Both the position numbers and the translations under genes were made by a program. A stretch of 42,695 bases of DNA from an uncultured Eubacteriales bacterium (GTDB lineage: Bacteria; Bacillota; Clostridia; Peptostreptococcales; Anaerovoracaceae), in assembly GCA_949289445.1 (NCBI GenBank), contig CASEOD010000149.1, positions 1 through 42,695 on the forward strand. The letters run 5' to 3'. Below, in pieces: positions 1 to 42,695 of this stretch; the first letter of the stretch is position 1, and the number at the start of each line of letters is the position of its first letter. The notes under the pieces are model-generated. The model was not told the origin of the DNA, made no database searches, and saw only the letters and a list, made by a program, of their open reading frames with translations.

Positions 1-48
1 TAATGCAAGTTCAAAAACTTCAGACAGTCCATGATTTTTAATTTCCAT
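1..48 (-). CDS. Start of an unidentified gene, cut by the left edge
   Basis: Only 16 codons are visible, reading MEIKNHGLSEVFELAL before the sequence ends. The ATG lies 20 nt beyond the ald stop, and a GGGGGAG stretch at 60-66 sits 11 nt upstream of it as a ribosome-binding site. The same strand and short gap suggest it is the next gene of the hyuA-hyuB-nhaC-ald operon. A second frame, with ATG at 59-57, is also open to the edge, so the frame choice is an inference from spacing and natural-looking codons. The product cannot be recognised from this much. Confidence 0.45.
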   Translation of the reverse strand, partial: MEIKNHGLSEVFELAL

Positions 49-68
49 AGATGAAACATCTCCCCCAT

Positions 69-1238
69 CTATTTGAATTCAGGGTAAAAATTGTCCGATT
101 TCGTAACCGTGGCTGCAGGCGCCGGATCCAGATACCGATCCAGGATTCCAAGAATCACTTCCGGCATTACACATGGTCTGTTCTGAATTCCGCTGGTCTC
201 CTCGTGAGTCAGGTACCCCTTGTAGGCAGTCAGACTTCTTCGCAGGAATCCGTCTCTCGCACAGGCTTCTTCTAATCCGTGCTTTATGATGGACTGGAAA
301 TGAGGTAGCACACTAGCTGCGTATGCCTGTGAAGTGGAACCGGCAATGGCTCCCGGAATATTGCTCACACAGTAATGAACCACACCTTCTTCAATGTAGA
401 TCGGGTCCTCATGAGTCGTTTCGTGGAATGTTTCAATACATCCGTAATCATTGCTTACATCTACGATCACTGCGCCCCTGTGCATTGATGCCACCATGGA
501 GCGGTCGATCATGAACTCTGTGGCGTTTTTCGGCCATCTTACACAGTTGATCACCAGATCTGCATCGGCGATTTCCTTTGCCAGATTGTAGCGGTTAGAA
601 ACAAATGTGTTGACCTTTCCTTCATATTTGGAGGATACCTCTCGCAGTACACCGATATTGATATCGGCAGCAGATACCCATGCACCCATGGAATAAAGCA
701 CCTCAACAGCCGCCTTTCCCACGGTGCCCAGACCGCATACCACAGCTTTGATTCCCGGCGCAGCGCCCAGACCGCTGACAAATTTTCCACAGCCGCCATT
801 GGTGGAAAGCATTGCCCAAAGACCCATAAAGGCTCCTGCCTTGCCGGCTGCCTCACAGTTAGGCGAGCCGTATCTGTGCGAATCTTCTGCAGTTATCGCT
901 ATAACTTTTTTCTCCAGAAGCGCATCCACTTCTTCTCTGTGGGCGGCAGGATGAACACAGCAATAGATCAGCTGTCCTTCCCGCATCAGAGCATATTCCT
1001 CTTTCTCTATTTCTTTTACCTTGGCTACAAAATCACAGGTCTTCCAGATTTCCTCATTGGACTCTAAAATGACAGCTCCGGCCTCCTCATAGGCTTTATC
1101 GTCAAATCCTGCTTTATATCCTGCATTTGCGGCGACATAAACTTCTGTGCCCTCAGACACGAGAATATTTACTTCTGCCGGTGTCATTACTACGCGGAAT
1201 TCTCCGTTCTTGATATCTTTAAGTACACCAAATTTCAT
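69..1238 (-). CDS. ald: Alanine dehydrogenase family protein (AlaDH/PNT)
   Basis: This 389-residue protein has the two-domain AlaDH/PNT layout. The N-terminal domain holds the substrate-side residues of the family: Arg in EFRVVMTP, Lys in AKVKE and His in CCVHPAAH. The Rossmann domain carries the dinucleotide motif GLGTVG near residue 170, followed by VDVSNDYG with the conserved aspartate. The expected reaction is NAD-dependent deamination of alanine, or a similar small amino acid, to the 2-oxoacid and ammonia, in the cytoplasm. The segment VDVSNDYGCIET differs from the classic VDVAIDQGG form, so substrate preference may have shifted. It is the fourth gene of the hyu operon, 24 nt after nhaC. 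Its place after a hydantoinase pair suggests that it processes the released amino acid; that role is inference. Confidence 0.85.
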   Translation of the reverse strand: MKFGVLKDIKNGEFRVVMTPAEVNILVSEGTEVYVAANAGYKAGFDDKAYEEAGAVILESNEEIWKTCDFVAKVKEIEKEEYALMREGQLIYCCVHPAAHREEVDALLEKKVIAITAEDSHRYGSPNCEAAGKAGAFMGLWAMLSTNGGCGKFVSGLGAAPGIKAVVCGLGTVGKAAVEVLYSMGAWVSAADINIGVLREVSSKYEGKVNTFVSNRYNLAKEIADADLVINCVRWPKNATEFMIDRSMVASMHRGAVIVDVSNDYGCIETFHETTHEDPIYIEEGVVHYCVSNIPGAIAGSTSQAYAASVLPHFQSIIKHGLEEACARDGFLRRSLTAYKGYLTHEETSGIQNRPCVMPEVILGILDRYLDPAPAATVTKSDNFYPEFK

Positions 1239-1262
1239 TTTATTTCCCTTTCTTTTCTGTCT

Positions 1263-2690
1263 TTATTCAACAGTTTTTCTCGTTTTTCCGATCAGCTTAT
1301 GATCATTGGAATCAAAGACTCCGATTCCGGTAACGGCACATATTACGGCAAATACCGGGCACAGCAGCGTCAGAAATGCATACGGCAGATATTCAAGGGT
1401 GGAAACACCCAGAACACCGGAACTGTAGATAGCTGCCGCTGACCATGGAACCAGGAATGAGAAAATAGTGCCTCCGTCTTCCAGCGTTCTGGAAAGCACA
1501 TAAGGTGCAATCCTGGCTTTGTCGTAGGAAGGTCTGAATACTTCTCCCGGAAGAAGAATGGCCATATACTGAGATGTAGTCAGCATTACCGTAATCAGAC
1601 AGGACAGCAGCGTAGTGATGATCAGGTTGCACGGTTTGAGAATTTTGTCACTGAACTTGCTGAGAATGACAGACAGTACACCCATTTCAAACATCAGTTC
1701 CCCGAGCTCCATGGCAAAAACACAATACACAATAGTAGACATCATAGCGGAAATACCACCGCGGTTCAGAAGACTTGACAAGGCCTCATTGTCAAACTCT
1801 TCATAGAATCCTGTCGACATGGCCGTTACCACTTCATTGAATGTAAACTGAGGCTGTGCGATAAGGGCGGCAATCACGCCTGCAATGGCACCGATAACCA
1901 GAGCTATCATCGCCGGAACCTTTTTAGCGACCAGAACAATGGTCAGCACAGGTACGATCAGTAAAACAGGAGAGATGTTGAAGCATTCATCCAGACTGGA
2001 AATGATGCTGTCAATGCCTTCCAGAGAATCTCCGGATGCAGTATCATATTTGAGCCCCAGAATAAAGTACAGAATCACCGTGATAATAAAGGACGGAATC
2101 ACCGTATAGAACATGGATTTAATATGCAGAAAGATGTCCGTTCCCGCTGCAGCAGGAGCCATGTTGGTAGTGTCGGAAAACGGTGACATTTTATCGCCGA
2201 ATACCGCACCGGAAACTGCCATGCCTGCAGTCAGTCCCGGATGAATATCCATGCCATACCCGATGGTCATAAATGCGATTCCCATAGTTCCCAGCGCTGC
2301 ATAGGAAGATCCCGTAAAAAATGATACGATACAGCAGATGACAAATCCCAGGGCAAGGAAAGATGACGGTGAGAAAATCTGCAGTCCGTAATAAATGATG
2401 GACGGAACGATTCCGGATATGATCCAGGTACCCACGACCATTCCCACGGAGATCAGAATCATACCGATCAGCGCGAATTTTCGGAATCCCTGCAGGATAA
2501 TTTCCTGCAGGGATTCCAGTTTCATTCCCTGACAGATGGCGATGATGCAAACTGCCAGCAGAGCAAGAATAAAGGTGACCATCGTATTGAGTTTCATCAC
2601 CGCAAGACCAACGGCCATGATTGCCGCTACAATCAGCAGTGTAAAGATCGCCAAAGGCAGACTAACGTGCTTTCTTTCTTTTTCCGTCAT
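1263..2690 (-). CDS. nhaC: NhaC-family Na+/H+ antiporter or antiporter-like transporter
   Basis: This is a 475-residue integral membrane protein with roughly eleven or twelve hydrophobic segments. The motif GDKMSPFSDTTN near residue 165 is the hallmark of the NhaC family. Members exchange sodium for protons, and some homologues exchange organic acids or amines. A strong AAGGAGG at about 2700-2706 precedes the ATG. It sits between hyuB and ald in one operon, 18 nt after hyuB. In that setting it is more likely to import the pathway substrate, export a product, or handle coupled sodium than to do general pH homeostasis. The sequence itself does not reveal the cargo. Confidence 0.85.
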   Translation of the reverse strand: MTEKERKHVSLPLAIFTLLIVAAIMAVGLAVMKLNTMVTFILALLAVCIIAICQGMKLESLQEIILQGFRKFALIGMILISVGMVVGTWIISGIVPSIIYYGLQIFSPSSFLALGFVICCIVSFFTGSSYAALGTMGIAFMTIGYGMDIHPGLTAGMAVSGAVFGDKMSPFSDTTNMAPAAAGTDIFLHIKSMFYTVIPSFIITVILYFILGLKYDTASGDSLEGIDSIISSLDECFNISPVLLIVPVLTIVLVAKKVPAMIALVIGAIAGVIAALIAQPQFTFNEVVTAMSTGFYEEFDNEALSSLLNRGGISAMMSTIVYCVFAMELGELMFEMGVLSVILSKFSDKILKPCNLIITTLLSCLITVMLTTSQYMAILLPGEVFRPSYDKARIAPYVLSRTLEDGGTIFSFLVPWSAAAIYSSGVLGVSTLEYLPYAFLTLLCPVFAVICAVTGIGVFDSNDHKLIGKTRKTVE

Positions 2691-2708
2691 AGTTCTTACC
2701 TCCTTTTT

Positions 2709-4364
2709 TTAATCCAGACTTATTCCGGCATCCCTGATCCATTGCCGGTCAATAATTCCTTCTCTCAAATCAGCTTCGATTTTTTCTTTTTCTCTTTCCC
2801 CAATCGGCCCGTAACCGCCTCCGCCTGCGGTCATCAGTTCAATGATATCATCAGTCTGAAGAACAACATTGCGCGGTTTTGAAACATCGGAAATAACTTT
2901 CCCGTCCCGAATCACTCTGAGAGATGCGTTTCCGCCTTCACCGCCGCCTGCAAGACCCCATGGTCTGCGTCTGGAACGCTCTGTAGCTGCTGCTACAAGC
3001 ACGGTGTCCTTACTCTCGTCAAGCACACGAATTGAACGTACAATACCCAGTCCTCCTCTGTATTTTCCCGGACCGCAGCTGTTTTCATGAAGCGCGTATT
3101 TTTCCACCATCAGAGGATATTCCATCTCCAGTGCTTCTACAGGCAGATTGGAGGTATTGGTCATGTGCACATGTACGGCATCAAGACCGTCTTTGTTGTA
3201 CCGGGCACCGGAACCGCCCCCTATGGTTTCCACATAGATATACGGATTCCCTGTTCTGCTGTCTTTTCCCGAGAAGGAGAAGAAAGACATTGCACCGTTT
3301 CCGGCAGCAACCACCATTTCCGGATTCATTTTGGAAAAAGCGCCGAAGATAACATCGGCAATACGCTGTGATGTGGTTTCTCTGTCGCCTACAGCTGCCG
3401 GTTCTGTTGCCCATACCAGACTTCCCGGCTCTGCCTTTATCTCTATGCTGTCAAAGAAACCCGAGTTTGCCGGAATGGTATGATCAAGCACTGAAAGCAT
3501 TGCGTAATACACTGTCGCCTTCAGCGCGCAAGGCACACAGTTGTACGGACCGCTGACCTGTGGACAGGTACCGGAAAAGTCAAAAGTGATATTCTTTCCT
3601 TTAACGGTAATCTTTGCCGCAATTTTCAAATCTTCATTTCCGGCACCGTCATCATCCATGAAGTCCTCAAAGGTATAGTCTCCGTCCGGCAGAGCCTCAA
3701 TGGCAACCTCTGCTTTCCTCTTTCCGTAACTGAGCCATTCCCGGCAGAACTCTCTGAAGGTTTCAATTCCGATACGATCGATAAGTTCTGTCAGTTTGTC
3801 AGCGCCGTACTGATTGGTAATCATCTGCGCGCTGATGTCGCCCTGACGTTCATACTTCATCTGGAAATTCAGCATGATCAGATCCATGATATCCTGATTG
3901 AGTTTTCCTCTTTCATAGAGTTTAATAACCGGAATACGCAGTCCCTCGTCATAAATCGTCGATCCTTTTCTGGTTTTATCGGCGTGGTGACCGGTATTGA
4001 CCATATATGCAATCAGTTCGTCCTTATAGAAGACCGGTTTCAACAAGACGATGTCAGGCAGATGAGAACCGCCCCCGCTGTATGGATCGTTGGCGATAAA
4101 GATATCTCCGTCGTAAATCTCTTCAGGACGATATTTCTGTGTCAGAACCTCTACGGCTCCTGACAGAGAACTGAAGTGAAGAGGGATATGCTGTGCAAGG
4201 GACAACAGTTCTCCTTTTGCGCTGAATACCGCAACAGAAAGATCTTTTCTTTCTTTGATGTTTGTACTGTATCCTGTTTTTGACAGAATCACTCCCATCT
4301 GCTCTGCGATGGAACTCATACTGTTGGCGATAATTTCCAGATTGATCGAGTTAATCTTTTTCAT
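2709..4364 (-). CDS. hyuB: Hydantoinase B / oxoprolinase family subunit
   Basis: This is a 551-residue HyuB-type subunit. Family landmarks include NIKERKDLSVAVFS near residue 35, IANDPYSGGGSHLPDIVL near residue 95, and the C-terminal glycine-rich GLAGGGEGG and TAGGGGYGP segments. HyuB partners HyuA in ATP-dependent opening of cyclic amides such as hydantoins or 5-oxoproline. The chosen start is the ATG at 4364, which gives the usual family N-terminus. A GTG at 4382 overlaps the hyuA stop but has no ribosome-binding site and would add six basic residues. The gene follows hyuA directly, indicating a coupled pair. The actual substrate cannot be read from the sequence. Confidence 0.88.
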   Translation of the reverse strand: MKKINSINLEIIANSMSSIAEQMGVILSKTGYSTNIKERKDLSVAVFSAKGELLSLAQHIPLHFSSLSGAVEVLTQKYRPEEIYDGDIFIANDPYSGGGSHLPDIVLLKPVFYKDELIAYMVNTGHHADKTRKGSTIYDEGLRIPVIKLYERGKLNQDIMDLIMLNFQMKYERQGDISAQMITNQYGADKLTELIDRIGIETFREFCREWLSYGKRKAEVAIEALPDGDYTFEDFMDDDGAGNEDLKIAAKITVKGKNITFDFSGTCPQVSGPYNCVPCALKATVYYAMLSVLDHTIPANSGFFDSIEIKAEPGSLVWATEPAAVGDRETTSQRIADVIFGAFSKMNPEMVVAAGNGAMSFFSFSGKDSRTGNPYIYVETIGGGSGARYNKDGLDAVHVHMTNTSNLPVEALEMEYPLMVEKYALHENSCGPGKYRGGLGIVRSIRVLDESKDTVLVAAATERSRRRPWGLAGGGEGGNASLRVIRDGKVISDVSKPRNVVLQTDDIIELMTAGGGGYGPIGEREKEKIEADLREGIIDRQWIRDAGISLD

Positions 4365-4378
4365 TTTCTTCTTTCGCC

Positions 4379-6424
4379 TCACTTTCGCTCAATGATAATG
4401 TTCAGGTATGCGTCCACCTTGGCTGTCTGCCCCGGCAGAACAATGGTTGTGCTGTCCATCTGTTCAATAATTGCAGGCCCTGTGATGATATTGCCGTAGT
4501 GAAGCTTTTCACGGTCATAAAGTGTATACTCTGCAAAAGAGTTCTCAGATTCCCGGACACTTCTGCTGCCGATCTCTGCTGAAGAGGCATCCTCGCCGCT
4601 GTATGCGTCAGCTACAATCTTCGGGTACACGATATCTCCCACAGCTGATAATCCAAAGTTTACAATCTGAACAGCATCCTTGGAACTGAAAGAATAAAGT
4701 CGCTCATAAACTTCTGTGAAAGCATCCTTGATTCCGGATATGTCTTTCAGCGTTTCACGGTCTACAGGCACACGAATTTCATGATTCTGTCCTTTATACC
4801 GCATATCCAGGAAATATTCTCTGCGGCGGTTTTCCTTCGGTATATCCTCATCGTCAAACCATTTTTCGGCATCATTTTCAAGAGCATCGAACTGTTCTGT
4901 AAGAATCTGAACGGTTCCTTCCTGAAGTTCAATTACATTGGTCTGCACAAAGTCTCTGCGCATATTCTCCGTCAGCAGGCCATAGGCTGCAAGAAGTCCC
5001 GGCGTCTTTGGAATCAGTGCTCTGCTGATGAGCATGTCTTCTATCAGTTCAGCGGCATGAAGCGGTCCGGAACCGCCGAAAGCGACAAGACAGAAATTGC
5101 TCGGATCATAGCCTTTTGCCACGGTTACATTCTTTATTTCTTTCACAATGTTGGAATTGCTGATGGAAATAATTCCTTTGGCAGTTTCATACAGTCCCAT
5201 GTTCAGTCGCTTTGCCAGTTCTCCCACAGCTTCCTTTGACTTCTCAGCGTTAATCGGAAGTCTTCCTCCCAGCAGTTTCGTCTGGTTCAAATGTCCCAGA
5301 ACAACTCGGGCATCTGTAATGGTCGCCCTCTTTCCTCCGATGTTATAGCATGCCGGTCCCGGATTTGCACCTGCACTCTGAGGTCCGACTTTCAGCACAC
5401 CGCCGCTGTCAATCCAGCCGATGCTGCCGCCCCCCGCACCGATAGTGGAAATATCGATAGATGGAATTCTTACAGGATATCCGCTGATTGTTCTCTCATC
5501 TGAAGCCTCAAAACGTCCGTCCACCACCAGACTGATATCAGTGCTTGTTCCTCCGATATCAATGGTGATCAGATCCTTCTCACCGGCAAGATTAGTAATG
5601 TACTGCGCGCCTACGACACCTGCCGCAGGGCCTGACAGTCCGGTCTTAATAGGAAAACGCATGGATTCCGAAATTGACATCAGACCGCCGTTGGAGTGAT
5701 TTATGTAAATATTGTCGATTCCGATGCTTTCCAGAGTAGCTTTCAGATTATCCATATATTTTTTAACTTCCGGCCCCACAAAAGAATTTAAAACTGTTCC
5801 GCAAAGTCTTTCGTATTCACGAAACTGCTTGGACAGATCACTGGACACAGTCAGGAACACTTCCGGAAGTTCCTCTTCGATAATCTCCCGGATCCGGTTT
5901 TCGTTTTCCGGATTCAGATAAGCGTTCAGCAGCATGACTGCAATACTTTCCGCTCCACTTTCTTTAATCTTTCTGATGATATCTCGCAGTTCCTCTTCGG
6001 AAATATCTCGTACAATTTTTCCCTGACAGTCCATTCTTTCATTCAGTTCAAACCGCAGCTCTCTGCTGATAAGTGTTTTAACCTTATCTTCCTGCAGATC
6101 GTACAGAGACGGTCTTTTCTGTCTGCCGATTTCCAGCAGGTCACGAAAGCCGCCTGTTGTAATCAGCGCTGTTTTCACACCCCGTGTTTCAAGAATCGCA
6201 TTGGTCGCAACTGTGGTTCCGTGCATAAAACGCTTCACGCTGCTGCCGTCAAATTCATTCTGTTCAGCAACCGCATTGACTCCCTGAATCACTGCCTCTG
6301 ACTGATCATGAAGGGAGGACGGAAGTTTGTATACCATTAAAGCTCCGCTTTCTTCATCTATTGCACAGATGTCGGTATTGGTTCCTCCCACATCCACGCC
6401 GATTCGAATGACCCTGTTTTCCAT
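4379..6424 (-). CDS. hyuA: Hydantoinase A / oxoprolinase family ATP-dependent subunit
   Basis: This is a 681-residue HyuA-type subunit with the acetate/sugar kinase-like ATPase fold. The N-terminal phosphate loop reads GVDVGGTNTDI (residues 8-18), followed by HGTTVATNAILETRG near residue 68. A second ATPase lobe carries ITIDIGGTSTDISLV near residue 288 and GAGGGSIGWID near residue 330. The HyuA-HyuB pair uses ATP to activate and hydrolyse a cyclic amide; characterised relatives act on 5-oxoproline or N-methylhydantoin, and related enzymes carboxylate ketones. It is the first gene of the operon, preceded by AGGAGGATTCA and ATG, and faces the lysR gene across 133 nt. The substrate is unknown; hydantoin-like or lactam compounds are plausible. 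Confidence 0.88.
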   Translation of the reverse strand: MENRVIRIGVDVGGTNTDICAIDEESGALMVYKLPSSLHDQSEAVIQGVNAVAEQNEFDGSSVKRFMHGTTVATNAILETRGVKTALITTGGFRDLLEIGRQKRPSLYDLQEDKVKTLISRELRFELNERMDCQGKIVRDISEEELRDIIRKIKESGAESIAVMLLNAYLNPENENRIREIIEEELPEVFLTVSSDLSKQFREYERLCGTVLNSFVGPEVKKYMDNLKATLESIGIDNIYINHSNGGLMSISESMRFPIKTGLSGPAAGVVGAQYITNLAGEKDLITIDIGGTSTDISLVVDGRFEASDERTISGYPVRIPSIDISTIGAGGGSIGWIDSGGVLKVGPQSAGANPGPACYNIGGKRATITDARVVLGHLNQTKLLGGRLPINAEKSKEAVGELAKRLNMGLYETAKGIISISNSNIVKEIKNVTVAKGYDPSNFCLVAFGGSGPLHAAELIEDMLISRALIPKTPGLLAAYGLLTENMRRDFVQTNVIELQEGTVQILTEQFDALENDAEKWFDDEDIPKENRRREYFLDMRYKGQNHEIRVPVDRETLKDISGIKDAFTEVYERLYSFSSKDAVQIVNFGLSAVGDIVYPKIVADAYSGEDASSAEIGSRSVRESENSFAEYTLYDREKLHYGNIITGPAIIEQMDSTTIVLPGQTAKVDAYLNIIIERK

Positions 6425-6480
6425 TGAATCCTCCTTTTTTGACTATTCTCAATTGTTTTAATTTTGTTTACAATATACCA

Positions 6481-6509
6481 TTGCATTTTGAAACAGTCCA
6501 AGATATAAT
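6481..6509 (+). promoter_or_regulatory. Predicted sigma-A promoter of the lysR gene
   Basis: TTGCAT at 6481-6486 and TATAAT at 6504-6509 are separated by 17 nt. This puts the start site near 6516, about 40 nt before the lysR ATG. The AT palindrome at 6511-6528 lies on the predicted start site. Confidence 0.6.
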
Positions 6510-6510
6510 A

Positions 6511-6528
6511 ATTTATATATATATAAAT
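6511..6528. promoter_or_regulatory. 18-bp perfect AT palindrome, candidate LysR operator
   Basis: ATTTATATATATATAAAT is a perfect palindrome between the divergent lysR and hyuA genes, just downstream of the lysR -10 box. It also contains the T-N11-A spacing seen in LysR-type sites. Simple AT alternation makes chance possible, so the operator role is inference. Confidence 0.4.
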
Positions 6529-6557
6529 CAGAATTTATGATTCAAAAGGAGCAAGTC

Positions 6558-7451
6558 ATGGAACTGCTGCAGCTAAAATATTTTTTGTGCCTTGCGAGGA
6601 ATGAACATGTTTCCCGGACTGCCGAAGAACTGCACATTTCACAACCCTCACTCAGTCTGACCATTAAGAAACTGGAACAGGAACTGGGATGTCCCCTGTT
6701 TGAGAAAAAAGGCAGAAACATACGTCTGTCACAATACGGACAGATTTATTTTGACTATATTGAACAGGTTTTTAATCTGCTGGAAAACGGAGAGCGGGCG
6801 CTTCAGAAACAGAAAGGTATCGACGATCGTCATCTGATTCTGGGAATACTCAGTCCCTATATATGGCAGGATGTACTCCATTCGTTCACTGTGACATGGC
6901 CGGAGATCTCCATTGATCTACGTTCTCTGGAAGGCAGCGAGTATGTTAAGGCTCTGTCCGAAGGTGTCATCGACATTTATCTTGGTGCAATTTCTTCTGC
7001 AGAGATCGCAGGACTGAATTGTAAAACCCTTTATGAGGATGACATGGTTTTACTGGTAAACAAGGCAAATCCACTTTCATCCAGAAAAGAAATAGATTTG
7101 AGAGAATGCACGGGTCAGAGTTTTGTCAATCTGGGTGACGAAACCAGTCTTCAGCAGTTTCTGGAAGAACTGTATGAGGAGGCGGGATTTGTTCCTCATG
7201 TCATTATGAAATGCGATTATACCATGCGTGATCAAATGGTTATCGAAAACAGAGGCGTTTCCGTTACAACAAAAACCTCCGCTCTGCGGCTGGAGTCAGA
7301 TCAGGTGGTTCCCATTGACATTACTTATCCGAAAAAGAAAAGAATTCTCGGTCTTATATGGCGAAAAAATCTGCAGTTCACACCGGTCATGCAGAAATTC
7401 TACGATGCCTGTGTCAGTTATTTTTCTGCACAGGATCAGAAAAGACCGTAA
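6558..7451 (+). CDS. LysR-family transcriptional regulator
   Basis: This 297-residue protein starts with a canonical LysR winged helix-turn-helix (MELLQLKYFLCLARNEHVSR, then TAEELHISQPSLSLTIKKLE). A periplasmic-binding-like effector domain follows from about residue 90. The start at 6558 is chosen because AGGAG at 6547-6551 is spaced 6 nt from it; an upstream in-frame ATG at 6537 lacks a site and would put the ribosome-binding site inside the gene. It is transcribed divergently from hyuA, the usual arrangement for a LysR protein controlling the neighbouring operon and itself. The inducer is probably the hyu substrate or a breakdown product, but this is inference from position. Confidence 0.9.
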   Translation: MELLQLKYFLCLARNEHVSRTAEELHISQPSLSLTIKKLEQELGCPLFEKKGRNIRLSQYGQIYFDYIEQVFNLLENGERALQKQKGIDDRHLILGILSPYIWQDVLHSFTVTWPEISIDLRSLEGSEYVKALSEGVIDIYLGAISSAEIAGLNCKTLYEDDMVLLVNKANPLSSRKEIDLRECTGQSFVNLGDETSLQQFLEELYEEAGFVPHVIMKCDYTMRDQMVIENRGVSVTTKTSALRLESDQVVPIDITYPKKKRILGLIWRKNLQFTPVMQKFYDACVSYFSAQDQKRP

Positions 7452-7462
7452 AAAACAGCACG

Positions 7463-7500
7463 AAAAAAGCCCTTTCTGCGTTCCCGCTTCAGGGCTTTTA
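7463..7500. terminator. Bidirectional intrinsic terminator between lysR and glyA
   Basis: AAAAGCCCT at 7465-7473 pairs with AGGGCTTTT at 7491-7499. Runs of T follow the stem on both strands. It lies between two convergent genes and can serve both. Confidence 0.85.
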
Positions 7501-7508
7501 ATCTTCTC

Positions 7509-8747
7509 TTATTTCATCATTTCTTTGATCACCTTATCGATTTTGCGGGCAACTTCTCTGAAATCTTCTTCTTTGTAGCCTCTGGTGGTCATCGGTGCCG
7601 TACCGATACGGACGCCGCTTGTCTCCTTCGGAGAACGCTTTTCACCCGGCACACAGTTCTTATTCAGAGTAATGCCGACTTCGTCAAGGCGATCCTGCAG
7701 ATCCTTTCCACTGAACGGGAAGTCTAGCAGATCCAGCAGGAATACGTGGTTATCGGTACCTCCTGTTACTACTTTATATCCCAGTTTCAGGAATTCATCA
7801 CAGAAAGCTTTACAGTTTGCCACAACCTGTGCGGCATACTCTTTATAGGATGGCTGAAGAGCTTCTTCTGCGCATACAGCTTTACCGGCAATCACATGTT
7901 CCAGCGGTCCCCCCTGCGCATACGGGAACACAGCGCTGTCGATCTTTTTGGCAAGTTCAGGTCTTGCAAAGATCAGGCCGCCTCTCGGTCCTCTCAGAGT
8001 TTTATGAGTGGTGGTGGTTACAATATCTGCATAGCCAAACGGAGACGGATGCACGCCTCCTGCCACAAGACCTGCAATGTGAGCCATATCAACCATGAAA
8101 TAAGCGCCTGCCTCCTTTGCGATTTCTGCAAAGGCTGCAAAGTCAATAATTCTCGAATAAGCGGAAGCACCTGTCAGAATCAGCTGCGGTTTATATTCCA
8201 GTGCCTTTTTTCTCACATCCTCCATATCAATAAAGCCTTTTTCATCTACATCGTAGAACACCATGTTATATAACTTTCCACTGAAGTTTACAGAGGAACC
8301 GTGAGTCAGATGTCCGCCGTTGTCCAGAGAAAGAGACAGAATAGTATCTCCCGGCTGCAGAATGGCTTTATAGGCTGCAAAGTTTGCCTGAGAACCGCTG
8401 TGAGGCTGTACGTTCACATGGTAATCGGTATCAAAAACCTCTCTCCACTTGTCGCAGCAGTATTCCTCCAGTTCATCCACAAACTTGGTACCGCCATAGT
8501 ATCTGCTGGTATTTCCCGATGTTCTCACATAAGGATAGCCTTCCGCATATTTCCATGACAGACAGCTTCCGCAGGCTGCCAGAACTGCTTCGGAACAGTA
8601 GTTTTCAGAAGCGATCAGTTCAATATTGTTCTTCTGTCTGTTATATTCCTTTTCAATCAGTTCTCCTACAATCGGAGAGGTTCTCTTGATAAATTCAAAG
8701 TTTTCTACATTGTATGTGCTGTTATCCACACCATCTCTGTTAAACAT
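7509..8747 (-). CDS. glyA: Serine hydroxymethyltransferase
   Basis: This 412-residue PLP enzyme interconverts serine and glycine with tetrahydrofolate as one-carbon carrier. Seen motifs are IELIASENY near residue 45, GGHLTHGS near 145, and the PLP-lysine motif [15 protein letters not shown] near residue 240, all typical of the family. One feature is odd. Between YAEGYP and RYYGG most family members have two residues (GK), whereas here there are nine (YVRTSGNTS). This is a seven-residue insertion next to the PLP and substrate pocket. The gene is monocistronic between its own promoter and a terminator. GlyA is the most likely identity; a paralogue with altered substrate cannot be excluded. Confidence 0.9.
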
Positions 8748-8788
8748 GTATCAGAATCCTTCCTTTCCTGTTTACAAATACTTGTTTT

Positions 8789-8818
8789 ATTGTATCACAG
8801 AGCAGGTATCTTTATCAA
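8789..8818 (-). promoter_or_regulatory. Predicted glyA promoter
   Basis: On the minus strand TTGATA (8818-8813) and TACAAT (8794-8789) are separated by 18 nt, placing the start site roughly 35 nt upstream of the glyA ATG. The rest of the 290-nt gap to the ssb-like gene holds that gene's terminator, a short inverted repeat at 8888-8903, and nothing else I recognise. Confidence 0.55.
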
Positions 8819-8956
8819 CAGAAAATCCGGTGATTCTATCATTATTGAAACATCTGACCATTGCCTTTGCATTATTTCAGATGCACTATATCATATGTGA
8901 TATTGTTTTCTTCAAAGAGAGATTCCACTAAATAATCCTTTTTATTCAAACAAAGA

Positions 8957-8994
8957 AAAACGCACAGTTTCTTTTTTCAGATTCCATGCGTTTT
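8957..8994 (-). terminator. Intrinsic terminator after the SSB-like gene
   Basis: On the minus strand AAAACGCA (8994-8987) pairs with TGCGTTTT (8964-8957), followed by TCTTTG. It lies 44 nt beyond the stop of the SSB-like gene and may end the whole minus-strand run that begins at the Val T-box. Confidence 0.7.
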
Positions 8995-9037
8995 GAGTTA
9001 TATATGATAACAAATCCTTTCATGATTCGTCCTTATT

Positions 9038-9667
9038 TTACTCCGGTTCTTCCATCTGAAGAATTGACACCTCAAAAGCGGTCTTTTCCAGTACATCGCC
9101 ATCCTCGCATTTCTTTTTGTACCGGCGGCTCTGCAGTCTGCCGTGAAGCGCTATCTTGTCGCCCACATCCAGAGTTGCGGAATAAAGAGCATTTCGCCCC
9201 CAGGCGATACAGGGTATGTAATCAGATTTATTGTACATTCTGTTTACTGCCAGCATGATATCACAGATTTTTCTTCCCAGAGGCGACGTTCTGGCCGCAG
9301 GCTTTTTGCAGAGATATCCTTCCAGATAAATTTCATTCTTCGGCATGGCGTCTTCTGCAACTTCTCTCATCTCCCTTGCAAAGACTACAATATTCAACCG
9401 GTTTCTTCCGTCCACTTCTTCATTGTAAGTTCTCACCTGACCCTGAATCTCCAGTACAATACCTTTTTTAACATCCGCTTGGCAGAGAATTCTTTCTGAA
9501 ACCATGACGATAATTTGATCCTCATATCCGCTGTTTCTGACAATTCCTATCTCAAAAGTATAAAAAGCCTCCCCGTAGGTTTTATGATTCAGCCTCAGTT
9601 CCTCTGTCACCTCACCGCAAATATGTGCCATATTTGTATCATGATTGCCGTCTGTTGTATTTATCAT
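9038..9667 (-). CDS. Tandem OB-fold single-stranded DNA-binding-like protein
   Basis: This 209-residue protein contains two SSB-like OB-fold units, at about residues 12-105 and 108-205. The second is closer to consensus, with NEIYLEGYLCKKPA, YIPCIAWGRNA and KIALHGRLQSR. The first is more diverged. The protein ends in ILQMEEPE and lacks the acidic DDDIPF-type tail through which housekeeping SSB recruits partners. It therefore looks like an accessory SSB paralogue, perhaps acting as a dimer where standard SSB forms a tetramer of single OB folds. A good ribosome-binding site (GGGAGGG) precedes the ATG. It is the last gene before the terminator at 8957-8994, 61 nt after the transglycosylase gene. 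Confidence 0.75.
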   Translation of the reverse strand: MINTTDGNHDTNMAHICGEVTEELRLNHKTYGEAFYTFEIGIVRNSGYEDQIIVMVSERILCQADVKKGIVLEIQGQVRTYNEEVDGRNRLNIVVFAREMREVAEDAMPKNEIYLEGYLCKKPAARTSPLGRKICDIMLAVNRMYNKSDYIPCIAWGRNALYSATLDVGDKIALHGRLQSRRYKKKCEDGDVLEKTAFEVSILQMEEPE

Positions 9668-9728
9668 ATTTTCCCTCCCAGAAACTCACATTAGTACATT
9701 GTATTCTGAAAGGGAGAAAGTATGTCAA

Positions 9729-10343
9729 TTACTCCGCACAGTTTTCCGCCAGAGCCACCGGGTTGTAGAGATTCGGGCACTTGATGGTATAGACCAGACT
9801 GTCTGCCTGTTCCCGGGTTAACTCTGCCGGCGCTTTGCTGTAGTAATGGGCTGAGGCTTCCTGTATACCATAACAGCTTTCTCCGAAATAGATGCAATTC
9901 AGATAGAGCTCCAGAATTTCATCTTTTGTATATTTATGCTCAAGCTGAAATGCCACCAGAACTTCAGCCACTTTTCTCTCCATAACTTTATCAAACTCAA
10001 AATACATATTTTTGGCCAGCTGCTGTGTAATGGTGCTGCCTCCCTCCACAAAACCGCCTGCGATAATATCATTTTTTACAGCCCTCGCCACTGCCAGCAG
10101 ATCAACTCCGAAATGCCGGTAAAACCGTTTGTCCTCGGATTCAATTATCTCCTGAACAAAATATTCATCCATGTCAGAAAGAGGAACATATTGTGCGTTA
10201 TCTCTGATTTCTGAGACTTTTTCTTCCACAGAAGCAGTTTCTGTTGCATTGTGGTACAGCTGACAGCCCCGGTAGATCACAGGTGCTGTCACCATAAGAC
10301 ACAAAAGCAGAATCACTGCGCAAAGTTTACAAAGCTTTCTCAA
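9729..10343 (-). CDS. mtgA: Monofunctional peptidoglycan glycosyltransferase (GT51)
   Basis: This 204-residue membrane-anchored enzyme polymerises lipid II into glycan strands on the outer face of the membrane. A signal anchor (CAVILLLCLMVTAPVIY) occupies about residues 8-24. The GT51 motifs are clear: ESEDKRFYRHFGVD with the catalytic Glu near residue 69, and GGSTITQQLAKN near residue 101. No transpeptidase domain follows. The protein stops soon after LYNPVALAENCAE, somewhat short of the usual GT51 C-terminus, so the last helix may be trimmed. The start codon is TTG, with GGGGGTG about 6 nt upstream; no in-frame ATG fits the signal anchor. It follows the exporter gene at 10423 by 79 nt on the same strand. 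Confidence 0.82.
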   Translation of the reverse strand: MRKLCKLCAVILLLCLMVTAPVIYRGCQLYHNATETASVEEKVSEIRDNAQYVPLSDMDEYFVQEIIESEDKRFYRHFGVDLLAVARAVKNDIIAGGFVEGGSTITQQLAKNMYFEFDKVMERKVAEVLVAFQLEHKYTKDEILELYLNCIYFGESCYGIQEASAHYYSKAPAELTREQADSLVYTIKCPNLYNPVALAENCAE

Positions 10344-10422
10344 AAAAACACCCCCTTCAATCCGGTATTTTTATTGTACCGTGAAAGAAGGGAGCCTTCC
10401 ATAGAACTTGATTACAGAAAAC

Positions 10423-10914
10423 TTACGGATTTGTAAGATTCATCTGATTCTCTCCATCATGTATTTTTTTCAGTTTCCTCTGCTTTCTCGCCCAGAAAAA
10501 TCTGTTCAGATATTTGTTCAGCACCGCCACAATGACGAATCCCAGAGAAATGGCCAGTGCAATGGTAACCGCCGACGTACCGCTTTCCACAAACAGAGTC
10601 TGATCCTCGCTGACAAGTCCGTACATAGTATAATACAGCTTTCCTCCCGGAATCAGAGGTACTGCGGCTGCTGTCAGAAATATGGTAGCAGGGGCTTTAT
10701 TGACTCTCGCCATTACCTCCGCATACACTGCGACAAAGACAGAAGCTATCAGATTGCACTCAAAATCACTTTGAAGATACGGAAAAGTTGCCAGATATAT
10801 GCCCCACGTTATGAGTCCGCCGATTCCCGCATAAAGAATCTGTCTTCCTTTAATCTTCAGCATCAGTGCAAATCCGATGGAGCCAAAAAAGGCTGCTGCC
10901 AGCTGTACAATCAT
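10423..10914 (-). CDS. Threonine/serine exporter, ThrE C-terminal-type subunit (DUF3815)
   Basis: This is a 163-residue membrane protein with about four or five hydrophobic segments, matching the ThrE_2/DUF3815 family, which corresponds to the C-terminal half of the single-chain threonine/serine exporter ThrE. The typical segment APATIFLTAAAVPLIPGG is present near residue 80. The start ATG overlaps the stop of the upstream gene as ATGA (10911-10914), so the two subunits are translationally coupled and presumably form one exporter. The likely role is export of excess threonine or serine across the cytoplasmic membrane. Threonine feeds the ilvA pathway elsewhere in the window, but no regulatory link is visible. 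Confidence 0.8.
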   Translation of the reverse strand: MIVQLAAAFFGSIGFALMLKIKGRQILYAGIGGLITWGIYLATFPYLQSDFECNLIASVFVAVYAEVMARVNKAPATIFLTAAAVPLIPGGKLYYTMYGLVSEDQTLFVESGTSAVTIALAISLGFVIVAVLNKYLNRFFWARKQRKLKKIHDGENQMNLTNP

Positions 10915-11714
10915 AGCACACCTCCCAGAAACAGAATCGTAAATGCGAACCCGCAGGCAATGGCTGCTGCTATAAGAAGCGTATTGCAGAGCCTGAGCAG
11001 ACCCGTCGCAATATCTCCCATCAGCATATCGCGAATCGCATTTGTCATAGCAATACCCGGAATGAGCAGCATGATCCCTCCGATCATCAGCATATCCACA
11101 TTATCGCCGATTCCGATTCCCACCAGCAGATGGGCGGTGATTCCGGATACGACAGAAGCTACAAAATTGTAAACAATCTGGTTTTTCTCCCGTCTTGCAA
11201 GAAAAATTTCAAAAACAACCACCACGATTCCCATAATACACGAAGCAAGGCCATCCAGCCATGTTCCTCCGAAGAAGACAGAGAATCCGCCTGCGGCAAA
11301 CATACAGCCCAGAAAGCGCAGAATCAGCGGCTGCCGCGGCCGATTCAGCACTTCATCCAGCTTCTTCTGCAAGTGATCCACATCCGGCACCGCAGTACAG
11401 ATATAACGGCTCAAATCGTTGAGATAATCCAATCTGTCGAAATTGACATCGTTTCGCACCACTCTCCTGATATGAGTCAGTATTCTGCCGTCCGGAGCTT
11501 CCATGGTCACCTGGATATTGGAGGTGATGATAAAGACATTGATCCGATCGGCGCCGTAACTGCGGCACATGCGATAAATACTGTCTTCCACCCGGCTGAC
11601 TTCAGCGCCTGCCACAACCATCTCTTCTCCCACATCGAGAATTCCCTGGAGAATTCTGTCGTAATCATATCCGTTACTCTCTTTTTCCTGAAGTTTTGTC
11701 ATCATCGTTTCCAT
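10911..11714 (-). CDS. Threonine/serine exporter, ThrE N-terminal-type subunit (DUF1212)
   Basis: This 267-residue protein has a cytoplasmic N-terminal part of about 110 residues followed by about five membrane segments. Family features include GEEMVVAGAEVSRVEDSI near residue 28 and GGIMLLIPGIAMTNAIRDML near residue 210. The start at 11714 is preferred because its ATG overlaps the TAA of the acetyltransferase gene (TAATG), with GGAG about 8 nt upstream; the 22 extra residues available from 11780 do not resemble the family. Together with the 10423-10914 subunit it forms a split ThrE-type exporter, at the end of the valS-folC operon. Confidence 0.8.
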   Translation of the reverse strand: METMMTKLQEKESNGYDYDRILQGILDVGEEMVVAGAEVSRVEDSIYRMCRSYGADRINVFIITSNIQVTMEAPDGRILTHIRRVVRNDVNFDRLDYLNDLSRYICTAVPDVDHLQKKLDEVLNRPRQPLILRFLGCMFAAGGFSVFFGGTWLDGLASCIMGIVVVVFEIFLARREKNQIVYNFVASVVSGITAHLLVGIGIGDNVDMLMIGGIMLLIPGIAMTNAIRDMLMGDIATGLLRLCNTLLIAAAIACGFAFTILFLGGVL

Positions 11715-12160
11715 TACCTGATCTCCAGCTTCATCACTTCCGGATGGCAGTCCACAAGGTACTGTGGACAGTATCTGCACTCAAAGAAATTCGGCGCCTC
11801 ATCCTCATTGATTGTTTTAAATCCGTTTTTTCTGAAAAATTCAGGTGCACGCGCCACAAGATAGAGGGCATCCCCACCCAGTTCTCTTACGGTTTCCACG
11901 ACCTTGTTCAGGAGAATTTTCCCGACTTTCAGTTTTCTGTAGGGTGCATCTACCGCAATTCCGTCGATGATATATTGTCCTTCCCTCTTTGCCAGTACAG
12001 CTGCCCCTGTCAGATGCTCATCATTTCCGTGAACGATTTCAAAACACTTTATAATATCAGTGTCAACCTCCTCGTCACCGTCAAATTCAAGTCTGTTTTC
12101 TACGAAAAACTTTACCAGTTTTTCGTAATCCTTTGTCTCTCTCATTGTCATTCGCAGCAT
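11714..12160 (-). CDS. GNAT family N-acetyltransferase
   Basis: This 148-residue GNAT protein shows the acetyl-CoA-binding region IDGIAVDAPYRKLKVGKILL, followed by the late-strand motif LVARAPEFFRKNGF. The C-terminal tail is unusual: it carries CRYCPQYLVDCHPEVM, with three cysteines and a histidine that might bind metal. The start at 12160 is chosen because it lies 2 nt after the stop of the lipid kinase gene with GGGGG upstream; an in-frame ATG at 12196 would intrude into that gene. The acceptor substrate is unknown. The overlap with the exporter gene places it in the same transcript as folC and the ThrE pair. Confidence 0.75.
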   Translation of the reverse strand: MLRMTMRETKDYEKLVKFFVENRLEFDGDEEVDTDIIKCFEIVHGNDEHLTGAAVLAKREGQYIIDGIAVDAPYRKLKVGKILLNKVVETVRELGGDALYLVARAPEFFRKNGFKTINEDEAPNFFECRYCPQYLVDCHPEVMKLEIR

Positions 12161-12162
12161 AA

Positions 12163-13098
12163 CTACTTTTCCCCCATGTTCTTCTTTGCTGTACAAATCT
12201 TTAATCTGTTATGCAGCACACTGAACTGCAGCGGAAAACTTGCGCCAAGTTCTCCGTCAATATCAGTGGGAAGTTCTCCTTCCGCTTCCACTGTCAGACG
12301 ACTGGTCTTAAAATGCAGTACTTTTTTACTGTCAAGATGGCTTCCATTCAGTATTTTTACAAAAAGCCCCGGCATTTCCAGCATACTCATCTTTCGAAAC
12401 AGCAGCACATCCAGCATACCGTCATTGATTTCAGAACCAGGAGAGATCCGTTTAAAGCCCCCTGCAGATTCACCGTTCATGACGACCATAAAGTACATTT
12501 TTTCATGGTACACCTTTTCCGGCGTAGTCAAAGTCACTTTCGTCGCCTTCATATTTGGAACTGCTGAAAGTCCTTTAAGATAGTAAGCCATAATGCCGAT
12601 GGTGTTTTTCAAAGTTGTATCTGTCTGCTGGCTGACATTAACTACCTGACCGATGGCTGCCACGTTGATAAAATATCTGTCGTTCAGTCTGCCTACATCT
12701 GCAAAAGTATAATTTTCACCCATAGCAATATTCAGCATTTTGTCAATATCGTCAGGGATATCAAAATAATAGGCAAAGTCATTGGCCGTTCCTGCAGGAA
12801 GAATTGCAATAGGCAAATCTACACCGCTGCGGATCATCGCATTGACACAAACATTGAGTGTTCCATCCCCGCCTGCAGCAATGATCTGTCGGTATTCATC
12901 CCGGTAAGTGCCCTGATCCAGCTCTGCAAGATAATCATAGATCACATGACCATGAGCAGCTCTCACAGGAATTACCAGAAACCCTGCGTTCTGATACCTT
13001 TCAATAATCAGATCCAGATTATTCTTAAACAGTCCGTCTCCTGAATTAGGATTATAAAATAAAATTACTTTTTTCAGTTTATTGATTTCCCGCTTCAT
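12163..13098 (-). CDS. Diacylglycerol kinase family lipid kinase (DgkB/YegS type)
   Basis: This 311-residue soluble lipid kinase carries FYNPNSGDG at residues 14-22, the nucleotide-binding AAGGDGTLN near residue 82 and PAGTANDFA near residue 108, the standard DAGK catalytic-domain motifs. The C-terminal beta-sandwich domain contains GGFKRISPGSEINDGMLDV. Such enzymes phosphorylate diacylglycerol, recycling it to phosphatidic acid for phospholipid and lipoteichoic acid turnover; some relatives act on other lipids. The ATG lies inside the 3' end of folC (20-nt overlap in another frame), so translation is coupled to folC. Confidence 0.85.
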   Translation of the reverse strand: MKREINKLKKVILFYNPNSGDGLFKNNLDLIIERYQNAGFLVIPVRAAHGHVIYDYLAELDQGTYRDEYRQIIAAGGDGTLNVCVNAMIRSGVDLPIAILPAGTANDFAYYFDIPDDIDKMLNIAMGENYTFADVGRLNDRYFINVAAIGQVVNVSQQTDTTLKNTIGIMAYYLKGLSAVPNMKATKVTLTTPEKVYHEKMYFMVVMNGESAGGFKRISPGSEINDGMLDVLLFRKMSMLEMPGLFVKILNGSHLDSKKVLHFKTSRLTVEAEGELPTDIDGELGASFPLQFSVLHNRLKICTAKKNMGEK

Positions 13099-14371
13099 AA
13101 AGCATTCCTCTAATCATTCCGATCAAATACAGGGATCCTGCAAAAAGAATCAGATCATAATCCTTCTTTATCTCTTCTGCATATGCTGCCGCTTCAGCAG
13201 GATTTTCCCTGCAGACTGCATGGCCGCCTTTTTTTTCGATCATGTCTGCAAGAATTTCTGCCGAAAGCTTTCTTGGATTGTCAGGCTGAGTTGTTACAAA
13301 TTCCGTAGTAATCTCAAGGAAAGTGTCCACCACCTGTTCAACTTCTTTGTCAGCAAGAATTCCTACTGTCATCAGAATCCGCTTCCCTCTGAACCATTTA
13401 TTGACCGCTTCTTTCAGTGCCTTTGCACCGTCAGGATTATGAGCTCCATCGACAATAACATACGGATTTTTCCCCATGATCTCAAAGCGGCCGATCTGCT
13501 TTGCCCGCTTCATGCCGGCGCTGAGCTGAGCATCTGATACCCGGATCTTCTCTTCTTTGCGAAGAAGACAAAGAGCTGTCAGTGCTGCCACAGCATTCTG
13601 CACCTGATGTCTGCCTGTCATAGAAATTTCTATCTCAAAGTTTTCTCCAAAAACCTCTGCTGTAAACATGGTTCCTTCCAGACTCTCTTTTACAATACTG
13701 CATGATATAGTCCGGGAATCATAAAGCGGTGCATTCAGTTTTTCACACTTTTCTCTGAAAACTTCCATAGCATCCGTTCTGTCAGTTGAAGTTACCACAG
13801 GACACCCCTCTTTAATAATGCCTGCTTTTTCCCCTGCAATCTCGGCGATTGTTTCTCCCAGTCGGTCTGTATGATCCAGAGAAATTGAAGCGATAACACT
13901 GACAAGAGGTTTTTCTACAACATTTGTAGAGTCACCTCTTCCTCCAAGCCCCACTTCCAGCACCACATAATCTGTGTCCTTCTTATAAAAATACAGGAAA
14001 GCGATGGCTGTCACTACCTCAAATTCTGTAGGCGATTCCAGACCTTCTTCAACCATTTTCTCAGCTTCTGTCAAAACCGCATCGCTGCATTCCTGCAGAT
14101 CCTCATCAGAAATATATTCTCCGTTAAACTCAATCCGTTCATTAAAGATTTCTAAAAAAGGCGAGGTAAACAGACCGCAGTGGTAGCCTGCCGCCTGTAA
14201 TACCTCATAAATATATCTGCATATGGATCCTTTGCCGTTGGTTCCCGCTACATGAATCACCTTCAAATCTCTTTGAGGGTTACCAAGCCGTTTCAAAAGT
14301 TCGTTCATTCGCTCAAGACCAAGCACCCAGCCGAACTTCTGAAACTGATGAATCTTACTGATTGCGTCCAT
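13079..14371 (-). CDS. folC: Bifunctional dihydrofolate synthase / folylpolyglutamate synthase
   Basis: This 430-residue Mur-ligase-superfamily enzyme joins glutamate to dihydropteroate and then lengthens the polyglutamate tail, using ATP. Motifs in order are the P-loop HVAGTNGKGS (about residues 40-49), TSPFLEIFNERI near 69, EVGLGGRGDSTNV near 138, SLDHTDRLG near 168, and IVDGAHNPDGAKAL near 308. The gene begins 1 nt after the valS stop and is probably read by coupled translation. Its separation from the folE-HD-folP-folBK operon, behind valS and a Val T-box, is notable for regulation. Confidence 0.93.
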   Translation of the reverse strand: MDAISKIHQFQKFGWVLGLERMNELLKRLGNPQRDLKVIHVAGTNGKGSICRYIYEVLQAAGYHCGLFTSPFLEIFNERIEFNGEYISDEDLQECSDAVLTEAEKMVEEGLESPTEFEVVTAIAFLYFYKKDTDYVVLEVGLGGRGDSTNVVEKPLVSVIASISLDHTDRLGETIAEIAGEKAGIIKEGCPVVTSTDRTDAMEVFREKCEKLNAPLYDSRTISCSIVKESLEGTMFTAEVFGENFEIEISMTGRHQVQNAVAALTALCLLRKEEKIRVSDAQLSAGMKRAKQIGRFEIMGKNPYVIVDGAHNPDGAKALKEAVNKWFRGKRILMTVGILADKEVEQVVDTFLEITTEFVTTQPDNPRKLSAEILADMIEKKGGHAVCRENPAEAAAYAEEIKKDYDLILFAGSLYLIGMIRGMLYEAGNQ

Positions 14372-14372
14372 A

Positions 14373-17114
14373 TTATTTATTCACTTTCTTTGCCACCATG
14401 GCCAGTCTTTCTTCTACCTTGGCCAGCATATCTTCGTATTTTACCTGTTTTTCCTTTTCTTCACTGATGACCTTTTCCGGAGCCTTGGCCAGGAAACCCT
14501 GATTGGAAAGCTTGGATACAACCCGCTTTACTTCTCCTTCCAGTTTTTTCTTTTCCTTAGTGAGTCTGTCATATTCAGCGTTAAAGTCCACCAGATCATC
14601 GAGAGGAATAAAAATCTCAATACCGGCAATTACTGCAGACATTACTTCTTCAGGAACCTCTGCTTTATCAGTTACGAATTTAATGTCTGTAATATTTGCC
14701 AGATCTTTAATATATCTCTCACCACTCTGTATAGTCTTGAGTTTTTCATCCTGTGCAAAAATAACTGCCGTCAGTTTCTTGCTCGGAGCGGCTTCTGCCT
14801 CAGCACGAATGTTTCTGATGGCTCGAATCGCTTCCATTGCTGTCTCCAGTCTCTCCTCTTCAGCAGGGAAACTTCTCTCAGGAGTTACTTCCGGCCATTT
14901 TGCCTTGATCAGGAAACAGTCAGGGTTATTTTCCCTTTCACAGATAGAGTGTGGAAGGAATGACCAAATCTCTTCTGTAATGAAAGGCATAAACGGATGG
15001 AGAAGCTGCAGCATATTCTTCAGTACCATTACCAGTACAAAACGAACAACCTTTTTATCTTCTTCATCGTCACCCCACAGTCTCTTCTTAACAAGCTCGA
15101 TATACCAGTCGCAGTATTCGTTCCAAATCAGCTCGTAAACTCTCTGTCCTGCAAGAGCCAGATCATATTTTTCTAAAGACCGTGTCACATAATCAGCTGC
15201 ATCGTTAACTCTGCTGATGATCCACTTGTCTTCGTCTCTCAGTGCAATGTTGCTGAAGTTTGTGGTATCTCCACAGGCCATACCGCAGCAGTCTCCGCAG
15301 CATTTTGCAAGTTCTTTAAAACTGCCGTCTTCATTCTGCAGGTTCATGATGACAAATCTGGAAGCATTCCATAGCTTATTCGCAAAGTTTCTGGCAGATT
15401 CCAGCTTGTCAGTTTTAAAACGCATATCATTACCCGGCGTAATGCCTGTAGTAAGCATAAAGCGAAGTGCATCGGCGCCGTACTGCTCGATCACCTCCAG
15501 CGGATCAATACCGTTTCCAAGGGATTTACTCATTTTTCGTCCTTCTGCATCTCTCACCAGACCATGGATATACACATGGTGGAACGGTGTTTCGTTCATA
15601 GCTTCACAGCCTGAGAATACCATTCTGATAACCCAGAAGAAAATAATGTCGTAGCCGGTTACCAGTACATCTGTCGGATAAAAGTATTTCAGATCCTCTG
15701 TCTCTTCCGGCCATCCAAGAGTGGAGAACGGCCACAGTGCAGAAGAAAACCAGGTATCCAGAACATCTTCATCCTGTTTCAGATTCTGACTCCCACACTT
15801 CGGACATTTTGTCGGATCTTCCTCAGATACAATGAGTTCTCCGCAATCCTGACAATACCAGGCAGGAATTCTGTGTCCCCACCAGAGCTGACGGGAAATA
15901 CACCAGTCTCTGATTTCCTCAAGCCAGTGAAGATAGGTCTTTTCAAACCTTTCAGGTACGTGAGTCAAAGCGCCGTTCTTTGCTGCTTCAATGGCAGGTT
16001 TAGCCAGGTCTTCCATTTTCACAAACCACTGATCAGAAAGCATCGGTTCAATAACGGTATGACATCTGTAACATTCGCCTACTGGAATCACCTTTTCTTC
16101 AGTCTTTACCAGATAGCCTGCTTCTTCCAGATCTTTCACCCAGGCTTTTCTGCACTCATAGCGATCCATTCCCTCATATTTTCCTGCCAGGCTGTTCATA
16201 GTAGCATCTTCATTGATGCAGCAGAGATTTTCAAGTCCTGCTCTCTGTCCGACCTCAAAATCGTTAGGATCGTGAGCAGGAGTGATCTTTACCGCACCGG
16301 TTCCTTTTTCAGGATCCGGATAAGGGTCTGCGATAACTGGTATCTCTCTGCCTACCAGCGGCAGAATCACCATTTTGCCTACCATATCCCTGTATCTTTC
16401 ATCATCCGGATGTACTGCGATGGCAACATCGCCAAACATGGTTTCAGGCCTGGATGTTGCCACAATCATATCCTTTCCGCCTTCTTCTGCGGCAGGATAC
16501 CTGAAATACCAGTACATACCATTCTTATCTTCATGCTCGACTTCTGCATCAGAAAGTGATGTTCCGCACTGCGGGCACCAGTTTATCAGTCTGTTGCCTC
16601 TGTAAATCAGACCTTTCTTGTAGAGCTGTACGAAGAAATGTCTGACTGCTTTGCTGCAGCCTTCATCCATAGTGAACCGTTCTCTGCTCCAGTCACAGGA
16701 ATCACCCAGTTTACGGCATTGTCTGGTAATTCTTCCGCCATATTCTTCTTTCCATGCCCAGGCTCTCTTTAAAAATTCTTCTCTGCCCAGATCTTCTTTC
16801 TCTTTACCTTCTTCATTTCTGATTTTTTCAACCACCTTCACCTCGGTGGCAATGCTGGCATGGTCAGATCCCGGCAGCCAGAGCGCACTGTAGCCCTGCA
16901 TTCTCTTCCATCGTGTCAGAACATCCTGCAGTGTCTGATCCAGCGCATGGCCCATATGCAGCTGACCTGTAATATTAGGAGGCGGCATCACAATTGTGAA
17001 AGGTTTCTTCTCCTTATCCACCTCAGCTCTGAAAGCTCCTTTTTCTTCCCACATGGTATAGATTCTGTCTTCAAAATCTTTTGGATTGTATGTCTTTGAT
17101 AAATTCTTTTCCAT
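14373..17114 (-). CDS. valS: Valyl-tRNA synthetase
   Basis: This 913-residue class I synthetase attaches valine to tRNA-Val. HMGH sits at residues 53-56 and KMSKS near residue 525. An editing (CP1) domain lies between them, with zinc-ribbon-like CYRCH and [20 protein letters not shown] segments. A C-terminal coiled coil rich in lysine and glutamate (about 850-910) is the usual ValS tRNA-binding arm. AAGGAAACCAG precedes the ATG. The Val T-box at 17583-17803 lies upstream, separated from valS by a small DUF6506-like gene. A 150-nt spacer with a strong hairpin (17161-17193) precedes the start. Confidence 0.96.
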
Positions 17115-17160
17115 CTGGTTTCCTTTCTTATGTTTTTATCTGTCTTTGATTATTCTCTGC

Positions 17161-17193
17161 AGACAGCCGCCTGCTTTAATGCAGCGGTTGTCT
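17161..17193. other. Strong hairpin between the DUF6506-like gene and valS
   Basis: AGACAGCCG pairs with CGGTTGTCT, and the inner CTGC pairs with GCAG around a six-base TTTAAT loop. This gives 13 pairs with one bulge and one G-T pair. Neither strand has a T-run after it, so it is not a standard terminator. It might be a processing site or a stabilising element at the 5' side of valS mRNA. Confidence 0.45.
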
Positions 17194-17265
17194 GTTCATA
17201 TAAAACGATACTGTTTTTTCTGGTTACATGAAGATATATGAGATAATGCACTGATACTTTCAGTC

Positions 17266-17550
17266 TCATTCACCAAAAACTGCTTTATACAGTTCATCCT
17301 GTTCCGGCAAGTGCGTCACATAACCGATGGGGATAGTATTACCGGTTGCTTCAATAATTCTTCGTGCCCCTTCTTCGCCGAATGCACCGCAGAGCTCGAT
17401 ACAGCCCACACCATCCTGCAGAAATTCTTTTGCGACGGTACATGCGGTCTCAATATCGGGTACACCTGCCACCTGCGTCTGACCATTTTTAATCTCAGCT
17501 CTGTCCTCCGCTGCATCATACTGCCCCATAAAAATAAATGCAAACTTCAT
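17266..17550 (-). CDS. Small DUF6506-like protein of unknown function under a Val T-box
   Basis: This 94-residue cytoplasmic protein resembles the DUF6506 family as I recall it: an opening MKFAFIFMG strand, a central VGCIELCGAFGEEGA motif near residue 50, and a closing YVTHLPEQDELYKAVF. No signal peptide or membrane segment is seen. The start at 17550 follows a perfect AAGGAGG at 17557-17563; an in-frame ATG at 17577 has no such site. It is the first gene after the valine T-box and comes before valS. This implies expression when uncharged tRNA-Val accumulates. No function is known to me; the ELCGAFGEEGA loop could be a ligand site, which is speculation. Confidence 0.75.
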   Translation of the reverse strand: MKFAFIFMGQYDAAEDRAEIKNGQTQVAGVPDIETACTVAKEFLQDGVGCIELCGAFGEEGARRIIEATGNTIPIGYVTHLPEQDELYKAVFGE

Positions 17551-17582
17551 GGTTTCCTCCTTATTTTGTTTATCCACGAAAT

Positions 17583-17803
17583 AAAAAATCCTCTGTGTGT
17601 ATCTTCACACAAAGGACGAAAATATTTCCGCGGTACCACCTTTGTTCCGCAGGCAAATCTGCCCTGCAGCGCTCATTTGGGTTATCAGACTCCAAAGCAA
17701 CCTTCAGCGAACACATTCTCTAAGGTCTCTCAGCCGCGAACCTTATTCTCTGTAGAGCGTTATACGCTTACTCCTCTTCATCAACGCCTGTATTTTTCTG
17801 TAC
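17583..17803 (-). ncRNA. Valine-specific T-box leader (specifier GUU)
   Basis: Read on the minus strand, the leader starts near 17803. It shows a Stem I with GATGAAGAGGAGTAAGCG and an AGAGAA/GGCTGAGAG apical region. The specifier loop ends in GAAGGTTG, giving GUU (Val) at 17701-17699. The antiterminator consensus AAAGGTGGTACCGCGG spans about 17643-17628. The terminator stem pairs TCCTTTGTGTG (17616-17606) with CACACAGAGGA (17599-17589), followed by TTTTTT. Uncharged tRNA-Val should stabilise the antiterminator and allow transcription of the DUF6506-like gene, valS and downstream genes. The specifier assignment comes from manual folding. Confidence 0.88.
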
Positions 17804-17809
17804 TATGAT

Positions 17810-17837
17810 ATTTTACCAAAAAACAATAAATTTGCAA
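17810..17837 (-). promoter_or_regulatory. Predicted promoter of the Val T-box operon
   Basis: On the minus strand TTGCAA (17837-17832) and TAAAAT (17815-17810) are separated by 16 nt, with a start near 17803. The -35 box lies in a short inverted repeat (TTGCA/TGCAA, 17832-17850). No convincing terminator follows folBK at 17897, so read-through from the folate operon into this leader is possible. Confidence 0.55.
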
Positions 17838-17896
17838 TAGAAAAGTGCAATCTTTTCCATTCGTACAGTCTGTCCTTTTATCTTGCGCACATCTCC

Positions 17897-18730
17897 TCAC
17901 TGTCTGTCAAGAAGCTGTCTCAGTTCAGCCGCTGTTTTTCCAAGCACCGGATGCCGTATCCATGGCGCAATCTGGGCAAGGGGTATCAGCACAAAATCAC
18001 GAAGATGCAGCTCTTTATGCGGTATAGTCAGTTCCCTGCTGTCATAAATCAGATCATCATACAGCAGAATGTCCAGATCCAGCGTTCTCGGTCCCCATCG
18101 TACTTCTCTCTTTCTGTCTGCCTCTGCCTCTATCCGGTGCAAAGCCATAAGCAATTCCTCAGGCTCCATCAGCGTACGAAGACACAGAACACCGTTAAGA
18201 AAATCATCCTGCTCGATTCCACCATAAGGTTTTGTAATGATATAATCTGAAACCTGTTCTACCTGACAGCCGTCAAGCTCTGAAAGTCTGGCCACTGCCA
18301 TATCCAGATATCCCTTCTTGTCTCCCATATTGGAACCCAGCGCAATATAAGCCCGATGACGGAATCTTTCAATCTTTACTGAAACATAATCCAGCGGCAG
18401 CCTGATAGGCGCCCACGGTTTTTTTAGTTCCAGTCCGACACCTTCTACGAGAGGATAGTTTTTCAGAACAGCTTCTGCAAGATGTTCTGCCGCAGCTTCA
18501 ATAAGCTTGTAGGTATGCTCTTTCAGAAATTCCGTCATAAACTGACTGACTTCCCCATAATGGGTTGAAAAGGTCAAATCATCAGAAAGTCCTGCCTTTC
18601 TCGTTCTGGTATACAATATCGCCGACACAACAAACTTCTGTCCCAGAACATTTTCCTCAGGGAAAACTCCATGATTGGCAAAGATCTGTAGATTTTCAAT
18701 ATATATTTTATCGTAAACCTCTTTATTCAT
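17897..18730 (-). CDS. folBK: Bifunctional dihydroneopterin aldolase / HPPK (FolB-FolK)
   Basis: This 277-residue fusion carries two consecutive folate steps. Residues 1-120 are a dihydroneopterin aldolase (IYIENLQIFANHGVFPEEN, then the lysine in LELKKPWAPIRL), which makes 6-hydroxymethyl-dihydropterin. Residues 122-277 are the pyrophosphokinase, with AYIALGSNMGDK near 124 and RWGPRTLDLDILLYDD near 211. The fusion is common in Clostridia. The gene begins 2 nt after the folP stop, so it is the last gene of folE-HD-folP-folBK. Confidence 0.94.
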   Translation of the reverse strand: MNKEVYDKIYIENLQIFANHGVFPEENVLGQKFVVSAILYTRTRKAGLSDDLTFSTHYGEVSQFMTEFLKEHTYKLIEAAAEHLAEAVLKNYPLVEGVGLELKKPWAPIRLPLDYVSVKIERFRHRAYIALGSNMGDKKGYLDMAVARLSELDGCQVEQVSDYIITKPYGGIEQDDFLNGVLCLRTLMEPEELLMALHRIEAEADRKREVRWGPRTLDLDILLYDDLIYDSRELTIPHKELHLRDFVLIPLAQIAPWIRHPVLGKTAAELRQLLDRQ

Positions 18731-18732
18731 TT

Positions 18733-19545
18733 CTATTTTCCTTCTTTTATAATAGCCTCTGTCATTTTTACAGCTCTGTAATTCTCTTTTACATCGTGAA
18801 CTCTGACAAAACAGGCGCCTTTCGCCACACCGAGAACAGTGGTCGCTAAAGTGCCCTCTACTCTCTGATCTGTCGAAAGATCTAAGGCTGTACCGATCAC
18901 AGACTTTCTTGAAGTTGCCAGAAGCACGGGATATCCCAGTTTCACCAGTTCTTCCAGCCGGTTTATCACCATCAGGTTATGCTCATAAGTCTTACCGAAT
19001 CCCACACCCGGGTCCAGCAGAATCTGTTCATCTGAAATTCTCGCCTCTCCGGCAATCTGCAGAGTCTGTCTCATATCAGAAAGAAAGTCGGTCATAAAAT
19101 CTCCGTACTCAGCTTTTTCTCTGTTATGCATCAGACAGCAGGGAACCTGATAACGGGCAATAAGCTCAGCTACTGCTGCATCATATTTCAGCCCCCAGAT
19201 ATCGTTGACCATATCAGCGCCGGCTTTCAGCGCAGCTTCAATTACCTGCGGTTTGTAACTGTCGATAGAGACAGGGATATCAAAATTCTTCTTCACCATC
19301 TCAATATATGGCACAACTCTTTGAATTTCCTCCTCGATACTGATCTGCACATGTCCCGGTCTGGTAGATTCTCCACCGATATCGATCAGAGCCGCTCCCT
19401 CTTCAATCATCTCTTCCACATGACGGCCGGCACGATTCAGATCATTCCATCTGCCTCCGTCAGAGAAAGAATCGGGCGTCACATTGAGAATACCCATAAT
19501 ATAGCAATGATTCTTCAGATCAAATTCTTTATTTCCTATTTTCAT
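18733..19545 (-). CDS. folP: Dihydropteroate synthase
   Basis: This 270-residue TIM-barrel enzyme condenses hydroxymethyl-dihydropterin pyrophosphate with p-aminobenzoate and is the sulfonamide target. Seen motifs are MGILNVTPDSFSDGG near residue 17, DIGGESTRPG near residue 55, SIDSYKP near 94, and LLDPGVGFGKT near 180. The ATG overlaps the stop of the HD-domain gene as ATGA at 19542-19545, indicating coupled translation. Confidence 0.95.
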   Translation of the reverse strand: MKIGNKEFDLKNHCYIMGILNVTPDSFSDGGRWNDLNRAGRHVEEMIEEGAALIDIGGESTRPGHVQISIEEEIQRVVPYIEMVKKNFDIPVSIDSYKPQVIEAALKAGADMVNDIWGLKYDAAVAELIARYQVPCCLMHNREKAEYGDFMTDFLSDMRQTLQIAGEARISDEQILLDPGVGFGKTYEHNLMVINRLEELVKLGYPVLLATSRKSVIGTALDLSTDQRVEGTLATTVLGVAKGACFVRVHDVKENYRAVKMTEAIIKEGK

Positions 19546-20024
19546 CTCTCTATCTCCCAGTTCTTTTTTTCCCTGCTCCAGTTACAGTCCTTTTCGGCTT
19601 CACAGCTAAAGCAGTTCCTCGACAATTTATCCGCTCTGAAAATCAGTCCCCTCAGAGTTCCTTCATTTCTGATCCGGCCGTCTCTGTGATTTCTCACTGC
19701 ATCCAGAATCTCATCCTTTTCATTGCCACCGAAACCGCAGTCATCCAAAATTCGCGATGCCATGGCGTACCCGGCTTCCTCGTGAGGAATACCATCTGTA
19801 TATTGAATTCCTCTCCCTATATCATGCAAAAGAGCCGCTCCATAAATCAGCTCCTTTGAAATATTCCAGTTCTGTTCCAGATTTTCGATATATGCCAGTC
19901 TTGCAACCTGAAGCAGATGCTCCGGACCATGTCCGCAGAAAGGTCGCTGCCGTTCAAGTTCTGTAATCTGCATTATTGCGCCCTTCCACATAGGATGGTG
20001 CAGAATTCTGTTCACCCTGTTCAT
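19542..20024 (-). CDS. HD-domain phosphohydrolase in the folate operon
   Basis: This 160-residue HD-superfamily protein shows the metal-binding pattern as H in GHGPEHLLQVARLA (about 33-46) and HD in AALLHDIGRG near residue 69, with a later histidine and aspartate in VRNHRDGR. The C-terminal tail carries NCFSCEAEKDCNW, a three-cysteine cluster with possible metal binding. It starts 1 nt after the folE stop (GGGGAG upstream) and overlaps folP. Position between folE and folP, where dihydroneopterin triphosphate must be dephosphorylated and no Nudix FolQ is seen, suggests a pterin phosphohydrolase. That is inference; a nucleotide phosphohydrolase is equally possible. Confidence 0.82.
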   Translation of the reverse strand: MNRVNRILHHPMWKGAIMQITELERQRPFCGHGPEHLLQVARLAYIENLEQNWNISKELIYGAALLHDIGRGIQYTDGIPHEEAGYAMASRILDDCGFGGNEKDEILDAVRNHRDGRIRNEGTLRGLIFRADKLSRNCFSCEAEKDCNWSREKKNWEIER

Positions 20025-20025
20025 A

Positions 20026-20580
20026 CTATCTCCCCAGCAGCTGAAAAAAGCGATTCTGCAGCTTTTCATCTTCTTCAAAAGCACCTCTGGTCACCACAGT
20101 CACCGTCTTGGACCCCGGCTTTTTCACACCACGCATGGTCATGCACATGTGCTCAGCTTCAAGAAATACCATGACCCCTTTTGGATGAAGCTCCTTCATA
20201 AAAGCATCCGCTATCTGGGCCGCCAGCCGTTCCTGAAGCTGCAGCCGCTTTGCAAATACCTCTACCGTTCTGGCAATCTTGGAAAGTCCCACAACTTCTC
20301 CGTCCGGAATATATGCAATCGCTGCATGCCCGTAAAAAGGCAGCATATGATGTTCACACAGAGAATAAAAATGAATATCCTTTTCCAAGATCATATCGCT
20401 GTCCTCTACATGAAAACGCTTGAACAGATGCTCAGCTGCACTGTCCGCATAACCTGCCGCAAGTTCCTCATACATCCTGGCAATCCGTTCAGGAGTCTCC
20501 AAAAGACCTTCCCTTTCTATATCTTCGCCGATTCCCTCAAGAATCAGACGCACACCTTCTTGAATCTTTTCTCTATCCAT
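20026..20580 (-). CDS. folE: GTP cyclohydrolase I
   Basis: This 184-residue enzyme converts GTP to 7,8-dihydroneopterin triphosphate, the first folate step. The zinc and catalytic residues are visible in [14 protein letters not shown] near residue 73 (Cys and His) and in [12 protein letters not shown] near residue 143 (second Cys). [10 protein letters not shown] near residue 28 is also typical. It is the first gene of the folate operon, with its own promoter at 20625-20653 facing ilvE. AGAAAGG lies 10 nt before the ATG. Confidence 0.96.
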
Positions 20581-20624
20581 TATAAATGTACCTTTCTGAG
20601 TAATTTCAGTATTCCATAAACTTC

Positions 20625-20653
20625 ATTGTATGATATTTGGAAGACAAGTGCAA
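20625..20653 (-). promoter_or_regulatory. Predicted folE operon promoter
   Basis: On the minus strand TTGCAC (20653-20648) and TACAAT (20630-20625) are separated by 17 nt. This would start transcription about 38 nt before the folE ATG. Confidence 0.6.
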
Positions 20654-20702
20654 GTACATACAAAAATTTGTTCCCAGTACCAATATTTTTTGTTTTAACT
20701 TG

Positions 20703-20731
20703 TTGACATAATACAATTTATGCGGTAAGAT
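20703..20731 (+). promoter_or_regulatory. Predicted ilvE promoter
   Basis: TTGACA at 20703-20708 and TAAGAT at 20726-20731 are separated by 17 nt, placing the start about 40 nt before the ilvE ATG. No T-box or other leader structure fits in this short 5' region. Confidence 0.65.
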
Positions 20732-20778
20732 AGTAACAGATTTTTGAAGAAAACTTACGAGAAAAGAGGGACACTGAA

Positions 20779-21849
20779 ATGAAATATGAATTTCCTGTAA
20801 CAAAGAATCCAAACCCAGGCAAAAAACCTGATCCAAAAGGTCTTCGTTTTGGAACTGTCTTTACGGATCATATGTTTGTGATGGACTACAGCACAGAAAA
20901 AGGCTGGCACAACGGACGCATCGTTCCATATGGTCCTATTGAACTTGATCCGGCTGCCGTAGTTTTACATTATGGTCAGGAAATGTTTGAGGGACTGAAG
21001 GCTTACAAGACTGCTTCCGGCAGAGTACAGCTTTTCAGACCTTATATGAATGCACAGAGAACCAACAGAACCAATGACAGACTCTGCATCCCGCAGATCG
21101 ACGAGGATCTTTTCGTTGAAGCCATCAAAGCTCTTGTCAAGGTAGATCAGGACTGGATTCCTGAGGGTGAAGGCACCGCCCTTTATATCAGACCGTTCAT
21201 CTTCGCAGATGAGCCGTTCCTCGGAGTCAGAAGATCTGAAACCTACAAGTTCATGATTATTCTGAGCCCGGTAGGCCCTTACTTTGAAAGCGGTCTTGCC
21301 CCTACCAAAATGTATGTGGAGGATGTTTATGTGCGTGCTGTCAAAGGCGGTACAGGAGAAGCCAAATGCGGAGGCAACTACGGTGCCAGTCTGAAGGCTC
21401 AGGAAATTGCCCATGAAAAAGGTTATGAACAGATTCTTTGGTTAGATGGAATTGAAAGAAAATATATTGAAGAAATCGGCGCTGCCAATGCTTTCTTTGT
21501 GATCGGAGATGAAGTGGTCACCAGTGAACTGAACGGTTCTATTCTGCCGGGCATCACCAGAAATTCCATTATCGCTCTCTGCAAGGAAAAAGGCATCAAA
21601 GTTTCTGAAAGAAAAATTTCCATTGATGAACTGGAGCAGGCTTACAAAGACGGCCAGTTGAAAGAAATGTTCGCTTCCGGCACAGCAGCTATTGTTTCTC
21701 CTGTAGGCGAACTGCTCTACAAGGGTGAAAAAATGATCATCAACAACAATGAAATCGGACCGATTGCCCAGGAAATGTATGATACCATCTACGGAATCCA
21801 GACCGGCAAACTGGAAGATTTCATGAACTGGACAGTGGCTGTTGAATAA
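20779..21849 (+). CDS. ilvE: Branched-chain amino acid aminotransferase
   Basis: This 356-residue fold-type IV PLP enzyme performs the last step of valine, leucine and isoleucine synthesis, transferring an amino group from glutamate. Its length and the motifs LHYGQEMFEGLKAY (about 58-71), YIRPFIFADEPFLGV, and the PLP-lysine region KCGGNYGASLKAQEIA near residue 196 match the long BCAT group. EEIGAANAFFV and GSILPGITRNSI follow as expected. GAGGG precedes the ATG by 8 nt. It stands apart from the ilv and leu operons under its own promoter and overlaps the next gene at TAATG. Confidence 0.95.
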   Translation: MKYEFPVTKNPNPGKKPDPKGLRFGTVFTDHMFVMDYSTEKGWHNGRIVPYGPIELDPAAVVLHYGQEMFEGLKAYKTASGRVQLFRPYMNAQRTNRTNDRLCIPQIDEDLFVEAIKALVKVDQDWIPEGEGTALYIRPFIFADEPFLGVRRSETYKFMIILSPVGPYFESGLAPTKMYVEDVYVRAVKGGTGEAKCGGNYGASLKAQEIAHEKGYEQILWLDGIERKYIEEIGAANAFFVIGDEVVTSELNGSILPGITRNSIIALCKEKGIKVSERKISIDELEQAYKDGQLKEMFASGTAAIVSPVGELLYKGEKMIINNNEIGPIAQEMYDTIYGIQTGKLEDFMNWTVAVE

Positions 21850-23054
21850 TGAATAATATGAAAAACAGCCTGCAGACTCTGAACAGACAGTTAAATGCCC
21901 TCTCCGTTTTTCGAAGTATACTTGAAACTGATGTAGTTTCAAGCCTTCAAAAACTTCTATATGCTATTGATAAAGGCTCTTTAGACGATCAGCTTTTCGC
22001 CTACGGAGCCTTTACAAAGGCATTATATGAAAAAGGCGGCAGTTTAACTGCATTTGTTAAGGAATTTATAATTGAAGACGAAAACTTCTTTTTGATAAAA
22101 CGACTGAATTGTTCTGCAATCAGCAGTTCTGTCTGTCAATGTGTTACAGAGGAACTCTCTGTACTGCAGAAACTTGCAGATCTGACAGCTGCTCAGCTGA
22201 AAAGCTCAATTGATTATAACGGTTTTCTTCCTCAATGGGACAATGAGCCTGTCGATCTGCACAGTGAATACAGTCAAATGCTGGATTCCCTTTCGACAAA
22301 AGGCTATGGCATGTTTGCAAAGTATCGGGCATTTAAAGTGAAAAACGGAAAACTGCTGCCCGTAAAACATGCAGACCTGCAGTCTCTCCATACTCTTTAC
22401 GGTTATACCAGAGAAAGAAATCAGGTGCTGGAAAACACCCGTGCTCTGGCAGAAGGCAAACCTGCCGGCAATGTGCTTCTTTACGGAGATGCAGGTACAG
22501 GAAAGTCCTCTACTATCAAGGCATGTGCAGATGCATTCTATGATCAGGGCGTCCGCCTTGTAGAATTTGATAAGAATCAGTTTTCAGAAATACCTGCTAT
22601 CATAGAGCAGCTTTCTGAGAATCCACTGAAATTTATCTTTTACATCGATGATCTGAGTTTCAATGCAAACGACGACGCTTTCTCTGCCTTGAAAGGAATT
22701 CTTGAAGGTAATGTAACCAGCTACTCAAATCATATTGTGATTTATGCCACCAGCAACCGCAGACATCTGGTAAAAGAGTCTATGGAAGCCCGAATGGGAA
22801 ATGATCTGCATCTGAATGATACACTGCAGGAGACCATGAGTCTCTCTGCAAGATTCGGCCTGACTATTACTTTCTCCAAACCTGAAAAGGAACTCTATCT
22901 GGAGATTGTAAAAAATCTGGCAGACGAATATGGAATTTCTATGGATAATGAGGAACTGTTCCGAAAGGCTGAAGCTTTTGCAATCCGGTCAAACGGCAGA
23001 AGCCCCCGTACTGCAAAGCAGTTTATTCAGCTGGTCAGCATCGGTATCAAATAA
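21849..23054 (+). CDS. DUF815-type AAA ATPase
   Basis: This 401-residue protein matches the DUF815 AAA group. An N-terminal region of about 180 residues lacks familiar motifs. The ATPase core follows, with Walker A GDAGTGKSS (213-221), Walker B FIFYIDD (262-268), a sensor-1-like IYATSNRRH near 298, and a C-terminal GRSPRTAKQF sensor-2-like element. It is presumably a cytoplasmic remodelling ATPase, but no biochemical role is known to me. Its ATG overlaps the ilvE TAA and has no strong ribosome-binding site, so translation depends on ilvE. This link to amino-acid synthesis may be incidental. Confidence 0.82.
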   Translation: MNNMKNSLQTLNRQLNALSVFRSILETDVVSSLQKLLYAIDKGSLDDQLFAYGAFTKALYEKGGSLTAFVKEFIIEDENFFLIKRLNCSAISSSVCQCVTEELSVLQKLADLTAAQLKSSIDYNGFLPQWDNEPVDLHSEYSQMLDSLSTKGYGMFAKYRAFKVKNGKLLPVKHADLQSLHTLYGYTRERNQVLENTRALAEGKPAGNVLLYGDAGTGKSSTIKACADAFYDQGVRLVEFDKNQFSEIPAIIEQLSENPLKFIFYIDDLSFNANDDAFSALKGILEGNVTSYSNHIVIYATSNRRHLVKESMEARMGNDLHLNDTLQETMSLSARFGLTITFSKPEKELYLEIVKNLADEYGISMDNEELFRKAEAFAIRSNGRSPRTAKQFIQLVSIGIK

Positions 23055-23063
23055 CAGGATTAA

Positions 23064-23093
23064 AAGGGGAGCTGCATTACTGCAGCTCCCCTT
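23064..23093. terminator. Terminator after the DUF815 gene, shared with the small minus-strand gene
   Basis: AAGGGGAGCTGCA pairs perfectly over 13 bases with TGCAGCTCCCCTT around a TTAC loop. On the minus strand it runs into TTTTAAT, fitting termination of the 23140-23307 gene. On the plus strand the T-run is weaker (CTTGTATG). Confidence 0.8.
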
Positions 23094-23139
23094 GTATGTA
23101 AACTCTCGCGGGAGATAGTGTCTAATCTGTATTTGTCCT

Positions 23140-23307
23140 TCATCTACTGCCCAGCACAAGCTGCCCCCTTTCCATGGCAGTGATTTTCGACGACCATGCA
23201 TGCATCGGCGTCGTCATGTCGACATCTCTAAGATTCTGCTGTAAAAGCCACTGATATATGATCAGCTCTCGTTCCCGTCTGGGATCCCCTTTTGAATCAG
23301 TTTTCAT
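23140..23307 (-). CDS. Hypothetical 55-residue protein
   Basis: This short frame starts MKTDSKGDPRRERELIIYQW and ends GQLVLGSR. It has a strong AAGGAGGAGA ribosome-binding site 5-8 nt before the ATG, and a TATAAT at 23357-23352 about 45 nt upstream; no good -35 box is seen. The shared terminator at 23064-23093 lies 46 nt beyond its stop. No membrane segment or known motif is visible; the N-terminal half is charged and probably helical. I do not recognise a family. The signals around it, rather than its sequence, argue that it is a real gene. Confidence 0.55.
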   Translation of the reverse strand: MKTDSKGDPRRERELIIYQWLLQQNLRDVDMTTPMHAWSSKITAMERGQLVLGSR

Positions 23308-23486
23308 AATCTCTCCTCCTTTTCTGAATGATTAACCCCTTCTGTGCTTTTATTATAGCCTTTCAATTTGAAGAATACCCTGCTTATTCTGTGATATTTC
23401 TGTGAGGTAATTCTTACAAAAACATTACATATTCTGCTTCTTTGTGGTATAGTAATATTGCTTATACTATCCGGCCGGAGGAAACT

Positions 23487-25226
23487 ATGATTAGAAAATT
23501 TTCAAAATACTATAAACCTCACCTGAGGCTGTTTATTCTGGATATGACCTGTGCTTTCATCGTAGCATGCTGCGATCTGTTCTACCCGGTCATCGCCAAA
23601 AATATCATCAATGACTATGTACCCAACCAGAACATACGCCTTTTCATCGTGTGGATCTGTGTACTTCTGGGCATCTATGTGCTTAAAGCGTTCCTGAACT
23701 ATATCATCCAGTACTGGGGTCATATTGTGGGAGTCAGAATTCAGGGGGATATGCGGCGTGAGCTGTTCCGACACCTGCAGAAACTTCCCTTTTCTTTCTT
23801 CGACGAGAATAAAACCGGATCCATTATGAGCCGGATGATCAACGATCTGTTTGAAGTATCGGAACTTGCCCATCACGGCCCTGAAAATCTGTTTCTTTCA
23901 CTGATCATTCTGGTAGGGGCGTTCATTATGCTGGCGCAGATCAGTCTTCCTCTGACTCTGATTACCTTTGCGGTTCTTCCATTCATGATTTTCTTTGCTT
24001 TTAAGACAAGAGACATGATGAACAGAACTTTCAGCGAGACCCGCGTAAAGACTGCAGAGATCAACGCCAGTGTGGAAACCGCCATCGCCGGCATTCGTGT
24101 ATCAAAAGCTTATACTGCCGATGAACATGAAAACGAGAAATTCAATGTGGCCAACGAGAATCTTAAACGATCCAGAGCAGGCGCCTATAAATCCATGGGC
24201 ATCTTCCAGTCCGGTATGACTCTGTTCATGGATATGCTTTATCTGGTGGTGCTGACCAGCGGCGGTTTGTTCTTCTTCTACGGAAAAATCGATACAGGTG
24301 AATTTGCAGCCTTTCTACTGTACATCTCCATGTTTCTGAATCCTGTCAATAAGCTGGTATCCTTCTATGAACAGCTTCAGGAAGGTATGACCGGATTCAG
24401 GCGGTTCTGTGAAATCATGGAACTGCCGGAAGAGGAAGATCCGGAAGACGACCTGCTGACACCTGACCATCTGGACGGCAATATCTGTTTTGAAAATGTA
24501 ACCTTCAGTTATGAGTCCGGAGAAAGTGAAGATGATGAGGAAAAACCACCGGTCATCAGTAATCTGACCATGGAAATCAAACAGGGACGCACCCTTGCTC
24601 TTGTCGGGCCGTCAGGAAGCGGAAAAACCACCATGTGCCACCTGATACCAAGATTTTACGATGTGGATTCAGGCCGCATTACCATAGACGGTATCGACAT
24701 TACACACATCTCCCGCTATGCACTTCGCAAAAACATCGGAATGGTTGCACAGGATGTCTTTCTTTTTAACGGCACTATTCGCGAAAATATCGCTTACGGA
24801 AATCTTGATGCCACGGAAGAAGAGATTATCGATGCTGCAAAGAAAGCAAATATTCATGATTACATTATGACCATGGAAGACGGTTACGACACTCAGGTAG
24901 GCGAGCGCGGAATCAAACTGTCCGGCGGCCAGAAGCAGCGTATTTCCATCGCCCGCGTCTTCCTGAAGAATCCACCGATTCTGATTCTCGATGAAGCTAC
25001 CTCTGCTTTGGATAATGCTACAGAAATGCTCATTCAGAAATCTCTGGAGGAACTGGGCCGCGGCAGAACCTCCATCATCGTCGCCCACCGTCTCTCCACC
25101 ATCAAAAGCGCCGATGAAATCATTGTACTGACCTCCGAAGGGATAGCTGAACGCGGAAGCCATGAAGAGCTTATCAAGGCAGGCGGCCTGTATGCGGATC
25201 TGTATCAGTACCAGTTCAGAGATTAG
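23487..25226 (+). CDS. ABC transporter half-molecule, permease plus ATPase
   Basis: This 579-residue protein has an N-terminal exporter-type membrane domain of about six helices (residues 15-300) and a C-terminal ATPase. Walker A GPSGSGKTT lies at 374-382, the signature LSGGQKQRISIARVF near 480, and LILDEATSALD directly after. An acidic stretch (SGESEDDEEK) precedes the ATPase. It is the heterogeneous lipid/drug/peptide exporter type and probably a homodimer, as no partner gene lies beside it. The start at 23487 follows CGGAGGAAACT; an in-frame ATG at 23442 would place this site inside the gene. The substrate cannot be predicted. Confidence 0.88.
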   Translation: MIRKFSKYYKPHLRLFILDMTCAFIVACCDLFYPVIAKNIINDYVPNQNIRLFIVWICVLLGIYVLKAFLNYIIQYWGHIVGVRIQGDMRRELFRHLQKLPFSFFDENKTGSIMSRMINDLFEVSELAHHGPENLFLSLIILVGAFIMLAQISLPLTLITFAVLPFMIFFAFKTRDMMNRTFSETRVKTAEINASVETAIAGIRVSKAYTADEHENEKFNVANENLKRSRAGAYKSMGIFQSGMTLFMDMLYLVVLTSGGLFFFYGKIDTGEFAAFLLYISMFLNPVNKLVSFYEQLQEGMTGFRRFCEIMELPEEEDPEDDLLTPDHLDGNICFENVTFSYESGESEDDEEKPPVISNLTMEIKQGRTLALVGPSGSGKTTMCHLIPRFYDVDSGRITIDGIDITHISRYALRKNIGMVAQDVFLFNGTIRENIAYGNLDATEEEIIDAAKKANIHDYIMTMEDGYDTQVGERGIKLSGGQKQRISIARVFLKNPPILILDEATSALDNATEMLIQKSLEELGRGRTSIIVAHRLSTIKSADEIIVLTSEGIAERGSHEELIKAGGLYADLYQYQFRD

Positions 25227-25256
25227 ATTAACTGATCTCTTCCTGACACACTAAAA

Positions 25257-25299
25257 GGGCGCTCGGAACAGATGAATTACCCATCTGTTCTGAGCGCCC
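25257..25299. terminator. Bidirectional terminator between the ABC transporter gene and ilvA
   Basis: An 18-pair stem joins GGGCGCTCGGAACAGATG (25257-25274) with its complement at 25282-25299. CATTTCTTT follows on the plus strand and TTTTAG on the minus strand. It ends both convergent transcripts. Confidence 0.85.
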
Positions 25300-25312
25300 C
25301 ATTTCTTTAATT

Positions 25313-26524
25313 CTACATCAATACACTGATAACTTTCGGATTATATCCCCCTGCAGAAAGTGCATCGATGATCTTCTTTTTATGATCAGGCCCGAAGGCT
25401 TCAATGGTAATCTTCAGTTCAACAGCCGCATTTCTGTTGGTGCTGACAAACTGATTGTGATCCAGCCTGATGACGTTGCCCTGTTCCTTTGCGATAATAG
25501 AAGCCACGTTTACCAGTTCGCCCGGTTTGTCCGGCAGCAGCGTAGAAACAGTAAAAATTCTCTCCCGCTGAATCAGTCCGTGCTGTACTACTGAAGACAT
25601 AGTAATGATGTCCATATTTCCGCCGCTTAAAATGCATACTATCTTTTTCCCTTTTACATCGAGATGTTTTAAGGCGGCAACAGTCAGAAGTCCGGAATTT
25701 TCTACAATCATCTTATGATTTTCCACCATGTCAAGGAAAGCCACCACCAGTTCATCATCTTCTACTGTGATGATATCGTCGATATTTTCCTGCAGATAGG
25801 GAAAAATATTGATTCCCGGCGTTTTTACCGCAGTACCGTCAGCAATGGTGTTAACCTTTGGTAAGGTAACAGGATCTCCCGCCCTGAGAGATTCCTGCAG
25901 GCAGTTTGCCCCTGCCGGCTCTACTGCGATAACCTTGATCTTCGGATTCAGCATTTTCGCCAGAGTAGATACTCCTGTGGCAAGTCCGCCTCCGCCTACC
26001 GGAACAAGAATATAATCTACCAGCGGAAGCTCCTTCACAATCTCCATGGCGATGGTGCCCTGTCCTGTGGCAACTACAGGATCGTCAAAGGGATGGATGA
26101 AAGTGTATCCGTGTTCCTCTGCCAGTTTCTGGGCATGATCCGCAGCTTCGTCATACACATCACCGTAAAGCACAACCTCCGCACCGTAGCTCTTGGTTCT
26201 GTTCACCTTCATAAGCGGAGTTGTGGTCGGCATAACGATAACAGCCTTACATCCATAAGCCTTTGCCGCATAAGCCACACCCTGTGCATGATTTCCTGCT
26301 GACGCAGTAATCAGACCTCTGGAACGCTCCTCTTCTGTAAGAGTACTGATTTTATAATAGGCGCCTCTGATCTTGTATGCCCCGGTTACCTGCATGTTCT
26401 CAGGTTTCAGATATACTTTGTTTCCGCACTGCTGGCTGAGATAACCGCTGTAGGTCAGTTTTGTCTGGTCGGCAGCCCTCTGTACAATTTCTGCCGCCTG
26501 CTCAAATGATTCTAATGTCAGCAT
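25313..26524 (-). CDS. ilvA: Threonine ammonia-lyase (threonine dehydratase) with ACT domain
   Basis: This 403-residue PLP enzyme deaminates threonine to 2-oxobutanoate, the entry to isoleucine. The PLP-lysine motif GAYKIRGAYYK is near residue 50, SAGNHAQGVAYAA near 80, and the phosphate-binding GGGGLATG near 180. A single C-terminal ACT-like domain occupies about residues 328-400, the layout of the TdcB-like/short IlvA group rather than the long two-ACT-like E. coli form. As the last gene of ilvB-ilvN-ilvC-ilvD-ilvA, it is most likely biosynthetic. Confidence 0.92.
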   Translation of the reverse strand: MLTLESFEQAAEIVQRAADQTKLTYSGYLSQQCGNKVYLKPENMQVTGAYKIRGAYYKISTLTEEERSRGLITASAGNHAQGVAYAAKAYGCKAVIVMPTTTPLMKVNRTKSYGAEVVLYGDVYDEAADHAQKLAEEHGYTFIHPFDDPVVATGQGTIAMEIVKELPLVDYILVPVGGGGLATGVSTLAKMLNPKIKVIAVEPAGANCLQESLRAGDPVTLPKVNTIADGTAVKTPGINIFPYLQENIDDIITVEDDELVVAFLDMVENHKMIVENSGLLTVAALKHLDVKGKKIVCILSGGNMDIITMSSVVQHGLIQRERIFTVSTLLPDKPGELVNVASIIAKEQGNVIRLDHNQFVSTNRNAAVELKITIEAFGPDHKKKIIDALSAGGYNPKVISVLM

Positions 26525-26554
26525 ATTTTTTCCCTTTCCTGAAAGTGCGCCAAT

Positions 26555-28225
26555 CTAATCTTCCATCATAACCGCGCCTCTGTTAGAAGGCGCCACCATC
26601 TTGGAATATCTGTAAAGCCAGCCGCTCTTTACGTTCGGTTCCCTAGGCACAAAATTTCTGCGTCTCTCTGCAAATTCCTCGTCACTGACTTTTGCATTGA
26701 TGCGGGCTCCCGGGATATCGATTTCGATAATATCTCCTTCTTTCAGCAGAGCGATATTTCCACCGCTTGCAGCTTCCGGGCATACATGACCGATAGATGC
26801 ACCACGGCTGGCTCCGCTGAAACGTCCGTCGGTGATCAGTGCTACAGTTTTGTCCAGCTGCATTCCTGCCAGAGCGCTGGTCGGATTGAGCATTTCTCTC
26901 ATTCCCGGACCGCCCTTCGGTCCTTCATAGCGAATAACAACCACATCTCCATCCACAATTTTACCGTTGTAGATGGCTTCGATGGCCTCTTCCTCACTGT
27001 CGAAAACCCTTGCCGGTCCGCTGTGCTTCAGCATTTCAGGCGCAACTGCACTTCTCTTGACAACACAGCCGTCCTGTGCGATATTTCCCCACATGATGGC
27101 AAGTCCGCCTGTTTCACTGTAAGGTTCCTCTGACGGTCTCATGGCATTTTTGTCCAGTGTTCCTTTTCCTTTAATATTTTCACCTACGGTTTTACCGTTG
27201 GCAGTCAGCAGCGTAGTATCAATCAGCCCCCGTTTGTTCAGTTCGGCGATAACAGCCTGTACACCGCCTGCATTGTTCAGATCATGCATGTGGGTACCTC
27301 CTGCTGGCGCCAGATGACACAAATTCGGCGTTTTTGCACTCATCTCGTTGAACAGTTCCAGGTTCAGTTCTACCCCTGCTTCATGGGCGATTGCCAGAAG
27401 ATGGAGTACACTGTTGGATGAACAGCCCAGTGCCATATCACAAGCCAGTGCATTTCTGATGGATTTTTCGTTCACAATATCTCTGGACTTAATATCCTTT
27501 TCCACCAGGTTCATGATTGCCATACCCGCATGTTTTGCCAGCATGATTCTTCCGCTGTGAACAGCAGGAATCGTGCCGTTTCCCGGAAGTGCAATTCCAA
27601 GAGCTTCACACAGACAGTTCATACTGTTTGCGGTATACATACCTGAGCAGGAGCCGCAGCCCGGACAGGTATTCTGTTCAAACTCCAGAAGTCCTTCATC
27701 ATCAATGATGTCAGCTTTGCGGGCGCCAACTGCCTCAAACATTTTGGACAGAGATGTTTCCACGCCACCGACCAGACCACTCATCATCGGTCCTCCTGAG
27801 CAGACTACTGTCGGGATATTCAGACGCAGTGCCCCCATCAGCATACCGGGTACAATTTTATCACAGTTTGGAACCAGTACCAGACCGTCAAACTGATGTG
27901 CATTAGCCATTGTTTCCACACTGTCCGCAATAAGTTCACGACTTGCCAGGGAATATTTCATTCCGATATGCCCCATTGCAATACCGTCGCAGACACCGAT
28001 AGCAGGCACCATAATCGGTGTGCCTCCTGCCATTCTGACACCGGCCTTCACTGCCTCTGTCACTTTGTCCAGATGAATATGTCCCGGTACGATTTCACTG
28101 TGCGCGGAAACCACACCGATTAAAGGTCTTTCCAGTTCTTCTTTTGTGTAACCCATAGCATAAAAAAGGCTTCGCATCGGAGCCTTTTCTACACCTTTGG
28201 TTACGTTATCACTTCTCTTTGTCAT
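26555..28225 (-). CDS. ilvD: Dihydroxyacid dehydratase
   Basis: This 556-residue iron-sulfur enzyme dehydrates the dihydroxyacids to the 2-oxoacid precursors of valine and isoleucine. Cluster-binding cysteines are visible in [11 protein letters not shown] near residue 120 and [20 protein letters not shown] near residue 190. [15 protein letters not shown] near residue 470 is also typical. The start at 28225 is chosen because GAGAGG lies 8 nt upstream; an ATG two codons earlier is too close to that site. A terminator-like hairpin separates ilvC from ilvD. Confidence 0.95.
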
Positions 28226-28256
28226 AAACATAACCTCTCGTTTTCTTTTCTCTTAC

Positions 28257-28288
28257 AAAAGACTCTGCCGCTATAAAGCGGCAAAGTC
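28257..28288 (-). terminator. Intrinsic terminator-like hairpin between ilvC and ilvD
   Basis: On the minus strand GACTTTGCCGC pairs with GCGGCAGAGTC (11 pairs, one G-T) around TTTATA, followed by TTTTGT. It lies 11 nt after the ilvC stop, inside the operon, so it may cut ilvD-ilvA expression below that of ilvBNC. Confidence 0.65.
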
Positions 28289-28298
28289 CCGGTCAGTC

Positions 28299-29300
<1,002 letters not shown>

Positions 29301-29330
29301 CTATCTCCTTTTTATTAAAATCTAATTCAG

Positions 29331-29828
29331 TTATTTTGTATTGCCCTCAATACCGGTAATACCGGTTCTGCAAACCTCTACGACTTCATAGTCACTGATG
29401 ACATCCATAAACCCATCAATCTTTTCCGGGGTTCCCGTCAGTTCAATAATCAGACTGTTTTTGGAAAGATCTACGATCTTGCCTCTGTAAATGTCTACAA
29501 TTTCTTTGATTCCTGCCCTCTGTGAAGGCTCTGCCTTTACTTTCAGCAGAAGCAGTTCTCTGTATAGGCTGTATTCATTGTTCAGTACATAAATCTCTTT
29601 TACCACTTCCAATTTTTCCGTCTGAGTGATAATCTGCTGCATAGACTGTTCCGTACCGCTGAATACAATGGTAATTCTGGATAAAGACGGATCGTTTGTC
29701 GCAGATACAGTCAGAGAATCAATGTTAAAGCCTCGTCTTCCGAAAAGGCTGACAACTCTGGTCAGTACGTTCGCCTGGTTCAGAACAAGAACGCTGACGA
29801 TTTCTTTCTTAAATGTTTTTTTACTCAT
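29331..29828 (-). CDS. ilvN: Acetolactate synthase small (regulatory) subunit
   Basis: This 165-residue protein has an N-terminal ACT domain (VLVLNQANVLTRVVSLFGRR, then GFNIDSLTVSATND) followed by the longer C-terminal domain of the IlvN/IlvH family. It activates IlvB and confers feedback inhibition, usually by valine. The start follows GGAGGGGAG. It lies 14 nt after the ilvB stop. The full two-domain length fits an IlvH-type regulator. Confidence 0.95.
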   Translation of the reverse strand: MSKKTFKKEIVSVLVLNQANVLTRVVSLFGRRGFNIDSLTVSATNDPSLSRITIVFSGTEQSMQQIITQTEKLEVVKEIYVLNNEYSLYRELLLLKVKAEPSQRAGIKEIVDIYRGKIVDLSKNSLIIELTGTPEKIDGFMDVISDYEVVEVCRTGITGIEGNTK

Positions 29829-29842
29829 AGCGTTCTCCCCTC

Positions 29843-31504
29843 CTAATCGATAATCATATCTTCAACGGATTTATTGGCCGGAATCATCGGCAGAACTCTT
29901 TCCTCTCTGGAGATGGTGCAGTCGATCCACACCGGTCCCGTTGCCTTCAGCGCCTTTTCCATGGCTGCCTCAAACTCCTCAATGGTGTCTGCACGGTAAC
30001 CCTCTGCTCCGAAAGCTTCTGCAAGTTTGACAAAGTCAGTCTTTCTCTCCGGAGTGGTATTGGAATATCTCTTGTCATAGAAAATGGTCTGCCACTGATA
30101 TACCATTCCCAGAACTCTGTTGTTCATAATTACGGTGATAATCGGCAGATTCTGGCTGACAGCGGTACAAGCTTCATTCAGGTTCATGTGGAAAGATCCG
30201 TCACCTGTAATATGTATCACCCTGTCATCCGGACATCCAAGCTTGGCTCCGATAGCCGCGCCGTAGCCGAATCCCATGGTGCCCAGTCCGCCGCTGGTGA
30301 TGAACTTCTTTGCCTTGTTGTGTTTGATAAACTGGGCCGCCCACATCTGATGCTGGCCAACGTCTGTCACATACAGAGTGTTTTCGTCTGTCATATCACA
30401 CAGCTTGGTGATAATATCATACGGATGAAGCTGACAGTCTGTGGTTCTGACTACTCTTTCCTTGCTGCGCCATCCAGCCACTCTCTCATGCCATTCCTGA
30501 TGTTTCTTTTCTTCTATGTACGGAAGCGCTCTCTGCAGAAACTCTTTCACATCACCGATGCAGCTCTTGTCCACCATTACGTTCTTATTGATCTCACTCT
30601 TGTCGATATCAATCTGGACGATCTTTGCTCTTCTTCCGAACTTTTCCGGGCTCAGCGCTACGCGGTCAGAGAATCTGGCGCCCAAAGCGATGATCAGATC
30701 GGCCTGATCCATGGCTCTGTTGGCAGCTACACTTCCGTGCATACCCACAAGGCCAAGATTCAGCTCGTTATCATAACCGATAACGCCGGCCGCCATCAGA
30801 GTATAAGCAGCAGGAATATCAGCTTTTTCCAGCAGTTCCACAAGTTCTTTGCAGGCATCGGAAGCGACCACGCCGCCGCCTACATAGGCCACCGGCTTTT
30901 CTGCAGCATTGATCAGTTTCACGATCGCCGCAATATCTTCCTTCTCCATGGATGGAAGCGGTTTCAGTTCCATCGGAGGTTTATTTGTAAATTCAATGCT
31001 CGCGGCAGTCACATCCTTGGTAATGTCCACAAGGACAGGACCCTTTCTCCCGCTGTTGGCAATCCTGAACGCCTCTCTCAGAGCCGGCTCAAGATCTTCA
31101 ATTCTGTTAACAAAATAATTATGCTTTGTAATAGGCAGAGTAACTCCTGTGATGCAGATTTCCTGGAATGCATCACGACCGATCAGGGAATCGGGAACGT
31201 TTGCCGTAATTGCGACCAGGGGAATGCTATCCATAAACGCAGTGGCAATACCCGTTACCAGATTGGTAGCTCCGGGACCACTGGTGGAGAACACAACGCC
31301 TGTCTTGCCGGTGGCTCTCGCATAACCGTCGGCAGCATGGGCGGCGCCCTGCTCGTGAGCAGTAAGGACATGCTTGATCCTGTCACTATATTTGTATAAT
31401 TCGTCGAAGATATTCAAAGCGGTTCCGCCGGGATATCCGAATACTGTATCGACACCGTGATCGAGCAATACTTCTGTCACTACTTGTGATCCTGTCAATT
31501 TCAT
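29843..31504 (-). CDS. ilvB: Acetolactate synthase large (catalytic) subunit
   Basis: This 553-residue thiamine-diphosphate enzyme makes acetolactate from pyruvate and acetohydroxybutyrate from pyruvate plus 2-oxobutanoate. The catalytic glutamate lies in TAHEQGAAHAADGYARATG near residue 47; the thiamine-binding motif starts GDGSFHMNLNEACTAV near residue 435. The start at 31504 is chosen because AAGGAG is spaced 8 nt away; an in-frame ATG at 31522 has no such site. First gene of the operon, with a 5' leader of only about 45 nt and no T-box. Confidence 0.96.
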   Translation of the reverse strand: MKLTGSQVVTEVLLDHGVDTVFGYPGGTALNIFDELYKYSDRIKHVLTAHEQGAAHAADGYARATGKTGVVFSTSGPGATNLVTGIATAFMDSIPLVAITANVPDSLIGRDAFQEICITGVTLPITKHNYFVNRIEDLEPALREAFRIANSGRKGPVLVDITKDVTAASIEFTNKPPMELKPLPSMEKEDIAAIVKLINAAEKPVAYVGGGVVASDACKELVELLEKADIPAAYTLMAAGVIGYDNELNLGLVGMHGSVAANRAMDQADLIIALGARFSDRVALSPEKFGRRAKIVQIDIDKSEINKNVMVDKSCIGDVKEFLQRALPYIEEKKHQEWHERVAGWRSKERVVRTTDCQLHPYDIITKLCDMTDENTLYVTDVGQHQMWAAQFIKHNKAKKFITSGGLGTMGFGYGAAIGAKLGCPDDRVIHITGDGSFHMNLNEACTAVSQNLPIITVIMNNRVLGMVYQWQTIFYDKRYSNTTPERKTDFVKLAEAFGAEGYRADTIEEFEAAMEKALKATGPVWIDCTISREERVLPMIPANKSVEDMIID

Positions 31505-31557
31505 ACTTTCTCTCCTTCTCATCAGAATAACGCGAGCCTTTTTCAGCTCACATATTT

Positions 31558-31585
31558 ATTATAGTCTACAACAAAAAAAAGTCAA
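31558..31585 (-). promoter_or_regulatory. Predicted ilvB operon promoter
   Basis: On the minus strand TTGACT (31585-31580) and TATAAT (31563-31558) are separated by 16 nt, with a start near 31550. The -35 box lies inside a small inverted repeat, AAAAAGT/ACTTTTT (31576-31593). Confidence 0.75.
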
Positions 31586-31588
31586 CAC

Positions 31589-31640
31589 TTTTTGTTCACT
31601 GTTCACAAAAAAATGCACAAATAATTTGTGTTGAACACAA
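31589..31640. promoter_or_regulatory. Candidate operators shared by the divergent ilvB and leuA promoters
   Basis: Two elements lie between the divergent -35 boxes. At 31589-31611 TTTTTGT and ACAAAAA flank TCACTGTTC, and the same stretch holds a direct repeat GTTCACTGTTCAC. At 31626-31640 TTGTGTTGAACACAA is a perfect palindrome with one central base. Their centres are about 33 bp apart, near three helical turns. Both share a TTGT...ACAA frame, so one regulator could bind both. Its identity is unknown; neither matches the CodY consensus. Confidence 0.55.
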
Positions 31641-31648
31641 TTTTCATA

Positions 31649-31677
31649 TTGACATTCCTTTTAATTTCCTATATATT
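31649..31677 (+). promoter_or_regulatory. Predicted leuA operon promoter
   Basis: TTGACA at 31649-31654 and TATATT at 31672-31677 are separated by 17 nt, with a start near 31684, directly before the T-box Stem I. Confidence 0.75.
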
Positions 31678-31683
31678 ATTAGC

Positions 31684-31923
31684 ATAGCATAAATTTTTGC
31701 CATGACGGGAATAAATTATAAATACGGATTTTACAGAGAGCGGCTGGCAGGTGAAAAGCCGCAAATCCCTTATGATGTCTCACCCCCGAGCAGAAAAAAC
31801 GAGAGGGCATATGATTCGTATGTCAAAAAGAGTGGTACCGCGGAAGCTGTAAACCTACATATTATATATGTAAGAAGTTTTCGTCTCTTTTGCGATTTGG
31901 ATAAGTCGGCAGAAGAGGCTTTT
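31684..31923 (+). ncRNA. Leucine-specific T-box leader (specifier CUC)
   Basis: Stem I contains AGAGAG at 31735-31740 and the apical pairing CGGCT/AGCCG. GGATTT (31726-31731) pairs with AAATCC (31763-31768). The specifier loop ends in GTCTCA, giving CTC (Leu) at 31779-31781. The antiterminator consensus AGTGGTACCGCGGAA is at 31831-31845. The terminator pairs GTCTCTTTTGC (31883-31893) with GCAGAAGAGGC (31909-31919), followed by TTTTATT. Uncharged tRNA-Leu should switch on leuA-leuC-leuD-leuB. The remaining 160 nt before leuA hold no structure I can name. Confidence 0.88.
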
Positions 31924-32085
31924 ATTATGCCCTGACCCGGCGAAAAAGTGATGGTGAAGCGCTGAATGCAAAACTTTCCTGTGGCGTACAAAATAAAGCT
32001 TCCGGAAAATGTGCAGAAAGCGACCGTGAAATGTCCAAAATCGCGTGCTGCTTAGATACATGAATTATATTGGAGGTATTACAAC

Positions 32086-33795
32086 ATGAAGAATTACGAG
32101 AAGTACAGACCCGGCTATTTTGCACCGCCTATGGACGTCTGCCGGATGGAGTGGCCAAAGAAAGATCATATCGAAAAAGCGCCCAGATGGTGCAGTGTGG
32201 ATCTGCGTGACGGTAATCAGGCACTGGTAGTTCCCATGAGTCTTGACGAAAAGCTGGATTTTTTCAGCTATCTTGTAAAACTGGGTTTCAAGGAAATTGA
32301 AATTGGATTTCCTGCTGCTTCGGAAACAGAATATGAATTTACCAGAAGACTGATCGAAGACAATCTGATTCCCGATGATGTGAGAATTCAGGTACTGACC
32401 CAATCCAGAAAACATATCATAGACAAAACCTTTGAAGCTCTGCGGGGCGCTAAGAGAGCCATCGTTCACCTTTACAACTCCACCTCATATGCGCAAAGAG
32501 AACAGGTATTCAGAGCTTCAGAAGAAGAAATTATTCAAATCGCAAAAGACGGCGCGCAGCTGATGAATGAATACGCTGCAAAGTTTCCTGAGACGGATTT
32601 CCAGTTTGAATACTCCCCGGAAAGTTTTACCGGTACAGAAATGGAGTTTGCCGTAAAAATCTGCAATGAGGTCATTGATATATGGCAGCCGAAACCGGAT
32701 AAAAAAGTCATCATCAATCTGCCTGCCACTGTGGAAATGTCTCTGCCTCATGTTTTTGCCAACCAGATCGAATATATGAGCAGAAATCTTCATGACAGAG
32801 AAAATGTCATTCTGTCCCTTCACCCTCACAATGACAGAGGCACAGGTGTTGCAGATGCGGAGCTGGGACTTCTGGCAGGCGGAGACAGAATTGAAGGCAC
32901 TCTTTTCGGCAACGGTGAAAGAACAGGTAATGTGGATATCATCACCCTGGCCATGAATATGTTCACCCATGGGGTAGATCCGGAGCTTGATTTTTCCAAT
33001 ATGCCTGAAGTGGTAGAAAAGTATGAAACCTATACCGGTATGCAGGTGAATCCGAGACAGCCTTACGGTGGAGATCTGGTCTTCGCGGCTTTTTCCGGTT
33101 CCCATCAGGATGCTATCTCCAAAGGCATGAAGTGGCGTGAGGAAATGGATCCTACCAGATGGACTGTACCGTATCTTCCCATCGATCCTCACGATGTGGG
33201 CAGAGCCTACGACGGTGACGTAATCAGAATCAACAGCCAGTCCGGTAAAGGCGGCGTTGCCTACATCCTTGAACACAATTTCGGCTACGTGATTCCAAAA
33301 GCCATGATGAGTGAAGTGGGATATATGATGAAAGATATTTCCGACAAACATCATGAAGAACTGTCACCGGAGGAAATCTTTGAAGAGTTTTCAAAGGAAT
33401 ATGTCAACGACTTCTCCCCTATCGACATTACCGATGCCACATTCAACCACTTCTCATCCACAAAAGATGACAATGACAGTGTAGGTGTTAAAATGAGAGC
33501 AGTCATTTCCGGCCAGGCATACAACCTCGAGGCGGAAGGCAACGGCCGTCTGGATGCAGTGAGCAACGCTCTGAAAAAGACAGAATATCACTTTGACTAC
33601 AAGTTCATCACCTATTCAGAACACGCAATCAGTGCAGATTCCAACTCTAAGGCTGCCGCTTATGTCTGCATCGAGGATGCACAGAGCCGTCAGTACTGGG
33701 GTGTGGGCACTCATGCCGATATTATTCTGGCATCTGTCAACGCACTGGTCAGCGCTCTGAACAGAATGAACAAAAAAATACATTTCGTAGAATAA
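32086..33795 (+). CDS. leuA: 2-isopropylmalate synthase, long (LeuA2-like) form
   Basis: This 569-residue enzyme condenses acetyl-CoA with 2-oxoisovalerate, the committed step to leucine. The TIM-barrel start [18 protein letters not shown] lies near residue 33 with metal-binding residues of the DRE-TIM family; [17 protein letters not shown] near residue 245 gives the second metal site. A C-terminal regulatory domain (about 440-560) is present, as in leucine-inhibited forms. The N-terminal extension, starting [15 protein letters not shown], marks the LeuA2 group. GGAGG is 9 nt before the ATG. Confidence 0.95.
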
Positions 33796-33811
33796 CCCGG
33801 AGGTAAAAAAT

Positions 33812-35089
33812 ATGGCAATGACAATGACACAGAAGATTCTGGCCGCCCATGCAGGTCTCGACCGTGTTACGGCCGGTCAGTTAATCGAATGCAGTCTGGA
33901 TGTGGTAATGGCCAATGACATTACCGGTCCTATGGCCCTTCCGATTTTCCGCCAGATGGCAGAAAAAGTTTTCGACAGGGACAAGGTTGTGCTGGTTCCT
34001 GACCATTTCACTCCAAACAAAGACATCAAATCTGCGCAAAATGCCAGAGATATTCAGGACTTTTCCCGAGAACAGGGATTGACCCATCACATGGTCCAGG
34101 GAAAATGCGGTGTGGAACACGCAGTTCTTCCTGAAAGAGGCATTGTAACGGCAGGTCAGTGCATCATCGGCGCTGACTCTCATACCTGTACTTACGGCGC
34201 TTTAGGGGCATTCGGTACAGGCGTGGGAACCACAGATATTGCAGCCGGCATGGCCACCGGCAGAGCCTGGTTCAAAGTTCCTTCAGCCATCAGATTTGTA
34301 CTGACAGGAAAACCTTCAGAATATGTAAGCGGAAAAGATATTATTCTGCATATCATAGGAATGATCGGAGTAGACGGAGCACTTTACAAATCCATGGAGT
34401 TTACGGGTGACGGTATTGCAAACCTGACTATGGACGATCGTTTCACCATCTGCAACATGGCAATCGAAGCCGGCGCAAAAAACGGTATTTTCCCTGTCGA
34501 TGAACAGACTCTGGCATATATAAAAGAGCACTCTGATAAACCGTATCAGATTTTTACTGCAGACGAAGATGCCGAATATGAAGAAACCATAGAAATTGAT
34601 TTATCATCCGTCAGACCTACGGTTGCATTCCCTCATCTTCCGGGCAATGCTCATACCATTGATGAAATTGAAGAATCAGAAAAAATTTATATCGATCAGG
34701 TGGTCATCGGTTCCTGTACCAACGGACGGATGAGTGACATGAGAAAGGCGGCTGCGATTCTGAAAGGAAAAACCGTACACCCCGAAGTACGTGTCATGGT
34801 GATCCCTGCAACCCAGAAAATTTTCCTCCAGTGTATGGAAGAAGGACTGGCTCAGATATTTGTAGAAGCAGGATGCGCTTTCAATACACCGAGCTGCGGC
34901 GCATGTATGGGCGGACATATGGGAGTTATGTGTAAAGGTGAAAAATGCGTATCCACCTCCAACAGAAACTTTGTGGGACGTATGGGCGATGTGGATTCAA
35001 AAATCTATCTTGCTTCTCCTGAAGTTGCTGCTGCCAGCGCCATCGCAGGTTATATCGCAAATCCAGAAAAAACGGAAGGAGACAAATAA
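33812..35089 (+). CDS. leuC: 3-isopropylmalate dehydratase large subunit
   Basis: This 425-residue aconitase-family subunit isomerises 2- to 3-isopropylmalate with a [4Fe-4S] cluster. Cluster ligands appear in [13 protein letters not shown] near residue 300 and in [13 protein letters not shown] near residue 360. It matches the archaeal-like short LeuC/HacA subgroup; with leuA and leuB beside it, leucine synthesis is far more likely than homoaconitase activity. A CCGGAGG site precedes the ATG, and its stop overlaps the leuD start. Confidence 0.94.
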
Positions 35090-35577
35090 TGAAAGCACAG
35101 GGCAAAGTACTGAAATACGGAGACAATGTGGATACAGATGTCATTATTCCGGCAAGATATCTTAATTCTTTTGATGCCAAAGAGCTTGCCAGTCATGCCA
35201 TGGTGGACATTGATCCCACCTTCACAGAAAGACTGGAACCGGGAGATATTATGGTTGCTTCCCGAAATTTCGGATGTGGTTCTTCCAGAGAGCACGCTCC
35301 TCTGGCTCTGAAAACAGCCGGTGTAAGCTGTGTCATTGCAAAATCTTTTGCAAGAATTTTCTACAGGAATTCCATCAATATCGGTTTTCCGATTCTGGAA
35401 TGCGAAGAAGCTGTTGACGGCATTGACGAAGGAGATCAGGTGGAAGTCGACTTTGAAAAAGGCATCATATACAATAAGACAAAAGGAACTCAGTTCCAGG
35501 CTCAGCCTTTTCCTGAATTTCTAAGGAAAATGATTGCGGCGAACGGTCTGGTAAACTATGTGAATTCCGGTAAATAA
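35089..35577 (+). CDS. leuD: 3-isopropylmalate dehydratase small subunit
   Basis: This 162-residue swivel-domain partner of LeuC has [15 protein letters not shown] near residue 12 and the substrate-binding [16 protein letters not shown] near residue 53. Its short length belongs to the archaeal/clostridial LeuD group and matches the short LeuC. The ATG overlaps the leuC stop (TAATG), consistent with equal production of the two subunits. Confidence 0.95.
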
Positions 35578-35587
35578 GGAGAATTTC

Positions 35588-36658
35588 ATGAACTATAACA
35601 TTGCAGTGGTAAAAGGTGACGGAATCGGCCCTGAAGTCATCACCGAAACCATTAAAGTATTGGATCGAATCGGCGAAAAGTTCGGTCACACTTTCAATTA
35701 TGACTATGTTCTTGCAGGAGGATGCGCCATTGACGAAAGGGGGCAGTGTCTTCCTGCAGAAACCGTTGAAAAATGCAGAAAAAGCGACGCAGTTCTCTTA
35801 GGCGCTGTGGGAGGTCCCAAATGGGACGATATGCCCGGAGATGAACGTCCGGAAAGAGCGCTGCTGGGCCTGAGAAAAGAATTGGGTCTCTTTGCAAACA
35901 TCCGGCCTGCCATGGTGTTTGACGAACTGGCAGATGCTTCCCCTCTCAAACCTTCTCTACTGGAAGGCGGGCTCGACATTGTTGTGGTCAGAGAACTGAC
36001 AGGCGGTATCTACTTCGGAAAGAAAGGTACCGTGGAACAGACAGAACTGGGGCCTGCCGCCTACGATGTAGAACAGTATGCGGAAGAAGAAGTGAGAAGA
36101 ATTGCGAAGGTGGCCTTCGATATGGCCATGAAGAGAAACAAAAAAGTTACCAGTGTTGACAAGGCCAATGTTCTGGAAAGCTCTCGTCTGTGGAGACGGA
36201 TTGTCTCCGAAGTAGCTGCCGGCTATCCTGAAGTGGAACTGGAAAACTTCTATGTGGATAATGCAGCCATGCAGCTGGTTCGTCAGCCGAAACAGTTTGA
36301 TGTCATCGTAACCAGCAACATCTTCGGCGACATTCTCTCTGATGAGGCCAGCCAGATCACCGGCTCCATCGGCATGTTGCCTTCTGCCAGCCTTGCGGAA
36401 GGAAATTTCGGCATGTATGAACCGGTACACGGTTCCGCGCCGGATATTGCAGGGAAAAACCTTGCAAATCCAATCGCGGCAATTCTATCTGCCGCAATGA
36501 TGCTTCGCTACACCTTCGGCCTGTCAGAAGAAGCTGACGCCGTTGAAAATGCAGTGAAGAAATTCCTTGCAGAAGGTTACCGGACTCCGGATATCGCCGC
36601 CGGAGGCCCTTCCGTGGGGACAAAAGAAACCGGTACGGTTATTGCAGATTTTATCTGA
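35588..36658 (+). CDS. leuB: 3-isopropylmalate dehydrogenase
   Basis: This 356-residue beta-decarboxylating dehydrogenase oxidises and decarboxylates 3-isopropylmalate with NAD. Motifs are [11 protein letters not shown] near residue 7, [11 protein letters not shown] near residue 73, [10 protein letters not shown] near residue 137, and [20 protein letters not shown] near residue 240. [14 protein letters not shown] near 282 completes the nucleotide site. AAGGAG precedes the ATG. It is the last gene of the leu operon, ended by the terminator at 36671-36711. Confidence 0.96.
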
Positions 36659-36670
36659 TAGTTATTGTAA

Positions 36671-36711
36671 AAGAGGGTATCTGTCCGCATCAGACGATAC
36701 CCTCTCTTTTT
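36671..36711. terminator. Bidirectional terminator between leuB and the MurF-fusion gene
   Basis: AGAGGGTATC (36672-36681) pairs with GATACCCTCT (36696-36705), followed by CTTTTTT on the plus strand and TTTTAC on the minus strand. It serves both convergent genes. Confidence 0.85.
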
Positions 36712-36739
36712 TATACCATGTCAAAAAATATTCGGACAT

Positions 36740-39718
36740 TCAACTGTGGTTTTTCAATATGCGGACATTCGGACAGTCCGCAAACGCATTTTTATCAAAG
36801 ATCGTCTCAGATCCCGCATATACTGTCTGCAAACCGGTGCATCCTCTGAATGCGAAAGCCTGTACCTCAATCACACTGTCTGGAATCCGCACTTCTGTCA
36901 GTCCCGTACAGCCGCTGAAGCAGTTTTCTGACAGATACTGCACCCCTTCTTCCAGCAAAAGTTCACCAAGTCCGCTGCATCCCGAAAATGCCCCTTTTGA
37001 AACATTGATACAGTTTCCGGGAATTCTGACTGTCTTCAGCTTTCTACAGTTAGCGAAAGCGCCTGCTCCCATAAATCTCAGAGTTTCAGGTAATCGGATT
37101 TTTTTGAGACTGACACAGTTTTCAAAGGCTTTCCTGCCGATAAACACGATTCTGTCACCACCCTCAGCTGTTTCAAGATTGCCGCACTGTGCAAAGCTTT
37201 CGGTACCTATATGCAGAACATATCTCCCCAGCTTTATCCTTCTCAGGATTTTACTGCCGCGGAATGCACTCATTCTGATTTTTTTTACCTTCTTGCCCCC
37301 AAGGCGATTTTTTATTTTCAGTTGGCTGCTGATTCCCGCAGCGCCCCATGCGGTGGCATATTCCTCAAAAATGCGGTATCTGATTCCATCCTGTTTTCTT
37401 CCGATATAATGCAGTCCCTCCACATATTTTCCGTCAGAAAAATTGGTTCCGAAAATATCGTCTATTCTTTCATCCAGCTTCACTTTGGAACTTCCCTTAA
37501 AAAGGGTCACGTCCCCTCTCTTCAGTGAAGACCGTATCCATGTGTTCATCTCTGCCGGTGAACGGCAGATCCTGATTTTAGATTTGTCGCCTGTTATATT
37601 TTTCATAATCTCACGGCTGTTGTCACCATAAAGCACCAGTTCATCAAGCCGGTTCAGATATGAAGAAAGAATATCTCCCACCTGTCTGTTTATCTCTTCT
37701 GCCTGTTCCCCCATCCCGGTAATATCCCCTATCACCGCTTTTTTCCCGCCGTCAGAACCGGGGTTCAGCTTCACCAGAACAGAAAGCGCACTTTCCACAG
37801 AATCCGCCGAAGCGTTAAAACAGTCCACAAAGAGATGATATCCTCCGACATTGACCAGATTCTGTCTGGTTCCCTCTGTTTTAAACTGCAGCAGCCCTTT
37901 TGCAATGTCGGCTCCCCGCATTCCGAGATATTTGCCCACCGCAAAGCTGCAGACCGCATTCAAAATGTTGTATGTTCCCGGCACGTTCAGTTCAACAGGA
38001 TACCGTTGTCCGCTGCCGTATACAATATCAAAGCTGGTTCTGTGTCCGTTTTCACGAATCCGATCCGCATAATAGTCTGCATTCCTGTTGTTCACTGCAA
38101 AATAGCAGGTCCTGCAGTCTGTCTTTACTGATGCCAGCAGCGGATCGTCCCCGTTGAGAAAAAGGCATCCGTCCGGTTCCATTCCTTCAGTAATCTGCAG
38201 TTTGTTCGCCATCAGTTCCAGCTGCGACTCATAGTTGCCGATATGGGCTGTGCCGATATTGGTAACGACCGAAACTGCCGGCGCAATCATTCTTGAATGC
38301 CGGGATGCGCCTCCCGGACGCCCTCCTCCGATTTCCTGAATAAAAAAGCCTGTGCCTTCTCTGATTCTCTGTACATTGATTCCGATTTTGGTCTGGACAT
38401 TTGAGTTCTTTCTGCTTTTTTCTGTTTTAAATGACTGGCACAGCACATGATACATCATATCTTTGGTAGAAGTCTTTCCCACGCTGCCTGTAATGCCTAT
38501 ACATTTAACCGGAAGACGCTTTCTGTACCATCCTATTGCCGCCACATGAGCTTCTATGGCATCTTCCACAACCATGTGGGGAATCCAAGGCAAAAGCCTG
38601 CGGCAGGAAAAAATAAACAGGGTTTTTCTCATCACTGCCCGCAGTATCAGCTTCATGCGAACCACTTCATTCACAGGCCTGCTGTCATTTTTATCCTGAA
38701 ACTGCTGTCTGTAGAAAAACACGTTTCCCGGAGCCAGTTCAGAGCTCCTTGAACAAATGCTGTTAACAGTATAGTTTTCCAGATAAGAAAACCGTTCCGG
38801 CAAAGTGACTCCGGCTGCCGCTGCAACATCACGAAGAAAGATCAGTTCATTCCACTCATGCAGGCCTCTCATCTTATCTTTCAGTTCGTTGAGAACAAAA
38901 AGCCGATCACCTTCAGACAGGAACCCATTCCTGCGGCAAATCAGAAACTGTCCATGACAGACTGCAGTGGCAAAATACCCCTGTTGTGCGACTCTTTTTC
39001 TGTCGGGGTCAAATCCGAGTCTCACCGCAGCTGCCGATCTCACGGAATTATTTTTTCCTGCCCTGTCAGTGATTTTTCCCAGAGAATAGAACACTGTTGA
39101 TTCTGAAAAATTATAAGTGCGAAGAGATCTTCTCGTATGAACCCGGCTGTTGAGACCTACCACGCACTCATAGCCGCATCTGGCAATCTTCTTTGTATAT
39201 TGGACGAAACTGTGATATGTACAGCCGCCGGAACGCTGTACATATGCTATCATGAAATCAGCTCCGGCCCTTTTCAGCATTTCCTTCCGTTTTAATATAT
39301 CATAAAGACTTGCTTCTTTTTCTGTCTTTCCAAAAAAGGTGATTCCTACTCTGGTGTTTCCCAAATCTGCAATACAGTCGGGATACCATGCCGTGTTTAT
39401 GACTCCTTTTGACAGAATCATCTGTTCAGACTCTCTGTCCAGGCCGGTCTCACAGAAAACAGCCGTACATCTGCTTTCAGTTTCAGAAATCAGAGTTTCA
39501 ATGGCAGCCGACACAAAATTGTCTGATTCTCCAGCAATTTCACCACATATGGTTAACAGCGGCAAACCTGTTTCTCCGTCATATGGTGCTCTGCACACTT
39601 TTGCCGTACTTTTTTTCCCTAAGGAGATCAACTTGACAAACACTGTTATAATCAGATATCTGATAAAACAGCTGACTGCAGAAACTGACTTCTTCAATCC
39701 GTAAATATCCGTTTTCAT
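36740..39718 (-). CDS. MurF-type ligase fused to a degenerate CapA-like domain and BspA-type repeats
   Basis: This 992-residue protein has four parts. Residues 18-34 are a hydrophobic segment with lysines on both sides. Residues 50-215 resemble a CapA (poly-gamma-glutamate) metallophosphatase-like domain, ending in TVFYSLGKIT, but the usual HWG and GHHPHV histidine motifs are replaced by YVQRSGG and VGLNSRVHT. Residues 315-755 form a complete MurF: SRSSELAPGNVFFY, P-loop GITGSVGKTST (408-418), TNIGTAHIGNY, GDDPLL, DCFNASADSVESAL, GDITGMGEQ and LFKGSSKVKL. Residues 774-992 are about eight BspA-type leucine-rich repeats (GAFANCRKLKTVRIP and similar). The start at 39718 follows AGAGGG; a TTG at 39736 is less likely. 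It follows ddl and murI, suggesting D-Ala-D-Ala or related dipeptide addition. Confidence 0.85.
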   Translation of the reverse strand: MKTDIYGLKKSVSAVSCFIRYLIITVFVKLISLGKKSTAKVCRAPYDGETGLPLLTICGEIAGESDNFVSAAIETLISETESRCTAVFCETGLDRESEQMILSKGVINTAWYPDCIADLGNTRVGITFFGKTEKEASLYDILKRKEMLKRAGADFMIAYVQRSGGCTYHSFVQYTKKIARCGYECVVGLNSRVHTRRSLRTYNFSESTVFYSLGKITDRAGKNNSVRSAAAVRLGFDPDRKRVAQQGYFATAVCHGQFLICRRNGFLSEGDRLFVLNELKDKMRGLHEWNELIFLRDVAAAAGVTLPERFSYLENYTVNSICSRSSELAPGNVFFYRQQFQDKNDSRPVNEVVRMKLILRAVMRKTLFIFSCRRLLPWIPHMVVEDAIEAHVAAIGWYRKRLPVKCIGITGSVGKTSTKDMMYHVLCQSFKTEKSRKNSNVQTKIGINVQRIREGTGFFIQEIGGGRPGGASRHSRMIAPAVSVVTNIGTAHIGNYESQLELMANKLQITEGMEPDGCLFLNGDDPLLASVKTDCRTCYFAVNNRNADYYADRIRENGHRTSFDIVYGSGQRYPVELNVPGTYNILNAVCSFAVGKYLGMRGADIAKGLLQFKTEGTRQNLVNVGGYHLFVDCFNASADSVESALSVLVKLNPGSDGGKKAVIGDITGMGEQAEEINRQVGDILSSYLNRLDELVLYGDNSREIMKNITGDKSKIRICRSPAEMNTWIRSSLKRGDVTLFKGSSKVKLDERIDDIFGTNFSDGKYVEGLHYIGRKQDGIRYRIFEEYATAWGAAGISSQLKIKNRLGGKKVKKIRMSAFRGSKILRRIKLGRYVLHIGTESFAQCGNLETAEGGDRIVFIGRKAFENCVSLKKIRLPETLRFMGAGAFANCRKLKTVRIPGNCINVSKGAFSGCSGLGELLLEEGVQYLSENCFSGCTGLTEVRIPDSVIEVQAFAFRGCTGLQTVYAGSETIFDKNAFADCPNVRILKNHS

Positions 39719-39780
39719 TTTGTTCCCTCTTAACAAGAATTTCCGTTTTTAATCCGGGGTTCGGCCGGAATAACGGTTTT

Positions 39781-40596
39781 TTAAAACTCCTGTCCGTGAA
39801 AAATTCCCACATGAAAGGCATCTCTGTTGCCTTCCGAAATTCTCCACAGAAGATCGATAAAATGGTTTGAAATATCGCTGGCAAAAAACAGATGTTCTGC
39901 TTTCCTGGGTTCCGCCAGTCCATCTATTTTTTTCAGTTCCAGCTCCACCGCTCTGGATACCTCCGCAGAAGAGCTTATAATCCTCAAATCCGGATAGATT
40001 TTTGCTATCTCTTCTTCTATGAGAGGATAATGGGTGCATCCGAGGATAAGATCCCGGATCTTGTTTTCTTTGATAAAACTGTCAAGATAATACTGTATCG
40101 TCAGGTCCATTATTCTATTCTTGACAATTCCTTCCTCAATCAGAGGAACAAAGGCAGGACAGGCAGTAGAAAAAACCTTCAGATCTGGTCTTTTTTCCAC
40201 GATCTTTTTTGCATAAGTACCGCTTTTAACAGTTGCTCTCGTCGCAATGACCCCTACATGATCCCCTGATAAACAGGTTTTTTCAGCTACTTTTACTGTA
40301 GGTGACACCACACCGATAATTGGAATTTCCGGATGACGGGTTCTCAATTGATCCAAGCAGGTGGCGCTTACTGTATTACAGGCCGCAACGATCATTTTCA
40401 CATCATGTTTAGCCAGAAAATCTGTAATTTCTGAAGAGAAGTATTCAATTGTTTCCTTTGATTTTGAACCATAAGGTGCTCTTGCTGTATCCCCGTAATA
40501 AATAATGTTCTCATACGGAAGATTCTTCAGTACGGGAGGAATACTGGTCAGACCTCCCACACCGGAGTCAAAAAAACCGATTGCTCTGTTATCCAT
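39781..40596 (-). CDS. murI: Glutamate racemase
   Basis: This 271-residue cofactor-independent racemase makes D-glutamate for peptidoglycan. FFDSGVGGLT at residues 8-17 and both catalytic cysteines, in VAACNTVSAT near residue 71 and LILGCTHYPLIEEE near residue 182, are present, so it should be active. The start at 40596 is chosen because it lies at the family N-terminus (MDNRAIGFFDSG) with GGGAAG upstream; it overlaps the ddl 3' end by 8 nt. A longer frame from 40659 would only add ddl-overlapping sequence. Confidence 0.93.
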   Translation of the reverse strand: MDNRAIGFFDSGVGGLTSIPPVLKNLPYENIIYYGDTARAPYGSKSKETIEYFSSEITDFLAKHDVKMIVAACNTVSATCLDQLRTRHPEIPIIGVVSPTVKVAEKTCLSGDHVGVIATRATVKSGTYAKKIVEKRPDLKVFSTACPAFVPLIEEGIVKNRIMDLTIQYYLDSFIKENKIRDLILGCTHYPLIEEEIAKIYPDLRIISSSAEVSRAVELELKKIDGLAEPRKAEHLFFASDISNHFIDLLWRISEGNRDAFHVGIFHGQEF

Positions 40597-41695
40597 TTTG
40601 GCGACTTCCCGTTTCTGTTGCTTCAGCAGATAACCCTGCCTGTTTGTCCTGCGCATCACAGATCAGTCTGGTAAACAGTTCTTTTCTCCACAGTCCTTTT
40701 GCCTCGAACATGGATACATAGACACTGCGGGTTCCCAGTCCCGGGATCGTATTCAGCTCATTGAAATAAACCTTCCCTTTTCGGTCAACAAAAAAATCCA
40801 CCCTTGCAAATCCTCTGCATTCAAGTTCTTCATATATAAGCAGAGCCTGTTTTTTTAACTCATCTTCCAGTTTTTTGTCTATGAGCGCCGGAATTTCCTT
40901 TACGGAAGAAAAACTATGATACTTTGTATTGTAATCATTAAGATTCCCTTCCGGTACAGTGAGTCTGCAAATTTCACCTGTCTCGGGAGTTCTGTCTCCC
41001 AGGACAGCGACTTTGATTTCATATCCGTCAATACTTTCCTCCACAAGAATCTTCTCATCGTAGGAAAATGCTGTTCTCATAGCTTCAAGAAGCTGCGCGG
41101 TGTTTTCAGCCTTTGACACCCCCACTGAACTTCCCTGCTTCGCCGGTTTCACATATACAGGAAATTGAAGAAAAGCTGCGTCTGACAGAAAATCCTCAAT
41201 TCTTCCTGCCCGCGTTCTCTTCAGTACAGCACAGGACGGAAGATTCATACCGCATGACTGTGCAAACAGCCTTGTGATCTGTTTGTCCATGGCACAGGCT
41301 GAAGCAGCCACACCTGATCCCACATAGGGTATCCCTGAAAGTTCCAGAAGGCCCTGAAGACATCCGTCTTCTCCGCCAAATCCGTGAATCAGAGGAAATA
41401 CGCAGTCTATGGGAATTTCCTCAATCCCTGTTTCAGTCTGAACGGTTACAGAATGATTTCCTCTGATCGGAGTAAGGAAGGCAGGATAATTGGTATCGCT
41501 TTTTGTCCATGAAATTCCGTCACCTATCTCCTCTGACGCAGCACCGGTAAGTACCCACTTCCCATTCAATGTAATGCCGAGCGTCAAAACATTAAAAAGA
41601 TCCGTATCAATATTTCTTATAACTTCCGATGCAGAATCACAGGAAACATAGTATTCCGGATTGCTGCCTCCGAAAATCAACAAAACAGTCTGCAT
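40589..41695 (-). CDS. ddl: D-alanine-D-alanine ligase family protein, VanG-like subgroup
   Basis: This 368-residue ATP-grasp enzyme joins D-alanine to D-alanine or another D-residue. Seen residues are the N-terminal Glu in SNPEYYVSC, the Ser in KPAKQGSSVGVSK, the omega-loop Tyr in LNDYNTKYHS, Arg in GFARVDFF and the closing NELNTIPGLGTRSVY. The tyrosine in the omega loop argues against D-lactate as second substrate. Overall it looks closer to the VanG-type group than to E. coli DdlB, by memory. The start at 41695 follows GGAGG spaced 8 nt. It is the first gene of ddl-murI-MurF fusion. No vanX, vanT or vanRS neighbours are present. Confidence 0.88.
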   Translation of the reverse strand: MQTVLLIFGGSNPEYYVSCDSASEVIRNIDTDLFNVLTLGITLNGKWVLTGAASEEIGDGISWTKSDTNYPAFLTPIRGNHSVTVQTETGIEEIPIDCVFPLIHGFGGEDGCLQGLLELSGIPYVGSGVAASACAMDKQITRLFAQSCGMNLPSCAVLKRTRAGRIEDFLSDAAFLQFPVYVKPAKQGSSVGVSKAENTAQLLEAMRTAFSYDEKILVEESIDGYEIKVAVLGDRTPETGEICRLTVPEGNLNDYNTKYHSFSSVKEIPALIDKKLEDELKKQALLIYEELECRGFARVDFFVDRKGKVYFNELNTIPGLGTRSVYVSMFEAKGLWRKELFTRLICDAQDKQAGLSAEATETGSRQNG

Positions 41696-41727
41696 CTTTT
41701 CTTCCTCCATCGTTTTCATCTATGCCA

Positions 41728-41755
41728 ACTATTCTGCTCAGAAAAGAATTAACAA
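41728..41755 (-). promoter_or_regulatory. Possible ddl-murI-MurF promoter
   Basis: On the minus strand TTGTTA (41755-41750) and AATAGT (41733-41728) are separated by 16 nt, each matching consensus at four of six bases. The start would be about 25 nt before the ddl ATG. Confidence 0.35.
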
Positions 41756-41907
41756 TACGGGTTTTTTATATAAAAAAAGAGGTAAAAATTAGATTTTCGG
41801 ATATTCAGGCCGAGAAAACACTCCCGTTTCTCTGCAGACGGAAAACGATTTTTGCAGATTCCCTTAAAATGCGGAACAGGCAAACAGCCAACCCCCTTTC
41901 CGCGAAC

Positions 41908-41957
41908 AAAAAGAGGACGCTGTCCGTAGATTGAGTTTACTCATCTAGCAGCGCCCC
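41908..41957 (-). terminator. Intrinsic terminator after the BCCT transporter gene
   Basis: On the minus strand GGGCGCTG (41956-41949) pairs with CAGCGTCC (41922-41915) with one mismatch. An inner pairing of TAGAT with ATCTA and AGT with ACT lengthens the stem, and TCTTTTTG follows. Confidence 0.65.
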
Positions 41958-42021
41958 CTTAAGGTTCATGAAATATGGATTTCGTGACTCTGTTCAGCAG
42001 ATGAAATTTCTGCTGTACGGA

Positions 42022-42695
42022 TTACTGTGCCGTCCTGTTTTTTTGATTTCTGTACTCACCTTTCAGCGACTGATATAAGGCTTTGCAGCAAGCCAGCATG
42101 ATAAACAGAAACGGAAATGCAACCACAAGCGATATGGTCTGAATGGCATTCAACCCGCCAGAGATAAGCAGACCGATCGCAAGCAGAGAGATCATTACCG
42201 CCCAGGATATTTTTCTTGCCGGGGACGGATCCAGATTTCCCTCTGACGAAAACATTCCCAGAACAAAAGTACCTGAATCTGCTGAAGTAACAAAGAATGT
42301 AAACAAAAGCAGAATGGCGATCACCGACAGCAGTGTTCCCAGACTGTACTCGTTCAATATTGCAAAAAGAGCGGTTTCCGGAGACGAAGTCAACTCTGCA
42401 AGGGTGGAAAGCGGCAGAATGTCTTTCTTTCCCAGATTGATCCCTAGGTTTCCGAAAATGGCAAACCAGATGCAGGAAGCTGCCGTCGGCACCAGAAGAA
42501 CCCCGATAACAAACTCTCTGATAGTTCTTCCCTTTGATATCCTCGCTATAAAGCATCCCACAAAAGGCCCCCAGGAAATCCACCATGCCCAGTAAAATAC
42601 CCGCCAACTGATTGTCCAGTTGTTGTCACCGTATGGGCTCAGATGCAGACTTTCTTCCACAATATCTGAAACATATGAACCGACTCCGCCAACCA
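42022..42695 (-). CDS. BCCT family (betaine/carnitine/choline) transporter, C-terminal part
   Basis: The frame is open through the right edge, so the N-terminal half is missing; 224 residues are visible. The BCCT signature is clear in FYWAWWISWGPFVGCFIARI followed by SKGRTIREF. Later helices include FTFFVTSADSGTFVLG, matching the conserved region after the signature. A GTG at 42660 is in frame but sits in the middle of the family, so it is not the true start. Such proteins take up or exchange quaternary ammonium compounds such as glycine betaine, carnitine or choline. The cargo cannot be told from this part. A terminator follows at 41908-41957. Confidence 0.9.
   Translation of the reverse strand, partial: VGGVGSYVSDIVEESLHLSPYGDNNWTISWRVFYWAWWISWGPFVGCFIARISKGRTIREFVIGVLLVPTAASCIWFAIFGNLGINLGKKDILPLSTLAELTSSPETALFAILNEYSLGTLLSVIAILLLFTFFVTSADSGTFVLGMFSSEGNLDPSPARKISWAVMISLLAIGLLISGGLNAIQTISLVVAFPFLFIMLACCKALYQSLKGEYRNQKNRTAQ

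Follow-up and report, generated by a model that had tools for sequence, protein, structure and literature searches.

What does a single protein do when its parts usually belong to different cell compartments? The window, a 42,695-nucleotide contig stretch from an uncultured Eubacteriales bacterium, encodes a chain that joins a CapA-like segment, a MurF-type ligase, and leucine-rich repeats. An earlier note on this DNA had pointed to a paradox, namely that one chain cannot place the three domains outside the membrane, in the cytoplasm, and on the cell surface at once.

Architecture of the fusion protein

The reading frame (36740–39736, minus strand) is open for 998 codons and begins with TTG. 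Translation from the ATG at 39718 gives 992 amino acids; this ATG is preceded by AAGAGGGAACAAA, a plausible ribosome site, and is a likelier start than the TTG. As the earlier note had claimed, the three-part fusion is real and occupies a single uninterrupted frame of 992 residues (36740–39718, minus). The features of the locus are as follows.

36740–39718, minus: fusion of CapA remnant, MurF-type ligase, and BspA-type leucine-rich repeats (LRRs), 992 amino acids; ATG with plausible ribosome site
39584–39718, minus: basic N-terminus (nine K/R, one D/E), residues 1–45, with a hydrophobic helix at about 12–33
38948–39424, minus: degenerate segment apparently derived from CapA (PGA_cap), residues 99–257, lacking the CapA histidines; profile match
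38519–38851, minus: MurF N-domain, residues 290–400; D[ST]R replaced by R324-S325-S326 and DGH by K343-N344-D345
37937–38494, minus: Mur_ligase_M ATP domain, residues 409–594; TGSVGKT loop (410–416), E462, H492, and K506 conserved
37490–37861, minus: Mur_ligase_C, residues 620–743; DCFNAS (632–637) resembles the clostridial MurF motif
36752–37321, minus: BspA-type leucine-rich repeats, residues 800–989, in eight units each about 23 residues long; Pfam LRR_5
39781–40596, minus: MurI (glutamate racemase), 62 bases upstream of the fusion gene and the second such copy found in the genome
40589–41719, minus: D-Ala-D-amino-acid ligase of the Ddl type, in a clade of its own; the last 8 bases of the gene are shared with the start of MurI

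The C-terminal tail matches Pfam LRR_5 above the Pfam cut-off (E 6e-51). Its eight F-x-x-C/S units lie at residues 819, 842, 865, 888, 911, 934, 957, and 979 (final spacing 22), in agreement with the roughly eight 23-residue BspA-type repeats first read from the sequence. The five exact 23-residue F-x-x-C spacings were matched by none of 10,000 tail shuffles. The same LRR type is also present on an ATPgrasp_ST enzyme of the window's genome. The whole-protein structural model, which has high confidence across the MurF and LRR parts only and low pLDDT for most of residues 1–290, matches the solved MurF 4qf5 (TM 0.86 by target, E 9e-29).

For the N-terminal segment, a Pfam search with the window protein alone gave no CapA (PF09587) match. 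The GD, ANNH, YHGGE, and HPH motifs of CapA are absent from the window N-terminus; in five stand-alone CapA proteins, GD, ANNH, and the histidines show no variation. A profile built from nine fusion N-termini aligns, with a probability of 97% (E 1e-10), to one made from five stand-alone CapA proteins of the genus, the matched span corresponding to window residues 99–257. The window and G009 rows alone reach 70% (E 4e-5), and unrelated alignments used as a control reach at most 0.7%. These comparisons argue for homology of the segment to CapA. It aligns with the second half of CapA/PgsA (PGA_cap, PF09587), from which it differs in lacking the metal-site histidines; a counterpart of the first half was sought in the fusion, and none is recognizable. 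The CapA-like segment without histidine motifs proposed earlier stands as a remnant by profile match, although its recognizable extent is about 99–257 rather than 50–215. When the profile of N-termini was compared with solved structures, no solved CapA was retrieved, and the sole match (7uek 'OT3', E 2e-4) was taken as chance. A second model was built from a relative whose N-terminus is less degraded; it has a pLDDT of 38, with no significant fold match at that low confidence.

The compartment paradox is weakened by three stand-alone CapA proteins in the clusters of relatives (L040, L041, and L043). These start almost directly at the first domain motif, such that a cytoplasmic CapA is plausible here. 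However, the own stand-alone CapA of the window's genome (contig C9) has a long hydrophobic stretch at its start. Residues 15–33 of the window protein also form a hydrophobic stretch (mean hydropathy 2.0), which could be an export anchor and is a point against the explanation that we favor below. The same region has a hydropathy of only 0.4–1.0 in the window-type relatives G002, G010, G012, and G220. Membrane attachment through residues 1–45 is a possible role of this N-terminus.

Ligase core and operon partners

The window protein has Pfam matches to Mur_ligase_M (E 3e-33) and Mur_ligase_C (E 1e-8). It resembles MurF (UDP-MurNAc-tripeptide:D-Ala-D-Ala ligase, TIGR01143) in its three-domain fold, ATP site, DCFNAS motif, and Ddl partner gene. 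The Mur ligase fold and ATP-site residues are all present, and these residues are invariant or nearly so across 21 aligned rows. The earlier description of a complete MurF with intact motifs is correct for the domains and the ATP site but not for the N-domain, which lacks the motifs of ordinary MurF. At the aligned columns, D[ST]R and [DN][GA][HN] are found in 14/14 ordinary MurF and 0/25 fusions; three MurF-LRR rows retain the D of D[ST]R, two of them also the R (DPK, DVR, and DPR). In MurE/MurF structures, both D[ST]R and DGH serve UDP-MurNAc binding. The TIGR01143 murF score of the window protein is 219.2 bits, below the curated cut-off of 288.6 bits; all 10 scanned fusions fall below this cut-off, and all three ordinary MurF scored lie above it. 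In the phylogeny, the 25 fusions form one clade (support 97/94, for the 25 fusions alone, with the genome's own MurE as the outgroup row), separate from 14 ordinary MurF that include the genome's own. These 14 sequences, used in both the tree and the motif count, are a chosen set (12 plain MurF from a listing plus two) rather than all ordinary MurF. The added CapA remnant and LRRs further distinguish the fusion from MurF, as does the plain murF elsewhere in the same genome. This second, stand-alone gene, which the earlier note had suggested looking for, was found in a murF-murE arrangement at G000:C23.

The fusion is the last gene in the order Ddl-MurI-fusion, which is identical in G220 from another genus, and the three genes are probably co-transcribed as an operon. 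The operon Ddl proteins form one clade (support 100/97) and carry a changed substrate loop. An ND[FY] loop is present in 8/8 operon Ddl rows (seven distinct genes) and in 0/42 other tree rows; when 30 Ddl places were compared across 15 genomes, it occurred in the seven operon copies and in 0/23 others. The operon Ddl was found in 7/8 genomes with a window-type fusion and in 0/7 without (Fisher 0.0014, uncorrected for kinship). G207 has the fusion without the operon Ddl or a neighboring MurI, and in G008 the sole Ddl found adjoins a CapA-MurF fusion. For MurI, a tree of nine rows has no separate operon clade, and a specialized MurI is therefore not claimed. The cluster MurI is the only one found in G002, G010, G012, and G220, and hence may be a housekeeping enzyme there.

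These data could also be explained by a second peptidoglycan MurF that uses a variant D-Ala-D-X dipeptide from the operon Ddl, giving altered stem-peptide ends as in glycopeptide-tolerant organisms. The altered loop of the Ddl partner is consistent with this explanation, as are the DC[FY]NAS motif in 12/12 window-type rows and the ordinary occurrence of Ddl next to MurF in many Clostridia. However, 25/25 fusions lack both the D[ST]R and the DGH-like motif, and the murF scores lie below the cut-off, which argues against it. Moreover, the genome's VanG-type ligase is located with a VanW-like gene on contig C7, apart from the operon. The C7 ligase scores 534 bits with the VanG model, whereas the window Ddl, at 327 bits, is below the cut-off of 495. 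A scan of ten window genes shows no van-type partner, the fragment that lies upstream of Ddl having been judged by eye only. We consider a variant peptidoglycan MurF unlikely.

Polymer genes and the proposed pathway

In relatives, the fusion is located within a polymer cluster (G010, G012, G207, and G002, the last on two contigs); in G009 it adjoins LCP, and in G220 it adjoins ATP-grasp-like genes. The clusters contain an ABC exporter, a CDP-glycerol-type transferase, ATP-grasp_ST ligases, a nucleotidyltransferase, an LCP protein, and stand-alone CapA. The window ends just beyond Ddl, and the window's genome has its own polymer cluster on contig C162 rather than on the contig of the fusion. 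Genes of the kind found in teichoic-acid-type export clusters (TagF/TagGH/LCP) with ATPgrasp_ST (PF14397) adjoin the fusion in relatives, whereas the Mur-type ligases, Ddl, and MurI are additions here.

Taken together, we favor with moderate confidence the explanation that the fusion is a paralogue of MurF no longer engaged in peptidoglycan synthesis. Peptidoglycan enzymes would have been duplicated and re-aimed to attach a dipeptide of D-amino acids to a different surface polymer. With the ATP site intact, a ligase for a related polymer, one of the two options in the earlier note, is judged likelier than one for peptidoglycan. MurI would supply D-glutamate, and the operon Ddl would couple D-Ala either to a second D-Ala or to a different D-amino acid. 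The Mur domains of the fusion may then use ATP to activate a carboxylate on a carrier other than UDP-MurNAc-tripeptide and bond this group with the amine of the Ddl-made dipeptide. The product may be part or a decoration of a teichoic-acid-like surface polymer; the remaining polymer genes are next to the operon in relatives and, in the window's genome, on C162. The CapA remnant may serve in binding rather than catalysis, the basic N-terminus may contact the membrane, and the LRR tail may dock onto other enzymes of the pathway. Points against this explanation are the separate contig of the polymer cluster in the window's genome, the state of G207 and G008, the possible housekeeping role of MurI in four relatives and its lack of an operon clade, the ordinary pairing of Ddl with MurF in many Clostridia, the accessory distribution of the fusion, the remnants of D[ST]R in three MurF-LRR rows, and the low confidence of the models of the CapA part.

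Alternatively, the fusion may be a poly-gamma-D-glutamate-like synthetase, in which a CapA remnant and a CapB-like Mur ligase use D-glutamate from MurI. The CapA kinship of the N-terminus, the MurI in the operon, and the stand-alone CapA in the clusters of relatives fit this comparison, which the earlier note had drawn, and CapB/PgsB with CapC likewise combines a Mur-type ligase and CapA kin with a glutamate racemase. However, the best NCBIfam matches are MurF-type, with CapB absent from the best 25 of 27, and polyglutamate needs no Ddl. Furthermore, CapC (PF14102) was found in 0/13 genomes of the genus, including that of the window (assembly 85% complete), with a positive B. subtilis control. 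Polyglutamate synthesis is accordingly a weak comparison and an improbable explanation.

A cytoplasmic peptide or storage polymer unrelated to the envelope, comparable to the product of cyanophycin synthetase (CphA), is about equally improbable. CphA is a fusion of ATP-grasp and Mur parts, an example of such use of a Mur ligase, and pseudomurein Mur ligases are likewise redeployed beyond bacterial peptidoglycan with ATP-grasp enzymes (excerpted text of PMC11915815). ATPgrasp_ST genes are present in 12/13 genomes of the genus. Nevertheless, the ABC exporter, CDP-glycerol-type transferase, and LCP genes are physically linked to the fusion in relatives. Kinship with the pseudomurein and cyanophycin enzymes was compared by family scores alone, and no CapA remnant or LRR is described for them in that excerpt (PMC11915815). 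Finally, the lost CapA histidines and changed N-domain motifs might indicate a regulator or sensor made from worn-out enzymes without ligase activity, but this is very improbable given the P-loop, E462, H492, and K506 retained across aligned rows and a fusion that travels with substrate-making enzymes.

If re-aimed peptidoglycan enzymes are indeed involved, peptidoglycan precursor enzymes would have been re-used as a set for another surface polymer. More tentatively, there may be an undescribed class of wall polymer in Clostridia, a teichoic-acid-like chain with D-amino-acid peptides made by re-aimed Ddl, MurI, and MurF together with ATP-grasp ligases, for which the BspA-type LRR tails common to several of these enzymes might provide a cytoplasmic docking code. 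Such envelope chemistry would be open to immune receptors, phages, and D-amino-acid-based labelling. The placement of BspA-type repeats on cytoplasmic-type enzymes makes these repeats possible docking parts. Where 'murF' and 'ddl' are assigned automatically in these genomes, the genes so labelled may encode enzymes of a different pathway.

Distribution among relatives

A scan of genome contigs with the single window protein as the query found no relative; an alignment-based scan did find relatives of the fusion. The same domain order, which the earlier note had proposed to search for, is present in other Clostridia, the order and class sets being samples. Among 13 genomes of the genus, the window type was found in six only and the CapA-MurF type in two more (lower bounds, with two candidates scored per genome at an E limit of 1e-60 or 1e-95), which makes the trait accessory. 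No CapA-MurF or MurF-LRR fusion appeared among the best matches listed in open-access full-text literature, where papers on muscle MuRF partly swamped the results. The viral contigs searched contain one stand-alone CapA and zero fusions. One named carrier of the fusion is from horse feces.

Domain make-up and the CapA-derived segment

The fusion gene lies last in a probable operon and encodes a CapA-derived segment, a MurF-type ligase and BspA-type leucine-rich repeats (LRR) in one chain (hereafter the window type).

Features of the fusion gene, its product and the upstream genes
36740-39718, minus strand: fusion gene, 992 residues, ATG start preceded by AAGAGGGAACAAA
Fusion residues 409-594: Mur_ligase_M (Pfam)
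Fusion residues 620-743: Mur_ligase_C (Pfam)
Fusion residues 860-985: best stretch of LRR_5 (Pfam)
39781-40596, minus strand: MurI, upstream of the fusion gene, same strand
40589-41719, minus strand: Ddl-type ligase, upstream of MurI, same strand

The AlphaFold2 model of the fusion has mostly good confidence from about residue 290 onward and matches a solved MurF (4qf5; TM 0.86 by target). The LRR tail consists of eight F-x-x-C/S units with a spacing of 23 residues (22 for the last), and its five exact F-x-x-C spacings were reached in none of 10,000 shuffles.

For the N-terminal part, the Pfam search of the window fusion protein returned no CapA domain. Pfam CapA is matched above the cut-off by two similar fusions of the same genus (E 2e-29 at locus L049 and 2e-19 at L047), and also by one fusion of G220, a genome of another genus (E 1e-28). 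The N-terminus of a close window-type relative in G012 has a weak match below the cut-off (E 2.9e-5 in one scan; in another E 1.4e-4, 21.9 bits against a cut-off of 27). In a profile comparison of nine window-type N-termini with five stand-alone CapA proteins, window residues 99-257 were matched with 97% probability (E 1e-10), and seven unrelated control alignments gave 0.2% or less. With the profile cut down to the window and G009 rows, the probability was 70% (E 4e-5), and six controls stayed at 0.7% or less. In the aligned window segment, YVQRS replaces YHGGE or YHGG and NSR replaces HPH, and the FYSLG of CapA is still present. Given this profile match and motif pattern, residues 99-257 are best read as a CapA remnant without its histidines. 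The degenerate, histidine-free CapA proposed in the earlier note is thus upheld, but not its placement, as the segment is shifted and shorter. Two CapA-MurF fusions (L049:8933-12322 and L154:14095-17373) each have two tandem CapA-related stretches, of which the second is the better preserved.

Ligase core and distribution of the fusions

Another murF adjoins murE on contig C23 of the window's genome and scores 399 bits (murF cut-off 289). When the ligase cores are placed in a tree, the 25 fusions group as one clade (97/94), separate from 14 ordinary MurF (12 chosen among named loci, plus those of the window's genome and of genome G020). This clade holds three groups: CapA-MurF without LRR (five rows; CapA found by Pfam in three and by N-terminal profile in all five), MurF-LRR without CapA (eight rows of 619-708 residues, all with LRR_5 by Pfam), and the window type (12 rows, of which four were scanned with Pfam and all four have LRR_5). 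At the aligned columns, D[ST]R and a DGH-like triplet, which we take to bind the UDP-MurNAc part, are present in all 14 ordinary MurF, and neither occurs in any of the 25 fusions; three MurF-LRR rows keep the D of D[ST]R, two of them also the R. The letters DSR in the window protein lie elsewhere (within QDKNDSRP), off the motif columns. ATP-site residues are retained in the fusions. All 10 fusions scanned fall below the murF cut-off, whereas the three ordinary MurF scanned exceed it.

The window type occurs in six of 13 genus genomes (G000, the window's own, G002, G005, G009, G010 and G012; in G005 in pieces at contig ends) and in at least eight of 349 family genomes. Two further genus genomes (G006 and G008) have the CapA-MurF type alone. 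Outside the family (samples of 393 order and 391 class genomes), the matches listed at E 1e-95 or better have frames of 386-513 residues, the length of plain MurF. The named carriers, Eubacteriaceae SUG1884 and Clostridia Horse_feces280, are uncultured assemblies. At L068:9494-11608, L069:4885-7011, L156:3243-5336 and L157:5839-7845, a MurF-type ligase has an LRR tail and no CapA part; those of L068 and L069 lie directly 3' of a gene resembling rpsT by eye, and that of L157 sits among ATP-grasp genes. No account of such fusions was found among the open-access literature matches listed.

The operon Ddl and MurI

The Ddl and MurI genes overlap by 8 bases and a gap of 62 bases separates MurI from the fusion gene; given this spacing and the shared strand, the three are probably co-transcribed. 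The window's genome has three Ddl-type ligases and two MurI. In the Ddl tree, the operon Ddl and those adjoining window-type fusions form one clade (100/97; eight rows, seven distinct genes), apart from the genome's other two. An ND[FY] loop is present in all eight rows of this clade and in none of the 42 others, two of which gave no match to the loop pattern. Among 15 genomes examined, operon-type Ddl occurs in seven of the eight with the window type (not G207) and in none of the other seven (Fisher p 0.0014, ignoring kinship). Among their 30 Ddl places, the loop is found in the seven operon copies and in none of the 23 others (one without a match to the pattern); one place in the window's genome was missed by the ORF caller and its loop was read from other comparisons. 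Unlike Ddl, MurI has no separate operon clade in its tree. In G002, G010, G012 and G220, the cluster MurI is the only one found.

Apart from the window operon, contig C7 of the window's genome (L058:2478-6405) has a VanG-type D-Ala-D-Ser ligase above the curated cut-off, which adjoins a VanW-like gene; by eye, the locus also has an apparent sensor kinase and response regulator. Upstream of the window Ddl, the contig edge leaves a transporter frame open-ended (42022-42693, minus strand); this fragment is BCCT-like by eye only.

Polymer genes and a proposed role

The G010 and G012 clusters have the order MurI, fusion A, Ddl, ABC permease, ABC ATPase, CDP-glycerol-type transferase, ATPgrasp_ST, nucleotidyltransferase, CapA, fusion B (opposite strand) and LCP, with one extra ATP-grasp-like gene in G012. 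The same cluster genes are split over two contigs in G002. The fusion of G207 (the Horse_feces280 assembly) accompanies the CDP-glycerol-type transferase, the nucleotidyltransferase and four ATP-grasp-like genes. In G220 the genes run Ddl-MurI-fusion as they do in the window, with ATP-grasp-like genes after them, and G009 has an LCP gene ahead of Ddl. In the window's genome, a teichoic-acid-like cluster (L145:5501-13775; CDP-glycerol-type transferase, ATPgrasp_ST, nucleotidyltransferase, a 777-residue ATP-grasp protein, ABC exporter and LCP) is on a separate contig, C162, so its link to the fusion is by kinship only.

The domains of the fusion, its paralogy, the lost motifs, and the order and linkage of the genes are observed; the pathway that follows is our proposal. 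The operon Ddl would make a D-Ala-D-amino-acid dipeptide, and the fusion would ligate this to a carboxylate of a carrier distinct from UDP-MurNAc-tripeptide. The product would become part of a polymer that the ABC pair would export and LCP would attach to peptidoglycan (both roles per family name). The CapA remnant may bind instead of cut, and the basic N-terminus may contact the membrane. The LRR tail may be a docking part, since an ATPgrasp_ST ligase on contig C150 of the window's genome carries LRR of the same type. Counted against this proposal are the accessory distribution of the fusion, the G207 cluster without Ddl and MurI, and a hydrophobic stretch at fusion residues 15-33, which could be an export anchor.

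Published work touches on related enzymes. One paper on pseudomurein genes treats CapB as unrelated to MurC-F and CphA as an ATP-grasp and Mur fusion (PMC11915815). Another, on polyglutamate enzymes, describes short L-PGA in a wall polymer and suggests an ATP-grasp synthetase (PMC3815933), and a third predicts that an ATP-grasp domain modifies surface polymers (PMC2824669). The C150 enzyme (L146:7804-9561) is an ATPgrasp_ST ligase fused to BspA-type LRR, 585 residues in length, and both of its parts are matched by frames of 610 residues in G009 and 585 in G005.
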